Shown here: positions 1 through 64,000 of the stretch, in pieces
Layout: every line of letters starts with the position of its first letter
Position numbering within the stretch: the stretch's first letter is position 1
Origin: Fischerella sp. JS2
Lineage (GTDB): Bacteria; Cyanobacteriota; Cyanobacteriia; Cyanobacteriales; Nostocaceae
NCBI RefSeq assembly: GCF_032393985.1
Contig: NZ_CP135918.1
Coordinates: forward strand, 4,961,724-5,025,723
Length of the DNA: 64,000 nt
Reading direction: 5' to 3'
Program-made: the position numbers and the translations under genes
Notes under the pieces: model-generated
The model's input: the letters and a program-made list of their open reading frames with translations, nothing else
Told to the model about the DNA's origin: nothing
Database searches by the model: none

Positions 1-349
1 TTTTGATGAATTGTGCTGCTATTTCAAGACCGTAAACAAATCCCGAACACGCTGCTGAGATATCAAAGGCAAAGGCATTAGTTGCCCCTATACTATTTTG
101 TACTTTACAAGCAACTGATGGAAATGGAGTATCTGGCATCATAGTCGCCACTAAAATCATTTCTATTGCCAATGGATCGATTCCATGCTTGCTTAAGACT
201 TGTCTTGCAGCAGCAGTTGCTAAAGTAGATGTGTTTTCTTCGGGAGCAGCAATCCGACGCTCAATGATCCCTGTTCTGGTTCTAATCCACTCATCAGATG
301 TATCCACGATTTTTGCTATATCGTGGTTTGTCATGACTTTAGTAGGCAT
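1..349 (-). CDS. 3-oxoacyl-ACP synthase III (FabH-like), partial, N-terminal part
   Basis: Runs off the left edge; 116 codons are visible from an ATG at 349. KAS III condenses acetyl-CoA or another acyl-CoA with malonyl-ACP to start fatty-acid or polyketide chains. Visible family features are the segment DTSDEWIRTRTGIIERR, which is characteristic of KAS III, and the active-site Cys region DISAACSGF at about residue 103. The visible start lacks the first beta strand. Upstream, a GTG near 386 with a GGAGAT ribosome site opens a frame that would supply a normal KAS III N-terminus (KLSA then LGIYMP), but a run of four A's at 360-363 puts it one base out of frame. The family assignment is strong; whether it is the housekeeping FabH or a paralogue is unknown. 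Confidence 0.85.
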   Translation of the reverse strand, partial: MPTKVMTNHDIAKIVDTSDEWIRTRTGIIERRIAAPEENTSTLATAAARQVLSKHGIDPLAIEMILVATMMPDTPFPSVACKVQNSIGATNAFAFDISAACSGFVYGLEIAAQFIK

Positions 350-466
350 GTAGATTCCTAAAGCAGACAATTTGATAGGTATCACACATATCTCCTATGA
401 AAATATCTAATGATTATGATTTGGATTGCTATCTAAACATGCTTATGTATTGACAGCAAAATTGTG

Positions 467-874
467 TCAAACTGACTGTATTATTTGAGGTACAGCCATC
501 GCGATACTTGCTTCCTGGTTAGAGTATGAAACCCTAATTACAGGCTTACCATCTACTAAAGTCAGTAGAAGACAGCACTTATCACCAGTTTCAGAATCCC
601 AACAGTAGATTGGAATACCGGAATGTTGCGAAAATTCTTCCTTAGCTTTTTGGAGATCGCAAAAAGTTACATTCTTAACTGTAACTAGATTTGTTCTTAA
701 AAGAGCTTCTGCAAGAATGAATACGGAGCCAATTTCACTTAAGCCTCTGCTTTCTAAAGAAATATTCTTGCCAGATTTTAACTCATTCAATTCTGTATCA
801 GAAAGTTTCAGTCCGAGAAGATTTACTGCTTTTTGAATATTGCAAACTTCCAGATCTAGTGTTTGTTCAAACAT
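467..874 (-). CDS. hypothetical protein, about 135 aa
   Basis: I do not recognise this protein. The frame opens at a TTG at 898, but the first ATG, giving MFEQTLDLEV, is at 874 and is preferred here. The N-terminal half is Leu/Glu-rich and probably helical; the C-terminal half holds alternating beta-like segments (CCLLLTLVDGKPVIRVSYS). There is no signal peptide or membrane segment. It lies upstream of, and on the same strand as, the KAS III fragment, about 80 bp from that gene's ribosome site, so they may be co-transcribed. It could be a nitrile-hydratase-leader-like or other small accessory protein, but nothing in the sequence decides this. Confidence 0.55.
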   Translation of the reverse strand: MFEQTLDLEVCNIQKAVNLLGLKLSDTELNELKSGKNISLESRGLSEIGSVFILAEALLRTNLVTVKNVTFCDLQKAKEEFSQHSGIPIYCWDSETGDKCCLLLTLVDGKPVIRVSYSNQEASIAMAVPQIIQSV

Positions 875-898
875 ATCACTATTCACATTCCTACTCAA

Positions 899-1969
899 GG
901 ATTGTATTGCTGTCAGAATCTTGATCAGGTATATAAATAAATGCTTCTACAGATCAACAAAAAGCTAACCAGAAATATTAATATAGTGGACAGGATTTCT
1001 CAGCAAGACTCCACAGGGATTATGGAACATATTTGACAGCAAAATAAGCCATTCAATACTCTGTTAAAATTTCTTAAGCATCAAAAATGACCAAAACTTT
1101 CTCTGGATAAAACTTCTAACAATCGCACTCACACAGATTGTGAGAAATGCGGATATTGCTGCTTATGTAAACTCTGATTGAGAATTAATTAAGATAAATG
1201 ACAGCTTCAAGCTAAATCGTTGCTAATAAAGCTTCTGTATTTAGCAACTACATCAAAACGTGTTAGCCATATTGATATTAGCTTTATTCTTCAAAAAAGA
1301 ACATACTTAATCTTGTGTTTCAAATGATACTTAATTTATTTTTCTTATTAGGTTAAAATTTAGGTTAAAATTATTTATTCAAAATTAAATAGTTAAAGTT
1401 TATACCAGAAAATATTGTAATCACTAGTGCAAATTCTACGAAAAGATAACAAAAACTCCATTATAAAGATTAAAATTTTTGTAAAAAACTATACCCTTAC
1501 TCTAAAAAAACTGATTTTTGAAAAGTATTAAGTTTTTTAAAAAAATCCTTCTCAAGATGGATACTTGTTCTTAAAGAACAAAAACAGTGAATAAAAATAG
1601 AAATTGTTAAGGTTAAAATTTTAAACTGAACAATTGATATATCTTAAAAAAGTATTAAAACGATTAATAACCCATAATTTCGCAGGTCTATTTAGGAGAG
1701 TAGGATAATATTTTTGGCAAGGAGTAATAAGAAACTGGAGAATACAACGACGTTCATTTGTAAAATGAGCAATTTGTTTGGCATTAGCAAGCATTATGAG
1801 ATGAATAGACATAAATTTATTTCTACTTATAGATGCATCGACAAAATTCACTTACTTTTAAATTGCTATGTAATGATGTGCGATCGCTTTTTATAAGTGT
1901 TTTTAATTAATAAGGAAGCGATCGCTGATAACAACCACTTCCTTTGAAACAGTTCCATTAATTTTTTCG
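899..1969. other. AT-rich intergenic region, no convincing gene
   Basis: About 1.07 kb. Base composition is very AT-rich with many A/T runs. The 11-mer aggttaaaatt recurs near 1350, 1361 and 1610. Two overlapping antisense open frames of 60-76 codons (about 1621-1896) have biased, non-protein-like composition. Two GCGATCGC octamers face each other near 1881 and 1918. No tRNA, terminator or repeat array was seen. Confidence 0.6.
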
Positions 1970-2875
1970 TTAATCCCAGTAAGGAATGCTACGAAACCGC
2001 TTGACTAGAAAGTCAACAAAAGCCTGTATTTTAGAAGGAATATATCTTCCTGGTGCAAATACAGCAAAAATATCAGTCTCTGGTGTAGTCCATTCATCAA
2101 GAATAGTTAGCAATCGTCCGCATTTCAAATCTTCACCCACGATAAAGGTGGCTAATAATGCTATACCACAGCCATTCAAAGCTGCTCGATACAATGCTTC
2201 AGCATTATCAGACCTGATCCTGCCTTGAATTGGAACAACTACCTGTTTATCTCCACACGATAAATGCCATGTGTCACCCGTAGCAAGCAACGAAAAAATT
2301 AGACAATTGTGCTTTTCCAAATCTTTTGGCTTCTTTGGGTATCCATAATGGTTGAGATAATCTGGAGAAGCACATAAAACACGGCGGTTAGGAGCTAATC
2401 TGCGTGCAATAAGTTGTGAATCTCTCAGTTTGCCTATACGGATAGCAACATCAACATTTTCTTCTAATACATCGACAAATCGATCACTAAATGATATGTC
2501 AACGCTGATTTGTGGGTAAAGAGTTAAAAACTCTGGTAGCACTGGGGCAATATGCCTTTGTCCAAAGGTGACAGGTAATGTGACATGCAACAATCCACGT
2601 GGTTCCCCAGACAGACTAGATATTGTTGCATCAGCCTCATCTAATCTTGCAAGAATGTCTAAGCAACGCTCAAAGTAAATTGCACCAGCTTCTGTAAGTA
2701 CAACGCGACGGGTATTACGGTTGAACAGCCGGACACCTAGTGTTTCTTCTAGACGTTGAATTCGTCGGCTCAAAGTAGATGGATCAACGCGCAGTGTGTC
2801 AGCAGCCTCAACAAAGCTAAGTCTTTGGGCAACGACTACAAAGCTACGAATAGATTCAAAACGATCTTCGATCAT
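1970..2875 (-). CDS. LysR-family transcriptional regulator
   Basis: A 301-aa LysR-type regulator with the standard layout. The N-terminal winged helix-turn-helix covers about residues 5-65 (SFVEAADTLRVDPSTLSRRI, then RLEETLGVRLFNR), and the periplasmic-binding-protein-like effector domain covers about 90-295. Length is normal for the family. It resembles the proteobacterial subgroup with an SRRI-RLEE recognition helix. It is transcribed divergently from the SDR gene at 3036 across a 160-bp AT-rich gap, the usual arrangement when a LysR protein controls the neighbouring operon. It therefore probably regulates the 3.0-11.0 kb cluster (inference). The effector is unknown. Confidence 0.93.
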   Translation of the reverse strand: MIEDRFESIRSFVVVAQRLSFVEAADTLRVDPSTLSRRIQRLEETLGVRLFNRNTRRVVLTEAGAIYFERCLDILARLDEADATISSLSGEPRGLLHVTLPVTFGQRHIAPVLPEFLTLYPQISVDISFSDRFVDVLEENVDVAIRIGKLRDSQLIARRLAPNRRVLCASPDYLNHYGYPKKPKDLEKHNCLIFSLLATGDTWHLSCGDKQVVVPIQGRIRSDNAEALYRAALNGCGIALLATFIVGEDLKCGRLLTILDEWTTPETDIFAVFAPGRYIPSKIQAFVDFLVKRFRSIPYWD

Positions 2876-3035
2876 GCACTGTTACAGCCTCATTCTATAT
2901 TGCTGCCTAAAAAGTATATATATGTTTATTAACTATTAATGCACCACATGCAACATTGAAATGCACATAACTATGATTATTAATTTGGATACATTAGTTA
3001 AGATATTTAACTAACTGACAGCAAAAAACACGGTA

Positions 3036-3875
3036 ATGACATCAAAATTATCATTCCAAGGCAAAACTGCAATTGTCACAGGGGGCGGACGGGGGCTAGG
3101 TCGAGCTGTTTGCTTAGCACTGGCGAAGACAGGTGTAAGGGTTGGTGTTATAGCCAGGACATCAGCAGAAATTTTAGATGTAACCTATGAAATTCAAAAA
3201 TTAGGAGGTCAAGCTTTTCCGATTCAATGTGATATGGCCGAGGCTGATGCAATTGAGAAAGCTTGCCTTTTAGTTGCTGAGCAACTAGGTTCTGTCGATA
3301 TATTAGTAAACAACGCAGCGATTATTGCGCCACTCGGACGTACTGTGGAAATTGATCCAGTAGCTTGGGAACGCACTATTAAAATCAATTTAAACGGTGC
3401 TTTCCGATGCATCCATGTTGTCCTACCCAACATGATTAAACAAGGTTGGGGACGAATTGTTAACATATCAAGCGTTGCTGCCACGGGTACAGGTACACCA
3501 AGTGGAAATGCTTATGCTACAAGTAAAGCTGCTTTAGAGATGATGACTCTGAATTTGGCAGCCGAACTAGAAGGAACTGGTGTCAAAATGAACGCCTTTC
3601 GTCCGGGGACAATCGATACAGCAATGCAAGCAGAAGCTCGCTCAGCTCCTGTAGAGGTTGTAGGTGAGGCTATGCACAATCTTTTCCAAGGATTTTATAA
3701 CAAAGGTATGCTTCGCGATCCCAAAATTCCAGCTGCGGTTGTGATCGATATAATTCGAAGTGATCTGAATGGTCAGATAGTCGATATCAACGAATACCTC
3801 AACCGTGGTATTTCACTTGAATTTTTTAGCAACAATAGTAATCAATATAATTCGGTCTGTAGTGTAAGAAGATAA
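3036..3875 (+). CDS. SDR-family NAD(P)-dependent oxidoreductase
   Basis: A 279-aa classical short-chain dehydrogenase/reductase. It has the Rossmann motif TGGGRGLG at 15-22, the structural NNAA at 92-95, catalytic Ser at 145/146 and the YxxxK pair Y160/K164. The RTS after strand 2 (residues 41-43) favours NADP(H) over NAD(H). The C-terminal tail after about residue 258 is low-complexity (Asn/Ser-rich). It is the first gene of the same-strand cluster facing the LysR gene, followed about 100 bp later by a secreted beta-propeller gene. It probably oxidises or reduces an alcohol/ketone in the cluster's pathway; the substrate cannot be read from sequence. Confidence 0.93.
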   Translation: MTSKLSFQGKTAIVTGGGRGLGRAVCLALAKTGVRVGVIARTSAEILDVTYEIQKLGGQAFPIQCDMAEADAIEKACLLVAEQLGSVDILVNNAAIIAPLGRTVEIDPVAWERTIKINLNGAFRCIHVVLPNMIKQGWGRIVNISSVAATGTGTPSGNAYATSKAALEMMTLNLAAELEGTGVKMNAFRPGTIDTAMQAEARSAPVEVVGEAMHNLFQGFYNKGMLRDPKIPAAVVIDIIRSDLNGQIVDINEYLNRGISLEFFSNNSNQYNSVCSVRR

Positions 3876-3977
3876 AACCTGGCTTGAACTTGATTGAATA
3901 CACCAGAGTTTGTTAATGCTGGTTGGCAAATTCTCAAAATTAGCAATTGAGTAGAACAAACGATACAGTATAACAGT

Positions 3978-5033
3978 ATGTCTAATTTTATCTTTAAGAC
4001 ATTTCTGCATACAGCTGCACTTGTGGTCTTTACTGTTAGCTCAGTTCAATGTGTTGCAGCAGAGGTACGCACATTAACTCCTATCAATCTGCCTGCTAAT
4101 TTCCAGTACCCAAATGGAATTACACGTGCTAGTGACGGTACGTTGTATATCGGTTCGATTGTAAGTGGACGGATACTGCGTATCAGCCCAAAAGGCGAAC
4201 TCAAAACTTTCTTTCCTGGAAGTGATGAAGTTTTTGCTGCCACAGCTCTGCGGCTAGACGAGCAACGAGGAATCCTCTGGGGAACTTCTCCTGATTTTCT
4301 GGGAGTTCGTGATTCAAATGGTAAAATGACGCGCCGCCCACACCGGATTTTTGCAATTGATACCCGTACAGGGAAAGTTTTGCGCGTCATTTTGATGCCC
4401 GATGGTGGATTTGGAAATGATATGGCACTGGATCCAAATGGAGGTGTTTATCTTACAGATAGTATGCGTCCTCGTATCTACTATCTTGCACCTGGAGCAG
4501 ATAAATTACAAATTTGGGCAGAGGATAAAAGGTTCGCCTCCAATGAATTAGGGCTGTCGGGAATTGCTCGTAGATCCGATGGAGTTACCATTGTAGGATT
4601 GTTCTCCAGTGGAAATTTATACAAAGTTATACCTCAGTCCCGAGGTGGTGTAAAAGTTGAAGCTATACCCCTTGAGCGCAAGTTGGAAAACCCTGATGGA
4701 ATGCAGTTTGCACCCGATGGTTCCTTAATAGTTACAGAAGGTGCTGTCGCAAGCGGTAATGGTCGCCTTTTACGCATTGATGCACTTTCCTCAGGAACTA
4801 AGCCCAAGTCAATCGAAATTATTGCATCAGGTATGGAATCACCAGTCAACTTGACTTTGGCAGGTCGCGAGGTTTGGGTGACTGAAGCACGAATTCGTCA
4901 TCGCCTCTTGCCAGGAAAGGAACAAGAAATTCCCGATCGCTTCTTGATTCGTCGGTTTATGCTGCCAGCAAATGCTGCTAATGACGTAATGGAAAACTCT
5001 ACATCATCATCTATGCTCGAACCCTTGAAATGA
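3978..5033 (+). CDS. secreted SMP-30/gluconolactonase-like beta-propeller protein
   Basis: A 351-aa protein with a clear Sec signal peptide (hydrophobic segment about 9-25, AxA-type end near VAA-E). The body has repeated propeller-blade sequences such as PNGITRASDGTLYIGS, GNDMALDPNGGVYLTDS, LSGIARRSDGVTIVG and PDGMQFAPDGSLIVTE, typical of SMP-30/gluconolactonase/strictosidine-synthase-like six-bladed propellers that bind a metal and hydrolyse lactones or related esters. The QOR-like gene follows after only about 18 bp, so the two are likely co-transcribed. A second propeller protein ends the cluster at 10113. Specific activity is unknown; a non-enzymatic binding role is possible. Confidence 0.82.
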   Translation: MSNFIFKTFLHTAALVVFTVSSVQCVAAEVRTLTPINLPANFQYPNGITRASDGTLYIGSIVSGRILRISPKGELKTFFPGSDEVFAATALRLDEQRGILWGTSPDFLGVRDSNGKMTRRPHRIFAIDTRTGKVLRVILMPDGGFGNDMALDPNGGVYLTDSMRPRIYYLAPGADKLQIWAEDKRFASNELGLSGIARRSDGVTIVGLFSSGNLYKVIPQSRGGVKVEAIPLERKLENPDGMQFAPDGSLIVTEGAVASGNGRLLRIDALSSGTKPKSIEIIASGMESPVNLTLAGREVWVTEARIRHRLLPGKEQEIPDRFLIRRFMLPANAANDVMENSTSSSMLEPLK

Positions 5034-5051
5034 AAGTATTGAGGTAACGTG

Positions 5052-6071
5052 ATGAAAGCAATTGAACTTAGTGATGGATTTGGTATCGAAAACTTGCAAC
5101 TTGTGGAGCTACCAAAACCCAACCCAACCAGAGGGGAAGTACTAGTCAAAATGGAAGCGGTTTCCCTCAACTATGTAGACTTACTTGTAGTTAAAGGGTT
5201 GCTAGATCCAAATCTATCTTTGCCTTATGTTCCTGTATGTGATGGAGCAGGTGTTGTGGAACAGGTAGGTGAGGGGATTACAGCATTTCAACCTGGTGAT
5301 CAGGTTGTGACGACGTTTATTCCTGATTGGGTGAATGGCAAACCTACTCGCCAAACAACAGACTATTCAACTCGACAAGGCTTGGGTACAATTCCAGGAC
5401 AAATCTCGGAATATAAATGCTTCCACCCCAATCAGCTTGTTCATAGCCCAACGCATCTTTCTTCTACTGAAGGATCAACTTTACCAATAGCCGGACTAAC
5501 CGCTTGGAATGCACTGCAATACAGTAATTTGCAAGCGGATGAAACAGTATTGTTGCATGGAACAGGTGGTGTATCTATCTTTGCGCTGCAATTTGCAAAA
5601 GCGCGAGGCGCACAGGTGATTATCACTTCCAGCAGTGATGCAAAACTCAAACGGGCGCAACAGTTGGGTGCTGACCTATTGATTAACTACAAAACAACAC
5701 CTGATTGGGAAGCAATTGTAAATGAATTTACTTACAACAATGGAGTTGATGTCATTGTTGAGACAGTAGGTGGTCAAAATTTGCAGCGATCACTTAATGC
5801 ACTGCGTATGGGAGGACACATCTCAATAGTAGGTTTACTAGACGGCTTTAACACCTGTGTCAATACATTAACACTATTACACCAACAGGCTACAATTAAA
5901 GGCATGGAAGTAGGGGGGAAAGAAAATTTTGAGGCAATGAATCAGGAAATCGAAACTAATAAAATTCATCCTGTCATTGACAAGATTTTCCCCATAGAAC
6001 AAACTCAAGAGGCATTTGAATATCTAGAGCAGGGTCGTCACTTTGGAAAAGTTGTGATTACCGTCTCATAA
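5052..6071 (+). CDS. zinc-less quinone-oxidoreductase-type MDR protein
   Basis: A 339-aa medium-chain dehydrogenase/reductase. The ATG at 5052 is preferred over the GTG three bases upstream because GAGG lies 7 bases before it. N-terminal GroES-like fold about 1-125 (CDGAGVVEQVGEGITAFQPGDQV), then a Rossmann domain (LLHGTGGVSIFALQFAKARGA). The catalytic and structural zinc cysteines of alcohol dehydrogenases are absent, placing it with NADPH:quinone reductase/enoyl-reductase-like members that reduce activated C=C or quinones. It is tightly packed between the propeller gene (18 bp) and the GMC gene (15 bp), so it probably belongs to the same pathway. Substrate unknown. Confidence 0.9.
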   Translation: MKAIELSDGFGIENLQLVELPKPNPTRGEVLVKMEAVSLNYVDLLVVKGLLDPNLSLPYVPVCDGAGVVEQVGEGITAFQPGDQVVTTFIPDWVNGKPTRQTTDYSTRQGLGTIPGQISEYKCFHPNQLVHSPTHLSSTEGSTLPIAGLTAWNALQYSNLQADETVLLHGTGGVSIFALQFAKARGAQVIITSSSDAKLKRAQQLGADLLINYKTTPDWEAIVNEFTYNNGVDVIVETVGGQNLQRSLNALRMGGHISIVGLLDGFNTCVNTLTLLHQQATIKGMEVGGKENFEAMNQEIETNKIHPVIDKIFPIEQTQEAFEYLEQGRHFGKVVITVS

Positions 6072-6085
6072 TCACCACAAGGATT

Positions 6086-7699
6086 ATGCTTCACTACAAA
6101 TTTAATCGTCGTAGTTTACTTCAAGCTACTATGTTTTCTGTTGGTTTAGCAGCCCCTCTTTACTATTCGCAGTATGCAAATGCTAGTGATGAACTAGTAG
6201 ACGCTATTGTTATTGGTAGTGGTTTTGGTGGAGCAGTTGCAGCCCTACGTTTAGGAGAAGCCGGTATTGAGACAGTTGTACTGGAGCGAGGTCTTGCATG
6301 GCCAATTACTTCTGCCCAAGATACTTTTGCTACTTACCGCAAACCTGATGGTCGTTCTGCCTGGCTCAGTCCGAAAACAATAATGTTTGAACCAGTACCT
6401 ATAGATATCTATACGGGGGTTCTAGAACGAAAAGATGAATATGGAATTTCTGTTCTATGTGGTGCTGGAGTTGGGGGTGGTTCGCTAGTTTACAATGGTG
6501 TTACTTATCAACCCCCACACAAATTATTCTATCAATCTCTTCCTCGTGCAATCAGTTACGAGGAAATGGATAAAATTTACTACCCTCGCGTTCGAGCAAT
6601 ACTCCAGCCATCAGTGATTCCAGAAGACATATTAGCTAGTAGCTTCTATCAATCTCCACGCGTATTTATGGAGCAGGCAAGTAGAGCGGGATTGCCAAAC
6701 CATTTACTAGATATAGCTTTAGACTGGGATATAGTCCGCCAAGAAATTAATGGAACTAAGGTAGCTTCCACTATCATTGGCGAAATATGGTATGGCATCA
6801 ACAGTGGCTCTAAAAAAAGCTTGGATCAGAACTACTTACCGAGAGCAGAAGCAACAGGATATGTGAAAATTCTCCCATTACACATAGTCACATTGATTAC
6901 TGAAGCCCCCTCCAATTCTGGGTATTGCTTCCGTGTTTTGTCTAATCAAATCAACGACTCTGGCGAAGTTATCCGAAGGAAATCTTTTGCTTGTCGCTAT
7001 TTATTTATGGCAGCTGGTTCTATGGGAACTTCGGCATTATTGGTCAAATCCAAAGCGTTAGGTACATTGCCCAGGTTAAATTCTAATATTGGTCTCTTTT
7101 GGGGAGATAACGGAGATGCTTCTGGTAATCGTACTGGTATGCCTCCTAATAATCCAGGTGAAGGAGGACCAGCTGTTGCTGTTATTGAACACTATGATAA
7201 TCCAATTAGTCCAACGACTTTAGTTACTACTCCCATTTGGAACGCTCCTGAGGGAACTTTGCCATCTCTGAGTATGGGTATCCCACCAGCTGTTGGAAAA
7301 TTCAGTTATGAAGCGGCTACAGATTCAGTTAGATTGTTCTGGCCCTCTGAGTTTTTGGAAGTTCAAAAAGTCAAGCAAGCAGCAGAATTTACTTATAGCC
7401 TGTTAGATCGGGCAAATACTACCTCAAGTAGCCAACCTACAACAATGGTGACTCCTGGGCTAACTGCTCATCCATTAGGAGGTGCAGTTTTGGGGAAAGC
7501 TTGTGATTTTTATGGACGGGTATTGGGTTATAGAGGACTTTATGTTGTTGATGGTGCGCTGATTGCTGGTTCAGCAGGATGTACAAATCCTTCCTTTACT
7601 ATTGCTGCTCTTGCAGAACGTTGTATGGATAAATTTTTGACAGAAATTCCTGAGCGCCGCTTTCAAAATACCCCGATCCAAGTCAAGAGAAACTTATGA
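6086..7699 (+). CDS. Tat-exported GMC flavoprotein, cholesterol-oxidase-like
   Basis: A 537-aa protein. The N-terminus carries twin-arginine NRRSLLQ and a hydrophobic stretch to about residue 33, so Tat export is likely, fitting an FAD enzyme that folds in the cytoplasm. The dinucleotide motif GSGFGGAVAALRLGEAG is at about 43-59, a second FAD segment GAGVGGGSLVYNGV near 128, and the C-terminal GMC signature includes H462 (HPLGG) and N501 (CTNPSFTIAALAER). The overall pattern matches class I (non-covalent FAD) bacterial cholesterol oxidases, whose active-site His and Asn align here. The Glu those enzymes use for double-bond isomerisation is not evident near 376-380. The stop overlaps the next start (ATGA). 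A sterol or other polycyclic/terpenoid alcohol is a plausible substrate, not proven. Confidence 0.9.
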   Translation: MLHYKFNRRSLLQATMFSVGLAAPLYYSQYANASDELVDAIVIGSGFGGAVAALRLGEAGIETVVLERGLAWPITSAQDTFATYRKPDGRSAWLSPKTIMFEPVPIDIYTGVLERKDEYGISVLCGAGVGGGSLVYNGVTYQPPHKLFYQSLPRAISYEEMDKIYYPRVRAILQPSVIPEDILASSFYQSPRVFMEQASRAGLPNHLLDIALDWDIVRQEINGTKVASTIIGEIWYGINSGSKKSLDQNYLPRAEATGYVKILPLHIVTLITEAPSNSGYCFRVLSNQINDSGEVIRRKSFACRYLFMAAGSMGTSALLVKSKALGTLPRLNSNIGLFWGDNGDASGNRTGMPPNNPGEGGPAVAVIEHYDNPISPTTLVTTPIWNAPEGTLPSLSMGIPPAVGKFSYEAATDSVRLFWPSEFLEVQKVKQAAEFTYSLLDRANTTSSSQPTTMVTPGLTAHPLGGAVLGKACDFYGRVLGYRGLYVVDGALIAGSAGCTNPSFTIAALAERCMDKFLTEIPERRFQNTPIQVKRNL

Positions 7700-9084
7700 A
7701 ACTATATAAGAAGGTAATACCCAATCAGACATGCAAAAGCCTAGCGTGGAAGCGACGAAAGTTTATAGAAATGTTAGCTACATTTACCGCCCTACCATCA
7801 GCTTTTATTGCCTTTACCACCAGTGTTAGAGCAAACCAGAGCAATGCCTATCTTCCACATTCTCGGGATCGTTACAAACGTGGTCTGGAGGTACTGAACA
7901 AAATCGCTGGTGCAGGGACTGATGACAGTACGTTCATTAGCCTTCGAGTCTTCTCTCCTGATCTAGTACGCTTTTATATAGAACAATCTTATGGGGATAT
8001 CTTTTCCCGTCCTGGCTTAGATCTAAAGTACCGAGAGATCGCTAATGTTGCCACATTGACTGTCCTTGGTAACGCTCAAACGCAGCTAAAACACCATATT
8101 AATGGTATGTTTAACGTCGGCTGTACCCCTCAAGAGGTCTTAGAAACAATCCTACATGTAATTATCTACCGCGGTTTCCCTGCTACACAAAATGGTATTA
8201 ATGTTGTTCGTGAGGTATTTAGGGAGCGTAACATTGTTACAAATATTGACGTTGCCCAAACGGAACAGGATGAAAGCCGTTATCAGCGAGGCATAAAAAA
8301 TCTAGAGGAGATTGTCGGCGAAAACAGTACGCAGATAGCTGAACAGTTCACTGATATTGCTCCCGATCTGGCTCATTACATTATTGAGTTTGCTTATGGC
8401 GATATATGGTCACGTCCTGGATTAGGTCACAAGTCGCGAGCGATCGCATCTGTCGCAGCTCTTACTGCTATTGGTAATCAGCAGTCCTTGCTGAAGTTTC
8501 ACATCAAAGTTGCTCTCAATGTCGGTTGCACTCAGCAGGAGATTGTTGAATTGCTGATGCAGATGAGTGTCTATGTCGGCTGGTCTGCTGCGATCACCAG
8601 TACTAACATTGCTCAGGAAGTGTTTCAGGAGTACTATCAGCAACAGCAAAATTACGTGGAAAGTAATTTTGCTGTTACAAAGTACACAACAGAAACTTCA
8701 CAAGTTCGTTATGAGCGTGGACTAGATACTTTAGGGAGAGTTACCAAAGCATCTGGTGAAGCAGTTGTGCGGAGTTTCAACGATATTCTTCCCCAACTAG
8801 GACGCTATATTGTCGAGTTTGCCTATGGGGATATCATCTCGCGCCCTAAATTGGATTTGAGGACAAGGCAACTTGCCACAGTTGCCGCACTAACTGCAAT
8901 AGGTACGACAGCAGTGCAAGGTCCTCTTAAAGTTCATATTAATGGTGCGCTCAACGTCGGTGCTAACACACAGGAAATTATTGAGGCAATTCTTCATATG
9001 TTGCCTTTCGCTGGCTTTCCTGTTGTTCAGAATGCCATAAATACTGCCAAAGAAGTGTTTAAGGAACGGAATTTGACGGTGTGA
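7696..9084 (+). CDS. Tat-exported protein with three CMD-like repeats
   Basis: A 462-aa protein. KRRKF followed by a hydrophobic segment (about 20-47) indicates a Tat signal. Three tandem carboxymuconolactone-decarboxylase-type repeats follow at about 55-180, 193-310 and 332-460. Each begins RY.RG and contains a YGDI.SRP segment and a helix ending NVGCT or NVGAN. Single-domain CMD proteins are normally 110-130 aa and assemble as trimers or hexamers, so this looks like a trimer fused in one chain. Repeats 1 and 2 keep a Cys in the NVGCT loop; repeat 3 has Ala there. No AhpD CxxC was seen. The start codon overlaps the GMC stop, implying translational coupling, so it probably acts with that enzyme outside the cytoplasm. 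Confidence 0.9.
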   Translation: MKLYKKVIPNQTCKSLAWKRRKFIEMLATFTALPSAFIAFTTSVRANQSNAYLPHSRDRYKRGLEVLNKIAGAGTDDSTFISLRVFSPDLVRFYIEQSYGDIFSRPGLDLKYREIANVATLTVLGNAQTQLKHHINGMFNVGCTPQEVLETILHVIIYRGFPATQNGINVVREVFRERNIVTNIDVAQTEQDESRYQRGIKNLEEIVGENSTQIAEQFTDIAPDLAHYIIEFAYGDIWSRPGLGHKSRAIASVAALTAIGNQQSLLKFHIKVALNVGCTQQEIVELLMQMSVYVGWSAAITSTNIAQEVFQEYYQQQQNYVESNFAVTKYTTETSQVRYERGLDTLGRVTKASGEAVVRSFNDILPQLGRYIVEFAYGDIISRPKLDLRTRQLATVAALTAIGTTAVQGPLKVHINGALNVGANTQEIIEAILHMLPFAGFPVVQNAINTAKEVFKERNLTV

Positions 9085-9140
9085 AAGGTTGAAAGCGGTT
9101 GCAGTAAAGAATTCATTTGAGAATAAATATAAATTTAATC

Positions 9141-10010
9141 ATGGCTGAGAATACAAAAAAAGTTTGGTTGATCACTGGTAGCTCAACTGGATTCGGACGG
9201 TCTTTGACCGAGACAGTACTTAAGCATGGCGATCGCGTTGTGGCAACAGCCCGTAAACCAGAGCAACTCAGTGACCTTATCACTCAGTATCCAGAGACAG
9301 TTAAACCTGTTCAACTGGATGTTACTAAACCACAGGAAGTTCGTAATGCGGTTAACGCCGCTCTTGATGCCTTTGGACGTATTGACGTATTGGTTAATAA
9401 CGCTGGCTACGGTGCTTTGGGAGCTATAGAAGAATTCAGTGATGAGGTGATCCGACAGCAATTTGAGACCAATGTCTTTGGAGCGCTTGATGTCATGCGG
9501 GTAGTACTTCCAGTAATGCGAAAACAGCGCTATGGTCATATCATCAATGTCTCGTCGGTAGCTGGTTTTGTGTCATTTGTGGGAACCGGAATTTATTGCG
9601 GCACCAAGTTTGCGTTGGAAGGAATATCAGAAGCACTAGCTCAAGAAGTGGCTCCACTGGGGATTAAAGTAACAATTATTGAACCTGGTGCTTTCCGCAC
9701 AGACTTCAATGGGCGATCGCTAGTTACACCTGATACACTCATCGACGATTATGCCTCTACTAGTGGTGAATTTCTGCAATGGATTCACAATATGAACGGC
9801 AAACAACCAGGCGATCCAGATAAAGCAGCTCTTGCCATTATGCAAGCCGTTACAAGTAACCACCCACCCTTGAGGTTAGCTCTGGGAGCAGATGCTGTCA
9901 ACGCCATTGATGCTAAGCTCAAGTCAGTTAAAGAAGAACTTGATACTTGGAAATCTGTTGCATGTGATACGACATTTGATGGAGTTGAAGTGGGAGCGAT
10001 CGGTGGATAG
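9141..10010 (+). CDS. SDR-family oxidoreductase (second in cluster)
   Basis: A 289-aa classical SDR when started at the ATG at 9141; an upstream TTG at 9117 would add eight residues (RININLI-type) with no family match. Motifs: TGSSTGFG at 12-19, NNAG at 86-89, Ser 138/139, Y152 and K156. The TARKP after strand 2 suggests NADP(H). It resembles the common 'SDR with oxidoreductase/retinol-dehydrogenase-like' bacterial group. It lies 57 bp after the CMD gene on the same strand, so it may be the last enzymatic step of the cluster. It is unlike the first SDR in sequence, so the pair is not a recent duplication. Substrate unknown. Confidence 0.93.
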   Translation: MAENTKKVWLITGSSTGFGRSLTETVLKHGDRVVATARKPEQLSDLITQYPETVKPVQLDVTKPQEVRNAVNAALDAFGRIDVLVNNAGYGALGAIEEFSDEVIRQQFETNVFGALDVMRVVLPVMRKQRYGHIINVSSVAGFVSFVGTGIYCGTKFALEGISEALAQEVAPLGIKVTIIEPGAFRTDFNGRSLVTPDTLIDDYASTSGEFLQWIHNMNGKQPGDPDKAALAIMQAVTSNHPPLRLALGADAVNAIDAKLKSVKEELDTWKSVACDTTFDGVEVGAIGG

Positions 10011-10112
10011 GCAAAAAGTTTACTAAATATTATCACCTAGAAATAGTTCCTTTGTTGGCAAAGTTTGTATCTATTTAGTTTTTGAAAGTTAGTAAAATAG
10101 GCAACGATAACA

Positions 10113-11015
10113 ATGCAACCGAATTTCTTTCAGTTGGTTTATTATCTGGGAATTTTCTTTTCCCTATCTTTGCTAATCGTCAATCCTGCTGAGGCAGCAA
10201 ATCTAATAGAGGGATTTTCACATCCTGAAAGTATTACTGCTGATTCCACAGGAAGAATTTTTGTCTCCAACATTGGTGAAAAGATGGAACCCACTGCCAA
10301 AGATGGAGATGGCTTTATTACTGAATTATCAGCAGATGGAACTGTCAAACGCAAGTTCTTCAACCCAAAAGGAACATTGAATGCTCCAAAAGGCTTAGCC
10401 GTCGTGAATAACGTTCTTTATGTAGCTGATATAGATCGGATTGTTGGTTTCAACCTCCAAAACAGTAAACAAGTCTTTTCTTTGGACTTATCTGCCAAGA
10501 CATCCTTTCTAAATGACTTGGCAACAATAGATGAAAACACTCTACTAGCATCGGCTTCAGATACCGGAACTGTCTATCAAATCTCTATTCCTAATAAACA
10601 ATTTGTAGCTCTATCAGGTCAGATTCCAGGGGCCAATGGTATCAGCTACGATAGTCAAACCAAGAGTATATATGTTGTCGGATTAGGAGAAAACTTTAAT
10701 GGCAAGGGGGGTATCTATAAACTTACTATGGCTAAACCCACTGCACAATTTGAGCAGATTAGTGTCCTACCTGGTTTCTTTGATGGCATAGCTCTTCTCA
10801 ATGACAATCGATTAATCTACTCAGATTGGGTGGGAATTCAAAAGCCAACCCCAGGAGCAATTTACATCTATAATGCCAACACCAAGAAAGCAGATTTACT
10901 CAAGTTACCAATCGAAATTAACGGGCCAGCGGATTTTTATTATCAACCAAAAGCTGGTTTGCTGTGGTTGCCGCTGACGTTGAATAACAAGGTTGCTATT
11001 CTCAAGCTGAATTAA
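10113..11015 (+). CDS. secreted beta-propeller (SMP-30-like) protein
   Basis: A 300-aa protein with a Sec signal peptide (hydrophobic about 8-24, cleavage likely after AEA). Blade-like segments include SHPESITADSTGRIFVSN, APKGLAVVNNVLYVAD, ANGISYDSQTKSIYVVG and FDGIALLNDNRLIYSD, as in SMP-30/ATP-dependent-lactonase-like propellers. It shares fold but little sequence with the propeller at 3978. It is separated by about 100 bp from the preceding SDR and could have its own promoter. It likely works in the periplasm with the GMC and CMD proteins; hydrolysis of a lactone formed by them is one possibility (inference). Confidence 0.75.
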   Translation: MQPNFFQLVYYLGIFFSLSLLIVNPAEAANLIEGFSHPESITADSTGRIFVSNIGEKMEPTAKDGDGFITELSADGTVKRKFFNPKGTLNAPKGLAVVNNVLYVADIDRIVGFNLQNSKQVFSLDLSAKTSFLNDLATIDENTLLASASDTGTVYQISIPNKQFVALSGQIPGANGISYDSQTKSIYVVGLGENFNGKGGIYKLTMAKPTAQFEQISVLPGFFDGIALLNDNRLIYSDWVGIQKPTPGAIYIYNANTKKADLLKLPIEINGPADFYYQPKAGLLWLPLTLNNKVAILKLN

Positions 11016-11374
11016 ACAGAGCGATTTTTTTCGGGGGAAATAGGCAACAATTAAGCAGGGGCTTTAAACATCAATCACCCCAAAGACCTTGAAATTTTGT
11101 AGATGCAAGTTCGGTAGAATTGATAACTTGCACCAGTTTCAACAAGCAAAGCATTTTGGAAATATGCGACGCTCCTGAGTGCGAAGGGTTAGGTAGTGGC
11201 TGCAAACAAGGGTGTTGTATCAGTGTAGAGCCTGATAGAAGTCACACTTCCTGTTTGGTTGCACCAACTACCCACAAGAGCGCTTGCGATCGCATAGCGT
11301 ACCGGAGGTTTATCGCCCTCATTCCTGATAAGCGGTTCTTATGAACGGTATCAGTCCTTTTTTGTCAAGTCTTG
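11016..11374. other. intergenic region after the propeller gene
   Basis: About 360 bp with no convincing gene. A 74-codon open frame at 11120-11344 is Cys-rich and of random composition. The segment 11281-11316 is a fragment of the gc-rich interspersed repeat seen elsewhere in the window. The psb34 promoter begins at 11375. Confidence 0.55.
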
Positions 11375-11403
11375 TTGACTATTTGTAACAATATTGTTAT
11401 ATT
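11375..11403 (+). promoter_or_regulatory. sigma70-type promoter of psb34
   Basis: TTGACT at 11375-11380, a 17-base spacer, then TATATT at 11398-11403. This is close to consensus in both hexamers and leaves a leader of about 30 bases, with AAAGGA at 11425-11430 as ribosome site. Inferred from sequence only. Confidence 0.65.
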
Positions 11404-11438
11404 TATTTACATAAAGAAACAAATAAAGGAAACAAGCT

Positions 11439-11609
11439 ATGTATACAACAGTTAATGAAGACGGCGTTTTGAATAATTACCCAACTGAACCCAAGATGTA
11501 CTATTCCGAGTACCCTGCAATTTGGGAACAACGCAAATACGTTATCCAAGCTGTTTTTGCATCTTTAATTGTCACTACTCTAGTTTTAGTTGGTTTTAGT
11601 GTTAGTTAA
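11439..11609 (+). CDS. psb34: Psb34-type (ssl1498 family) photosystem II small protein
   Basis: A 56-aa protein. The N-terminus MYTTVNEDGVLNNYPTEP matches the conserved start of the cyanobacterial 'ssl1498 family light-harvesting-like' proteins, now called Psb34, which attach to CP47 in photosystem II assembly intermediates near where high-light-inducible proteins bind. The sequence shows a polar stromal N-terminus, the conserved YSEYPA segment, a basic QRKY and one C-terminal transmembrane helix (about 35-54). A good promoter, a ribosome site and a downstream hairpin support a complete single-gene unit. The annotation rests on remembered family sequence. Confidence 0.85.
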   Translation: MYTTVNEDGVLNNYPTEPKMYYSEYPAIWEQRKYVIQAVFASLIVTTLVLVGFSVS

Positions 11610-11637
11610 GATTTTTGGCGTTGCATAAAATGGGCAT

Positions 11638-11722
11638 GTAGACGCGTAGCGGTGAGCCAGTGCGGTGGACGGGTTCCCCGGCATAAAGCACCTGGCGAAC
11701 CCGTAGGGCTTCCCGCAGGGTA
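11638..11722. repeat. GC-rich interspersed cyanobacterial repeat
   Basis: The segment with tagacgcgtagcg, cgggttccccggc, gcgaacccgtagggcttcc and cgcagggta is much more GC-rich than its surroundings. It is built of inverted sub-motifs (gggttccccgg / ggcgaaccc) like the short repeats common in Nostoc-type genomes. Related pieces occur at 11281-11316, 51768-51791 and 56366-56400. Confidence 0.6.
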
Positions 11723-11854
11723 TAATGAACCGCCAAGAACGCTAGGAATTAAGTTTTTTAATTGGCAGAAAAAGTAAAATCATCCCGCAAATATGCAAAG
11801 CCAGATTTTTTGTTTCTCGCTATATCTCTCAATTGTCATTCGTACTTTTGTTTT

Positions 11855-11877
11855 ACCTCGGTACTTAACACCGAGGT
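11855..11877. terminator. perfect 8-bp hairpin between convergent genes
   Basis: acctcggt (11855-11862) and its exact complement accgaggt (11870-11877) with a 7-base loop. T-rich on both sides, so it could terminate psb34 on the plus strand and the hydrolase on the minus strand. No long U-run follows, so efficiency is uncertain. Confidence 0.55.
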
Positions 11878-11944
11878 TGTTTGTTGTGGGGGATCCGCTT
11901 CAGCGCACCCCAATTAGACATTGCAGGCCGATCGCTCACGTACA

Positions 11945-12826
11945 CTAGAGTTGGGTGATCTGTTTGGTGTGATCTGCCAGAAATCGGCGGATATGACTGG
12001 CGATCGCATCCAAATCTTCTTCGAGGGCAAAATGTCCTGTATCTAGCAGATGAAACTCGATGTTTTTCAAGTCGCGCTGATAGGGATGAGCGCCTTCAGC
12101 GGGAAAGATGAAATCATTCTTGCCCCAAACAACTAATGTCGGTGGTTGATAGGTACGGAAATACTCCTGCCATTGGGGATATAGCGGCGGGTTGGAACCG
12201 TAGCTGTCAAACAAAGCAAGTTGAATATCATTGTTACCTGGTCGATCTAAAAAGTGTTGATCGATAATCCAATTATCAGGGCTAATAACTTGAGGATTAC
12301 GAACACCATGCGTATACTGCCATTTGGTGGCATCAAGAGTGAGAAGTTGCCTCAACTTATCGGTATTTTCTGATGAGCGATCGCGCCAGTACGCTTTAAT
12401 CGGTTCCCAGAATTCATTTAAACCTTCCTCATAAGCGTTACCATTTTGGACAATCAACGCCTCAACTCGCTCTGGATGTTTCGTCGCTAGTCGAAATCCA
12501 ATCGGAGCGCCATAATCCATTACATAAAGACTGTACTTGCTTAAACCAACCGCTTCAGTGAACTTTTCCATCACTTCCGCTAGACGATCAAACGTGTAGT
12601 CAAACTCATCGACTTTTGGCATGGAACTATTACCAAAGCCAGGATAATCAGGTGCGATCAAATGGAAGCGATCAGCAAGAGCAACAATTAAATTGCGAAA
12701 CATGTGAGATGAAGTTGGAAAGCCGTGAAGCAGCAAAATAGTAGGATTGTTCGGCGCTCCAGCTTCACGATAGAAGATGTTGAGTCCATCAACCTCAATG
12801 ATGTGGTAAGTCGTTTGGCTAGTCAT
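11945..12826 (-). CDS. alpha/beta hydrolase (epoxide hydrolase/dehalogenase-like)
   Basis: A 293-aa alpha/beta-hydrolase. The oxyanion-hole motif HGFP is at 34-37. The nucleophile elbow VMDYGAPIG puts Asp104 as nucleophile, as in epoxide hydrolases and haloalkane dehalogenases rather than Ser esterases. The acid lies in the WGKNDFIFP region (about 237) and the catalytic His in [10 protein letters not shown] (about 262). A helical cap covers about 135-220. It sits head-to-head with a LysR gene 100 bp away, which probably controls it. Aspartyl-nucleophile hydrolases of this type in cyanobacteria are usually of unknown natural substrate. Confidence 0.9.
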
Positions 12827-12926
12827 TGCGTTTAAAAGTGGTGTTGTGAGGTTTACACTCTTATACTCAAGCAGATAAACTTATAGAGCAAGACTATTTT
12901 TAAGATTAAAGTCATAGACAATATCT

Positions 12927-13790
12927 ATGGATATGTACCAAATTCGCTATTTTCTAGCGATCGCAGAAACAGGTGGTTTCACCAAAGCTGCTGAACGCCT
13001 GTTTGTCTCCCAACCTTCACTTTCGGCAGGTATCAAGAAACTGGAGCAAGAACTAGGAGTGACGTTATTTGAGCGGGGTGGGCGACGGGCGATTCTAACA
13101 CCAGCAGGAAAGTTTTTCTTGGAAAAGGCAAAGACGATTCTGAATGAGTACCAGGTAACGTTGCGGGAACTGAAGGGATTTCACCACCAGCCAACGCTGC
13201 GTTTGGGTACTTTGCGAACAATTCGTATTAGCAGTTTGGCAGGGCTAATTCGTGATTTTCAAGCACAGCATCCCAATATGCTGATCGAGTTAGTGGACGG
13301 TACCATCGAAGATTTACGCAACACCTTAGAGTCAGGTGATATAGACTTAGCAATTACTGTCCTGGATAACCGAGAAGACCCAAAAACATCAATGATCTTG
13401 TACAAACAACGCCGTATGCTTGCAGTGCCAACCTCTCACCCATTTGCCCAACGAGGAAGTGTACGGTTGATGGAACTGAATCAACAACCCTATATTGATC
13501 GATTGCACTGCGAACTGTGGGGAGAAACACAAAATTTGTTTGCATCAAAAGACATTCAACCCCAAGTTATCTACAAAGCAGATCATGAAGAGTGGGTGAT
13601 TTCGCTGATTGCTGCCGGACTGGGAATGTCGATCATGCCAGAGTGGCAAGGTATTCCAGGAGTTACTTACATCCCTGTTTTAGACTTACCATTACAGCGT
13701 GCAATCGGTTTAATTTGGCGAGCAAAGCAAGAATCAGTGGTGATTAACAAATTCTGTGCCTTTGCAGCAAGCCATTATTGGCAGGGATAA
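12927..13790 (+). CDS. LysR-family transcriptional regulator
   Basis: A 287-aa LysR-type regulator. N-terminal winged HTH (MYQIRYFLAIAETGGFTKAA, then SQPSLSAGIKKLEQELG) at about 3-63 and effector domain at about 88-285. It belongs to the CynR/CbbR/OxyR-like subgroup and differs from the LysR at 1970. It is divergent from the Asp-nucleophile hydrolase across about 100 bp, the standard set-up for local control. No clear T-N11-A operator could be fixed by eye. Conventional length, no oddities. Confidence 0.93.
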   Translation: MDMYQIRYFLAIAETGGFTKAAERLFVSQPSLSAGIKKLEQELGVTLFERGGRRAILTPAGKFFLEKAKTILNEYQVTLRELKGFHHQPTLRLGTLRTIRISSLAGLIRDFQAQHPNMLIELVDGTIEDLRNTLESGDIDLAITVLDNREDPKTSMILYKQRRMLAVPTSHPFAQRGSVRLMELNQQPYIDRLHCELWGETQNLFASKDIQPQVIYKADHEEWVISLIAAGLGMSIMPEWQGIPGVTYIPVLDLPLQRAIGLIWRAKQESVVINKFCAFAASHYWQG

Positions 13791-14304
13791 TACTGTGGTT
13801 AAAAGCCTGATTGAAGGCGCTACACACAAAGAAATGCTCAATAAGATAGTCGAACAGTTAGGGGTTGCAACTCAAAACACCTAACCAAATATAACGAGCG
13901 ATCGCTCCAGTGATGGCATAATCGAAGCCAACGATAGAATTAATGAAGTCAAAGTTTATTTATACAAGATTAGAAATAAGAAATTTTATTTAATACCTTA
14001 CTAATCTATTATTTAGAGTTGGATTTTCATTTCATAGTTAATACCATAATTTAGAGCTATGTTTACATGTATTTAGTAATATTTAATTTTTGATATTAAA
14101 CTGTCTATTAATTCATACAATTTAGTTTATTAATTTAAATTAGATTAACAAATTCCGAATATTACTCTTAAATGAATGTTAATTAATTCACTAACTAATT
14201 AATTAACACTTATTTTTCAGTTAACTCAGGATTAAATTATAAATATTAATATTTTTCATGAGAGAAAAACTTTCAAGATGAAGTACAACTTCAAATAAAT
14301 ACTC
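13791..14304. other. intergenic region before nucA, possible gene remnant
   Basis: About 510 bp. From GTG 13795 to TAA 13884 there is a 29-codon frame whose translation (EGATHKEMLNKIVEQLGV) looks protein-like and could be the 3' end of a lost gene; low confidence. The remainder, 13930-14300, is strongly AT-rich with no gene or hairpin. One GCGATCGC lies near 13900. Confidence 0.4.
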
Positions 14305-15150
14305 ATGAAGAAAGCGAAGTTTTCGACTTTCCTGATTTCTTGTGCATCTGCTTGTCCGCTTGCTGTTTTACTTGCAACTATATCCACTCCTGCACCTGCC
14401 CAAAATTCCGTGCATTTAACGATGGGTAATCCTAGCAATGCAGGGACTTCTAGCCTAAGTAACTATTTATTAGTTAAACCACAATACGCAACATCACATC
14501 ACTGTAATAGAGGTATACCAAACTGGGTTAGTTGGCAATTGAATTCGTCTTGGCTAGGAAGTGCGCCTCGCCAAGATGATTTCCGTGCTGATACCACACT
14601 ACCAAGTGGTTGCTATCGAGTCAGCAGTTCTGATTATACAGGCAGTGGATTTGATAGAGGGCATATGACACCCTCAGCAGATAGGACAAACACAATTGCG
14701 AACAATTCCGCAACATTTTTGATGACAAATATAGTTCCTCAAGCTCCTGATAATAATCAGGGTCCTTGGGCAGCTTTAGAAAATTACAGCAGAGATTTAG
14801 TAGTTTACGAGGGAAAAGAACTATATATCATTTCTGGCGGATACGGCTCAGGTGGAACTGGCTCCAATGGAGGAGCTAGTACAATTTCAAGTGGTAGAGT
14901 TACAGTACCAGACAGAGTTTGGAAGGCTATTATAGTCTTGGATCGACCCGGACTTGGAATTAGCGGTGTAACAGTTAGTACACGAGTCATCGCTGTCGAT
15001 ATGCCTAATGACCAAGGAATTAGAAACAACGACTGGCGTTGGTACAGAGTGAGTGTAGATACAATTGAAGCGAGAACAGGTTACAACTTGTTTTCCAATG
15101 TTTCGGATATAATTGAAAATACAATTGAAGCTAGAGTTGATAATCAGTAA
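14305..15150 (+). CDS. nucA: secreted non-specific DNA/RNA endonuclease NucA
   Basis: A 281-aa sugar-non-specific nuclease of the beta-beta-alpha-metal family, which degrades single- and double-stranded DNA and RNA with Mg2+. Signal peptide about 1-33. The DRGH motif at 117-120 (FDRGHMTPSADR) supplies the general-base His120. N151 and E159 (NNQGPWAALEN) match the Mg2+-binding and catalytic Asn/Glu of Anabaena NucA (D121, H124, N155, E163) with a constant offset of four. The C-terminal extension ends IENTIEARVDNQ. A strong terminator follows, then the convergent inhibitor gene. Acts extracellularly or in the periplasm. All catalytic residues present, so it should be active. Confidence 0.96.
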   Translation: MKKAKFSTFLISCASACPLAVLLATISTPAPAQNSVHLTMGNPSNAGTSSLSNYLLVKPQYATSHHCNRGIPNWVSWQLNSSWLGSAPRQDDFRADTTLPSGCYRVSSSDYTGSGFDRGHMTPSADRTNTIANNSATFLMTNIVPQAPDNNQGPWAALENYSRDLVVYEGKELYIISGGYGSGGTGSNGGASTISSGRVTVPDRVWKAIIVLDRPGLGISGVTVSTRVIAVDMPNDQGIRNNDWRWYRVSVDTIEARTGYNLFSNVSDIIENTIEARVDNQ

Positions 15151-15170
15151 AAGTTAATAGCACTTCAAAC

Positions 15171-15208
15171 AATTACCCGTCTTAATATTAGACGGGTAAT
15201 TCTTTTTG
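15171..15208 (+). terminator. rho-independent terminator of nucA
   Basis: A 12-bp perfect stem (15171-15182 with 15190-15201), 7-base loop and a following CTTTTTG. Placed 20 bases after the nucA stop. The AT-rich lower stem would also give A/U tracts on the minus strand, so it may serve nuiA as well. Confidence 0.88.
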
Positions 15209-15229
15209 TTACTTCCTAATATTTGTTTA

Positions 15230-15634
15230 TCAGGTTTCTACCAGTTTGGTTGATAAGCCTGCTAAATTACCTGACTGTGTTTTGCCAACTATATAGACAT
15301 CAATATTTATTCTTCCAACACGATAAACTTGAACGTCGCTGAGGTTACTTTTTATTGTTTCAACAAGCTTTTGATATTTTTTCACATCCTCTTTTTGTTG
15401 TTCATCATGCCATTCTTGCTCAACAGCAACATTTCTAAAAAAATAATCTAAATCTACTACTTCTACTGGTACATCTAAGGGATGATCTGTGAACTCTAGA
15501 ATCTTTGTATAAGTAATAGGCTCTTGTTGAGTAATTTGCCAGTAAACCGATTCAAAAGGAAATTCTGATTCACTAGGCATTAATAAACCATCAGCAGCTT
15601 CTTTAAGTTTTGCAGCAACTTCTGCATTATTCAT
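15230..15634 (-). CDS. nuiA: nuclease A inhibitor NuiA
   Basis: A 134-aa acidic cytoplasmic protein that matches Anabaena NuiA along its length: DGLLMPSESEFPFE near the N-terminus, VVDLDYFF in the middle, and the C-terminal run DVYIVGKTQSGNLAGLSTK. NuiA binds NucA at picomolar strength and inserts its C-terminal Thr-Glu-Thr near the active-site metal; here the last residues are VET, with the preceding K-L, so the functional end is kept. No signal peptide, fitting protection of the cytoplasm. It is convergent with nucA across a shared terminator, so nuclease and immunity protein are expressed separately but inherited together. Confidence 0.94.
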   Translation of the reverse strand: MNNAEVAAKLKEAADGLLMPSESEFPFESVYWQITQQEPITYTKILEFTDHPLDVPVEVVDLDYFFRNVAVEQEWHDEQQKEDVKKYQKLVETIKSNLSDVQVYRVGRINIDVYIVGKTQSGNLAGLSTKLVET

Positions 15635-15831
15635 TGACTAAATTCTCCAAGTATTTTGTTGAATTATGAATTTATATAATTCACATTTGAAGTGCGATCG
15701 CTTTTAAAAGTTAAGCTCTAACAAAAACTATCTAATATTAATAACTTCTTAGGCTGTATTTAAACCAGATTTGGTAATCAATACATATAGCAACTAGTTG
15801 CCTGTTCCTTACTATTCTAAAACAGACATTT

Positions 15832-17421
15832 ATGAAGCGTTTTCACTTCGAGCGCTTGCTATCTACTAAGGTAGAACGGCGACGCTTTCTGATTGGTGCT
15901 GGGACAGTTACAGCAACTATGTTCGCCACTGTTTGGACTCATAAAGTTGTTGCACAACCGAGATTTTCTGCTTATCCCTTCAGTCTTGGTGTGGCTTCTG
16001 GTGATCCCTTACAAGATAGTGTAGTGCTGTGGACGCGACTAGCTCCAGACCCGTTAAATGGTGGTGGTATGCCACAGGTGAATGTGCCAGTGCAATGGCA
16101 AGTTGCTTTGGATGAGAATATGAGAAAAGTCGTGCGACGGGGTACAGTAATGGCAGTCCCTGAACTTGCACACTCTGTTCATGTGGATGTAGGTGGTTTA
16201 GAGCCTGATTGTTGGTATTGGTATCAGTTTAAAGTAGGTAAGCAAGTTAGCCCGATTGGTCGCACTCGTACTGCTCCAGCCATCAACAGTTGGTTCAATC
16301 AGCTTAAATTTGCGTTCGTTACTTGCCAAAAGTGGGAGGATGGTTACTATTCGGCTTACCATCGCTTGGCTGAGGAAGACCTAGACCTAGTTTTTCATTT
16401 GGGTGACTATATTTACGAATATGGTATCCCTTCTACAGGTGGTGTACGTAACGTTTCTTTGCCTGAGCAGTTCTCGGAGGAAACCAAGACGCTTGAGCAA
16501 TACCGCCTTCGGTATGCCCTATACAAAACCGACCCAGATTTGCAAAAGGCTCACGCCTTATTCCCCTTTGTGGTAACTTGGGACGACCATGAAGTGGACA
16601 ACGATTACACTAATAATATCTCTGAAAATAACGATCCGGTCGAAGATTTCCTCAACAGACGTGCGGCTGCTTATCAGGCCTACTATGAACATCAACCACT
16701 GCGTCGATTTTCTCTACCCCGAGGGTCAGATATGCGACTGTTTCGTCGGTTGACCTTTGGTAATCTGGCTGAGTTCAGCGTACTTGATACCCGCCAGTAC
16801 CGCAGCGATCACCCGTGCGGCGATGGTGAAACACCTCGTTGCTCAGCGGCTGTTGATCCCTCAAAGACCATGCTTGGCAAACAGCAGGAGCATTGGTTAC
16901 TCAAAGGTCTTCACCGCTCCCAAGCACGCTGGAATATACTTGCTCAACAGGTGTTGATGGCAGAGCTAGATCACAAAATTGGAGCGGGCGAAGTATTTTG
17001 GAACGACTCTTGGGATGGGTACCCTATTGCACGTAATCGCATTTTAAGCCAGATCGCGACTCAAAAAATCTCCAATCCTGTCGTCATTACTGGCGATTGG
17101 CATTCGACATTCGTTAATGACCTTAAGCTTGATTTCAAGAACCCTAACTCTCCAACAATCGCCACAGAGTTCGTAACTCCCTCACTCACCAGCAATGGTG
17201 ATGCCATCGTCTACGGTCCTTACTACGGCCCTATGATCCCCGAAAACCCACACATTAAGTTCTTCGACGGTGATCGTCGCGGCTACTTCCGAGTTAACCT
17301 CAACCATGAGCGTTGGCAAACCGATCTGCGTGTCGTCGAAACCGTAAGCCGCGCAGATGCACCCGTCTATACTCTGGCTTCTTTTATTGTTGAGAATGGT
17401 CGTCCAGGCATTCAAGCATAA
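15832..17421 (+). CDS. phoD: PhoD-type alkaline phosphatase/phosphodiesterase, Tat-exported
   Basis: A 529-aa secreted phosphatase that releases phosphate from monoesters and diesters using Fe/Ca. Tat signal ERRRFLIGAG with a hydrophobic core to about residue 42. An N-terminal PhoD domain (FSLGVASGDPLQDSVVLWTR) precedes the metallophosphatase core with metal-binding motifs HLGDYIYEY, WDDHEVDNDY and GDWHSTFVNDL. Length is normal for PhoD. A phosphate-starvation (Pho) box would be expected upstream, but none could be identified with confidence in 15640-15831. Single-gene unit. Together with the PiT transporter at 22 kb it provides phosphate scavenging. Confidence 0.95.
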   Translation: MKRFHFERLLSTKVERRRFLIGAGTVTATMFATVWTHKVVAQPRFSAYPFSLGVASGDPLQDSVVLWTRLAPDPLNGGGMPQVNVPVQWQVALDENMRKVVRRGTVMAVPELAHSVHVDVGGLEPDCWYWYQFKVGKQVSPIGRTRTAPAINSWFNQLKFAFVTCQKWEDGYYSAYHRLAEEDLDLVFHLGDYIYEYGIPSTGGVRNVSLPEQFSEETKTLEQYRLRYALYKTDPDLQKAHALFPFVVTWDDHEVDNDYTNNISENNDPVEDFLNRRAAAYQAYYEHQPLRRFSLPRGSDMRLFRRLTFGNLAEFSVLDTRQYRSDHPCGDGETPRCSAAVDPSKTMLGKQQEHWLLKGLHRSQARWNILAQQVLMAELDHKIGAGEVFWNDSWDGYPIARNRILSQIATQKISNPVVITGDWHSTFVNDLKLDFKNPNSPTIATEFVTPSLTSNGDAIVYGPYYGPMIPENPHIKFFDGDRRGYFRVNLNHERWQTDLRVVETVSRADAPVYTLASFIVENGRPGIQA

Positions 17422-17836
17422 TGTAGCGAGAATAGATTATTGTCGGCGAGGAATGTTACTGTCTAAGTGGAGGTAAAATTGTAAGCAGTATGAAAGTATT
17501 GCCCTACGTTTAAATACAATCACCACTTTATAAAGGAAGCGATCGCTCACTTTATATTTTTATATCAAGAGTATAGTTTATCCTGACTTTTGAGGGCTTG
17601 TTTCCCATATACCATCTATCTTTATGAAAAGCAAGCAATCCTAAATGTCCAACGCAGTTAAATTATGCATGGGAGTGTCAATCTACAACAATATATTTTT
17701 ACTCAGTTTTGCATGTGTCCCACACTAACAACACTGTACTATTCAGTACTTGTTGTATAGCGTGGGACTGTCGTTGATGGTACTAGCTGGGAATTTTACC
17801 CAGGAAAATTTCAAGACCATATCTGTCTTTAGAATA
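17422..17836. other. intergenic region between phoD and hetR 3' ends
   Basis: About 415 bp between convergent genes. One GCGATCGC near 17540. The main structure is the long hairpin at 17717-17768, annotated separately. No gene seen; a 61-codon minus frame at 17743-17928 overlaps the hairpin and the hetR end and is not credible. Confidence 0.6.
17717..17768. terminator. long hairpin downstream of hetR
   Basis: A 52-base element folding into a stem of about 23 pairs: outer arms gtcccac/gtgggac, middle aacaaca-type arms pairing with tgttgt, inner arms gtact/agtac around the loop attc, with two small mismatches or bulges. It lies 69 bases past the hetR stop. No long U-tract follows on either strand, so it may be a 3'-end stabiliser or small palindromic repeat rather than a classic terminator. 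Confidence 0.6.
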
Positions 17837-19634
<1,798 letters not shown>

Positions 19635-21584
19635 TTACGCCTTTTTGGTGCGATTCCGCATTTTTTCATAGCTAACAACGGCCGCACCACCCGTCACAAA
19701 TAAAACTCCTAATACCTGTGCAGGTAGTAGTGTTTCTTGAATAATCAACCCGGCCAAAATCACAGTTATTACAGGAACAGTAGCACCTAAAATTGCCGAT
19801 CGCGTAGCTCCAAGTTTGCGAATACCGACGTTATTAAAAACATGACTAAATAATGTCAGTACGCCCAAAATGAAGGCACTTAAAATCAATTCCAACAATT
19901 TACTTGGATTGACTTGAAGGCTCCAGGTAATAGGTAAAGGTATGATCAAACCAATGCAAGACAACACGAGCATAGTAGCAAAATTAATTAAAGTAAAAGG
20001 AACAGGATGGAGTTTGCTAGCACAGATGTTTGTTAATATCACGTAGAAAGCAAAAGCTATTCCAGAAACAACAGCTGTGATACTACCTAAAAAAGCGTTT
20101 CCTGTACCAATACTTGTATCTCCTGCTAAAATCAGCATCTGCCCCAAAAAAATAGAGGCGATCGCACTCAAACGTAAAGAAGTAGGTTGCTCTCTCAGTA
20201 AAGACCATGCTAAGAGTCCGCTAATGGCTGGATAAACAAACATTAAGGCGATCGCTACTCCCGTCGCAATTTGGCTAATAGCAATATAAATTAAGACCTG
20301 AGACAAAAATAAAAAGCATCCGCTGACAATCGACAACAGCAATACTTGCTTAGCTTTTACATTAGTAGTGGTAGATTTTGTTCGCCGTGATCCCACTAGA
20401 CTTTGCAAGTCCTGCCATACTTGCGGATACAGTATAGGAGCTAAAACCAACATCAATGGTACAACTACCAGCATCCTGAGCATTAAAATCAATAGAGAAT
20501 TACCAAGAGTAGGCGCCAGTAAACCTTCTACTTCAAAGACTCCAAAAATTAGCGAAGTTGAGTTGAAAATAACTTTGATGGCGACGTTGTAAAGTGATAT
20601 CACCACTGTTGACACCAAAATCAACAGTAAACCCATTGGTGCAACTGATGAATTTCTTCTCCTTCGGGATGGTGCAGCTGCGGTTACTTGTTCGCTTGGT
20701 GATGCACCATTCATAGAAAATATTGTGTCACTGTCTTGGGAAGAATTGACTGCGACAAGATTATCTTTAGTTGATGCAAAAACTTCAGATTCTTCTGATC
20801 GATCAGTTTCTGCCCCTCTATACTCTCGAATCCTGTCTGTTTCTATTTGCGTCGGTATATCCCAGGAACTCGATCCCTGCTGTTGGGTTGGTTCGTCGGT
20901 AGGATGGGGTGGTGTTTCCCAGAATGTTGATTCCTGTTGTTGGGTTGGTTCCTCAGCAAGGTATGGTGTTGTTTGGATGACTGTTGGAGGAGATTGTTGC
21001 GGGAATCGTTGTGTGGTTTTTTCTAGTTCTGCACGTATGAGTTCTCCACGCAGGCGATTTACTAACTCTGCTAAAATTTCTTCCCCTTGCTGTTGTTGCA
21101 GTGACATCTGAGACAACTGTTGAGAAAGATTATTTTGATAGTTCTTTACTTCCTGCTGGAGAGTGTTAAAAGTGATAGTGAGGGTATCATCTAAAGAGCC
21201 AAGCAGATGATTGACAACGGCGTTGCTTTTGTCATTGTCCTCACTGTCTTTCTCTACAGCTTGTTTGGCTAAGGTTTCTAGAGAAGATTGCAGTTGTGAG
21301 GATATGTGACTCGCCAATATATTGGCGAGTTGACGCAACAACACTTGTAATTCACTTAATTGCCTACCTTGTAGTAGTTCTTCTTTTTCTTCTTGTAGAC
21401 GCTTTATATCGTCAGCTAAGCGGAGTCTTTCCGTCTGTAAACGCTTGATATCTTCTTGTAAAGACTTGAGTAAAGTCCGTTGTATAATTTGCAATTCCTC
21501 GGTGACAGCTCGTAGAGCGGTATCTACTTCTGTAAGTTGATCGCCTGCTCGTGAGTTTTCTGGCCGCTTCTCATATCGCCCCAT
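19635..21584 (-). CDS. coiled-coil/EamA (DMT) transporter fusion protein
   Basis: A 649-aa protein of unusual architecture. About residues 15-200 are a predicted coiled coil rich in Leu, Gln, Glu and Lys (LQEDIKRLQTERLRLADDIK). A low-complexity linker at about 205-310 contains two PTQQQ/SxxW-type near-repeats (EEPTQQQESTFWETPPHPT and DEPTQQQGSSSWDIPT) and ends in the basic cluster SRRRR. The C-terminal half (about 315-640) is a ten-helix EamA drug/metabolite-transporter domain with two similar halves. Ordinary EamA proteins are about 300 aa with no such extension. The substrate is unknown; the N-terminal part would be cytoplasmic and could dimerise or tether the transporter. It lies upstream of hetR on the same strand but separated by 900 bp. 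Confidence 0.88.
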   Translation of the reverse strand: MGRYEKRPENSRAGDQLTEVDTALRAVTEELQIIQRTLLKSLQEDIKRLQTERLRLADDIKRLQEEKEELLQGRQLSELQVLLRQLANILASHISSQLQSSLETLAKQAVEKDSEDNDKSNAVVNHLLGSLDDTLTITFNTLQQEVKNYQNNLSQQLSQMSLQQQQGEEILAELVNRLRGELIRAELEKTTQRFPQQSPPTVIQTTPYLAEEPTQQQESTFWETPPHPTDEPTQQQGSSSWDIPTQIETDRIREYRGAETDRSEESEVFASTKDNLVAVNSSQDSDTIFSMNGASPSEQVTAAAPSRRRRNSSVAPMGLLLILVSTVVISLYNVAIKVIFNSTSLIFGVFEVEGLLAPTLGNSLLILMLRMLVVVPLMLVLAPILYPQVWQDLQSLVGSRRTKSTTTNVKAKQVLLLSIVSGCFLFLSQVLIYIAISQIATGVAIALMFVYPAISGLLAWSLLREQPTSLRLSAIASIFLGQMLILAGDTSIGTGNAFLGSITAVVSGIAFAFYVILTNICASKLHPVPFTLINFATMLVLSCIGLIIPLPITWSLQVNPSKLLELILSAFILGVLTLFSHVFNNVGIRKLGATRSAILGATVPVITVILAGLIIQETLLPAQVLGVLFVTGGAAVVSYEKMRNRTKKA

Positions 21585-22084
21585 TAGTTTGTTACCTCTG
21601 ACCTAAGGTTCCAGTCTTAATTGCAGAATTTTGATATGGCTTCAGGCTTTGTATAATTTTTGATAATTTTTTAGATTCAATCAATCATTATCTGGTATTG
21701 TTTTTTTCTGAATAAAAATATTACAGAAATTTATGTGGTCGAAATAAAAACTAATAAATTCTTTTGGTACTTCAAAGTTTCCTAAAAATACATTTACCAT
21801 GTAAGAATGTAAATTTAATGACAGTTTGCCTACAAAACTCAAGATTAATTTTTAAGTATTTTGTGCAAGTTAAAAGTTTTGCGATCACCCGTAAAGCATT
21901 TTAACAGTTATCAGCTATCAGTTATCAGTTTTATTACTTTGGTGAGGCTCTCTCCAGCAACCACTACCCACTAGGAGACTTCCAAATAAAAAAATCTCCG
22001 ATTTTCTTGGACAAAGGAGACACGGGAGATACGGGAGAAGAATTTGTGGGCGATGCAGGAATTGGAGAATTAATTTTTTGGTGT
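21585..22084. other. intergenic region with short repeats
   Basis: About 500 bp, AT-rich. Contains the tandem atcagttatcag-type repeat at 21906-21932 and a purine-rich gagacacgggagat repeat near 22015-22040. No gene, RNA or promoter could be supported. Confidence 0.6.
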
Positions 22085-23470
22085 TCACGACCCACTAACC
22101 AATCCAAAATCTAAAATCCGGGCAATGCTAAAGATTACAGCACTAAGTCCTGCACTGACGGGAACTGTAACTAGCCAAGCGGTGGCGATTCCTTGGAGAG
22201 TCTTAAATTGAACAGATTTAGGGTTCTGTACCAGTCCTACACCAACTACACCACCCACGAGTGCGTGAGAAGTAGAAACAGGTAGCCCCAAACGAGAAGC
22301 AAGCAAAATTGTGGTAGCAGTAGCAAGTTCAGCGCAGAATCCACTACTGGGTTGTAAAGAAATAATACTTTCGCCAATAGTAGCGATGACTTTTTTACCC
22401 CAAATTGCTAAACCAGCAACAATACCAACACCACCAAGCACTAAAATCCAGATGGGAATAGCGATCCCGCCTATGGGTACTGTACCAGTGTTATGAATAT
22501 AGACGATCGCCGCCAAAGGAGCGATCGCATTACCGACATCATTAGAACCATGAGCAAAAGCCACAAAACAAGCACTCAGTAACTGGAATCTGGCGAATAG
22601 ACGTTCAACAGTTGGTAGTTGGTAGTTGGTAGTTGGTAGTTTGTTGTTAACCATTTCCCCGTGTTCCCCTTGTCCCCCTTCGCCCCCTAATCCCCAGAGG
22701 GGACCCCGAGTTCCCCCGTGTCCTCCCTGTCCCTCTTGTCCCCCCTGTCCCTCACTCCTCCTCTCCAATTCCCGCCAGCTATACAAACTCAACCCAACTG
22801 CGGCAATTCCTCCCACACATAACGAAATATCATGAGTGGGTATTTTGACGCCAACTTCCTCAATCAAAAAATTTGCCAGTGGTTGAGTAACTGATGGTAA
22901 AACTATCACACCAAAAATCCCTAGTAAAATCGCACTTAACCAGGGAATCCACTCATTCATTTGTAATAATTGATGCGGTTGTTCTAAAATCCAACGCTTG
23001 ATCTGACTGTAAAACAAACCAGCGATCGCACCACTGATGACTGGCGTCACAATCCAACCGAGAGTGATTTTACCAATCGATGACCAATCGATCGCATCTA
23101 CTCCTAAAGCTACCCAACTAAAGCCTGCGATCGCACCGACAGCTGCATGAGAAGAAGATACAGGTAAACCTCGTGCAGTGGCAATCTGTAACCATAAACC
23201 GCAACTAATCAGCACAGTGATCATCCCGATCATTAACATCTGCGGTGTACTGGCAAATAAGTCAGGATTAGCAATTTTTGTTGCAAGAGTTTCTGATACT
23301 TCCTGTCCAAACAATACCGCACCTGTGAATTCTAAGACACCAGCAATAATCAATGCCTGTTTCAGAGTTACAGCCTTGGAACCGACAGAAGTTCCCATTG
23401 CATTAGCAACGTCATTAGCACCAAGGTTAAAAGCGAGATAGAAAGCGAGGAGGATGACTATGAAGATCAT
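22085..23470 (-). CDS. PiT-family low-affinity inorganic phosphate transporter
   Basis: A 461-aa PiT/PHO4 transporter from the ATG at 23470. It couples phosphate (as metal-phosphate) uptake to protons or sodium. Both signature repeats are present: GANDVANAMGTSVGS near the N-terminus and GSNDVGNAIAPLAA in the second half, each followed by GLPVSSSHA or GLPVSTSHA. The frame extends 49 codons further upstream, but that stretch is Pro/Thr-only low complexity encoded by a G-rich tandem repeat, so the internal start is chosen. The central cytoplasmic loop holds a repeat-derived Gly/Glu/Gln segment (EGQGGQEGQGGHGG) followed by KLPTTNYQLPT. Confidence 0.93.
   Translation of the reverse strand: MIFIVILLAFYLAFNLGANDVANAMGTSVGSKAVTLKQALIIAGVLEFTGAVLFGQEVSETLATKIANPDLFASTPQMLMIGMITVLISCGLWLQIATARGLPVSSSHAAVGAIAGFSWVALGVDAIDWSSIGKITLGWIVTPVISGAIAGLFYSQIKRWILEQPHQLLQMNEWIPWLSAILLGIFGVIVLPSVTQPLANFLIEEVGVKIPTHDISLCVGGIAAVGLSLYSWRELERRSEGQGGQEGQGGHGGTRGPLWGLGGEGGQGEHGEMVNNKLPTTNYQLPTVERLFARFQLLSACFVAFAHGSNDVGNAIAPLAAIVYIHNTGTVPIGGIAIPIWILVLGGVGIVAGLAIWGKKVIATIGESIISLQPSSGFCAELATATTILLASRLGLPVSTSHALVGGVVGVGLVQNPKSVQFKTLQGIATAWLVTVPVSAGLSAVIFSIARILDFGLVSGS
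22611..22770. repeat. repeat array inside the PiT coding sequence
   Basis: Four or five copies of gttggta (22611-22642) followed by a C/T-rich block of cccttgtcccc-type units (22655-22762). Both are the same simple sequences seen between genes elsewhere in cyanobacterial genomes, but here they sit in-frame between transporter helices. Confidence 0.75.
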
Positions 23471-23620
23471 GGGGGAGGTGGGGGGAGTATGAGGAGTGGG
23501 GGGAGTGGGGAGAGTGGGGGGGAGTGGGGAGAGTGGGGGGAGGGTGATATTTCCCTTGTCCTCCATGTCTGGCTTGTCTTCCATTTCCCTCTTTTTCTCC
23601 TTGTCCCCGATCCCCAATAT
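23461..23620. repeat. G-rich tandem repeat at the PiT 5' end
   Basis: Units of gagtggggggagt-type sequence fill 23465-23545, followed by aagggaaa/cttgtc blocks. Open in the PiT frame by chance, it would encode a Pro/Thr tail before the true start at 23470. Confidence 0.7.
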
Positions 23621-23626
23621 TAGGTA

Positions 23627-24673
23627 TTAGGGATAAATCAAAATCTTATATGTTTCTGGTGTTGGTGCGATCGCTTGGTCTACGGCTTGAGATAAATTTT
23701 GCAATGGATAGCGATCGCTGATTAATGCCTGTACATCAATGCGTTTATTAAACACAATATCGGCCGAGAGGCTTTGCAAGCGGTAGGATGAACTATAGCT
23801 GCCCATCAAATCAATTTCTCGGCGATAGAGAATATTGGGATTTAGAGGAATTTCCACTTCATCGGGAAACTCGGCGAAAAAGAGAATTTTACCGCCTTTG
23901 CGGGTACAGTCAAGGGCTTGGAAGAAAGCTTTTTCACTGGGAACAGCGAGTAAAGTGACATCCACACCTAAACCATTGGTGAGTGCTTGAATTTTAGCTG
24001 GTAAATCAGCATCACGGGCATCAAAAGCCGCTTCTGCACCCACAGCTAAAGCTTTTTCAATTCGTGAGGGGATCAAGTCAGTAGCGATCGCTTTTGCCCC
24101 AAAATATTTTACCAACATCACAAACATCAACCCAATTGGCCCCGCACCAGTAATCAAAACTGTTTGTCCGGGTATAATTTGGGCTTTTTTCACTGCTTTG
24201 AGACAGCAGTTAGTTGGCTCAACAAAGCTTGCTTCTTCAAAACTGATATTATCGGGGATGAGAATTAACCCACCATTGCGGACAATATGACCAGGAACCT
24301 TGACATATTCAGCAAAGCCGCCACCACTGGGTGCAAATCCGGCTGTCGTGCAGATATTTTTATAGGTGTCACACATTGAAAAATTGTCATTCAGACAATA
24401 ATCACAACGCATACAAGGGATGTGGTGCATCACCGCCACCCGTTGTCCGACTTGCCAATTTTTTACCTCTGCACCTACTGCTGCAATGGTTCCCGCAGTT
24501 TCATGTCCAAAAATGCGTGGTGGTTCATACAGGGGATAACGAATTTTCTTGATATCCGATTGACACAAACCCACTACCCGTACTTGTACCAGCACTTCAT
24601 CCGGTTGTAGTTCGGGTACAGGGATTTCTTCGTAGGAAAGTTGATTAACGCCTCTAAATACCTGTGCTTTCAC
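23627..24673 (-). CDS. zinc-dependent medium-chain alcohol/polyol dehydrogenase
   Basis: A 348-aa MDR enzyme. Catalytic zinc ligands C37, H57 and E58 (GHETAG), structural zinc cysteines C87, C90, C93 and C101, and a Rossmann domain starting ITGAGPIGLMFVMLV at about 173. The pattern is that of threonine/sorbitol/2,3-butanediol dehydrogenase-like members. The acidic ATDLIPSR after strand 2 favours NAD. It lies about 10 bp upstream of the PiT N-terminal repeat on the same strand, so readthrough is possible, but no functional link is evident. Substrate unknown. Confidence 0.92.
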   Translation of the reverse strand: MKAQVFRGVNQLSYEEIPVPELQPDEVLVQVRVVGLCQSDIKKIRYPLYEPPRIFGHETAGTIAAVGAEVKNWQVGQRVAVMHHIPCMRCDYCLNDNFSMCDTYKNICTTAGFAPSGGGFAEYVKVPGHIVRNGGLILIPDNISFEEASFVEPTNCCLKAVKKAQIIPGQTVLITGAGPIGLMFVMLVKYFGAKAIATDLIPSRIEKALAVGAEAAFDARDADLPAKIQALTNGLGVDVTLLAVPSEKAFFQALDCTRKGGKILFFAEFPDEVEIPLNPNILYRREIDLMGSYSSSYRLQSLSADIVFNKRIDVQALISDRYPLQNLSQAVDQAIAPTPETYKILIYP

Positions 24674-25156
24674 GTTGATATCTCACCGCTCAACGATATT
24701 AGATTTAACACTAGGGACGTGATTTGGGCTATGAATTTTGAGATTTTTGTTTGTGTTAATGCTCTGAAGAGAATTTAAAGTGCATCATCAAAGCTACAAG
24801 TCTGATGTTACTCAGGACTTAGTATAGCTTTACGTGAAGTCGTAGCAACACTTAAACGCGGAGGGACACAGAGTTTTTCTGCATGGAATTCGCTACGAAT
24901 ACAACATTGATCTCGCAAAGAAAAATTGAAGATTTGTAACGTTATGAATATATTGTGGCACTTCATCCTGAATAGCAATTATATCAAGTCAAGTGTGGCT
25001 AATTACTTAGGATATGGTTGGTAATTTGTATTGGTAATTGGTAATTGGTAATTGGTTTGTTGCATATGTGATTTGGTTATTTTTACTACTTGCTTCTATT
25101 AATTATTCCTACTGAGAGCGGGATTTATAAAAATGTATAAAGTAAAAGGAATTTCT
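24674..25156. other. intergenic region with one copy of the 77-bp repeat
   Basis: About 480 bp between divergent genes. Holds repeat copy A (24718-24794) and a tandem ttggtaa array at 25021-25055. No gene beyond the 15-codon open frame inside the repeat. Confidence 0.6.
24718..24794 (+). repeat. 77-bp direct repeat, copy A
   Basis: Differs from copy B at 28429-28505 at only about four bases. Begins cgtgatttgggctatgaatt and ends gcatcatcaaagc. Contains a 15-codon frame, MNFEIFVCVNALKRI then stop. Confidence 0.9.
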
Positions 25157-26392
25157 ATGAAGCGTAATCTAACTGCATTAATGATATTTTTGGTAGTGCA
25201 ATTACTGCTATGGAAAGTAATTCCAATTATATCCCGTACAGCGCACAAGAATGCCTCAAAACCAGAAGTCTCACAAGAAACCAATATTTTACAAACTACT
25301 CTCAAAGGTCACGCATTAAAAGTAAGTTCTGCAGCTATTACTACTGATAATAAGACCGTAATTAGTGGTAGTGAAGATAATACTATCAAAATTTGGAATT
25401 TAGAAACTGGTCAATTAAAGCGCACTCTCACGGGTCATACAGGAGTTGTAAATTATCTCAGCGTTACTTCTGATGGCAAGTATATAGTTAGTGCTGAATC
25501 GAAAAATATCAGAATTTGGAACCTGCTAACTGGCGCATTCATACGTGAACTAGAAAATCCAAATGGAACAATTAATTTTGTTGAAACTAGTCAAGATGGT
25601 AAAACCATAGTAATGGACGGTGGTACTCAAATTATCAAGACTACAAAAGTGGATCAATCTGGTTATAGCTATAAAACAGAAATCACAAAATATATAATCA
25701 ATGTTTTTGATTTACAATCTGGTACTTCAATCAGTCGGATTGTCAATGATAACTTATTGACTAAAGTTGAGATTAGTCCCAGTGGAAATATTTTAGTAAG
25801 TGGCGATAACACAGGGAAATTAAATATTTGGAATTTGCGAACAGGAAGATTACAAAAAACGCTGATAGGACATGAATTTGAAATTAAATCTATCGCTATT
25901 AGTCCAGATGAAAAGACTATTGTCAGTACTGACAAGGATGGTCAAATTAAAATTTGGGATGTGGCTTCTGGCAAACTCAAAATAACCTTTACCGGACATC
26001 AAATTCAGTCATACACAGATAATGTAGTTAAAGTTTTAATTCCTGATAACAATACGCTTGTGAGTTGGAAGACAAATACAATTTATTTAAATAAAAATGA
26101 TGTCAAAGTATGGAATTTGCAAACTGGGGAATTGAAATATACTCTTCAGCCACCGAAAAAACAAAATTCAGATTTAGATAGCTACTTCTATTTTGTCACA
26201 GTTAGTCCAGATGCTAAAAATCTAATTACTCAGGTTGAGAATAGTATTCAGACTTGGAAAGTAGCAACAGGTAATTTACAAAATACTATTAAAATCCAAG
26301 GTGATATTCTCGCTTTTAGTCCTGATGGCAGTATTTTGGCTACTCGTGTTGAAGAGAATAATATTAATCTCCAGCAAATTAACACTAAATAA
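25157..26392 (+). CDS. membrane-anchored WD40-repeat protein
   Basis: A 411-aa protein from the ATG at 25157, chosen because AAAGGA lies 7 bases upstream; an ATG at 25133 would add eight residues. One N-terminal transmembrane or signal-anchor segment (LTALMIFLVVQLLLWKVIPI). The rest is a WD40-type propeller: several blades end in IKIWNLETG, IRIWNLLTG, LNIWNLRTG, IKIWDVASG or VKVWNLQTG, with TGH/GHE starts. Some blades are degenerate or extended (about 165-200, KTTKVDQSGYSYKTEITKY). Such proteins are binding scaffolds. It precedes a Ser/Thr kinase on the same strand by about 130 bp, and kinase/WD40 pairs are common in cyanobacterial signalling. Confidence 0.9.
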   Translation: MKRNLTALMIFLVVQLLLWKVIPIISRTAHKNASKPEVSQETNILQTTLKGHALKVSSAAITTDNKTVISGSEDNTIKIWNLETGQLKRTLTGHTGVVNYLSVTSDGKYIVSAESKNIRIWNLLTGAFIRELENPNGTINFVETSQDGKTIVMDGGTQIIKTTKVDQSGYSYKTEITKYIINVFDLQSGTSISRIVNDNLLTKVEISPSGNILVSGDNTGKLNIWNLRTGRLQKTLIGHEFEIKSIAISPDEKTIVSTDKDGQIKIWDVASGKLKITFTGHQIQSYTDNVVKVLIPDNNTLVSWKTNTIYLNKNDVKVWNLQTGELKYTLQPPKKQNSDLDSYFYFVTVSPDAKNLITQVENSIQTWKVATGNLQNTIKIQGDILAFSPDGSILATRVEENNINLQQINTK

Positions 26393-26523
26393 TAGATAAA
26401 TATTTTTAATTAAACATGAGTATATGTCTTAGTTCCTAGTTAGGGCTTTAGCCCTTGTCTCATCTATTGTAGTTATTATTAGCACAGCAAAATTTATCAT
26501 ATCAAATTAGCTTGATATTAACT

Positions 26524-28416
26524 ATGAACAACAAACTAGATTATTCAGAACATGGCTATCAAATTATCCAAGAACTTGGACGTAACCGAGAAGGAGGAAG
26601 AATTACTTGGCTAGCTTCATCTCTGACGACAGATCAGCAAGTCGTCATCAAACAGTATGCTTTTGCTCAAATAGATTCTACTTGGTCAGGATTTAATGCA
26701 TATCAACGCGAAATAGAAGTATTAAAAGGACTCAATCACGCAAAGATTCCTAAATATTTAGGAGCCTTCCCTACATCGAATGGCTTTTGCCTAGTTCAGG
26801 AATATATCGATGCTCCTTCTTTAGCTATTTCTCGCAATTTTCAGCCAGAACAAATAAAAAAAATTGCACTCAAACTACTAGAAATTATCTCTTATTTACA
26901 AAGTCGTTTTCCTTATATAATTCATCGAGACATTAAACCAGAAAATATTTTGGTAGACGCAGAATTAAATGTTTATTTGATTGACTTTGGTTTTGCTCGT
27001 ATTGGTAGTCAAGAAGTATCAGGTAGTAGCGTTTTCGTAGGAACATCCGGTTTTATTCCACCAGAGCAATTATTAAAGCCTACAGCAGCTACAGATTTGT
27101 ATGCCTTGGGGGTGACATTGATTTGTTTGCTAACAGGAACCCAATCAAATCAAGTTCAAAATTTAATGGATGAAGATGATCCCTACCAAATTCGATTTCG
27201 ACATTTATTACCCCAACTTAGCCTGCGTTTTTTGGACTGGTTGGAAAAGATGGTACAACCAAGACTTAAAGACCGCTTTGAAAATGCACAACAAGCACTC
27301 AACGCTTTGATACCTCTTGATTTAACTCGCTGTCCCCAAGTTAAGTTCAGTCATCAAATACAGGATTTCCAAGCAACACACTTAGGTGAAAAAGTTAAGC
27401 AAACTATCACTATTGAAAATCCGATACCAGACACACTACTTGAAGGTCATTGGGAAGTTGCTCCCCATCCCCATGATCCACCACATACATCAAAGTCCCA
27501 TCCTTGGATTAGCATCATACCTAGGAAGTTTATAGGTAATTATAAAAAGTTTGATATCGAAGTGAATACGAGTAATTTGATGGCAGATAAGTTATATAAG
27601 CGCCAGCTGGTATTACATACAAATGGAGAACCAGAAACTCATACTTTGACTGTGAAAATACAGACTGCTGCTATTCCAATTGAAAGGAGAGAATCAAAAT
27701 CTTATGCAAGTTTAATTTGGGCATTTTTAACTGGTGAGATAGCTACAGTGACGCTCATTGGAGTTATACCGTGGATTTTAGCATCTCACAATATCGCATT
27801 CTGGAATGTGCCTGAGATCGCTGATGGTATTTCTGGGGCTGGAGTTTTTGGTACAGTAGGAGCGATCGCTGGGGCTGTAATAGGTGCTGTAATTGGTGGA
27901 ATATACGACCTTGTTGAGCAAAATAAGCAAACATCAAAAAGTTCTAACTCATATTCAAATGATTCTTGGGAATCTACAACCACAGCTTCGTTTGGCGGAG
28001 TTGTGATTGTTGGTGTACTGGGGATTATTGTTGGTGGTGTGTATGGAACGATTTTCAGTTCATCAAGACCTAGTGATTTAGTGGGTATTATTGGAATGTC
28101 GATAGGGGGGATTATAGTAGGAGGCTTTGGCGCTTTTATTGTTGGTGGAATCGCTGGATTGATAACTGGGTTTATAAGCAGTGTTTTAATCGTGACTATT
28201 CTGAAGTTAATAAATGATTGGTTGTCGCTACTCGCCGCAGCATTTGGAATTAGTGTAGGGTTTGGTTTTGTTGGCGGCTTTTTTAATCTAGCTACTATAT
28301 TGACACTGGGAATAACAGGAATACCCTTGTTATATGGACAACTTTATGCGCCTATCAAGCATCACAGATTAATAACTAAATATCGTCAGTCTGAGAAAAA
28401 TCTGATCAAGCCTTAA
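26524..28416 (+). CDS. Ser/Thr protein kinase with Gly-rich membrane C-terminus
   Basis: A 630-aa protein from the ATG at 26524 (a TTG 12 bases upstream also opens the frame). Hanks-type kinase domain at about 10-270: Lys43 (VVIKQYA), HRDIKPEN at 134-141, DFG-type DFGFAR at 154-159, and the PPEQ of the P+1 loop. The glycine loop is atypical (LGRNREGGR). About 280-385 is a beta-rich, Ig-like segment (QTITIENPIPD to TLTVKIQTA). About 395-610 holds several hydrophobic helices with repeated GxxG, IVGG and AVIGAVIGG patterns, like glycine-zipper membrane domains. It lies 130 bp after the WD40 gene. The target is unknown; the membrane part may sense or anchor. Confidence 0.93.
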   Translation: MNNKLDYSEHGYQIIQELGRNREGGRITWLASSLTTDQQVVIKQYAFAQIDSTWSGFNAYQREIEVLKGLNHAKIPKYLGAFPTSNGFCLVQEYIDAPSLAISRNFQPEQIKKIALKLLEIISYLQSRFPYIIHRDIKPENILVDAELNVYLIDFGFARIGSQEVSGSSVFVGTSGFIPPEQLLKPTAATDLYALGVTLICLLTGTQSNQVQNLMDEDDPYQIRFRHLLPQLSLRFLDWLEKMVQPRLKDRFENAQQALNALIPLDLTRCPQVKFSHQIQDFQATHLGEKVKQTITIENPIPDTLLEGHWEVAPHPHDPPHTSKSHPWISIIPRKFIGNYKKFDIEVNTSNLMADKLYKRQLVLHTNGEPETHTLTVKIQTAAIPIERRESKSYASLIWAFLTGEIATVTLIGVIPWILASHNIAFWNVPEIADGISGAGVFGTVGAIAGAVIGAVIGGIYDLVEQNKQTSKSSNSYSNDSWESTTTASFGGVVIVGVLGIIVGGVYGTIFSSSRPSDLVGIIGMSIGGIIVGGFGAFIVGGIAGLITGFISSVLIVTILKLINDWLSLLAAAFGISVGFGFVGGFFNLATILTLGITGIPLLYGQLYAPIKHHRLITKYRQSEKNLIKP

Positions 28417-28428
28417 TTAGTCCTCAAG

Positions 28429-28505
28429 CGTGATTTGGGCTATGAATTTTAAGATTTTTGTTTGTGTTAATGCTCTGAGGAGAATTTAAACTGCATCATC
28501 AAAGC
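28429..28505 (+). repeat. 77-bp direct repeat, copy B
   Basis: Second copy, same orientation as copy A at 24718-24794, located 13 bases after the kinase stop. The internal 15-codon frame reads MNFKIFVCVNALRRI. The two copies bracket the WD40 and kinase genes. Confidence 0.9.
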
Positions 28506-28652
28506 CATGATATGATGCTTCTTGTTCTTTAGCCATCACCGACTCTACAGGCGGGCTTGACCTAGAGATCATAGTCTTAATGGTGACTGAATAATATGAG
28601 ATATTGTCCTATAATACCTCATATTACATAAACGCAATATCTGAAATAAGAC

Positions 28653-31265
28653 CTAATTCTGTCCTCTACCAGTAGATGCAGCCCGCACCAAAATTACCGT
28701 CTGCTGGCTATTACGGGAAATAGTTGCGGGAATATTACCATGTACTACTTGCTGTAATAACCCCTCACGAGAAGCTCCTAAAATAATTACATCGCTGTGA
28801 TTCTGCTTGGCACACTCCAACACCGCATCTGTAACGGAAGTAGCATGGACTGGAGTTGTTGTGACTGAGCCATCAAGATGTTGTTTGAGGAAATCAGCAG
28901 CTGTTGTTAAAGATGTAGTATTTGGTTTGATTTCATCTTGCTCGAATACCTGACATAAGTTGACTGTCGGTGTTCTACTCAGTGAAGTTAGTGCTGGTAG
29001 CAATGCGATCGCCTGCTGGGAATTAGGTCCACCTGCTATTGGTACTAGCCAACGTTCAAATTGACTGTGGTCTTTGAGCTTGACTAGTACCACCTCACAG
29101 GCTGCTTGGCGAATCACCGTATCTACAACGCGACTAAAAACTCTTCCAGGTGTGGCTGTGCTACCTTTCCAACCCATTAGCACTAGATTTATATGACGCT
29201 CTTTAATAGTTTGCAAAATTGCTTCCGATAAATCATGAGCAACACGGATTTGGGTATGCACTGGTACATCCCATGCTTGTCCTAAACGCATGGCCTGACG
29301 TAACAAACGTTGACCAACTCTCATACTTACATGAGCCTCTGCTAAAGATTGGTGGCGAGGTACAACAATCACATGCAGACACTCAATTTCGTAATGGCGA
29401 TCGCGGGCAATTGCCACAGCCATTGCTAATAGTATTCCAGCTGTTTTGGGATTACTCAATGGTACAAGTAAGCGTCCTTGTCCAGTTTCCGACGCCCGGA
29501 TGCGGTAAATTATTTGTGAAGGTTCTGCTTTTGGCCCTGGCAAATCTTCCTGAGCATTAATATAGGCCGCTTCTACGCGGATAATATCACTGCGGGTAAT
29601 AATACCAACCAAGCGGCGTCCTTCCACTACAGGTAAACTACTTAAATTATAGTGATTGAGCAAGTGTAGGACGTGGGCAAGGGTATCTTTAGGATGAGTA
29701 GTGACAGGTTCTGGAGTCATTGCTTCTGCCACAGTGCGATCGCCACTCAATCCCTTTTGAGAAAAATTTGCAACATCTTTTTGCGTGAGAATACCTACCA
29801 ATCTCCCCTCTTCTAATACTGGAAAGCCCCGGTGGGAAGATTGGGAAAATGCCTGCAATGCCTCATCCAATCTCATGCGGCTAGAGAGAGTTTCCACACG
29901 AGGCTGCATAACATCAGCTGCTGTTAGTTCTGTCCACGGGCCTTGAGAATCAGCTTCTTTACCAAGATGAATACCTTTAAATTCCAGCAGTTTATCGTAT
30001 AGTGACCCTGTCTCCAAAACTTCTGCCACCAGATAAGCAGTCACTGAAACAATCATTAACGGCAACACTAAATTAAAATCGGTGGTCATTTCAAACACGA
30101 TAATGACCGCCGTGATAGGAACTCGCGCAACCCCACAGAAAAATGCCCCCATCCCTACACGAGCATAAGTTGTCGCTAAACTTAACCCCAGCCATTGATG
30201 TTCCCAAATGCCAATCAAATAACCCAAGGCTGCCCCCAACGCCAGAGTCGGAACTAGCAATCCAGCAGGCGCACCGGAACCATAGGTAAAAATTATCAGC
30301 AAGAATTGAATACAGAACACTAGTATGACTAGTTGCCAGTTGGCATCACCTGCTAACAACAGTTCCCGTAATCCCGCATTATCCCGAAACACTGTAGGCA
30401 GAGCCACGAGTGCGATGCCAGTTACCAATCCTGCTAATCCAATTCGCCAAGGTAAGCTAATGTTGAGAAAGCGACGATAGAAACTAAGACTGGCAAGAAT
30501 GCCTCGATTAAATAGCACACCTCCTAATCCTGCCAAAATCCCTAACAGCAGGTAAAAAGGAATCTCTGGAGCAAAAAAGCTGGTGTTAGGTGTGACTAAA
30601 TTTAGATCCAAATCTAGACTATGAGTACCCCAGATGCGGGCAACAACGGCAGCGATAAAGGAAGCTAGTATTGCTGTTCCTAAAGTAATGCCAGAGACAT
30701 CTTGTAAGAGTTCTTCTACTACAAACAACACCCCAGCGATCGGAGCATTGAAAGCAGCCGCTAGTCCTGCTCCCGCTCCAGCTGCAATTAATTGGCGACG
30801 GTGATCAGGCGAGGTGGGAAACCAGCGACTAAATTGATTAGCTAAAGCTGCTCCAATTTGAACTGTTGGCCCTTCTCGCCCCAGAGGTATACCAGATGCC
30901 AAGACTAATGTGGCACTGACTAGTTTCACTAACGCAATTCGCAAGTTAAGGGGCATGGGAACCTTTGCCAGCACAGCCTTCACTTCTGACATCCCACTGC
31001 CAGCAGCTGCCGGAGCAATCTTTTCTACCAACCACCCTGCTAAAAATCCTCCCACCAGACCAATTAGTGGTAATGCATAGTAAACAGGAAATAAATCAGA
31101 TGCACGTTGTCGCCATCCACCCAGCCATCCCACGCTTTGTCCTAATAAGGCCGCAGCTAATCCAGAGACTAAACCAATGAGGCAAGCTTCAAAAATAGCT
31201 AGGCGCTTGGGTCTTAGTACCATGCGGGATAGACGCTTCCAAAGAATATGTCCCAGGCGTATCAT
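28653..31265 (-). CDS. ClC chloride channel/transporter with CBS and tandem Usp domains
   Basis: An 870-aa protein. The N-terminal ClC core (about 20-425) has the three selectivity-filter signatures: GSGMSEVKA (equivalent to GSGIP), GREGPTVQIGAA with the gating Glu, and GAPAGLLVPTLALG. A CBS pair follows at about 445-565 (ADVMQPRVETL and VAEAMTPEPVTTHP), then two universal-stress-protein-like domains at about 590-725 and 730-865. The first Usp domain has a VLMGWKGS-type loop like the GxxGS nucleotide-binding segment; the second, VIILGASREG. Retention of the gating Glu is typical of Cl-/H+ exchangers as well as gated channels. The Usp tail could let nucleotide or stress signals gate ion flow. 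Confidence 0.94.
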   Translation of the reverse strand: MIRLGHILWKRLSRMVLRPKRLAIFEACLIGLVSGLAAALLGQSVGWLGGWRQRASDLFPVYYALPLIGLVGGFLAGWLVEKIAPAAAGSGMSEVKAVLAKVPMPLNLRIALVKLVSATLVLASGIPLGREGPTVQIGAALANQFSRWFPTSPDHRRQLIAAGAGAGLAAAFNAPIAGVLFVVEELLQDVSGITLGTAILASFIAAVVARIWGTHSLDLDLNLVTPNTSFFAPEIPFYLLLGILAGLGGVLFNRGILASLSFYRRFLNISLPWRIGLAGLVTGIALVALPTVFRDNAGLRELLLAGDANWQLVILVFCIQFLLIIFTYGSGAPAGLLVPTLALGAALGYLIGIWEHQWLGLSLATTYARVGMGAFFCGVARVPITAVIIVFEMTTDFNLVLPLMIVSVTAYLVAEVLETGSLYDKLLEFKGIHLGKEADSQGPWTELTAADVMQPRVETLSSRMRLDEALQAFSQSSHRGFPVLEEGRLVGILTQKDVANFSQKGLSGDRTVAEAMTPEPVTTHPKDTLAHVLHLLNHYNLSSLPVVEGRRLVGIITRSDIIRVEAAYINAQEDLPGPKAEPSQIIYRIRASETGQGRLLVPLSNPKTAGILLAMAVAIARDRHYEIECLHVIVVPRHQSLAEAHVSMRVGQRLLRQAMRLGQAWDVPVHTQIRVAHDLSEAILQTIKERHINLVLMGWKGSTATPGRVFSRVVDTVIRQAACEVVLVKLKDHSQFERWLVPIAGGPNSQQAIALLPALTSLSRTPTVNLCQVFEQDEIKPNTTSLTTAADFLKQHLDGSVTTTPVHATSVTDAVLECAKQNHSDVIILGASREGLLQQVVHGNIPATISRNSQQTVILVRAASTGRGQN

Positions 31266-31345
31266 TTTGAGTTAAAATTTGACCACGAATTAGCCACTTC
31301 ATCCATAAATCTACAATTATTCCTGTGAGGTGATCGCACTCTCTA

Positions 31346-31561
31346 CTATGCATTTAATGGCACTGATGTAAACACTTGTGCATGAGAATTTGATGATTGC
31401 CAAGGCAATGGATGATGATTAAACCAGTAATCTACAAAAATCCCAGCAGTAAATAGTAACAGCAACAGCAATAGTTCTGTCCGTCCAAATCTATAAAATA
31501 AGTTCTTTGTCAAGCCGGATGAACGTAGATTTTCATTATTATGAATCCGATCATGTTTCAT
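31346..31561 (-). CDS. small single-pass membrane protein, unknown
   Basis: 71 aa from the ATG at 31561, chosen because GGAGA lies 8 bases upstream; the frame opens 11 codons earlier. Polar, basic N-terminus, one strong transmembrane helix (about 30-50, TELLLLLLLFTAGIFVDYW) and a short C-terminal tail. I recognise no family. It lies 80 bp upstream of the ClC gene on the same strand, so it may be co-transcribed with it. Moderately likely to be real because of the ribosome site and TM pattern. Confidence 0.5.
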   Translation of the reverse strand: MKHDRIHNNENLRSSGLTKNLFYRFGRTELLLLLLLFTAGIFVDYWFNHHPLPWQSSNSHAQVFTSVPLNA

Positions 31562-31822
31562 AGAATTTCTCCACTTGCATGAATGGTACTTCACCTCACA
31601 CAGATGGCTATGCCAATGTTTGGAGATGCAAGTGATACTTCATTAATTTCTCAAGCATCCAACAGTCGACGCATCTGTCTTGATAGTGAAATATCCACAC
31701 AGAAATTTTGAGATTTTTGCTCTAACTAATTTTAATAAGTCTGTTTGTCACTCCCATGACACGCTGATGACAAATAATGAGATTTCGTATTTCTTTTTCC
31801 CATATTTTCCTGAGAGGTACAG

Positions 31823-33598
31823 ATGAATAATCAAACATACACAGCTGATGTTTTAGTAGTCGGTGGTGGGACTGGTGGAACTGCTGCTGCTATCCAAGCA
31901 GCGCGACGGGGAGCAAAAACTATCCTGGTCAGCGAATTTTCTTGGCTGGGAGGAATGCTAACTTCTGCTGGTGTGTCTGCACCGGATGGTAATGAATTAG
32001 AAGCTTTGCAAACAGGTTTATGGGGAGCATTTTTACGAGAATTACAACAGCGACAACCAGGAGGATTAGATAATAGTTGGGTCAGTTTTTTTAGTTATGA
32101 TCCGTGTATAGGCGCAGATATTTTTGCGGATTGGGTGCGGGAATTACCAAATCTGCTTTGGATTTCTGGATATGTGCCTTTGGAGGTTTTCCGAGAAGGA
32201 GATTGTATAACTGGCGTTGGATTTGCAGATTTTACTGTTAAAGCCAAAGTGACTCTCGACGCTACGGAATTAGGGGATTTATTAGCTTTAGCAGATATAT
32301 CTCATCGCTGGGGTTGGGAATTGCAGTCGGAGTTTGGAGAAATTAGCGCCCCAGCTGATTTTAATTCTCTCACAACAAAATATCCTGTGCAAGCCCCGAC
32401 CTGGGTAGTGGTGATGCAAGATTACGGTGAAACTGTTGCCCCAGAAATCCCGCCTGTGCCAAACTATGATCCATCACTGTTTGCTGGTGCTTGGGATGGC
32501 TATGGTGCTGAAAATTTTTTAAACTATGGACGCTTACCAGGAAACAGGTTCATGATCAATTGGCCGATTCACGGTAATGATTATGGTGAAGGTACAGGGC
32601 TATTAATTAAGTCAGAATCAGCAAGGCGAAATTTTCAAAGAGAATGCCTTTGGCATAGTCAGAATTTTGCCCATTTTATTCAAAATCAGCTTGGTCGTCG
32701 CTATGGTTTAGCAAATGGTATTTTTCCCCAAACCCAAAATCGAACAAGTGCTTATGCTTTACAGCCCTACTACCGCGAAAGTCGTCGTCTAGTAGGGTTA
32801 ACTACTATTAGAGAACAGGATATTTTACCAGTAGCAGGGGGTAGGGTAGCAGCATTAAATATAGATGCGATCGCGATTGGCAACTACGCCAACGACCATC
32901 ATTATCCTGGTGTTAAGTTCGACCTACAACCAAAATCCATTCGTTGGGGAGGGCGCTGGACGGGGACTCCCTTCACTATTCCTTATCGTTGTCTAATTCC
33001 GGTAGAGACAGACGGTTTACTGGTGTGTGAAAAGAATATTTCTGTGTCTCATATTGCCAATGGCGCAACTAGATTGCAACCTGTTGTTATGGGTATTGGT
33101 CAAGCAGCAGGGATGGCTGCTGCTATTTGTGTAGAGTTGAATTGCCAGCCCAGAGATTTACCCGTTAGAGTCCTACAAACAGCTTTACTACTAGATCAAA
33201 TAGCACCTGCGGCTGTGATTCCGTTATTCAACCTTTCACCCACCGATAGAAATTGGTTACACTGGCAACGCTATTACTTAGACCATCCAGAAGCCTACTC
33301 ATGTAGTGGATGTTGTCCTAATAATTTTGATAATCAGTATTTTTACGACAGTATAAAAACTGTACAAGAACAACATTTTAACTGTTTTCAAGGTATTTTT
33401 CACCGTTTAGATCAGCAAGATTACAGATTCACGATCACGATTCCAGCTTCATACAAAGGCCAAATTTGGCAGCTTGTGACTCTGCGATCGCACATCAACG
33501 AGCGGCTACAAACATTATCTCACGGGCAAAAACTCAAGATTTGGGGTCGCCTCAATCATGCTGGTCATTGGTTACTAGTAGAAAATACTCATTGCTAA
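31823..33598 (+). CDS. FAD-dependent oxidoreductase (FAD_oxidored family)
   Basis: A 591-aa flavoprotein. N-terminal dinucleotide-binding motif VVGGGTGGTAAAIQAARRGA at about 12-31, followed by SWLGGMLTSAG, typical of the FAD-dependent oxidoreductase family PF12831. The centre has DATELGDLLALA (FAD contact) and near the C-terminal third HIANGATRLQPVVMGIGQAAG. No signal peptide. The last about 100 residues are a beta-rich extension. Members are found in many cyanobacteria with no assigned reaction. It is a single gene, with patX starting 110 bp downstream on the same strand. Confidence 0.88.
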   Translation: MNNQTYTADVLVVGGGTGGTAAAIQAARRGAKTILVSEFSWLGGMLTSAGVSAPDGNELEALQTGLWGAFLRELQQRQPGGLDNSWVSFFSYDPCIGADIFADWVRELPNLLWISGYVPLEVFREGDCITGVGFADFTVKAKVTLDATELGDLLALADISHRWGWELQSEFGEISAPADFNSLTTKYPVQAPTWVVVMQDYGETVAPEIPPVPNYDPSLFAGAWDGYGAENFLNYGRLPGNRFMINWPIHGNDYGEGTGLLIKSESARRNFQRECLWHSQNFAHFIQNQLGRRYGLANGIFPQTQNRTSAYALQPYYRESRRLVGLTTIREQDILPVAGGRVAALNIDAIAIGNYANDHHYPGVKFDLQPKSIRWGGRWTGTPFTIPYRCLIPVETDGLLVCEKNISVSHIANGATRLQPVVMGIGQAAGMAAAICVELNCQPRDLPVRVLQTALLLDQIAPAAVIPLFNLSPTDRNWLHWQRYYLDHPEAYSCSGCCPNNFDNQYFYDSIKTVQEQHFNCFQGIFHRLDQQDYRFTITIPASYKGQIWQLVTLRSHINERLQTLSHGQKLKIWGRLNHAGHWLLVENTHC

Positions 33599-33645
33599 AT
33601 CAAATATTTTTTTCAGTTAAAAACAATACTTTTTTTACCAAATTG

Positions 33646-33676
33646 TCCGGAAGCAGTAAAAAAAACTCAGTATCAG
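33646..33676 (+). promoter_or_regulatory. DIF1-type promoter of the patX-like gene
   Basis: TCCGGA at 33646-33651 followed 19 bases later by TATCAG, a plausible -10. TCCGGA near -35 is the DIF1 motif reported for early differentiating-cell promoters such as patX and nsiR1. About 58 bases separate it from the patX ATG. Function is inferred. Confidence 0.6.
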
Positions 33677-33708
33677 TGAAATGAAGAGTTTTAAAATAGA
33701 CACTTGTT

Positions 33709-34014
33709 ATGCGTGCTGCCATTTCACTTTTGGTTACAGGTCTGTTACTGAGCAGCCTAGCTGCGAACAGCCAAACAGTTACCAATTCCCTATCCCATAT
33801 GTTGCAATCTCACTCTAGTTCTTACCTGTTAATCTCGGCAAAATCTAAACCCTCTAAGTCTCCATATCGAGGTAGTGGACGCGATCGAGACAGAGAAAGA
33901 GTGTCTTATCTTTTACTGTCTTCAAAAGCCAATCCTCCCAAAAACCGTCCCGCGAAGGGTGGTTCACGTAGAGATTTAATGGAACATTCTGGTAATAAGC
34001 ATGTTGTTGCCTAA
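33709..34014 (+). CDS. patX: PatX-like secreted precursor with internal RGSGR pentapeptide
   Basis: A 101-aa protein with a Sec signal peptide (hydrophobic about 5-19). The exact heterocyst-inhibitor pentapeptide RGSGR is at residues 54-58 (DNA 33868-33882). PatX proteins of heterocystous cyanobacteria have a signal peptide and an RG(S/T)GR motif and repress differentiation by binding HetR. The tail contains a second, degenerate copy: SYLLISAKSKPSKSPYRGSG is echoed by SYLLLSSKANPPKNRPAKGG then SRR, an internal duplication of about 28 residues with GGSRR in place of RGSGR. Canonical PatX ends close after the motif; this one continues with a charged DRDRER stretch. A TCCGGA DIF1-type box lies upstream, and HetR with intact RGSGR contacts is about 15 kb away. 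Confidence 0.85.
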   Translation: MRAAISLLVTGLLLSSLAANSQTVTNSLSHMLQSHSSSYLLISAKSKPSKSPYRGSGRDRDRERVSYLLLSSKANPPKNRPAKGGSRRDLMEHSGNKHVVA

Positions 34015-34540
34015 TAACTACATACTCAAAATAATCTTTTAGGCTAGTAGTTTTGTTGGTAGCAAGGAATTCAGATTACACCCAAACACGATGTTTTACT
34101 TAAACATCTGTTACACACCTTCTATAGCAAGTATATAACAATTAAGACACAACAAAATCAGGTAATAGCTCTGTATCCATTCTGTAATCTCCGTGTAAAC
34201 AAAGGGTCTTCCACCCTTGCGAACAGAAGGCAAAATCAACCATAATCCGTACTGCAAACAGCATCACTCCTCAAAGCAAGTAAATATATCTCGATCGCAA
34301 AGCTCAAATAATCAGGAAAAGGGTGTCACTTCGTCTACCAGTTCCGCGCCAGCACATCTGTTTCAGACTACTCAGGCTTTTGTATGTGTTGAGCTACTGG
34401 TATCTTGCATCGGGAAACTAGAATTTTGTTGAGGTTGCAAACAACATTACTATTACCGAATCAAAGCTTGTGCTTGCTCATACGTTCAAGAAATAGGGGT
34501 GTAGGGGATTAACAAGTAAAAAGAACCAAGTAATAATTGA
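34015..34540. other. intergenic region before the IS element
   Basis: About 525 bp. A 71-codon frame at 34217-34432 has no family resemblance and no ribosome site. No terminator for patX was identified. The 3' margin (34541) is the IS hairpin. Confidence 0.55.
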
Positions 34541-34546
34541 GCCACT

Positions 34547-34567
34547 CCCCCGTTTTGAAAACGGGGG
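34547..34567. other. subterminal hairpin at the tnpB end of the IS
   Basis: cccccgtttt and aaaacggggg around one central base. In IS605 elements the palindrome near the right end is recognised by TnpA as single-stranded DNA; the transcript across this end and the tnpB 3' part would form the TnpB guide (omega) RNA scaffold. Confidence 0.7.
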
Positions 34568-34576
34568 ATTCAGGCA

Positions 34577-35701
34577 TCAAACAGAGATTGCAGTCTGAGA
34601 CTGTCTAACATCTCCTACGCCTAGAGTCGAACTCCCGACTCTTTTAATATTAAGACTGGCGTTTTCATCTCTATCATTTTCAGATTGACATGAAGGACAA
34701 CGCCAGCGTCTAATCGACAAATCCAATTTTTCTAAAATGTGTCCACAGCTAGAACAAGTTTTTGTGGATGGATACCATTGATCTACAAACACTACTTGTT
34801 TATGCTTCTTCTTAGCAATCCATTCTAGAATTTGCAGAAATTCACGCCTCGCCAAGTCTGATATTTTCCTACCCCAAAGACGTTGCATTCCTTTAAGATT
34901 TAAGGTTTCAAAACAAAGCACATCAAAATTATCTGTTAATTTATGAGCGAGTTTCCAAAACCAATCACGTCTACGATGAGAAATATCCTCATATTTGCGA
35001 ACTAGATTTTTTCTAAATCGCTCTCTGTTTGATGAACCTTTGAGTTTTTTAGAATGCTGTCGGCTAGCTTTCCTAATGGCATTTAATGATTGTTTTAAAA
35101 ATTGGGGAGACTCAATTTTTGTTCCGTCCGAGCAAGTGAGGAATGTTTTTAATCCAAAATCAAATCCCGCTATTCTACCAGTCGCAAACTTGATTTTTGA
35201 ATTAGAACAATCATCAACAACTATAATCATAAATAGCTCGCCTAAAGGAGTGCGTTTTATGGTTAAGGTTTTGACTGTTCCCTCTATCTCTCTCGACTTC
35301 CAAAATTGATAAACTTTGTTCCCAATCTTGACTCGATTTCCACCTAAAAACTTGTATCCAGATTGTTTAAGAGTGAATGATTTGTATTTCTTAACTTTTT
35401 TAAATCCTGGCGGTCTAACTCCTTTTTTGTTGTGTTTAAAAAATAATTGGTAGGCTTTCTCAATGCGTTGACAAATATCTTGTACTGATTGAGAACCTAC
35501 TGTTTGCCAAAATGGATTACATTTCCGCAGTTTGGCAATATGAGATTGAAGTTTTGCACAGCTTAAGTGTTTGCCCCACATTCGATAGTAGCGTTTGTGT
35601 AGGGCAATACAATGATTGTAGATTATCCCACTCGCGTTAATCATGCGCTTGAGGAATCTATTTCTTTTGTGCTGATACAGTTTAAACTTCAGGGTTTTCA
35701 T
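34577..35701 (-). CDS. tnpB: TnpB, RNA-guided nuclease of IS605 element
   Basis: A 374-aa TnpB (OrfB). TnpB proteins use a guide RNA from the element's end to cut DNA at matching targets and are the ancestors of Cas12. The RuvC residues are present: D181 (AGFDFGLK), E265 (CFETLNLKGM) and the third Asp in DRDENASLNI (343/345). The zinc ribbon is C316/C319 and C335/C338. The N-terminal basic region (YQHKRNRFLKRM) matches the WED-type start. Length is normal. It is divergent from tnpA by 46 bp, where a shared promoter must lie. No frameshift; catalytically intact. Confidence 0.95.
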   Translation of the reverse strand: MKTLKFKLYQHKRNRFLKRMINASGIIYNHCIALHKRYYRMWGKHLSCAKLQSHIAKLRKCNPFWQTVGSQSVQDICQRIEKAYQLFFKHNKKGVRPPGFKKVKKYKSFTLKQSGYKFLGGNRVKIGNKVYQFWKSREIEGTVKTLTIKRTPLGELFMIIVVDDCSNSKIKFATGRIAGFDFGLKTFLTCSDGTKIESPQFLKQSLNAIRKASRQHSKKLKGSSNRERFRKNLVRKYEDISHRRRDWFWKLAHKLTDNFDVLCFETLNLKGMQRLWGRKISDLARREFLQILEWIAKKKHKQVVFVDQWYPSTKTCSSCGHILEKLDLSIRRWRCPSCQSENDRDENASLNIKRVGSSTLGVGDVRQSQTAISV

Positions 35702-35747
35702 GTGATTATGATATCATCAGTGGTGTAGATAATCAATACTCATCTAC

Positions 35748-36149
35748 ATGAAAACTGTTTATAATCATTACAATCATGCTGTTGGATTAGCTACTGTCCA
35801 TTTAATCTGGATACCATGCAGACGCGCTCGTGTATTCGCTAATAACGAAAACTTAAAACTTCGATGCATTGAAGTATTCCAGTCTGTTGCTAATGACAAG
35901 AAGTGGATTATCAAAGCATTAGAAGTTGCGCCGGATCATATACATCTACTAGTTGAATATGATCCGCACCACTCAATATCTCAAATAGTTAAAGCTTTTA
36001 AAGGAAGGTCATCAAGACTACTAAGAAAAGAATTTCCAGAATTATTGAGATTACCTAGCTTATGGACACATTCTTATATGTTTGACACGACTGGAAAGAT
36101 TAGTACTCAGAAGGTTTTAGAGTATATTAATGACCCCCTTCACGGATGA
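35748..36149 (+). CDS. tnpA: IS200-type Y1 transposase TnpA
   Basis: A 133-aa single-strand transposase of the HUH/Y1 class. The HUH motif is H64-I-H66 (VAPDHIHLLVEY) and the nucleophilic Tyr is likely Y126 (KVLEYIND), close to its place in ISDra2 and IS608 proteins. It excises and inserts the element as single-stranded DNA at a specific tetra- or pentanucleotide using the subterminal hairpins. Length and motifs are complete. Divergent from tnpB across 46 bp. Confidence 0.94.
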   Translation: MKTVYNHYNHAVGLATVHLIWIPCRRARVFANNENLKLRCIEVFQSVANDKKWIIKALEVAPDHIHLLVEYDPHHSISQIVKAFKGRSSRLLRKEFPELLRLPSLWTHSYMFDTTGKISTQKVLEYINDPLHG

Positions 36150-36220
36150 ATAAATTCATCATGTTCGCTTATATCCGCCCTTTAGAAAAAGGCGGCTTTA
36201 CGCATCACGATTCGTAAAGC
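36145..36220. other. subterminal hairpins at the tnpA end of the IS
   Basis: Three hairpins: gatgaat/attcatc at 36145-36160 overlapping the tnpA stop, ccgcc/ggcgg at 36175-36195, and gctttacg/cgtaaagc at 36195-36220. Confidence 0.6.
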
Positions 36221-36260
36221 GCCAAAAACGGAATTAGGCAGAGGGTAGGAATCAGAATTC

Positions 36261-36305
36261 CCTTCTGCCTCCTGCCTTCTGCCTTCTGCCTCCTGCCTTT
36301 TCCCC
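36261..36305. repeat. ctgcct-type short tandem repeats
   Basis: Seven-base units of the type tctgcct/cctgcct repeated about six times. Short tandemly repeated heptamers of this kind are frequent in heterocystous cyanobacteria. Located between the IS and the end of agrE. Confidence 0.7.
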
Positions 36306-36332
36306 TTTCCCTTTACCCTTGTCCCTACTTTC

Positions 36333-38444
36333 CTACCCCATTTTGGCGGTATAAGGACTTGTCAATTTATCCAACTGCTTGATCAACAAACTCAGGAATA
36401 ATCCGACATCTGTCACCACGCCAACTGATTCAACTGAACCTCTGTCACTTAACTTTGTCACTACTGCTGGGTTGATATCCACACACACCATCTTCACACC
36501 CGCAGGTGTCATATTGCCCACACCAATAGAATGCAGCATTGATGACAACATCAAAATCATCTCTGCACCTTTGAGTAGTTCGGCGTATTTTTCTTGGGCT
36601 TTAATTAAATCCATCTGGGTATCAGGCAAGGGGCCATCATCCCGAATTGAACCTGCTAAACTGAAAGGCACGTTATTTTTCACACACTCATACATGACGC
36701 CACTCTTAATTACCCCAGCTTCTACAGCTTTGGCAATACTACCGTAGCGCCGAATGGTATTAATTACCTTCAAGTGGTGGCGGTGTCCACCGCGAACTGC
36801 TATACCCCGCTTCATATCGACACCGAGGGAAGTACCCATAATTGATTGTTCGATGTCGTGAACAGCGATCGCATTTCCTCCCAAAAGTGCCTGTATGTAT
36901 CCTTCGCGAATCAGCCGTGATAGGTGTTCGCCACCACCAGTATGAATCACCACTGGCCCGGCTGTGACCACAACTTTACCACCTGCGTCACGAATCTTAC
37001 GTAATTCCCAGGCTACCTGTTCAACGACTAATTCCACACGCCGTTCGCTGGAAACCCCGGACGACATAAAGCTGAATTCCTCAGCATTGCGTTTTTCCCG
37101 TGATTCTGTTTTGCGAATGGTGCGGATACCTTGGACATCCACAACCACCTGTTCGCCAACTTCGAGATCCCGTAATATTTTACACCTTGCTACTAAACCT
37201 TGGGGAGTTTGGGAAATAGTGATCGCTCCGTCCATGCGTTGATTTTGCACCGTTACCCACTGACCATTAATCCGCACCTCGGTGGGATAAATCGTACTGA
37301 CATAGAAATCATCGGGAGCTACACCAGGAATCGTCACTGGTTCTAGCTTGACATCTCGTTCATCTTGTGGTAAGTCTACTGCACCTAAATCAATAAGTTG
37401 AGAGATAATTTCTTCCATCACCTCATGGGAAGGTGCAGATACCTTCACCTCTGCGGCTGAGGTACTTTGTCTTTGTTCTCCCAAGTTAAAGTTTAGAACT
37501 TGGAAGCTACCGCCGTTATCTACGATTAAATCTAAAGCGCGGTTAATTAAGCCAGCATCAAGCAAGTGTCCTTCCATGCGGAGAATGCGGCTTTCCACCG
37601 ACACAGTAGCATGAATTTCTTCTCTGACTGGTTCTGTGACTCGTAGAGTCAAACATTTTGCTGCACCACCCGCCTTGAGAAATTCCGTGAGCGGTGTTTC
37701 AATAACTTGAAAACCAACATCAGCCAGACGCTGTTTGAGAGGATCGCTAGCTTTGTTCATAATCACGATGCGATCCACATTCACCGCATTGCAGGCGAAG
37801 TTCACCGCATCAGCTTCACCAATCGCTATCCGCTTTTCTGGTGCTACTCGCATTTCAATAAGACGGTTGGAGTAGGAATCAAAGGCCGCAGGATAGTAAA
37901 GTAAATAACCATCTGTTAACGGACACAAACAAGTGTCTAAGTGATAGAAGCGATCGTCTATCAACCGTAGGGATAACACCTCAATATCCAGCCATTTTGC
38001 CAAATAAGGATGAGAATCTAATTCTGAACGGAAGCCGTATCCCGCCCATAACCAGCGTCCTTCTCGATCTAAGAGTGCGTCACCTGCTCCCTCAAACGGC
38101 AAGTCTTTGGGTAGTTCATAGACTTTGTAGCCGTTTTCCTCAAACCATTGGTTAAAATACGGTTCTTCTCCTTGACGCTCTTTATGCAAAAAGCGACTTA
38201 AAACTACTGTATCTCCCAATACCAGACCAGCATTAGCCGTGAATACCATATCTGGCCAACCCTTTTGGGGTGACACTAAATCTACGATCGCGTGTTCTTT
38301 GAGGATGTGGTAAAGTTGATGCCACTGCTGCACAGCGCGATCGCGCGATGACTTATGAATATTCCCCTCCATCCAAGGATTAATTACATAATCAACATCG
38401 TAGTGGTCAGGCGGACACATCAAATAGCGAATCTGGGAAGTCAT
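36333..38444 (-). CDS. agrE: AgrE/ArgZ bifunctional arginine dihydrolase-ornithine cyclodeaminase
   Basis: A 703-aa enzyme from the ATG at 38444 (four codons inside the longest frame). The N-terminal guanidine-modifying domain (about 1-270) converts arginine to ornithine and ammonia; with this start the catalytic Cys is residue 264 (GGAAKCLTLRV), the number known for ArgZ/AgrE. The C-terminal ornithine cyclodeaminase-like domain (about 280-700), containing VVVTAGPVVIHTGGGEHLSR and MLSSMLHSIGVGNM, makes proline from ornithine. In heterocystous cyanobacteria AgrE works with cyanophycinase to recover nitrogen from cyanophycin and feeds proline to PutA. It is a single gene. Upstream, 38457-38877 shows no clear NtcA site. 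Confidence 0.96.
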   Translation of the reverse strand: MTSQIRYLMCPPDHYDVDYVINPWMEGNIHKSSRDRAVQQWHQLYHILKEHAIVDLVSPQKGWPDMVFTANAGLVLGDTVVLSRFLHKERQGEEPYFNQWFEENGYKVYELPKDLPFEGAGDALLDREGRWLWAGYGFRSELDSHPYLAKWLDIEVLSLRLIDDRFYHLDTCLCPLTDGYLLYYPAAFDSYSNRLIEMRVAPEKRIAIGEADAVNFACNAVNVDRIVIMNKASDPLKQRLADVGFQVIETPLTEFLKAGGAAKCLTLRVTEPVREEIHATVSVESRILRMEGHLLDAGLINRALDLIVDNGGSFQVLNFNLGEQRQSTSAAEVKVSAPSHEVMEEIISQLIDLGAVDLPQDERDVKLEPVTIPGVAPDDFYVSTIYPTEVRINGQWVTVQNQRMDGAITISQTPQGLVARCKILRDLEVGEQVVVDVQGIRTIRKTESREKRNAEEFSFMSSGVSSERRVELVVEQVAWELRKIRDAGGKVVVTAGPVVIHTGGGEHLSRLIREGYIQALLGGNAIAVHDIEQSIMGTSLGVDMKRGIAVRGGHRHHLKVINTIRRYGSIAKAVEAGVIKSGVMYECVKNNVPFSLAGSIRDDGPLPDTQMDLIKAQEKYAELLKGAEMILMLSSMLHSIGVGNMTPAGVKMVCVDINPAVVTKLSDRGSVESVGVVTDVGLFLSLLIKQLDKLTSPYTAKMG

Positions 38445-38456
38445 AAAAAATATCAC

Positions 38457-38877
38457 AAGCGTATAGATGCGGTGGTCTCTCTTGAATACTAGTTGTTGCT
38501 GAACCGTTTCTGCAAAAATTGATACTAAATTTATATCTTTTGATAGTTGAACTCTATCAAAAAGCTTCTTTCTATTTTATATATCCGTAGACATACAAGA
38601 TAAATTTTTAATACCTAAATATAGAGTGAGCAAAATCAAGAATTAATAAGTTTTATCCGGCTTGAGTAATTTGAACAGGCAAAATTTCTAGCAGCTAGAC
38701 GACTGAACTGAGTATAGAAAAACCAGAAATACAAGAAAAAATAGCTTTGTTTCCCCCTTCCATGTCCTAAATCAGTGACCAGTTTAATTTGATAACTGAT
38801 AACTGAATTATTTGTCTCCCTTGTCCTCCTAGAAAGTATTGAACGATATGATGTTGGAAGTGAAAAAATGTCCTTGA
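38457..38877. other. intergenic region, agrE/exchanger
   Basis: About 420 bp between divergent genes, AT-rich. Contains a ttgataactgataactgaat repeat near 38789-38807, the same unit as at 21906 and 58894. No gene seen. Confidence 0.55.
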
Positions 38878-39882
38878 ATGCTGCTGTTAATCCAAGTTAT
38901 TGTGTGTGTCTTACTAGTAGTTATCGTGGGTACCTGGTTATCGCGGAGTGCCGATATTATTGCTGAAAAGACAGGCTTAGGACGTAGTTGGGTAGGTGCA
39001 ATTTTACTTGCTGGTGCCACTTCCTTACCAGAGTTGGCAGTTGGTATCAGCGCAGTAGTTGTCTTCAATGCGCCGGATTTGGCAGCAGGTGGTATTTTTG
39101 GCAGTTGCTTATTTAACCTATTTATTTTAGCGCTGTTAGATATTGTGACTGGGCCAGATCCATTATTGCGACGAGCGCAAATTAGCCATGTTCTAGCAGC
39201 AGGGTTGGGATCTATATTGCTCGGGATTGCCGCAGTTGGGATCTTGTTAGCTCAAACAAACAACAATTTGATCCTGGGCTGGGTTGGTATTCCTAGCATT
39301 GTGTTGCTTGTACTGTATTTAGTTAGCGCCCGAATCATTGCTCAATTTGAGTTACAACGTCGTGCACAAGTGTTGGAACAGGAAGTGGAAGTTTTTCAAT
39401 ACGAACACATCAGCCGCCAGCAATCATATCTAATGTTTGCTTTGCTAGCATTGGCAATTGTGGTATTGGGAGTATGGCTAGCATCATTGGGCGATCGCAT
39501 TGCCACAGTCACAGGGTTAGGTCAAAGTTTTATTGGAGCATTATTATTAGCAGCCACTACCTCATTACCGGAAGTCGTTACCGGCGTCGCAGCAGTTCGA
39601 CTTAATGCAGTCGATCTAGCAGTATCAAATATATTTGGCTCGAATATTTTTAATATGGGTATCTTAAGTATCTATGACCTAACTTACTTACAAGGGGATT
39701 TGTGGTCAAACATCAATTCTGTGCATATCTTCACTGCGATTGTGGCAATGATGATGACTTCGGTGGCGATCATTGGGCTAATTTACCGCGCTGCACGTCC
39801 GTCCAGAATATATCTTACCTGGGATGGAATGGCATTGATATTGCTATACATTGGCGGAATGTATGTTATCTATCGCAGTTAA
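38878..39882 (+). CDS. CaCA-superfamily sodium/calcium (cation) exchanger
   Basis: A 334-aa integral membrane protein with two similar halves of about five helices each. The alpha-1 repeat (GAILLAGATSLPELAVGISA) and alpha-2 repeat (GALLLAATTSLPEVVTGVAA) have the conserved SLPE that binds the cation, as in YrbG and NCX exchangers. Both repeats are followed by GSCLFNLFILALLD or GSNIFNMGIL motifs. It exports Ca2+ or another divalent cation in exchange for Na+ or H+. A GC-poor loop of about 30 residues (about 160-185) lies between halves. Convergent with the kinase gene; the stops are 2 bases apart. Confidence 0.93.
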   Translation: MLLLIQVIVCVLLVVIVGTWLSRSADIIAEKTGLGRSWVGAILLAGATSLPELAVGISAVVVFNAPDLAAGGIFGSCLFNLFILALLDIVTGPDPLLRRAQISHVLAAGLGSILLGIAAVGILLAQTNNNLILGWVGIPSIVLLVLYLVSARIIAQFELQRRAQVLEQEVEVFQYEHISRQQSYLMFALLALAIVVLGVWLASLGDRIATVTGLGQSFIGALLLAATTSLPEVVTGVAAVRLNAVDLAVSNIFGSNIFNMGILSIYDLTYLQGDLWSNINSVHIFTAIVAMMMTSVAIIGLIYRAARPSRIYLTWDGMALILLYIGGMYVIYRS

Positions 39883-39884
39883 TT

Positions 39885-41753
39885 CTAACGTGGAGTAGCT
39901 TTAGGATTAGTAGTTTTTTCTTTAGCCCGATTATTGGCAGCTTGTTTAAATAATGGTTCAATTTTATTTCGCCAATATTCAATATTAGGTAATTTTTCTG
40001 GTTGATTTTTGTAAGCTAAAACTTTATCCCATTGCCCATTATCTAGTGCTTTATTAATTTCATTGAATAAAGCTTCTGACTTTGTCCAATCTTGCTGCCA
40101 TTGGGTAATCATTTCTGCTGTTTCTTGAAAGTCAGATGCATTTAAAGGTATAGATTTCAGAAGTTCGATCGCCCTATCTAAATCTCCGGTTTCATACTCC
40201 TGTCTCGCTTCTTCTAAAAGTTCCGTAGCACTTTTATGAGAAGTTTTATTGTGTGAGTTCTCTGAATCTAATTTGGGTGATACTGAAGGTTCTGATATTT
40301 CTGCTGGTGAAGTTTCCACATCAACAACAGCTTTTGATCTGGGAATCGGACGACTAGCAATCACACTATTATCATCTACTGTTTTGACTGCCAGACCTCT
40401 GTCTCGCAGACAAGTAACCCATTCTTCTTGATTTTTAATGACATCAGAATATATCCAAGCAGAATTCTTGGGGTCGATTTTTACTTCTACCCAGCCGCGT
40501 TTTGTCCGCTTGCCAGTGACTTCTAACTTCTTGCCACTGCTAACAGTTTCTATGATATTGCCATTGGCGATCGCATTTGGTTGATAACGGAGATTGGCTT
40601 TGTTAACTCCAATCTCAACAAAGCAGTTATTCGCACTAGCGTCACTACTCCCTACAAAACTAGTAGTGAAATTTTCGACATTTTTGACTACAGCCGGGGC
40701 GACAGCAGCCGCACTACCTGCTAAAACCACCAGAATACATAGCTGTAGTAAATCAGGGCTATGAGAACTTCTGGGAATAGCTGTATGCTGGGGGGTTGCT
40801 GGTTTTTTTGCAACTGCATGATTTACAGGTGCAACGGCAAGAGTTTTTTGCTGAGACTGAACCGATGGAGATTTAATCAGTTGGTAGCTAGAATTTCTGG
40901 GGTTGGCTACAGACTGAGAATGCATACCAAGAGAATGCAATGCTTGCAGTGCTTCTGTGGCAGTCTGGTAGCGGTCTTTAAAATGATAGCGTACCATCTT
41001 GTTTAACACTGCTGCTAAATTTTGGTTGACAGGTAGTAAATCCTGCCAAAGAATTTCGCCAGTATGAGTATCTTCTTGCAAATCTATTGGCGCTACTCCG
41101 GTCAGCGCTTGAATAGCAATAATACCCAAAGCATAAATATCGCTGTTGGGTCGGGGTTTGCCTTGCCCTTGTTCTGTAGGCATGTAACCAGGAGTGCCAA
41201 TCGCCACTGTGGCTGAGAATCCCCCACCCAATCCCGGGGCATATCCAGAAGCAGAACGTAACTTTTTGACAGCCCCAAAGTCTACTAAAACTAGTTTATT
41301 GTCAAAGGCACGACGGATGATATTATCTGGCTTGATATCGCGGTGAATTACCCCTTGGCTGTGAACAAATTCTAGGATACTCAGAACTTCTATTAATAAA
41401 TCAACAACTTCGCCCTCAGTCCAAGTTTCCTCAGGAACTAGTTCATCATTGAGGGGATGTCCTTCAATAAATTCTTGTACCAAATAAAATTCTTGATTTT
41501 CGTCAAAATAAGCCAACAGCCTTGGTATTTGGTCATGATTGCCCAGTTTTTCTAAGGTTTCGGCTTCGCTGTGAAACAGTCGCTTGGCGGTGTCAAACAC
41601 TGAAGGATCGGTGCTGAGTGGCTTGAGATGCTTAACCACGCAAATAGGATTACCCGGACGCTTCGTATCTTCGGCAATGTAGGTTTCTCCAAATCCCCCT
41701 GTTGCCAAAACGCGGATAACTTGGTATCGGTGATCTAGTAACTTGCCAATCAT
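39885..41753 (-). CDS. Ser/Thr protein kinase with SH3-like domain
   Basis: A 622-aa protein. N-terminal Hanks kinase domain (about 10-275) with Gly loop ATGGFGETY, Lys41, HRDIKPDN at 137-144, DFG at 158-160 and an activation segment rich in Gly/Ser (SASGYAPGLGGGFSATVAIG). One transmembrane segment at about 330-350 (LCILVVLAGSAAAVAPAVV). Outside it a bacterial SH3-like domain (about 375-445, CFVEIGVNKANLRYQP) and a C-terminal helical TPR-like tail with ELLEEARQEYETGDLDRAIE. This layout is common in cyanobacterial SpkC-like kinases. The SH3 may bind cell wall. Target unknown. Confidence 0.94.
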   Translation of the reverse strand: MIGKLLDHRYQVIRVLATGGFGETYIAEDTKRPGNPICVVKHLKPLSTDPSVFDTAKRLFHSEAETLEKLGNHDQIPRLLAYFDENQEFYLVQEFIEGHPLNDELVPEETWTEGEVVDLLIEVLSILEFVHSQGVIHRDIKPDNIIRRAFDNKLVLVDFGAVKKLRSASGYAPGLGGGFSATVAIGTPGYMPTEQGQGKPRPNSDIYALGIIAIQALTGVAPIDLQEDTHTGEILWQDLLPVNQNLAAVLNKMVRYHFKDRYQTATEALQALHSLGMHSQSVANPRNSSYQLIKSPSVQSQQKTLAVAPVNHAVAKKPATPQHTAIPRSSHSPDLLQLCILVVLAGSAAAVAPAVVKNVENFTTSFVGSSDASANNCFVEIGVNKANLRYQPNAIANGNIIETVSSGKKLEVTGKRTKRGWVEVKIDPKNSAWIYSDVIKNQEEWVTCLRDRGLAVKTVDDNSVIASRPIPRSKAVVDVETSPAEISEPSVSPKLDSENSHNKTSHKSATELLEEARQEYETGDLDRAIELLKSIPLNASDFQETAEMITQWQQDWTKSEALFNEINKALDNGQWDKVLAYKNQPEKLPNIEYWRNKIEPLFKQAANNRAKEKTTNPKATPR

Positions 41754-41923
41754 ATTCCCTTTCCCTCCCCAGTGTTAACACCCAGTTTTGCTGAATGGTA
41801 ATAAATATCTCCAACCTTTCATCGATAAAATCCGCTATCTTGAGAAAAGATTTGCACGTAAAAAACTGTTTTTGAATAGATACCCATTGTTAATTTATTT
41901 TTCAATAACATTTTTTAGTAACC

Positions 41924-42415
41924 ATGCCGCCTAAAATAACAAACTCAGTCGCGTGGCAGCAGGCTGAACTCCTCATGCAACCTGCTTTCATTCGCGTTGT
42001 TGATAACATTCGCAAGCTGCTTGATCTATCTGATTGGAAAGGAACTTACCAGGATGTACTGATTTGGCCCCTAGAAACCACAGAAGACACAAAAGCAGTC
42101 GTTACGAAGCTTTTGCAAGAACTAGAAACTGCAACACCAGACAAAGCTGTGGAAATCAGGGAAACACTAGCTCATCTGCCAATTCCCCATCCAGGATATC
42201 ATTTGTGTTTGCAGCGTCAAGAGCAAGAAGTTAGCGTAGATTTATGGGAATTATGTTATCAAGTTTGTTTCCTTGATTACAATTTACCCAACAATGATGT
42301 AGTGGAGATTGATACTAGTTTAATTGATGAGGTGGGCGATGTGGATTGGCAACGTTTAGATAATAAGGCTAAGCAGTTAGTCGAACAGGTGTTTGCTTCT
42401 TTACCGTCGGCATAG
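41924..42415 (+). CDS. conserved cyanobacterial hypothetical protein
   Basis: 163 aa, soluble, acidic (MPPKITNSVAWQQAELLMQP). Pattern of a small all-alpha/beta cyanobacterial protein with motifs LDLSDWKGTY, IPHPGYHLCLQ and VDWQRLDNKAKQLVEQVF. I recognise it as cyanobacterium-type but cannot assign a function. It is a single gene with its own intergenic on both sides, divergent from the kinase at 41753. Confidence 0.75.
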   Translation: MPPKITNSVAWQQAELLMQPAFIRVVDNIRKLLDLSDWKGTYQDVLIWPLETTEDTKAVVTKLLQELETATPDKAVEIRETLAHLPIPHPGYHLCLQRQEQEVSVDLWELCYQVCFLDYNLPNNDVVEIDTSLIDEVGDVDWQRLDNKAKQLVEQVFASLPSA

Positions 42416-42441
42416 GGATCGGGAATTAGGGAAGGTGCAGC

Positions 42442-42465
42442 CCCCACTCCCTAAAGGGAGTGGGG
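42442..42465. terminator. 10-bp GC-rich hairpin
   Basis: ccccactccc (42442-42451), loop taaa, gggagtgggg (42456-42465), 26 bases after the stop of the hypothetical gene. No U-run follows; could be a terminator or another palindromic repeat. Confidence 0.5.
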
Positions 42466-42586
42466 ATTAGGGGCGAAGGGGATTCTCGTTTTGTCCAATA
42501 TGGTATTCACAACTTTCTGTTGCTTATACTCGTAGAACATTGTCGGTGAATAACTCACCACAACATCTGCTATTGAGTATGAAACC

Positions 42587-45500
42587 ATGCCACGCATTTT
42601 TGACAACATAGATTTGCAACTGCTACCGATTTTGCGAGAGACTCTCAAAGTTTCTTATCGGGCAGATTTTTGCGTTGGCTACTTCAATCTTAGAGGTTGG
42701 CGAAAAATAGATGATTTGATTGAACAGTATGTTGGCAGCGAAAAAGCTTGTTGTCGTTTGCTGATTGGGATGCAAAGTCGTGAGAGTGATGAAGTCCATG
42801 CAGCTTTCACTCTTAGTAGTGGTGACGGGCGGATTGATAATAGTGCGATCGCCCGGCTGAAAAAACGGATGGCGGCTGAATTTCGCAAGCAGTTAACTAT
42901 CGGTGCGCCTACGAATCAAGATGAAGCAGGGTTGCGGCGGTTAAGTCAGCAGCTAAAAACGAAGAAACTAATTATTAAACTGTTTCTGCGTCACCCCCTC
43001 CATGCTAAGTTGTACCTTATACACCGACAAGATCCAAATGCACCAATAGTCGGATTTTTGGGTAGTAGTAACCTGACTTTGCCGGGACTGGCGAAACAAG
43101 GGGAATTAAATGTAGATATTTTAGACCACGATGCTGGCAACAAACTGCAAAAATGGTTTGATGACCGTTGGCAAGAATACGGTTGTGTAGATATTTCCAA
43201 AGAACTAGCGGAAATTATTGATGAGAGTTGGGCAAGGGAAGAATTAATCCCGCTTTACCACATTTACCTAAAGATTGCTTATCATTTATCTGGTGAGGCG
43301 ATCGCTGGACTTTCAGAATTCCGCATTCCCCGTGAATTTAACAATTTGTTTGATTTCCAAAAAGCAGCAGTACAGCTAGCAGCGCGGCATGTGACCAGAC
43401 GTGGTGGTGTGTTGGTGGGGGATGTGGTTGGTTTAGGTAAAACCTTAGTGGGAACTGCCCTTGCCAAAATCTTACAGGAAGATTGTTTTTTAGAAACATT
43501 GATTATTTCCCCCAAGAACTTGGTGCAAATGTGGCAGGAATATGTTGATAAATATCGGCTTTATGCCAAAGTGTTGCCGATTAATAAAGTGCAGAATCAG
43601 TTACCAGAATTACGCCGCTACCGAGTTGTGTTAATAGATGAAAGTCACAATTTACGTAATCGGGAAGGGAAAAGATATAGAGCGATCGCAGAATATATTA
43701 CTGCCAACGAAAGTAAATGTATTTTACTTTCTGCTACACCTTACAATAAAACCTATCTTGATCTTTCTTCCCAATTAAGATTATTTGTGCCAGAAGACCA
43801 AGATTTAGGCTTTCGACCAGAAGCTTTAATCAATGAACTTGGAGAATTAGAGTTTATTAGAAGACATCAATGTTCTGTACGTTCTTTAGCGGCTTTTGAA
43901 AAAAGCGAACATCCCGACGACTGGCGAGAATTGATGAAACGCTACATGGTGCGGCGAACGCGATCGTTTATTAAAGATAATTATGCCCACACAGATGCCA
44001 CTGGACGTAAATATTTAGAATTTTCTGATGGCAGTCGTTCTTATTTTCCAGACCGCATTCCTCGTACTGTCAAGTTTACTTTAGAAGGATCTGATACTGA
44101 CGTTTATTCTCGCCTTTATTCTGAGTCAATAGTAGAGATAATTAATCAACTTAATCTACCTCGTTATGGGTTAGGAAATTACGTTGTCAATAAATACAAA
44201 CAATCACCCACAGAAACTGAACAACGCCAGCTTCATGCATTATTTCGGGGTGGACGTAGATTGATGGGATTTTCTCGCACCAATTTATTTAAACGTTTAG
44301 AAAGTAGTGGAATTGCTTTTATCCAATCAATTGAACGCCATATTTTACGGAATTTTATTTATTTATATGCCCTAGAACAGGGACTTGATATTCCTATTGG
44401 TACTCAGGAGGCTGAGTTATTAAATACAAGTAATAACGATGAAGATGCTGATTCGATTGTAGCAACTTTGTTTGATACAGAAACTGAAGATGATGTTGAT
44501 GAATCCTCTGTACAAGAGGAAACAGAGGCAGAAAACTTAACAGAAAAAAGTTTTCGACAAAAAGCAGAGTCAATTTACACTCTCTATGCAACCCGATATA
44601 AACGGCGATTTAAGTGGTTGCGTTCTACACTATTTGATATTAAAAGATTAAAACGGGATTTATTGGCAGATGCTAAAGCACTAATCAATGTGTTGCAACA
44701 CTGGGGTAAGTGGAATTGTCAAGAAGATAAAAAGTTTGCCGCTTTGGTCGAATTACTAACAAAAACTCATCCAAAAGATAAGATACTAGTTTTTACCCAG
44801 TTTGCCGATACAGTACGTTATCTAACTGAGAATTTACAGGCAACAAATATTACTCATGTAGCAGGGGTAACAGGTCAATCAAAAGACCCTACGGAACTGA
44901 CGGGAAGGTTTAGTCCTATGAGTAATGGAAAACGCGATCGCATCACCCCTTCTCAAGAATTACGTATCTTAATTGCTACCGATGTTCTCAGTGAAGGCCA
45001 TAATCTGCAAGACTGTGCAATTATCATCAATTGGGATTTACCCTGGGCTATTATTAGGCTGATCCAAAGGGCGGGACGGGTAGACCGGATTGGACAAAAT
45101 GCCGAAAAAATTCTCTGTTATTCTTTCTTACCAGCAGAGGGAGTAGAACGCATTATTAATTTGCGGGGACGATTGCGCCAGCGACTACAAGAAAATGCGG
45201 AGGTGGTGGGAACTGATGAAGCATTTTTTGAAGATGATTCTACTCAAGTAATTCTCGACCTCTACAATGAAAAATCTGGGATTTTGGATGGCGAAGAGGA
45301 TACTGAAGTAGACTTAACTTCAGAAGCATTTCAAATTTGGAAAAAAGCCACAGATGATAATCCTGCTTTGAAAAAGATGATTGAGGAAATGCCAAATGTG
45401 GTTTATTCTACTCGCGGCCATACTCCCCAACCTATGCAACCAGAGGGGGTACTGCTTTATATGAAAACCACTGAGGGTAATGATTCTTTAATTTATGTTG

Positions 45501-45967
45501 ATCGCGAAGGAAATAGTGTCACTCAGTCGCAATTAGCAATTTTAAAAATAGTGGCGTGTGAAGAAACTACCCCTGCCATTCCCAAAGACAAACAGCATCA
45601 CGAGTTAGTTAAAAAAGGTGCTGAACTGATTGCTGAGGAAGAAAAAAATGCAGGCGGTCAGTTGGGAAGACCATCAGGTGCAAGATTCCGCACTTATGAA
45701 CGATTAAAAAGTTATGTTCGCGAAATGAAAGGGACATTATTTGTTACTCAAGAATTGGAAAAAGCAATTGATGATATTTATCGTTACCCGTTACGACAGT
45801 CAGCCATTGATACTTTAAATCGGCAAATCAGAAGCGGCATTAGTAATCAGCAATTGGCAGAATTAGTAGTAGCCCTGCGGATGGATGACCGTTTGTGTAT
45901 TGTCAGTGAAGAACTAGAGAAACGAGAACCTCAAATTATTTGTTCGCTGGGATTATTTCAGGAGTAG
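42587..45967 (+). CDS. PLD-domain SNF2-type helicase, likely anti-phage/restriction
   Basis: A 1126-aa protein. N-terminal phospholipase-D-like nuclease module about 1-210 with one HKD-type motif (HAK at 139-141, then GSSNLT at 159-164). A superfamily 2 helicase core follows: Walker A GDVVGLGKT at 278-286, DESH at 351-354, LLSATP, and the C-terminal helicase half with LIATDVLSEGHNLQDC and QRAGRVDRIGQ at about 830. An acidic insertion lies near 610-650 and a C-terminal domain of about 200 residues follows. PLD plus SNF2 helicase resembles parts of DISARM (DrmC, DrmD) and helicase-nuclease restriction systems. It is the first gene of a run with a small ORF and a very large adenine methyltransferase downstream, so it probably cuts or translocates unmethylated DNA (inference). 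Confidence 0.9.
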   Translation: MPRIFDNIDLQLLPILRETLKVSYRADFCVGYFNLRGWRKIDDLIEQYVGSEKACCRLLIGMQSRESDEVHAAFTLSSGDGRIDNSAIARLKKRMAAEFRKQLTIGAPTNQDEAGLRRLSQQLKTKKLIIKLFLRHPLHAKLYLIHRQDPNAPIVGFLGSSNLTLPGLAKQGELNVDILDHDAGNKLQKWFDDRWQEYGCVDISKELAEIIDESWAREELIPLYHIYLKIAYHLSGEAIAGLSEFRIPREFNNLFDFQKAAVQLAARHVTRRGGVLVGDVVGLGKTLVGTALAKILQEDCFLETLIISPKNLVQMWQEYVDKYRLYAKVLPINKVQNQLPELRRYRVVLIDESHNLRNREGKRYRAIAEYITANESKCILLSATPYNKTYLDLSSQLRLFVPEDQDLGFRPEALINELGELEFIRRHQCSVRSLAAFEKSEHPDDWRELMKRYMVRRTRSFIKDNYAHTDATGRKYLEFSDGSRSYFPDRIPRTVKFTLEGSDTDVYSRLYSESIVEIINQLNLPRYGLGNYVVNKYKQSPTETEQRQLHALFRGGRRLMGFSRTNLFKRLESSGIAFIQSIERHILRNFIYLYALEQGLDIPIGTQEAELLNTSNNDEDADSIVATLFDTETEDDVDESSVQEETEAENLTEKSFRQKAESIYTLYATRYKRRFKWLRSTLFDIKRLKRDLLADAKALINVLQHWGKWNCQEDKKFAALVELLTKTHPKDKILVFTQFADTVRYLTENLQATNITHVAGVTGQSKDPTELTGRFSPMSNGKRDRITPSQELRILIATDVLSEGHNLQDCAIIINWDLPWAIIRLIQRAGRVDRIGQNAEKILCYSFLPAEGVERIINLRGRLRQRLQENAEVVGTDEAFFEDDSTQVILDLYNEKSGILDGEEDTEVDLTSEAFQIWKKATDDNPALKKMIEEMPNVVYSTRGHTPQPMQPEGVLLYMKTTEGNDSLIYVDREGNSVTQSQLAILKIVACEETTPAIPKDKQHHELVKKGAELIAEEEKNAGGQLGRPSGARFRTYERLKSYVREMKGTLFVTQELEKAIDDIYRYPLRQSAIDTLNRQIRSGISNQQLAELVVALRMDDRLCIVSEELEKREPQIICSLGLFQE

Positions 45968-46003
45968 TCTAAAGACGACTGAGAACGAGAATTTTATATC
46001 CGC

Positions 46004-46255
46004 ATGACGTGGAAGTTTGACTGGACGAAAAATGTTTTAATTAACCAGATTGAAAACCAAAGTTATGAGAAAACTTTATTAAATCAAACTAATTTTGACC
46101 AAACTGTTCCAGAAAATATTCGTCAACAAGCTTTCTTGGCCTTAATTAGCCTGAAAACTCTTAGTGTCTTAGTGGTTCAAGATTTTTTCACCACCAAGAC
46201 CTTAAGTCAGCTAGTAAGCTTATGCCTGCGTATTTACAAGTCAGTACTATTTTAA
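46004..46255 (+). pseudogene. small ORF between helicase and methyltransferase, probably truncated
   Basis: 83 codons. The first about 45 residues (MTWKFDWTKNVLINQIENQS and on to LALIS) look protein-like. The rest is encoded by the interspersed repeat at 46159-46200 (reading TLSVLVVQDFFTTKT), so the original gene was probably interrupted or extended by the repeat. It lies 36 bp after the helicase stop and about 100 bp before the methyltransferase start. I recognise no family for the N-terminal part. It could instead be a real small component. Confidence 0.45.
46159..46200. repeat. interspersed repeat, copy 1
   Basis: Contains gtcttagtggttcaagattt and ccaccaagac; nearly identical in inverted orientation to 51918-51958. 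Confidence 0.85.
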
Positions 46256-46351
46256 GTATAGATACTGAAGCTATTTGTAATAAAAACAATTATTACAGAT
46301 ACAGGGCGATCGCTACTTTATAAAGTTATTACATTTTGAATCTTTAAATAA

Positions 46352-49300
46352 ATGCTTTTAGCTCCAGGCTATATGTCTGTTGGAGCAAGTTTTTCATGCT
46401 TAAATATTGGGCCTAAACTGCGTAGGATTAATGCGTATACTATAGCACTGAATTTTCAACGTACACGGGATTTACTCTATAATTTTCAATTTGAGGATTT
46501 GTTTATAGAGGAGTTAGGTTGGTCACAACCGACACGTAAAAAGCCTGTTCTGTTGGAGATTGAGGACAAGACCTATGAATACCAGCCTATTGCTGAGAGT
46601 TCTGGTGTAGGTGTTTTTGAAGTGACCGCAGCAGATGGTGCTATTCCAGAAGCGAAAATTCGCGCTGCTATTCACCAAGAGATTACTAAATTAAAAGCTG
46701 AAAATCTGCTGATTTTTATTGGGAATCAACGTACTCGCAGTCTTTGGTATTGGGTAAAGCGAGAACGTAGAGACGCGATTAATCGCGTCTTTACAGTTCG
46801 TGACCATTTGTATGTAAAGGGTCAACCGGGAGATTTATTTTTAAGTAAGCTTGGTTCTCTCGTTATTGATATCACTGAACTGGAGGATAATAGTTTATCA
46901 GTTGTCAAAATTGCTTATCGACTGCAAAAGGCTTTTGATGTTGAGCGGGTTACTAAACAGTTTTATAAGGAATTTCAAGAGCAGCATCAGCAGTTTTTAG
47001 GGTATGTTAAAGGGATTAATAATCCTCATGACCGACGTTGGTATACTTCGGTGCTTCTCAATCGGATGATGTTTGTTTATTTTCTCCAACGGAAGAGATT
47101 TATTGATAATGGTGATTTAAATTATCTGCAAAATAAACTTGAAGAAAGTAAGCAGCGAGGCGAAAATCGCTTTTATAGTGAATTTCTCAAAGCGTTATTT
47201 TTTGAGAGTTTTGCTAAACCAGAGTCTGACCGGGATGCATCTGTACAAGCATTGGTAGGAAATATTAAATATCTCAATGGGGGATTATTTTTAAAGCATA
47301 GAATTGAGCAAGAATATGATATTGCTATAGCCGATGAGGCGTTTGAACAAGTTCTAGATTTATTTGCTGGTTATTCTTGGAACTTGGATGATACGCCAGA
47401 GGGAAAGGATGATGAAATTAACCCCGATGTGTTGGGTTATATTTTTGAAAAATATATTAACCAAAAGGCTTTTGGTGCTTACTATACCAGACCGCAGATT
47501 ACTGAATATCTTTGTGATAGAACGATTCACAAGTTAATAGTTGACCGTGTAAATGATTCTATTTCAGACAAGTATAAACAATTTGAGGATATTAACGAAC
47601 TGTTCCTCAAATTAGATGCTAATATCTGTCGTCTACTGATTAAAGATATTCTCCCCAATTTATCAATTCTTGACCCGGCTTGCGGTTCAGGTGCATTTCT
47701 CATCGCTGGATTAAAAACACTAATTCAAGTGTATAGTGCGGTGATTGGCACTATTGATTTAATGGGAGATGCAAATTTAAAAAAGGAACTTGAAGACACA
47801 AGAAAATTACATAAGTCATTATCTTATTACATTAAAAAGCGAATTGTAACTGACAACCTTTATGGTGTTGACATTATGGAGGAAGCGACAGAAATTGCTA
47901 AATTACGTCTTTTCTTGGCGTTGGTTTCTTCTGCTCATGATGTTGAGGAATTAGAACCGCTACCTAATATTGATTTTAATATTATGGCGGGGAATTCGCT
48001 GATTGGGTTGATACGAGTAGATGAAACTGCATTTGATATGGTAGGGAATACCAAACAAGGGAATTTATTACAGGCGCTAGCTGCTGCTAATTACAAGGCT
48101 ATTTTAGAAGATAAAAATAAGTCGATTGAACTTTACAAGAAACACGCTTTTATTCCTGGTGAGGAAAAGTTAGCTGGTGGTGATGAGGGAACCCATCAAG
48201 ATACAAGGTTGTTAAATCTGCGGCGACATATTGAAAAACTCAACCAGGAATCACAAGAAAAGTTAAACCTTTTGTTGTTGGATGAGTTTAGTCAGCGTTT
48301 AGGTATTAAATATGAGGAAGTGCAGTTAAATGGTAAGTCAAAGAAGCGTGTTTTGACTGCTAAAGATATTACTGCTTTGAAGCCTTTTCACTGGGGTTAT
48401 CACTTTGACAAGGTGTTAGAACGGGGTGGTTTTGATGCGATTATCACTAATCCACCTTGGGAAATATTCAAACCTAATGCTAAAGAGTTCTTTGCCGAGT
48501 ATAGCAACTTGGTTATGAAGAAAAAAATGGATATTAAGGCTTTTGAAGAAGAGCAGAAAAAACTATTAAATGACCATGAAATTGCTACTGCTTGGCTAGA
48601 ATATCAAAGTCAATTTCCTCATGTTAGTGCTTACTATCGTTCAGCAGAACAGTATAAAAATCAGATTTCCATTGTTAAGGGTAAGAAAGCAGGTACGGAT
48701 ATTAATCTCTACAAAATTTTTATAGAACAGTCTTTTAATCTGCTACGTAATGGTGGACTATGTGGAATTATTGTGCCATCAGGTATTTACACAGACCTGG
48801 GTGCAAAGCAGCTACGAGAAATGCTATTTTCCCAGACTAAAATTGATACTTTATTTGGATTATCTAATGAAAGATTTATTTTTGATGCTGTAGATCATCG
48901 TTTCAAGTTTTCTTTACTGACTTTTGAGAAAGGTAGAGTAACTAATACATTTCCTGCTGCTTTTCGCATTAATCCGCGTGAAGCAATTAGAGTAGAACAG
49001 TTAGAAAAATTTTTCAAAAATAAAGATGAACAAGTTCATATTTCAGTTCCACTAGTTTGGCGTTTATCTCCTGACTCACTATCAGTTATGGAGTTTAAAA
49101 ACGAGTCAGACATCCGCATTGCGGAGAAAATGCTCAAGTTTCCCTTGTTGGGGGAAAGGATTGATGGTAAGTGGAATCTGCGGTTATCTGCGGAATTTCA
49201 CATGACTAATGATAGTCATTTATTTAATCAGCAACCAGGAAAGGGACGATTACCACTTTATGAAGGTAAGATGATTCATCAGTTTACTCACCAATTTGCT

Positions 49301-50014
49301 GAACCGAGATATTGGGTAGATGAACAGGAAGCAAGGAAAGCTTTATTAGGAAGAAATGAGAGTGATAAAGGTCAAAAGTTCGATTATCAATTCTATCGGC
49401 TTGCTTTTAGGTCAGTGGCATCTAGTACAAATGAGCGATCGCTGATTGCGAGTATTATACCTAAATCAGTATTTTGTGGAAACTCACTTTTAATATCATT
49501 GAGGTTTTCAGAAGATAATCAAATCAGCCTGAATAACTTAGAGATGCTATTTAGTGCAGCAGTATTCAATAGTTATGTAATTGATTACTATTTGCGCCAG
49601 AAGGTAACTACTAACCTCAATATGTTCTTTGTTTACCAGTTACCTGTCCCACGCCTAACAGAAGCCGATCGCTATTTCTGCGACATCGTACAACGCGCCG
49701 CCAAACTCATCTGCACCACTCCAGAATTTGACGAACTCGCGCAAGAAGTCGGACTCGGTTCCCACAAAAACGGCGTTACCGACGAAAGCACTCGCGCTAA
49801 ACTCCGCGCCGAACTCGACGGAATCATAGCGCACCTGTACGGCTTCACCGAAGCAGAATTTACTTACATTCTCAGCACATTTCCCATCGTTCCAGAACAA
49901 GTCAAACAGGATGCATTAGCAGCGTATCGCACCTTTGCACCCCTGTCTGGCGATGCAGAAATTGTGACATTAATTCAGCCGCAAAGAACACAAGAGTTTC
50001 ACAAGCCGTCATGA
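46352..50014 (+). CDS. large adenine-specific DNA methyltransferase (Eco57I/DrmMI/PglX-like)
   Basis: A 1220-aa N6-adenine methyltransferase. The AdoMet-binding motif DPACGSGAFLIAGL begins at Asp441 and the catalytic NPPW is at 700-703 (ITNPPWEIF), with a long helical stretch between. Target-recognition-like C-terminal half about 790-1200. The N-terminal segment LLYNFQFEDLFIEELGWSQ is typical of large Eco57I-like/DrmMI proteins. A clear PD-(D/E)XK nuclease signature was not found, so cleavage may be done by the upstream PLD-helicase. A 28-bp palindromic repeat sits in-frame at 46767-46794 (residues about 139-148). The start is uncertain; homology is convincing from about residue 32. Likely the protective modification enzyme of the pair. 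Confidence 0.92.
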   Translation: MLLAPGYMSVGASFSCLNIGPKLRRINAYTIALNFQRTRDLLYNFQFEDLFIEELGWSQPTRKKPVLLEIEDKTYEYQPIAESSGVGVFEVTAADGAIPEAKIRAAIHQEITKLKAENLLIFIGNQRTRSLWYWVKRERRDAINRVFTVRDHLYVKGQPGDLFLSKLGSLVIDITELEDNSLSVVKIAYRLQKAFDVERVTKQFYKEFQEQHQQFLGYVKGINNPHDRRWYTSVLLNRMMFVYFLQRKRFIDNGDLNYLQNKLEESKQRGENRFYSEFLKALFFESFAKPESDRDASVQALVGNIKYLNGGLFLKHRIEQEYDIAIADEAFEQVLDLFAGYSWNLDDTPEGKDDEINPDVLGYIFEKYINQKAFGAYYTRPQITEYLCDRTIHKLIVDRVNDSISDKYKQFEDINELFLKLDANICRLLIKDILPNLSILDPACGSGAFLIAGLKTLIQVYSAVIGTIDLMGDANLKKELEDTRKLHKSLSYYIKKRIVTDNLYGVDIMEEATEIAKLRLFLALVSSAHDVEELEPLPNIDFNIMAGNSLIGLIRVDETAFDMVGNTKQGNLLQALAAANYKAILEDKNKSIELYKKHAFIPGEEKLAGGDEGTHQDTRLLNLRRHIEKLNQESQEKLNLLLLDEFSQRLGIKYEEVQLNGKSKKRVLTAKDITALKPFHWGYHFDKVLERGGFDAIITNPPWEIFKPNAKEFFAEYSNLVMKKKMDIKAFEEEQKKLLNDHEIATAWLEYQSQFPHVSAYYRSAEQYKNQISIVKGKKAGTDINLYKIFIEQSFNLLRNGGLCGIIVPSGIYTDLGAKQLREMLFSQTKIDTLFGLSNERFIFDAVDHRFKFSLLTFEKGRVTNTFPAAFRINPREAIRVEQLEKFFKNKDEQVHISVPLVWRLSPDSLSVMEFKNESDIRIAEKMLKFPLLGERIDGKWNLRLSAEFHMTNDSHLFNQQPGKGRLPLYEGKMIHQFTHQFAEPRYWVDEQEARKALLGRNESDKGQKFDYQFYRLAFRSVASSTNERSLIASIIPKSVFCGNSLLISLRFSEDNQISLNNLEMLFSAAVFNSYVIDYYLRQKVTTNLNMFFVYQLPVPRLTEADRYFCDIVQRAAKLICTTPEFDELAQEVGLGSHKNGVTDESTRAKLRAELDGIIAHLYGFTEAEFTYILSTFPIVPEQVKQDALAAYRTFAPLSGDAEIVTLIQPQRTQEFHKPS
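46767..46794. repeat. palindromic gtagagacgcg repeat inside the methyltransferase gene
   Basis: 14-bp arms gtagagacgcgatt / aatcgcgtctttac, one mismatch. The same family occurs between genes at 56488-56517. Here it is read in frame as part of KRERRDAINRVFTVRD. Confidence 0.85.
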
Positions 50015-50027
50015 ACTGCGTAAAAAC

Positions 50028-50071
50028 CTCACCCCCTCCCCTCTCCGAACTCGCGGAGAGGACGGGGTGAG
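50028..50071. terminator. hairpin after methyltransferase gene
   Basis: Outer arms ctcacccc/ggggtgag and inner arms ctctcc/ggagag around gaactcgc. About 15 bases past the methyltransferase stop and before the convergent MMSDH end. It may terminate both, but no U-run follows. Confidence 0.6.
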
Positions 50072-50144
50072 ATTACTTTCAAGCTAGTTGGTAGGGATTG
50101 GTGAATTTTTATTGGGTTGTATGAAACCACCGTGCGATCCCCGA

Positions 50145-51623
50145 TCAAAACTGACGTGACCATTCACTCGGCCAGCGTTCAACCACGACTTTCGTTTGCG
50201 TAAAAAACTCAACTGCATGATTACCTTGACCGTGTAAATCACCAAAAAAGCTTTCTTTCCAACCACTAAAGGGGAAAAATGCCATCGGTGCCGCAACGCC
50301 GATGTTGATACCGATATTCCCAGCTTCTGCTTCATAGCGAAACTTCCGTGCGGCTGCGCCACTGGTAGTAAACAAACAAGCCATGTTACCGTATTGACTA
50401 CTGTTGACGAGAGCGATCGCTTCATCAATAGTATTCACATGCATTAAACTCAGTACTGGCCCAAAAATTTCGGTTTTAGCTATTTCACTCGCCGGATCGA
50501 CGTTTTGCAAAATTGTCGGACGGACAAAATACCCTTTCTCATGCCCCAAAATATTTGATTTTCGTCCATCTACTAACAAATTTGCGCCACAGTCTGCGCC
50601 TTTTTGAATTAATTCCTCAATTCGTTCTTTGCTTTGGGCAGAAATCACTGGCCCCATCTCTACACCCTGTTCTAAACCATTACCTACCACCCGCTTTTTG
50701 GCAGTTTCCGCGATCGCTTCTGTAAAAGTGTGTCGTGCTTCCCCGACTGTGACAGCGATCGATGCTGCTAAACAACGTTGTCCTGCACAACCAAAGGCAC
50801 TATCAGCAGCAATGCGTCTTGTCATTTCCATATCTGCATCAGGCAAGACAATAATCGGATTCTTCGCGCCGCCTTGGCATTGGACACGCTTGCCGTTTGC
50901 TGCTGCCCGACTATAAATATACTTTGCTACGGGTGTAGAACCAACAAAACTAATTGCCCGAATTTGGGGATGATCCAAAATTGCATCTACAGCTTGCTTC
51001 GCCCCATTCACGAGATTGACTACACCTTTAGGTAAACCAGTTTTGTCTAATAACTGGAAGATTTTTTGCATTGTCAGTGGCACTTTTTCTGAAGGCTTAA
51101 CAATGTAAGTATTACCGCAAGCGATCGCATAAGGCATAAACCAAAATGGAATCATCCCCGGAAAGTTAAAGGGGCCAATCACCGCACATACTCCCAGTGG
51201 TTGGCGAATCATGATCTCATCAATTCCCCGGGCGATATCTTCCAGGTTTGTCCCCTGCATCATCATGGGAATACCGCAAGCGACTTCGACATTTTCAATG
51301 GCGCGGCGCATTTCACCCTTCGACTCAGCCAAAGTCTTTCCGCATTCTTGGGTTATAGTACGGGCTAAATCTTCAAAGTTTTCTTCTAATAAATTCTTGA
51401 GTTTAAATAAATACTGTACCCGTTCCGTAGGTGGAGTCCGTCGCCATGTAACAAAAGCTGTGGCGGCGACTTCTGTGGCTTGATTAACCTCTGATGCAGT
51501 TGATAGCGGGACTTTTGCCAGTACTTCTGTCGTCGCTGGGTTAATTACATCGAGAAACTCTGTAGCATTAGATGCACACCATTCACCGTTGATGTAATTA
51601 GGTAATGTGATAGTTGTTGCCAT
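50145..51623 (-). CDS. mmsA: methylmalonate-semialdehyde dehydrogenase (CoA-acylating)
   Basis: A 492-aa aldehyde dehydrogenase of the MMSDH family, which oxidises malonate or methylmalonate semialdehyde with NAD+ and CoA to acetyl- or propionyl-CoA (valine/pyrimidine/inositol catabolism). NAD site [12 protein letters not shown], motif [12 protein letters not shown], catalytic Cys284 ([12 protein letters not shown]) and the MMSDH-type GQRC signature. No general-base Glu in the usual ALDH position (GGAKNP here), as expected for CoA-acylating members. Length is normal. Single-gene unit, convergent with the defence pair. Confidence 0.95.
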
Positions 51624-52120
51624 TAGCCAGATATTTTATTCCCAAAATAAAAATCTAAGAATATAAATATCTTAGTCCTTCAAAAATTCCCTTGTTTGTA
51701 GTCAGAGACTTCTCACTAACTTAACAGCAAACCCATAATCCATCGGTGTGTATCTCTGTGTACCTTACGGAAGCCGCTTGCGCGTCTACGTTCAAATTTT
51801 CATCAAATGGGTGTGGGGGTATAAAGGTGTAGGGGTGTAGGAGGAGTCATATTTTTATACCCTCGTTTTGTGATAAATCACACGACCGTCTAGCATGAAA
51901 ATACTTGGTGACTTTGCGTCTTGGTGGTAAAAAAATCTTGAACCACTAAGACACCAAGACACGAAGAGTTTTCCTATGTTTTGGTGTACGCATAATTTAA
52001 ATCTTTTGCCCAGCTACCTTTTTCGTAACAAAAGAAAATAACGAGGTCTTAACAAAAATTTTACCTATATTAGTGACAATTATCACCAGTCAATATAGGA
52101 ACTAAACAGCATAAAGCATA
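51624..52120. other. intergenic region rich in repeats
   Basis: About 500 bp. Contains a gc-rich repeat fragment at 51768-51791, a ggtgtaggggt-type tandem near 51815-51845, and the interspersed repeat copy 2 at 51918-51958. No gene or RNA recognised. Confidence 0.6.
51918..51958. repeat. interspersed repeat, copy 2
   Basis: gtcttggtggtaaaaaaatc then ttgaaccactaagacaccaag. Inverted match to 46159-46200 with few changes. Confidence 0.85.
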
Positions 52121-52825
52121 ATGGAAAACACAGAGCAATTCCGGACTTTATCGGTTGATATTGGTGGTAGTGGTGTCAAAGCAATTGTTTTAGATATTAC
52201 AGGCAATCCTTTGACTCAAAGGTCGCGTTTAGAAACACCCCAACCTGCCAAACCATTATCTGTTATTAGTGCGATCGCAACTTTAGCTTCTACTCAAGGT
52301 GAATTTGATCGGGTTTCGGTGGGTTTTCCTGGTGTGGTACGCAATGGTGTCACCCAAACTGCTGTCAATTTAGATGCAGATTGGATTGGCTTTGATTTGG
52401 CTGGTGTGTTATCACAACGCTTGGGTAAACCTGTGCGAGTTGTTAACGACGCCGATATGCAAGGTTTGGGAGCAATCCAAGGTAAAGGTGTAGAGATGGT
52501 GATTACTTTGGGTACTGGGTTTGGTTCAGCTTTATTTGTGGATGGGAAATTAGTGCCAAATTTGGAAATGGGACATCATCCTTTCCGTAAAGGCGAAACC
52601 TACGAACAACAGCTAGGAAGAGCAGCTTTAGAAAAAGTCGGGAATGACAAATGGAACAGGCGTTTACTTAAGGCGATCGCAACTGTGCAACATCTATTTA
52701 ATTATGATTATCTGTATATCGGTGGCGGTGAAGCCACTAGGATCAAAATTCAGTTGCCGACAAATGTAAAAATTATTCCTAACATTACTGGTTTATTGGG
52801 TGGAATTGCTTTGTGGCGCGATTAA
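52121..52825 (+). CDS. ppgK: polyphosphate glucokinase (ROK family)
   Basis: A 234-aa ROK-fold kinase that phosphorylates glucose with inorganic polyphosphate. The phosphate-binding DIGGSGVKAIVLD is at about 13-25, the GFPGVV motif near 69, NDADMQGLG near 108-116 with catalytic Asp, GTGFGSALFVDG near 134, and EMGHHPF near 148. It lacks the zinc-finger cysteines of typical ROK sugar kinases, as expected for the shorter PpgK type. Length is like Anabaena PpgK. Single gene. Links phosphate storage to sugar use. Confidence 0.92.
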   Translation: MENTEQFRTLSVDIGGSGVKAIVLDITGNPLTQRSRLETPQPAKPLSVISAIATLASTQGEFDRVSVGFPGVVRNGVTQTAVNLDADWIGFDLAGVLSQRLGKPVRVVNDADMQGLGAIQGKGVEMVITLGTGFGSALFVDGKLVPNLEMGHHPFRKGETYEQQLGRAALEKVGNDKWNRRLLKAIATVQHLFNYDYLYIGGGEATRIKIQLPTNVKIIPNITGLLGGIALWRD

Positions 52826-52967
52826 TTTCTGATCAGTCTGTTGTTGGTATATAGTCAACAAGCGTTGTTATGCTGGAAAAACAGAGAAAATAGATATTTT
52901 GATTAAGAGAAGGTTAATTTTAGGTTATGATTAACATCGGATTTTACTTACATAACTAACAGAGCTA

Positions 52968-53165
52968 TTGCATAACTCAGAGAATGTTCAAGTAGGAGCC
53001 AGAGTATTAATTCTCGAACCAGCCTATGTGGCTGGCAAAACTGGAGTTGTTTTTTGTCCTGAACAACCTTCTGATGATCAACCAAGCGATCGCTGGCTAA
53101 TTAAAGTAGATGATGAAAATATTTTGGTGTCTTTGACTCGTAGTGAATTTCGGGTAATTGATTAA
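52968..53165 (+). CDS. small conserved cyanobacterial protein, KOW-like
   Basis: 65 aa, started at TTG 52968 because no ATG lies in the frame. The sequence VGARVLILEPAYVAGKTGVV then WLIKVDDENILVSLTRSEF has the beta-strand spacing of SH3/KOW-like small barrels that bind RNA or protein. I recognise it as a cyanobacterial family of unknown role. The stop codon overlaps the convergent AAA-GGDEF stop (53162-53165). Moderately confident that it is real. Confidence 0.6.
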   Translation: MHNSENVQVGARVLILEPAYVAGKTGVVFCPEQPSDDQPSDRWLIKVDDENILVSLTRSEFRVID

Positions 53166-55147
53166 CTGAGAATAACGCGATCGCGTCCCTTTCTTTTGGC
53201 TTGGTAAAGTGCTTTTTCTGCTGTATTAACTAAAATCTCAGGTTCGCTTTCCCCTTCAGGAATCATGCTAGCAACACCTAAGCTCACAGTTAAAACGTTA
53301 GCTGGCAAACCACCAATACCAGGATACTCGCAGGTAATTGCTAAAGCTTTGACTTGTTCGCGAATCTTTTCCGCAATGTATACAGCAGTAACTGCATCCA
53401 CATCCAGCAAAATTGCAAATTCTTCTCCCCCATAACGAGCCACTAATAATGAGTTATTTTCATGTCTCATATTCAGATTGCGAGAATTTTCCGCACCTAA
53501 AGCTGTGCTGACATAGGAAAGATGATTATTTACCAAAAAATGCTTAATACTCTCACGGATAGTATAAGCAATTTGCTGCAAACAAAGATCTCCGGCGTTA
53601 TTTCCGTAGGTTTTATTATAAATTTTGAAATAATCTATATCACATAAAATCATTGATAAGGGAGTACGTTCGCGCATTGAACGTTGCCATTCCAGTTGCA
53701 AATAAGTATAAAAATAACGGCGATTAGCTAACTGCGTTAATTCATCTAAACTAGAAAGAATACGTAATTGTTGGTTTTCTTTTTCCAATTCTGCCACACG
53801 CCAACTATTGTTACTATTACTTGTATTGAGTTTTTCTTGAAAATATAGGCGAAATAATTCACATGCTACACTAACGCGATCGCCTTCTAATTTCACAAGC
53901 CCAATACTATGTAATTGATATGCCAGTATTGGTTCTATTTTTACAGGCTCTATAGCTGTAACTACTTCACGAAATGCATTTGCTAGTTGTGTTTCCTGTT
54001 GCAGCATCAGCATGTACTGATTCAAATAGTCTCTATAAATTCCTGTGTCTGTGGGTGCTTGTTGTAATATCTGTCCTAAATCGTTTTCTAAGCCCCCCTT
54101 ACCGATCAGATGATACAATACCAACCTGACTAAGTAAGGATGTCCACCTATCATCGCCATTAATTTGTCAGCATCAAAGTTATCTGTCCAGTCTAATCCG
54201 TGACACTGGGCTAAATTCTGCACTTGCTCTTTTGTAAACGGTGGCAACCGCAATGGTAAACCAATATTAAATGGAGATTGAGTTACCTTCAAAGGCAAAA
54301 AAATTTCTGTAGAGCAAACCATTACCATGCGGAGTTTTTGCCAAATCTCCACTCGTTTTGCTTGTTCATACCAAGAACGCAATAATGGTAAAAATTCTGA
54401 GGCAATTTCTGGATACTCAAATACCCAATCTACTTCATTCAATACCAAAACCAGGGGAGTTTTGATTGACTGTAGCAAGTATGTCTGAACATACAAAGAA
54501 CAGCTAATTTTATTGCCCATATCTTTATCCCAAAACTCGTTGAGTTTCGGTTCTAGCTGTAACTCTCTACTGAGATTGGCACAAAACCAGCGCAAAAATT
54601 TATCAAGATTGACAAATACTGCTTTATCTGCTTGTTGAAAGTCCAGACTCACAGTCTTATAGCCAAGATTGGTTGCATGAGCCAAAATCCTTAAAACTAG
54701 GGAGCTTTTACCCATTTTTTTAGGGGCTTTGATGCAGATCACACTTCCTGGCTCAGCAATTTCTGTGTACGCTAATTCTTCAATTGGTGGGCGAGGAATG
54801 TAAAATCTAGAATCAAGAGATACTGGCCCTGCTGGGAATTCTAAGGATATTGCTGTAGCAGCACGATTATATTCTCTAATCAACTGGTGCTGCATTCTAC
54901 TGAGTGGACGAGGCTCCAGAGTTGGACGAAAGTTTAATTTGTTAATCGGTTCTTTCCAAAAATCACTCATTAATTGCCATAGATGAGAAGCAACTTTCCT
55001 AACTCGCTCTTCTCCGTAGTGTGCTTCTGACGCTATGTTAGTGTAAGTTTTTCCTTCCCAAGAAGAACGTAATACTAATTCTTGGAGTGGAGTCAATGCA
55101 TTGGGTAAGGTTGCTTTTAATAGAAGTATTACTTCATCTATAGTCAT
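53162..55147 (-). CDS. AAA-like ATPase fused to GGDEF diguanylate cyclase domain
   Basis: A 661-aa protein. N-terminal vWA-MoxR-associated-type HTH at about 1-70 (LTPLQELVLRSSWEGKTYTN), AAA-like ATPase (AAA_35-type) at about 105-420 with a P-loop variant KAPKKMGKSSLVLR at about 140, and VLVLNEVDWVFE as Walker B-like. A short coiled region (ELEKENQQLRIL) at about 460, then a GGDEF domain (about 470-660) with intact YGGEEF active site and DIDYFKIYNK metal site. GGDEF domains make cyclic di-GMP. ATPase plus GGDEF in one chain suggests nucleotide-gated signalling. Confidence 0.93.
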   Translation of the reverse strand: MTIDEVILLLKATLPNALTPLQELVLRSSWEGKTYTNIASEAHYGEERVRKVASHLWQLMSDFWKEPINKLNFRPTLEPRPLSRMQHQLIREYNRAATAISLEFPAGPVSLDSRFYIPRPPIEELAYTEIAEPGSVICIKAPKKMGKSSLVLRILAHATNLGYKTVSLDFQQADKAVFVNLDKFLRWFCANLSRELQLEPKLNEFWDKDMGNKISCSLYVQTYLLQSIKTPLVLVLNEVDWVFEYPEIASEFLPLLRSWYEQAKRVEIWQKLRMVMVCSTEIFLPLKVTQSPFNIGLPLRLPPFTKEQVQNLAQCHGLDWTDNFDADKLMAMIGGHPYLVRLVLYHLIGKGGLENDLGQILQQAPTDTGIYRDYLNQYMLMLQQETQLANAFREVVTAIEPVKIEPILAYQLHSIGLVKLEGDRVSVACELFRLYFQEKLNTSNSNNSWRVAELEKENQQLRILSSLDELTQLANRRYFYTYLQLEWQRSMRERTPLSMILCDIDYFKIYNKTYGNNAGDLCLQQIAYTIRESIKHFLVNNHLSYVSTALGAENSRNLNMRHENNSLLVARYGGEEFAILLDVDAVTAVYIAEKIREQVKALAITCEYPGIGGLPANVLTVSLGVASMIPEGESEPEILVNTAEKALYQAKRKGRDRVILS

Positions 55148-55728
55148 CAGTCATCGGCTCTTATTGTATATAATTTTGCCTCAAATTATTTCTTTCCATT
55201 TATCGGGGTGCTAAAACATTTTACAATTTACTAGAAAAAATAGGATATTTTTATCATCGTACCAGCAGCTATGCAAATTGAAAAATCTCTTACCAGCAAA
55301 AATTGTAATAATGTTTGGAAAATAACTCATGAAAATAAGATATTCAGGCTAATTAAGAAAAATTTTATACTTCTGCTTTGTTGACTCTGCTTTTTCCTGT
55401 TAACTAGTCAGAAACTATATATACAAACATGCATAAAAATTAAACTGACAAAAATAGAGAGAAATAGTATTGAGGAACGATTAAAAGTCTCTTGAGTCTT
55501 GAACCATTACCCATTTCTCACGCTTAGTTACTTTATAAAAAGTCTATTTTTCTTTCTTTTTTGTTCCTTGCTGAATACTCATAGGGCTAAAGCTGTGTGT
55601 CACACTCAAGCTATCTGGTAGAGTGCGCTACTATTTGATAAATCGGTAATCAGCAATAAATTTTTGATATCTGATATACCCTACTAATATGCTGTGGAAT
55701 CAATCCAAAATCTAAAATCCAAAATTGT
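55148..55728. other. intergenic region, no features resolved
   Basis: About 580 bp of AT-rich DNA between divergent genes. No gene, RNA or conserved operator seen. Confidence 0.55.
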
Positions 55729-56328
55729 ATGACTTTAAATGTTACTCCTAAGCATCGAAAGTTACCAACTCAAGCAACGGGAGCTAAGATTTTCCACTGG
55801 CTTAACATTATTAGCCTATTTATCATGCTTACTAGCGGACTGCAAATTTATAATGCTAACCCTGTTTTCGGTGGACGTTCAGGTTTGCATATTCCACCGA
55901 TATTTACCTTGGGTGGTTGGCTAGCAGGAGGAAGACATTGGCATTTTGCAGCGATGTGGTTATTTTCACTTAACCTTTTGTGGTATGGATTTTATATTTT
56001 CGTCACCCGTCGCTGGCGACACCGATTTGTAGGTGCTAATGATATCAAAGCATTACAAAAAACTCAAAATCCTAAACGTCTTATTTATGCTTGGCATCGC
56101 ATAGTTTATACAAGTATAATTCCCATTTTACTTTTGGCTATATTTACAGGTATAGGTATGTATAAACCTGCTCAATTTCCTTGGATTGTTGATATGTTTG
56201 GTAGTTGGCAAGGATTGAGAATTATGCACTTTTGTTCAGTACCACTCGTGATTATTTTTGTGATTGTTCACTGGTGGTTGGGAAAAAAAGCAGGTGGTTC
56301 GGAGTTGACAGATTCAATGTTTTGGTGA
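55729..56328 (+). CDS. cytochrome b561-like membrane subunit
   Basis: A 199-aa di-heme type protein (Ni-hydrogenase/cytochrome b561-like, PF01292). Four transmembrane helices; potential heme histidines include H23 (KIFHWLNI), H70/H72 (GRHWHF) and His residues near 165 (IMHFCSVP) and 180 (VHWWLGKK). These subunits transfer electrons between quinones and a periplasmic partner. The next same-strand gene, 240 bp away, is a sulfite-oxidase-like molybdoprotein; b561 with such a partner forms known electron-transfer pairs. Confidence 0.88.
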   Translation: MTLNVTPKHRKLPTQATGAKIFHWLNIISLFIMLTSGLQIYNANPVFGGRSGLHIPPIFTLGGWLAGGRHWHFAAMWLFSLNLLWYGFYIFVTRRWRHRFVGANDIKALQKTQNPKRLIYAWHRIVYTSIIPILLLAIFTGIGMYKPAQFPWIVDMFGSWQGLRIMHFCSVPLVIIFVIVHWWLGKKAGGSELTDSMFW

Positions 56329-56565
56329 CGCGGTGACGCGGTGGGGTGTGAGGGGTGTGGGGAGTGTGTAGACGCGCTTTGCGCGGCTTCCCGTAGGGTG
56401 GGGTGTGAGGAGTAACTAACTCATAACTACTAACTAATAATCACCAACTAACAACCAACAACTAACCACTAACCACTAACCATTAATGTAGAGACGCGAG
56501 GAACATCGCGTCTCTACCCACTAACTACTAACCACTAACTACTAACAACCAACAACCAATAAATT
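56329..56565. repeat. repeat cluster between cytochrome b and molybdoenzyme genes
   Basis: Contains ggtgacgcggtgacgcggtg tandems, a gc-rich fragment (56366-56400), a cacTAAc/accaactaac A/C-rich tandem run (56410-56480), the gtagagacgcgag...cgcgtctctac palindrome (56488-56517) and more actaactaacc units. Looks like accumulated short repeats rather than a gene. Confidence 0.85.
56488..56517. repeat. palindromic gtagagacgcg repeat
   Basis: 12-bp arms gtagagacgcga and tcgcgtctctac with a 6-base loop. Same family as the in-gene copy at 46767-46794. Confidence 0.85.
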
Positions 56566-57276
56566 ATGCCTTTAATTCATAAGTTATCACGCCGTCAACT
56601 TTTACAAATTTCTGGACTATCTGGTATCAGTTTTCTTCTTAGTGGCTGTGGTGTACCAATATTAGAAGATGTTGTTGGTGAAGTTTCTGAACCGTTAAAC
56701 CAGAAACTAGAAACTTTAATCTTTAAATCACATCAGCCTGTACCAGAATTCTCTAAGAGTGAAATTCATCCAGAAGCTTTGATCATCAATAGCTTTAGAG
56801 GTACTCCCGTTATTGATTCAACTAAGTATCGTTTGGTTGTTGATGGTGAGGTAAATAATCCCCTTAGCCTCAGCATAGCCCAGATTCAGGCTTTGCCTAT
56901 GACTGAGATGATTATTCGTCATGTGTGCGTAGAGGGTTGGGCGGCGATCGTGCAATGGGGTGGTGTACGTCTACAAGAAATTGTAGCCCTTGCCCAACCC
57001 CAAAAGAATGTTAAATATGTCTACTTTCAATCGGCTGATGGCTATTATTCTAGTTGGGATATTACTTCGGTATTGCATCCCCAAACATTATTAGCTTACC
57101 AAAAAAATGGTGAAACTCTACCAAAAGAAAATGGTGCGCCCTTGCGTTTAGCTTCACCAATTAAACTTGGTTATAAGCAAAGTAAATGGATAACTAGAAT
57201 TACTTTAGTTAGTAGTTTATTGCCTTTAAAAGGCTATTGGGAAGACCAAGGTTACGAATGGTTTGCTGGACTTTAA
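56566..57276 (+). CDS. sulfite-oxidase-like molybdoenzyme (YedY/MsrP-like), lipoprotein
   Basis: A 236-aa molybdopterin-domain protein. N-terminal twin-arginine SRRQLLQ then LLSGC (Cys28), a Tat signal that also has a lipobox, so it is probably a lipoprotein facing outward. The Mo-coordinating Cys is C121 (RHVCVEGWAA), followed by QWGGVRL. The family's larger dimerisation domain is absent; size is like YedY (catalytic subunit of a Met-sulfoxide reductase system) and shorter than sulfite oxidases. A b561-like gene lies upstream, a likely membrane electron partner; a repeat cluster lies between them. Confidence 0.87.
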   Translation: MPLIHKLSRRQLLQISGLSGISFLLSGCGVPILEDVVGEVSEPLNQKLETLIFKSHQPVPEFSKSEIHPEALIINSFRGTPVIDSTKYRLVVDGEVNNPLSLSIAQIQALPMTEMIIRHVCVEGWAAIVQWGGVRLQEIVALAQPQKNVKYVYFQSADGYYSSWDITSVLHPQTLLAYQKNGETLPKENGAPLRLASPIKLGYKQSKWITRITLVSSLLPLKGYWEDQGYEWFAGL

Positions 57277-57480
57277 AAACTTACAGCAGATTTCAAGTTT
57301 GTGAGGTGCACAATACCCCACCCGCGCTATCGCGCACCCTAACCGCTTGCGTTTAGAGTTAGGAGGGGTGTACTCCATTTATTTGCAAAATGCTGTAAAA
57401 TTTATAGACTTAAATTCCTAACCTTGAAGTACAAAATTTCCTAACATAGTAGCGAATTCTAACCCAACTAACCTCAAATA

Positions 57481-58863
57481 TTAAATTGATCGTGAAAATT
57501 TTTGCTCTTTTGTAAGACGATGAGCATCAAAATTAACAGCAATATTTCTAACCAATAATCTACCAGTTTCTGTAATGCCAATCTCATCTTTTGATAGGCT
57601 GACTAATCCATCCGATTCTAAAAGTTGTAATGCTTCTAATTCTTGACAAAAATACTCATCAAAACAGATATGATATTTATCTTCAATATCTGGCTTATGC
57701 AGTTTAGCATGAGACATCAGCCGCATAATCACATCCCGTCTGAGAATATCATCCTCAGATAACTTAATACCTTTAGCGATGGGTAAAACACTCGCGTTAA
57801 TCGCCTGATAATAATCACGCAAGCGTTTGTGGTTCTGGGCATAGGCATCTTCTAGCATACTGACTGATGTTGCACCAAAACCAAAAAGTTCTGCTTGCCC
57901 ACAAGTAGTATAACCTTGGAAGTTACGCTTCAATGTGTAGTTGCGTTGAGCGATCGCTAATTCATCATGAGGTTTGGCAAAATGATCCATGCCAATGAAA
58001 AGATATTGACTATTAGTTAACTCTTCAATAGTCATTTTCAAAATCTCTAACTTCTCCTTTGGTGCTGGTAGCGCATCTTTAGCAATTTTTTTCTGAATTG
58101 ATTTTACCCACGGTATATAGGCAAAATTAAAGACTGCAATCCGGTCAGGATTTAACTCAATTGTCTTTTTAATTGTCTCGTGAAAGCTTTGATAAGTTTG
58201 ATACGGTAGACCATAAATTAAGTCTACATTCACACTTTTAAACCCTGCTTCTGTGATCCAATCCATGACTTCAAATAGTGTTTTTTCTGGCTGGACGCGA
58301 TTAATAGCCGCTTGCACTTGGGGATTAAAATCCTGAATACCAAAACTAATACGATTAAAGCCAATTTTTTTGAGAAAAAAGATGTAATTTTTATCAACGT
58401 AGCTGGGATTAATTTCGAGCGAGATTTCTGCTTGTGGATCGAAGTGGAAGTGATGAGTAATATTGTTCCACAGGTTTTCCACCTGTTCTAAACTTAAGTA
58501 GTTTGGGGTTCCTCCACCCCAGTGTATCTGCACTACTTTTCTATCTGTATCAATCAAAGATGCTATTTGTTTGATTTCTCGACCCAGATATTCTAGATAA
58601 GGTTTGGCAATATTCTTATTATGAGAAATAACTACATTGCAGCCACAAAAATAGCAAGCGCTCTGGCAAAAGGGAATATGAAAGTATAAAGACAGAGGCG
58701 TTTTTCTTTGATTTGAACAAGCGATCGCTTGTTCAAATTCAGATGCTGTAAATGCTTCATTCAGTTCTGTAGCGGGTGGATAACTAGTGTATCTGGGTGT
58801 GGGAATATCGTATTTTTTGATGATATCTATATCGAAATTCACACCAGGAATTTGCAAAACCAT
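57481..58863 (-). CDS. hemN: oxygen-independent coproporphyrinogen III oxidase HemN
   Basis: A 460-aa radical-SAM enzyme that converts coproporphyrinogen III to protoporphyrinogen IX without O2. The CxxxCxxC cluster motif is C66, C70, C73 with extra C75 (CQSACYFCGC), the pattern of true HemN rather than HemW. IHWGGGTPNYL and NVDLIYGLPYQT are family motifs, and the C-terminal domain is present. It follows the heme oxygenase gene on the same strand by about 85 bp. This HO-HemN pair is induced at low oxygen (ChlR-type control) in other cyanobacteria, so it probably serves micro-oxic or heterocyst tetrapyrrole synthesis. Confidence 0.95.
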   Translation of the reverse strand: MVLQIPGVNFDIDIIKKYDIPTPRYTSYPPATELNEAFTASEFEQAIACSNQRKTPLSLYFHIPFCQSACYFCGCNVVISHNKNIAKPYLEYLGREIKQIASLIDTDRKVVQIHWGGGTPNYLSLEQVENLWNNITHHFHFDPQAEISLEINPSYVDKNYIFFLKKIGFNRISFGIQDFNPQVQAAINRVQPEKTLFEVMDWITEAGFKSVNVDLIYGLPYQTYQSFHETIKKTIELNPDRIAVFNFAYIPWVKSIQKKIAKDALPAPKEKLEILKMTIEELTNSQYLFIGMDHFAKPHDELAIAQRNYTLKRNFQGYTTCGQAELFGFGATSVSMLEDAYAQNHKRLRDYYQAINASVLPIAKGIKLSEDDILRRDVIMRLMSHAKLHKPDIEDKYHICFDEYFCQELEALQLLESDGLVSLSKDEIGITETGRLLVRNIAVNFDAHRLTKEQKFSRSI

Positions 58864-58893
58864 CGAATTTTTCCAATGAAGAAGGGTATATTT

Positions 58894-58965
58894 CAGTGTT
58901 CAGTTATCAGTGTTTAGTTAATAACTGATAACTGATAACTTATAACTGTTAACTGATAACTGTTT
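58894..58965. repeat. inverted atcagttatcag repeats between heme oxygenase and hemN
   Basis: Several units of cagttatcag and its complement ctgataactg face each other across 58894-58965 and could form a hairpin in the HO-hemN mRNA. The repeat also supplies the last codons of heme oxygenase (TVIS stop). Confidence 0.8.
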
Positions 58966-59647
58966 CTTGACCACGAGTTAGGGAATTAAATAATACTTGG
59001 CCAATTGCTTGAACTAAATTTCCTTCTAGTTCTTGAGCCATTTTCATATTGAAACTGAAGGCATTATTTGCTTCTGCGACAATTTTTTCTGCTGTGGAAT
59101 CATCAACATTTAATGTGTCTAATGCTTGACGATACTTGTCTTTAAAAGCCTTTTTATCAGGAATTTGGTCAAAGTTGTAAAAAGACGTACCTTGATAACC
59201 TTCTAGCTTTAAGACTGACTGAGCAATTTTCTGTAACATCTGACCGCCGGAAAGATCGCCCATGTAGCGGGTGTATGCGTGTCCAATCAATAACTCAGGT
59301 GCTGTTGCAGATACTTCTTGAATTCGGGCAATATAATTCTGGGCAGTAGGAGATATTTTGACGTGCGATCGCCAGTCTTTACCATAGTAAAATTCCATAT
59401 CTTTTTCTAAAGCGGCTTGGCGATTTAGTTCTGGAAAATAAATACTACCGACTATGGCGTGATCTTGATGTTTTTCTATCTCCGCTTCCAGTTGGCTGTA
59501 GACGTAATACAAGTTACCTAAAAATTTGGCAAAGCAGCCTCTATCTACAATCCCTTTGAGAAAACACTTCATGAATCCCACGTTTTCTGCTGCTGTGTGG
59601 GATTTTTGGGTTCCGGTACGAAGCTTAATCGCTAAATTGCTACTCAT
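58949..59647 (-). CDS. ho: heme oxygenase (biliverdin-producing)
   Basis: A 232-aa heme oxygenase that opens heme to biliverdin IX-alpha, the precursor of phycobilins. The proximal His is H17 (TGTQKSHTAAEN). GHAYTRYMGDLSGGQMLQ holds the distal-helix glycines. It is probably the second, low-oxygen isoform (HO2 type) by position with hemN; the isoform cannot be proven from sequence. It uses ferredoxin electrons. Its C-terminus is encoded by a repeat. Upstream 59648-60087 is AT-rich with no clear operator. Confidence 0.95.
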   Translation of the reverse strand: MSSNLAIKLRTGTQKSHTAAENVGFMKCFLKGIVDRGCFAKFLGNLYYVYSQLEAEIEKHQDHAIVGSIYFPELNRQAALEKDMEFYYGKDWRSHVKISPTAQNYIARIQEVSATAPELLIGHAYTRYMGDLSGGQMLQKIAQSVLKLEGYQGTSFYNFDQIPDKKAFKDKYRQALDTLNVDDSTAEKIVAEANNAFSFNMKMAQELEGNLVQAIGQVLFNSLTRGQETVIS

Positions 59648-60087
59648 TGGTTTGTTCCTTCATCTCAAAACGCAAGCTGATACCTATCAGTTCACTGTCA
59701 ACGCCAGCGTTGAAAAATCGTTATTCAGGTTTAGGAAAGGATTTGCATCATCACCGTCAGCTAATCACATCACCGATGCAGACCCAAGCCATGTTGATTT
59801 CTACCAAAATCATTTAACATTCAATCGCTAAATAATCATATAGTTATTTATAAATTTTCATAGTTCTCCAGATCAATTCAGGATAGTGCTTTGAAGTTTA
59901 CGGGTGTACTGTGCGATCGCATAGCGCATCTGTATTTTTGTAAAGTTTCCTACATCCTGACACCCCAAACCCTATTTTCTAGCCCCTATATTCGCTACCG
60001 TTATTAAATTAGTCAACAGTACCAGCAACAGTGATCAAACTGGTAACTGAAAACTGATAACTGATAACTGTTAAATGGAGAGCAACC
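59648..60087. other. intergenic region upstream of heme oxygenase
   Basis: About 440 bp. Ends with tgataactgataactgtt-type repeats (60049-60070). A plus-strand frame overlapping HO (59526-59831) is a shadow. A low-oxygen regulator site may lie here but was not identifiable. Confidence 0.5.
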
Positions 60088-60099
60088 TTGCCTGATTCC

Positions 60100-61512
60100 A
60101 TGCAACACGCCCAGTCACGGCTGGAGTTTATTCCGCAAAGCTTCAACCCTGTTGTACTCCGTCTTGCCCAGTGGTTGCTGCCTATTTTGCTACGCTTTCG
60201 GCTAAGACCGTGGTTGCCAGCTGGAATTTCCCGCATCCAAGTCAAGAATGCAGAAATTTTAGCCGAATTATATCAACAATTCCAAACTGGCAAAGTTCGC
60301 TTTTTGATGGCATTTCGTCATCCAGAGGTAGACGATCCCCTGTGTATGTTATACCTGCTTTCCAGAGCAGTGCCACGGGTTGCACGTCAGCAAGGAATTC
60401 CCTTGCAATACCCAATTCATTCACACTTCATTTATGAACGGGGAATGTTATTGTGGGCGGGAGACTGGCTAGGCTGGTTTTTCTCAAATTTAGGGGGAAC
60501 TCCCATTCGTCGGGGTAAGCGACTCGACAAGCTAGGTATTCAAAATGCCCGGAATTTGTTTGCTAATGGCAAAATGCCGATCGCAGTAGCTCCCGAAGGT
60601 GCTACCAATGGACATAGTGGGATCGTTAGCCCTTTAGAACCTGGTGTTGCTCAATTTGGGTTTTGGTGTGTAGAAGACTTGCATAAAGCTAACCGTTCGG
60701 AAGAAGTTTTGATTGTGCCGATCGCGCTCCAGTATAGTTATGTGAAACCACCTTGGGCAAAACTGGATTGGCTGTTGAGTAAACTAGAAGCTGATTGTGG
60801 TTTGCCAGTAGAGACTATTGGCACATCTGAGATTGCCAATCCAGAAGAGATACACTATCCACGTCTGTTGCGGCTAGCGGAATGTCTTTTAACAGAGATG
60901 GAAGGATTTTATCAACGCTTTTATCATCAGCATCTTGCTGCAATTGATTGTGAACTTGAGGCTAGAGGCAATGCCAATGAGATACTAATCGCTAGACTGC
61001 ATCGCTTACAAGATACAGCCTTAAAAGTTGCCGAGCAATATTTTAAACTACAACCACAAGGAAATTTTATTGACCGTTGTCGCCGTTTGGAAGAAGCTGG
61101 CTGGAGTTATATTTACCGAGAAGACGTGTCAGATATTAACGCTTTACCACCCTTCCAACGAGGATTAGCAGACTGGGTAGCAGCAGAAGCAGAACTGCGA
61201 ATGCGACATATGCGATTGGTAGAAACTTTTACAGCAGTTACAGGGACTTATGTCAAGGAAAAACCTACTCCAGAAAGGTTTGCAGAGACAGCGCTACTAA
61301 TATTTGACATGATTGCCCGAACCAGAAATAACACAAAACTGCCAGGGCGTCCCCGTTTGGGTTGGCGACAAGTACTAATTACAGTTGGTGAACCAATATC
61401 AGTTACACAACGGTGGGCAAAATCTCAAAGCGATCGCCATGCAGCAAGAGTTGGGGTGACTGAGTTAACAAAAGAACTGCACCAAGCTTTAGAACAATTA
61501 ATTAAGGCGTGA
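60100..61512 (+). CDS. PlsC-like 1-acyl-glycerol-3-phosphate acyltransferase
   Basis: A 470-aa protein from the ATG at 60100 (a TTG 12 bases upstream opens the frame). Acyltransferase motif HPEVDD near 78 (H-x4-D), LGGTPIRRGK near 130 and EGATNGHSG near 162 with the EGxT pattern. A C-terminal half of about 250 residues (helical) is longer than bacterial PlsC (about 250 aa in total). Probably acylates lysophosphatidic acid or a related acceptor on the membrane. The extension is unexplained. Single gene, 110 bp before ndhD. Confidence 0.87.
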   Translation: MQHAQSRLEFIPQSFNPVVLRLAQWLLPILLRFRLRPWLPAGISRIQVKNAEILAELYQQFQTGKVRFLMAFRHPEVDDPLCMLYLLSRAVPRVARQQGIPLQYPIHSHFIYERGMLLWAGDWLGWFFSNLGGTPIRRGKRLDKLGIQNARNLFANGKMPIAVAPEGATNGHSGIVSPLEPGVAQFGFWCVEDLHKANRSEEVLIVPIALQYSYVKPPWAKLDWLLSKLEADCGLPVETIGTSEIANPEEIHYPRLLRLAECLLTEMEGFYQRFYHQHLAAIDCELEARGNANEILIARLHRLQDTALKVAEQYFKLQPQGNFIDRCRRLEEAGWSYIYREDVSDINALPPFQRGLADWVAAEAELRMRHMRLVETFTAVTGTYVKEKPTPERFAETALLIFDMIARTRNNTKLPGRPRLGWRQVLITVGEPISVTQRWAKSQSDRHAARVGVTELTKELHQALEQLIKA

Positions 61513-61622
61513 AGCCTAACTAGAGTTTTGTCAATACCTATCTGCGGTAAATATTGATAAAAAATGTTTACAAAGTTTAATAATATGGGTTTATACACTC
61601 ATAAGTATTTTTGCTCATAAAA

Positions 61623-63308
61623 ATGATAGGCGATCAATTTCCCTGGCTCACTGCGATCATCCTATTGCCACTTGTGGCTTCCCTAGCCATTCCCTTTTTC
61701 CCCGATAAAAACGGCAAGCGTCTGCGCTGGTATGCTTTAGGGGTGGGTATGGCGGACTTTATTTTGATGTGCTATGCCTTTTGGCAACATTACGATGCCA
61801 GTAGCGCATCTGTTCAACTTGTGGAGAAATACACCTGGATACCTCAGCTAGGTTTGAACTGGGCAGTTTCAGTTGATGGACTGTCTGTACCACTAGTGCT
61901 GCTAGCAGGATTAGTAACAACACTGGCGATTTTTGCGGCCTGGCAAGTCGATCGCAAACCCCGCCTATTCTATTTTTTGATGTTGGTGTTATATTCTGCA
62001 CAGATAGGCGTGTTTGTTGCCCAAGACATGCTGTTGTTGTTCATTATGTGGGAACTAGAACTGGTTCCTGTCTACCTACTCGTTTCTATTTGGGGCGGAC
62101 AAAAGCGCCGCTACGCAGCGACAAAATTCTTGTTATACACAGCAGCAGCTTCGATTTTTATTCTGGTAGCAGGGTTAGCAATGGCCCTCTACGGTGACAA
62201 TATGACCTTTGATATGGTCGAATTGGGGATGAAGAATTATCCCCTGGCACTAGAACTACTTCTGTACGCAGGATTGTTGATTGCCTTTGGTGTGAAGCTG
62301 GCTATTTTCCCCATGCACACTTGGCTACCTGATGCCCACGGTGAAGCGTCTGCGCCTGTGTCAATGATTTTGGCGGGTGTACTCCTGAAAATGGGTGGAT
62401 ATGGTCTAATTCGTCTCAATTTAGAAATTTTATCTGATGCCCACGTTTATTTTGCGCCAGTTTTAGCTTGTCTCGGTGTTATCAATATTATCTATGGTGC
62501 ATTAAATTCCTTCGCCCAGCCCAACATGAAGCGTCGCCTCGCCTATTCATCAGTTTCTCACATGGGTTTTGTTCTGTTGGGTATTGCATCCTTCACCGAC
62601 TTGGGAATCAGTGGGGCGATGCTACAGATGATTTCTCACGGTTTGATTGCCGCAGTCCTATTCTTCCTTACAGGTGTAACCTACGATCGCACCCACACAT
62701 TGATCATGTCAGATATGGGTGGTATTGGTCGAGCAATGCCGAAAGTATTTGCCCTGTTTACAGCTGCTGCAATGGCGTCATTAGCCCTTCCTGGAATGAG
62801 TGGTTTTGTGGGCGAACTCGCAGTCTTTGTTGGCATCACCACTAGCGACATTTACAGTTCGACTTTCTGTACTGTCATGGTTTTCTTAGCAGCCGTCGGA
62901 CTCATCCTCACACCAATATACCTACTCTCAATGCTCAGACAGGTATTTTACGGTTCTGATGTCGCTCCTACCTGTGTTATTTCTGATGCAGGTTCACAAA
63001 ACCAAGACAATCAGGAAGCTGTTTGCTTCGGGACTAACTGCGTCCTCCCGACTGAGGCTAAGTTTAGCGATGCTAAGCCGCGTGAAGTGTTTATTGCTGC
63101 TTGCTTCTTGCTGCTGACTATCGGTATCGGCGTCTACCCAAAACTAGCTACCGAGATGTACGATGTCAAAACTGTTGCAATTAATACCCAGGTGCGTCAA
63201 TCTTACATCCAAATCTCACAAACAAATCCCCAAATATTTGCTAAGGGCTTTCTATTTCCTAAAATCGCAGAATCTAATATAGCGTCTGTTTCCGGAATAG
63301 ATAAATAA
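61623..63308 (+). CDS. ndhD: NAD(P)H-quinone oxidoreductase subunit 4 (NdhD)
   Basis: A 561-aa, 13-14-helix subunit of the NDH-1 complex (proton-pumping arm) used in respiration, cyclic electron flow and CO2 uptake. ATG at 61623 is preferred; a TTG at 61611 opens the frame. The family features [18 protein letters not shown] (with the conserved Glu for proton transport), [19 protein letters not shown] (with Lys and His) and [12 protein letters not shown] are present. Probably NdhD1/D2. Between helices, after VFYG, a loop of about 35 residues ([10 protein letters not shown] to PTEAKFSDA) exceeds the usual 15 or so and looks repeat-derived. A strong terminator follows. Confidence 0.95.
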
Positions 63309-63367
63309 CCTTGCGATCGCCTTAATACTCAAGCTTTGCCGAGGACAGGGAAAATATTCCCAAATCT

Positions 63368-63401
63368 GGGAGGGGTTTAATAGCCCCTCCCATTATTTTT
63401 T
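63368..63401 (+). terminator. rho-independent terminator of ndhD
   Basis: gggagggg (63368-63375), 8-base loop, cccctccc (63384-63391), then attatttttt. About 60 bases after the ndhD stop. Canonical. Confidence 0.92.
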
Positions 63402-63533
63402 AGCCAAATAAAATTATACAATGAAAAAAGCTATGTAAATAAACGTAAATCCCTTGGTTTTTAGTAGCGCTTTAGCACCAGATTTTTACACTAAAAATTC
63501 TGGTTAGGGAATCTACCAATAAAATTATGAAAA

Positions 63534-64000
63534 ATGAAACGATTTTGGAAAAAAACTGCCTTTTTTACGATTGTTGCCCTAATTGTTTTTAGTCTAGTTG
63601 CAAGTAGTGGAACAACAAATAAAATCCTCAATCAAGATACTCGTAATTCAGAAAGTTACATTCTTGCTGATTTACTTCCCAAGCAGCAATCAAATCAACT
63701 TTATATTGGCATAGTTAATGAGATAGTCACCCCCACTCCCGAGGCTACTCCTACTCCTAATTTAAACTTAACTAGCAAAGAGCGATTTTTAACAGCAATA
63801 ACAGATAAATTATCAACAATTCCCGAATCTGGCACTTATGAATATAATTTATTGCGTGCCTATGGAGCAGCTTTTGTGAATCATAATTCAGAGGTTCAGC
63901 TTCCATCTCAAGTGTTATTTAAAGATGAAAAAGAAACAAAAGAATTTCAGGCTACCCTGACAATGGGTAAAGTGAATGGAACTAACAACTGTTATTTACA
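63534..64000 (+). CDS. secreted protein of unknown function, partial (3' end missing)
   Basis: 155 codons are visible from ATG 63534; it runs off the right edge. The ATG seven bases earlier reads into a stop, so this start is used. N-terminal signal segment MKRFWKKTAFFTIVALIVFS, then a Thr/Pro-rich linker (TPTPEATPTPN) and a folded start ERFLTAITDKLSTIPESG and GTYEYNLLRAYGAAFV. I recognise no family. It is probably an exported or lipid-less anchored protein. Confidence 0.8.
   Translation, partial: MKRFWKKTAFFTIVALIVFSLVASSGTTNKILNQDTRNSESYILADLLPKQQSNQLYIGIVNEIVTPTPEATPTPNLNLTSKERFLTAITDKLSTIPESGTYEYNLLRAYGAAFVNHNSEVQLPSQVLFKDEKETKEFQATLTMGKVNGTNNCYL

Follow-up and report, generated by a model that had tools for sequence, protein, structure and literature searches.

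The short gene described here, which lies in a 64,000-nucleotide stretch of the genome of Fischerella sp. JS2 (hereafter the window), is a genuine patX of a known family that carries a derived internal duplication. PatX is a small cyanobacterial protein thought to be the source of a peptide that blocks the conversion of neighbouring cells to nitrogen-fixing cells. Comparison of the positions of the two copies firmly indicates that the canonical C-terminal site is the changed one and that the predicted HetR ligand survives in the first copy. Equally firm are the presence of this form across its group and the range of motif numbers found in PatX-like precursors.

Identification of the Fischerella patX gene

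The 101-residue precursor matched the NCBIfam equivalog model heterocyst_PatX (NF047413.1) from profile position 1 with 87.6 bits (E 6.8e-25; curated cut-off 30 bits), and Pfam gave no match to it at E up to 10. The other marks of a PatX were also found, namely an RG(S/T)GR motif, a hydrophobic start, an upstream DIF1 box and a HetR in the same genome. From the N-terminus onward, the precursor consists of the hydrophobic start, a spacer, unit A with YRGSGR, unit B with KGGSRRDLMEH, and a tail (Table 1). The hydrophobic N-terminus resembles that of other PatX proteins, judging from the profile match and the alignment, and export is predicted accordingly. A C-terminal pentapeptide, which is usual in PatX although not defining, is absent: 43 residues follow RGSGR, compared with at most 19 in the single-motif relatives (n = 73) and exactly 14 in 41 of these. 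PatX with several motif copies depart from this placement as well. The protein also differs from a PatS minigene, a short peptide ending in ERGSGR, in being 101 residues long with YRGSGR in mid-protein.

The initial annotation had proposed a PatX-like precursor with an exact RGSGR at residues 54‒58, which the family score bears out. It had also allowed that the motif might be a coincidence should no PatX homologue align in the signal-peptide and flanking regions. Homologues do align there, the single-motif relatives from the start codon onward, and the gene 5' of patX is the same in 9/9 named loci. A chance RGSGR in an unrelated exported protein is therefore refuted by the family match and the alignment, and the promoter spacing and the shared upstream gene also speak against it. 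We give it practically no credence; the RGSGR of this precursor is not coincidental.

The product of the upstream gene reads like an FAD-dependent oxidoreductase. Downstream of patX lies an IS200/IS605-type element with TnpB and TnpA families (34577‒36149), and a gene for a bifunctional arginine dihydrolase/ornithine cyclodeaminase (ArgZ; 36333‒38456, minus strand) is also close to patX. A second PatX-like match in the host genome (E 0.57, with an internal stop) was judged to be due to chance.

Table 1 Features of the patX locus and the predicted target gene, in window positions
Feature	Position	Strand	Basis
Upstream gene, 591-aa protein	31823..33598	+	no NCBIfam match (E up to 1e-10)
NtcA-like site GTT-N8-TAC, 5/6 consensus bases	33616..33629	+	read from the sequence, inexact
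DIF1-type box TCCGGA	33646..33651	+	spacing as in 85/102 box-bearing PatX-type ORFs
Conserved leader, box to start codon, 57 nt	33652..33708	+	column consensus of 78 unique upstream regions
patX CDS, 101 aa (ATG at 33709, stop ending at 34014)	33709..34014	+	NF047413.1 match
Hydrophobic N-terminus, residues 1‒26, probable Sec signal peptide	33709..33786	+	alignment with N-termini of relatives
Unit A, residues 38‒65: intact (Y)RGSGR, then DRDRER	33820..33903	+	internal alignment and 9-protein alignment
RGSGR, residues 54‒58, predicted HetR ligand	33868..33882	+	invariant in 9 aligned duplicated-type proteins
Unit B, residues 66‒93, altered copy	33904..33987	+	internal alignment and 9-protein alignment
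KGGSRR, residues 83‒88, at the position of canonical RGSGR-R	33955..33972	+	PatX-tail score
hetR, predicted target	17837..18736	-	NF009718.0 equivalog, 619.6 bits

The second copy occupies the canonical site

Local protein alignment of residues 1‒65 with residues 66‒101 scored 57 against a shuffle mean of 23.4, and none of 2000 shuffles scored as high. The internal duplication claimed earlier is thus real at the protein level, with a repeat of 28 residues. At the DNA level the signal was weak (43/2000 codon shuffles reached the observed score) and a search for DNA repeats listed no direct one, suggesting that the duplication is old. The second unit had been read as GGSRR. These residues are indeed present at 84‒88, but the register homologous to RGSGR is KGGSR (residues 83‒87), followed by an arginine as in canonical RGSGR-R.

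The segments after the two motifs were scored against 41 PatX tails of exactly 14 residues, taken from a set of 73 unique PatX that have a single motif and a box at the 57-nt spacing. The segment after KGGSR scored 17.2 bits as a canonical tail, a value that none of 5000 shuffles reached, versus ‒25.7 bits for the segment after the RGSGR of unit A (3356/5000 shuffles as high). The other eight duplicated-type proteins followed suit, with weaker scores in g48 and g9 (3.8 and 2.3 bits, respectively). The flanks before the motifs were weakly similar to canonical ones in both units (136/5000 shuffles as high for unit A and 245/5000 for unit B). In a tandem duplication, the original left-hand flank ends up beside the first copy and the original right-hand flank beside the last, so neither copy can be called the original. 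Unit B, however, carries the ordinary PatX C-terminus, which argues that it stands at the canonical site and that RGSGR|R has there been changed to KGGSR|R.

The description of unit B as a degenerate copy therefore holds insofar as it is altered from RGSGR, but this copy bears the canonical tail and has an altered form in all nine genomes listed from four genera, which were grouped by having it. The further idea that processing must differ was not supported. DRDRER, which follows the RGSGR of unit A, is unlike canonical PatX tails, so that a peptide with R58 as its last residue can only be assumed to be released.

Promoter spacing and a conserved leader

A DIF1-type TCCGGA box had been reported upstream of the gene. 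This claim stands: 57 nt separate the end of the box from the ATG, and no other spacing is as common in box-bearing PatX-type ORFs. The box was found within 150 nt upstream of the ATG in 102/129 unique PatX-type ORFs, and 85 of these show precisely the 57-nt spacing; the ORFs had been chosen by rule (exact RG[ST]GR and a hydrophobic start) at loci partly selected for long frames. Loci with no exact RG[ST]GR frame, such as L202, L207 and L208, were left out of the ORF counts, some possibly non-PatX short ORFs (e.g. L199 and L203) were retained, and the second ORF of L017 entered the promoter count. Many of the 27 box-less ORFs have TCCTGA-like letters at a similar place, as judged by eye. Elhai and Khudyakov in 2018 are said to have used a rule for PatX that places the DIF1 motif "within 69 nt". 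It is the position of the box that is informative, its number being not significant (3 TCCGGA in the window versus 7.45 expected).

Searched in its exact form, TCCGGA occurs in the window only at 33646, 52140 and 63291, none of them near hetR. In Nostoc PCC 7120, hetR has a DIF1 promoter, and patS, hetR and patX are described as needing hetZ for upregulation from their DIF1 promoters (PMC7377430).

The 57 nt between box and start codon are conserved in length and sequence across 78 unique upstream regions, beyond the expectation for a promoter box alone. Judging from this pattern, they probably comprise the ‒10 region, the transcript start and a 5' leader. A sigma-70 scan of 33590‒34600 gave 3 sites versus 2.4 by chance, none of them before the ATG. 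Further upstream, a sequence resembling the NtcA consensus starts 93 nt before the ATG and is inexact in the window; of the 78 unique upstream regions whose box has the 57-nt spacing, 52 contain an exact GTA-N8-TAC, and in 46 of them its first base lies 91 nt before the ATG.

Distribution of the duplicated form

The host genome is a single 7.02 Mb contig. Its nearest named relatives are Fischerella thermalis PCC 7521 (94% identity in the best segment) and F. muscicola PCC 7414 (93%), followed at 80‒82% by Pelatocladus, Westiellopsis and other Fischerella strains. The alignment with relatives and the search for the duplication in them, both suggested by the initial annotation, showed that homologues align and that the duplicated form is present in Fischerella and further genera. 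It was found in 3/3 genomes of the genus Fischerella and, among the matches listed, in four g5 genomes (G006, G058, G227 and G228), while diverged forms with RGGERR and RGGDNRR occur in one genome each of g48 and g9. The form thus appears to be common to Fischerella and Pelatocladus-type genomes, with diverged versions in two further genera. Among the matches listed, all nine sampled genomes of these four genera have [KR]GG(S/E/DN)RR[DE], the group itself being defined by having an altered copy. YRGSGR is unchanged in the nine proteins, although its codons show silent changes. At the altered site, the first arginine is kept in 2/9 proteins (RGGSR in L078 and RGGER in L079); RGGDNR stands there in the g9 protein.

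The same-family set comprised 59 relatives besides the window. The f1 matches with a frame of at least 98 aa were examined (G001, G002, G006, G010, G049, G053 and G058; the second frame of G038, 489 aa and below the cut-off, was excluded), and all were of the duplicated type except G053, which is extended at its N-terminal side. In a family search of 217 genomes, the other long frames examined among the matches listed were N-terminal extensions or g7 mid-protein insertions. Among 388 genomes of the order, full-length matches to a model of the duplicated form came only from the window's genome and G001; the other duplicated-type genomes are presumably missing there because they were not drawn. 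Searches of viral contigs gave 22 pattern matches to the duplicated type and no relatives by tblastn.

In a HetR tree of 29/30 sequences (one partial row was dropped), g1, g5 and g48 formed a clade (99/99), with G010 outside it and unplaced. A single origin of the duplicated form was neither rejected nor shown by this tree (AU p 0.06).

HetR as the predicted target

The HetR encoded in the window showed no differences over 299 residues from the chain of PDB 3QOD, which we take to be a Fischerella protein. All six peptide-pocket residues checked are kept (R223, E253, E254, D256, D270 and D278), in agreement with the earlier claim for R223, E253, E254 and D270. The loose linkage of patX and hetR proposed before is also borne out. 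The two genes are 15.0 kb apart on opposite strands here; across 30 genomes, they share a contig in 15 (the window's included) and lie on separate contigs in 15, with distances within 15 kb in 8/30 and from 34.8 kb to 4.7 Mb in 7/30.

In the structural work on HetR, the arginines of the peptide are described as bonding with E253, D270' and D278' and its serine with E253, with the C-terminal carboxylate near R223 (PMC4649674). KGGSR has neither the first arginine nor a serine at place 3, from which we infer that it would bind HetR weakly or not at all.

Multi-copy precursors and a recurring GGxRR pattern

Known PatX proteins had been said to have a single motif close to the C-terminal end. As to number, this is correct for the window's family, in which 91/91 unique proteins have one motif, but in other families 3 to 17 copies occur. 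PatX-like precursors of this kind were found in f33 (3‒4 copies, 5/5 unique proteins), f21 (3‒6 copies, 7/17) and f9 (11 and 17 copies, 2/11); their total of 14/158 is not a prevalence, the loci having been partly picked for long frames. The two longest arrays are at L213 (48‒1064, minus strand), with 17 copies in repeats of mostly 15‒16 residues, and L087 (504‒1109, plus strand), with 11 copies in repeats of mostly 11‒12; the further multi-copy loci are L197, L214, L187, L163, L206, L074, L164, L183, L083, L215, L216 and L217. By whole-protein score, L163 (98.4 bits), L074 (81.4) and L197 (69.1) exceed the PatX cut-off of 30 bits, and L083 (26.4), L087 (23.3) and L213 (15.8) fall under it; the place of L087 scored 34.1 bits in the genome search. 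We make no claim of novelty for multi-copy PatX. Yeast alpha-factor is a familiar exported precursor in which a single signal is repeated, and the PatX-like proteins of f9, f21 and f33 resemble it in this respect. The Fischerella PatX differs from it in having one intact copy only, and shared ancestry is not claimed.

Family f15 shows the reverse of the Fischerella arrangement, with an altered upstream copy (e.g. SGGARRDF or PGGQRRDF) and an intact C-terminal one. At the f15 loci L165, L166, L184, L186, L196 and L086, the upstream copy is GGxRRDF-like, SGESRRDF, RGERRRDF or RGSDRREF, and the downstream HRGSGR is intact. In one f2 genome (L092), a contig carries two distinct patX-like genes with about 800 nt between them.

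The pattern GGx(x)RR, which covers the GGSRR, GGERR and GGDNRR of the Fischerella type, was found outside the four duplicated-type genera in 6/149 PatX-type proteins from 6/68 genera, in families f1 (g18), f15 and f21. Shuffled proteins gave a mean of 0.05 and never reached 6 in 1000 runs; this count was made after the fact on related rows, and shuffling also destroys the G/R-rich patch of any decayed copy. GGx(x)RR thus recurs among PatX, and this recurrence does not imply a functional role.

Possible constraint on unit B

In 12 non-independent pairs between g1 and g5, dN/dS was lowest in PYRGSGR (0), followed by unit B (0.11), the signal region (0.18), the spacer (0.44) and the final eight residues (0.60). 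For unit B against g48 it was 0.39. Fisher tests on unit B in five single pairs gave p values of 0.036, 0.008, 0.24, 0.036 and 0.050. Taken as a whole, these comparisons suggest that unit B is under constraint. Our main reading is that unit B most likely no longer yields a strong HetR ligand and would have been retained as a pro-segment at the C-terminus, where it might help the peptidase to recognise the precursor or keep the latter stable; we rate this at about even chances, the pro-segment role being an inference.

A different role for unit B would be that of a second, distinct signal or modulator, in which a GGxRR-type element kept by selection acts on another receptor or competes at HetR or the peptidase. 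The presence of the element in all nine sampled genomes, a g1‒g5 dN/dS of unit B below that of the spacer and near that of the signal region, and the six GGx(x)RR proteins from six genera and three families are in its favour. However, the sites are few, as the spread of the single-pair p values (0.008 to 0.24) illustrates, dN/dS rises against g48, and the tail after unit B is looser. Moreover, the pattern was written after the outside cases had been seen, and its excess may reflect independent decay of duplicated RGSGRR copies, whose local make-up the shuffles break; decayed copies of another appearance, FGNGR and LGSGR, occur in family f33. We consider a second signal unlikely. An extension of this idea to the whole family is similarly doubtful: PatX proteins might be modular signal carriers that gain motif copies by internal duplication (up to 17). 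In several lineages, one copy would have become a conserved GGxRR element that has ceased to mimic RGSGR and acts either as another signal or as a competitor within the precursor, adjusting processing or the inhibition of HetR.

A further possibility is that unit B has remained from the duplication as a neutral remnant and continues to decay. The DNA similarity between units A and B is nearly gone, unit B differs between g1/g5, g48 and g9, and in the comparison of (g1,g5) with g48 amino-acid changes in unit B outnumber silent ones by count (7.0 versus 4.4). Per site, however, amino-acid change in unit B was slower than silent change in all four comparisons, and a [KR]GGx(x)RR core is common to the nine proteins. 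A dead second copy was made a rival rather than the main reading because of these dN/dS comparisons and the recurrence of GGx(x)RR, and we hold it to be improbable.

Discussion

The proposed working of the Fischerella protein is as follows. Early in nitrogen starvation, patX would be switched on from its DIF1-type promoter, and a PatP-type peptidase would process the precursor after its export. In neighbouring cells, the (Y)RGSGR from unit A would then occupy the hood pocket of HetR, and HetR with bound peptide would stop binding DNA. That the gene is the PatX of a heterocyst-forming Fischerella-type cyanobacterium and works as a HetR-inhibitor precursor is, in our assessment, likely. In the export study of PCC 7120, one of the two inhibitor-flanking peptides looks like what we take to be a stretch of maltose-binding protein, so that the C-side cut may be unmapped. 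According to this study, the activity of Nostoc PCC 7120 PatX depends on export and its maturation on PatP, the synthetic hexapeptide HRGTGR binds at 88 nM, and the precise in vivo cuts remain to be confirmed in the authors' own words (PMC12756182). Closer to the present strain, added RGSGR is described to stop heterocysts in Mastigocladus laminosus, which was found close to Fischerella muscicola PCC 7414 (PMC5812504), and a Mastigocladus orthologue is reported to block heterocysts on overexpression (PMC7761841, citing its reference 53). The PatX of Leptolyngbya BL0902, on the other hand, appeared largely independent of HetR (PMC11298460), which indicates that the PatX-HetR pathway is not universal.

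PatX also need not be the main signal in Fischerella, since the host genome has a candidate PatS minigene (L130, MLFDPSSERGSGR), with a TCCGGA that starts 533 nt before its ERGSGR codons. The PatS family model gave 14.1 bits there against a cut-off of 30 and also matched 10/14 control genomes at E up to 10, which leaves PatS as no more than a candidate. An ERG(S/T)GR DNA pattern had 8 matches in the host genome versus 5 for the control, including L130 (with an ATG and ending in ERGSGR) and L127 (a 13-residue frame with the same end and no ATG). The RG(S/T)GR DNA pattern was uninformative in this genome (119 matches versus 150 for the reversed control).

Compared with the PatX of Nostocaceae (Nostoc PCC 7120 and relatives), the Fischerella protein shares the hydrophobic N-terminus, RG(S/T)GR, an RR[DE]L-type tail and TCCGGA at 57 nt. 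It differs in that Nostocaceae PatX have one motif near the C-terminus, whereas here the motif is in mid-protein and KGGSR occupies the C-terminal site. By description, it falls in the same gene group as the "alternative PatS" of Section V strains (Antonaru and Nurnberg 2017, PMC5812504), which have prolines before Y/HRGSGR and are mostly 65‒115 aa long. That paper reports this form for most Section V strains and includes Fischerella PCC 7414 and PCC 7521 among the strains of its Table 1, and its methods mention "putative motif paralogy"; the parts of its text available to us hold no description of the duplication or the KGGSR copy. It states that the function of "alternative PatS" remains to be explored, and, in the same parts, patS of PCC 7120 is the gene that was expressed, the alternative form being left to later work. 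The 17-aa PatS minigene of PCC 7120 has RGSGR and a DIF1 promoter in common with the Fischerella gene (PMC5812504, PMC7377430). It differs in being short, ending in ERGSGR and being described as processed in the producing cell, whereas the Fischerella PatX is a duplicated precursor that is predicted to be exported.

HetR and RGSGR peptides form a leading model of bacterial pattern formation. The Fischerella PatX separates the ligand from the conserved C-terminal flank, two elements that are joined in ordinary PatX, and thereby opens a test of what this flank is for; binding tests would be straightforward, since its HetR matches the crystallised 3QOD protein without a difference. With precursors of 3 to 17 copies, in turn, it becomes testable whether signal dose, and hence spacing, follows the number of motifs.
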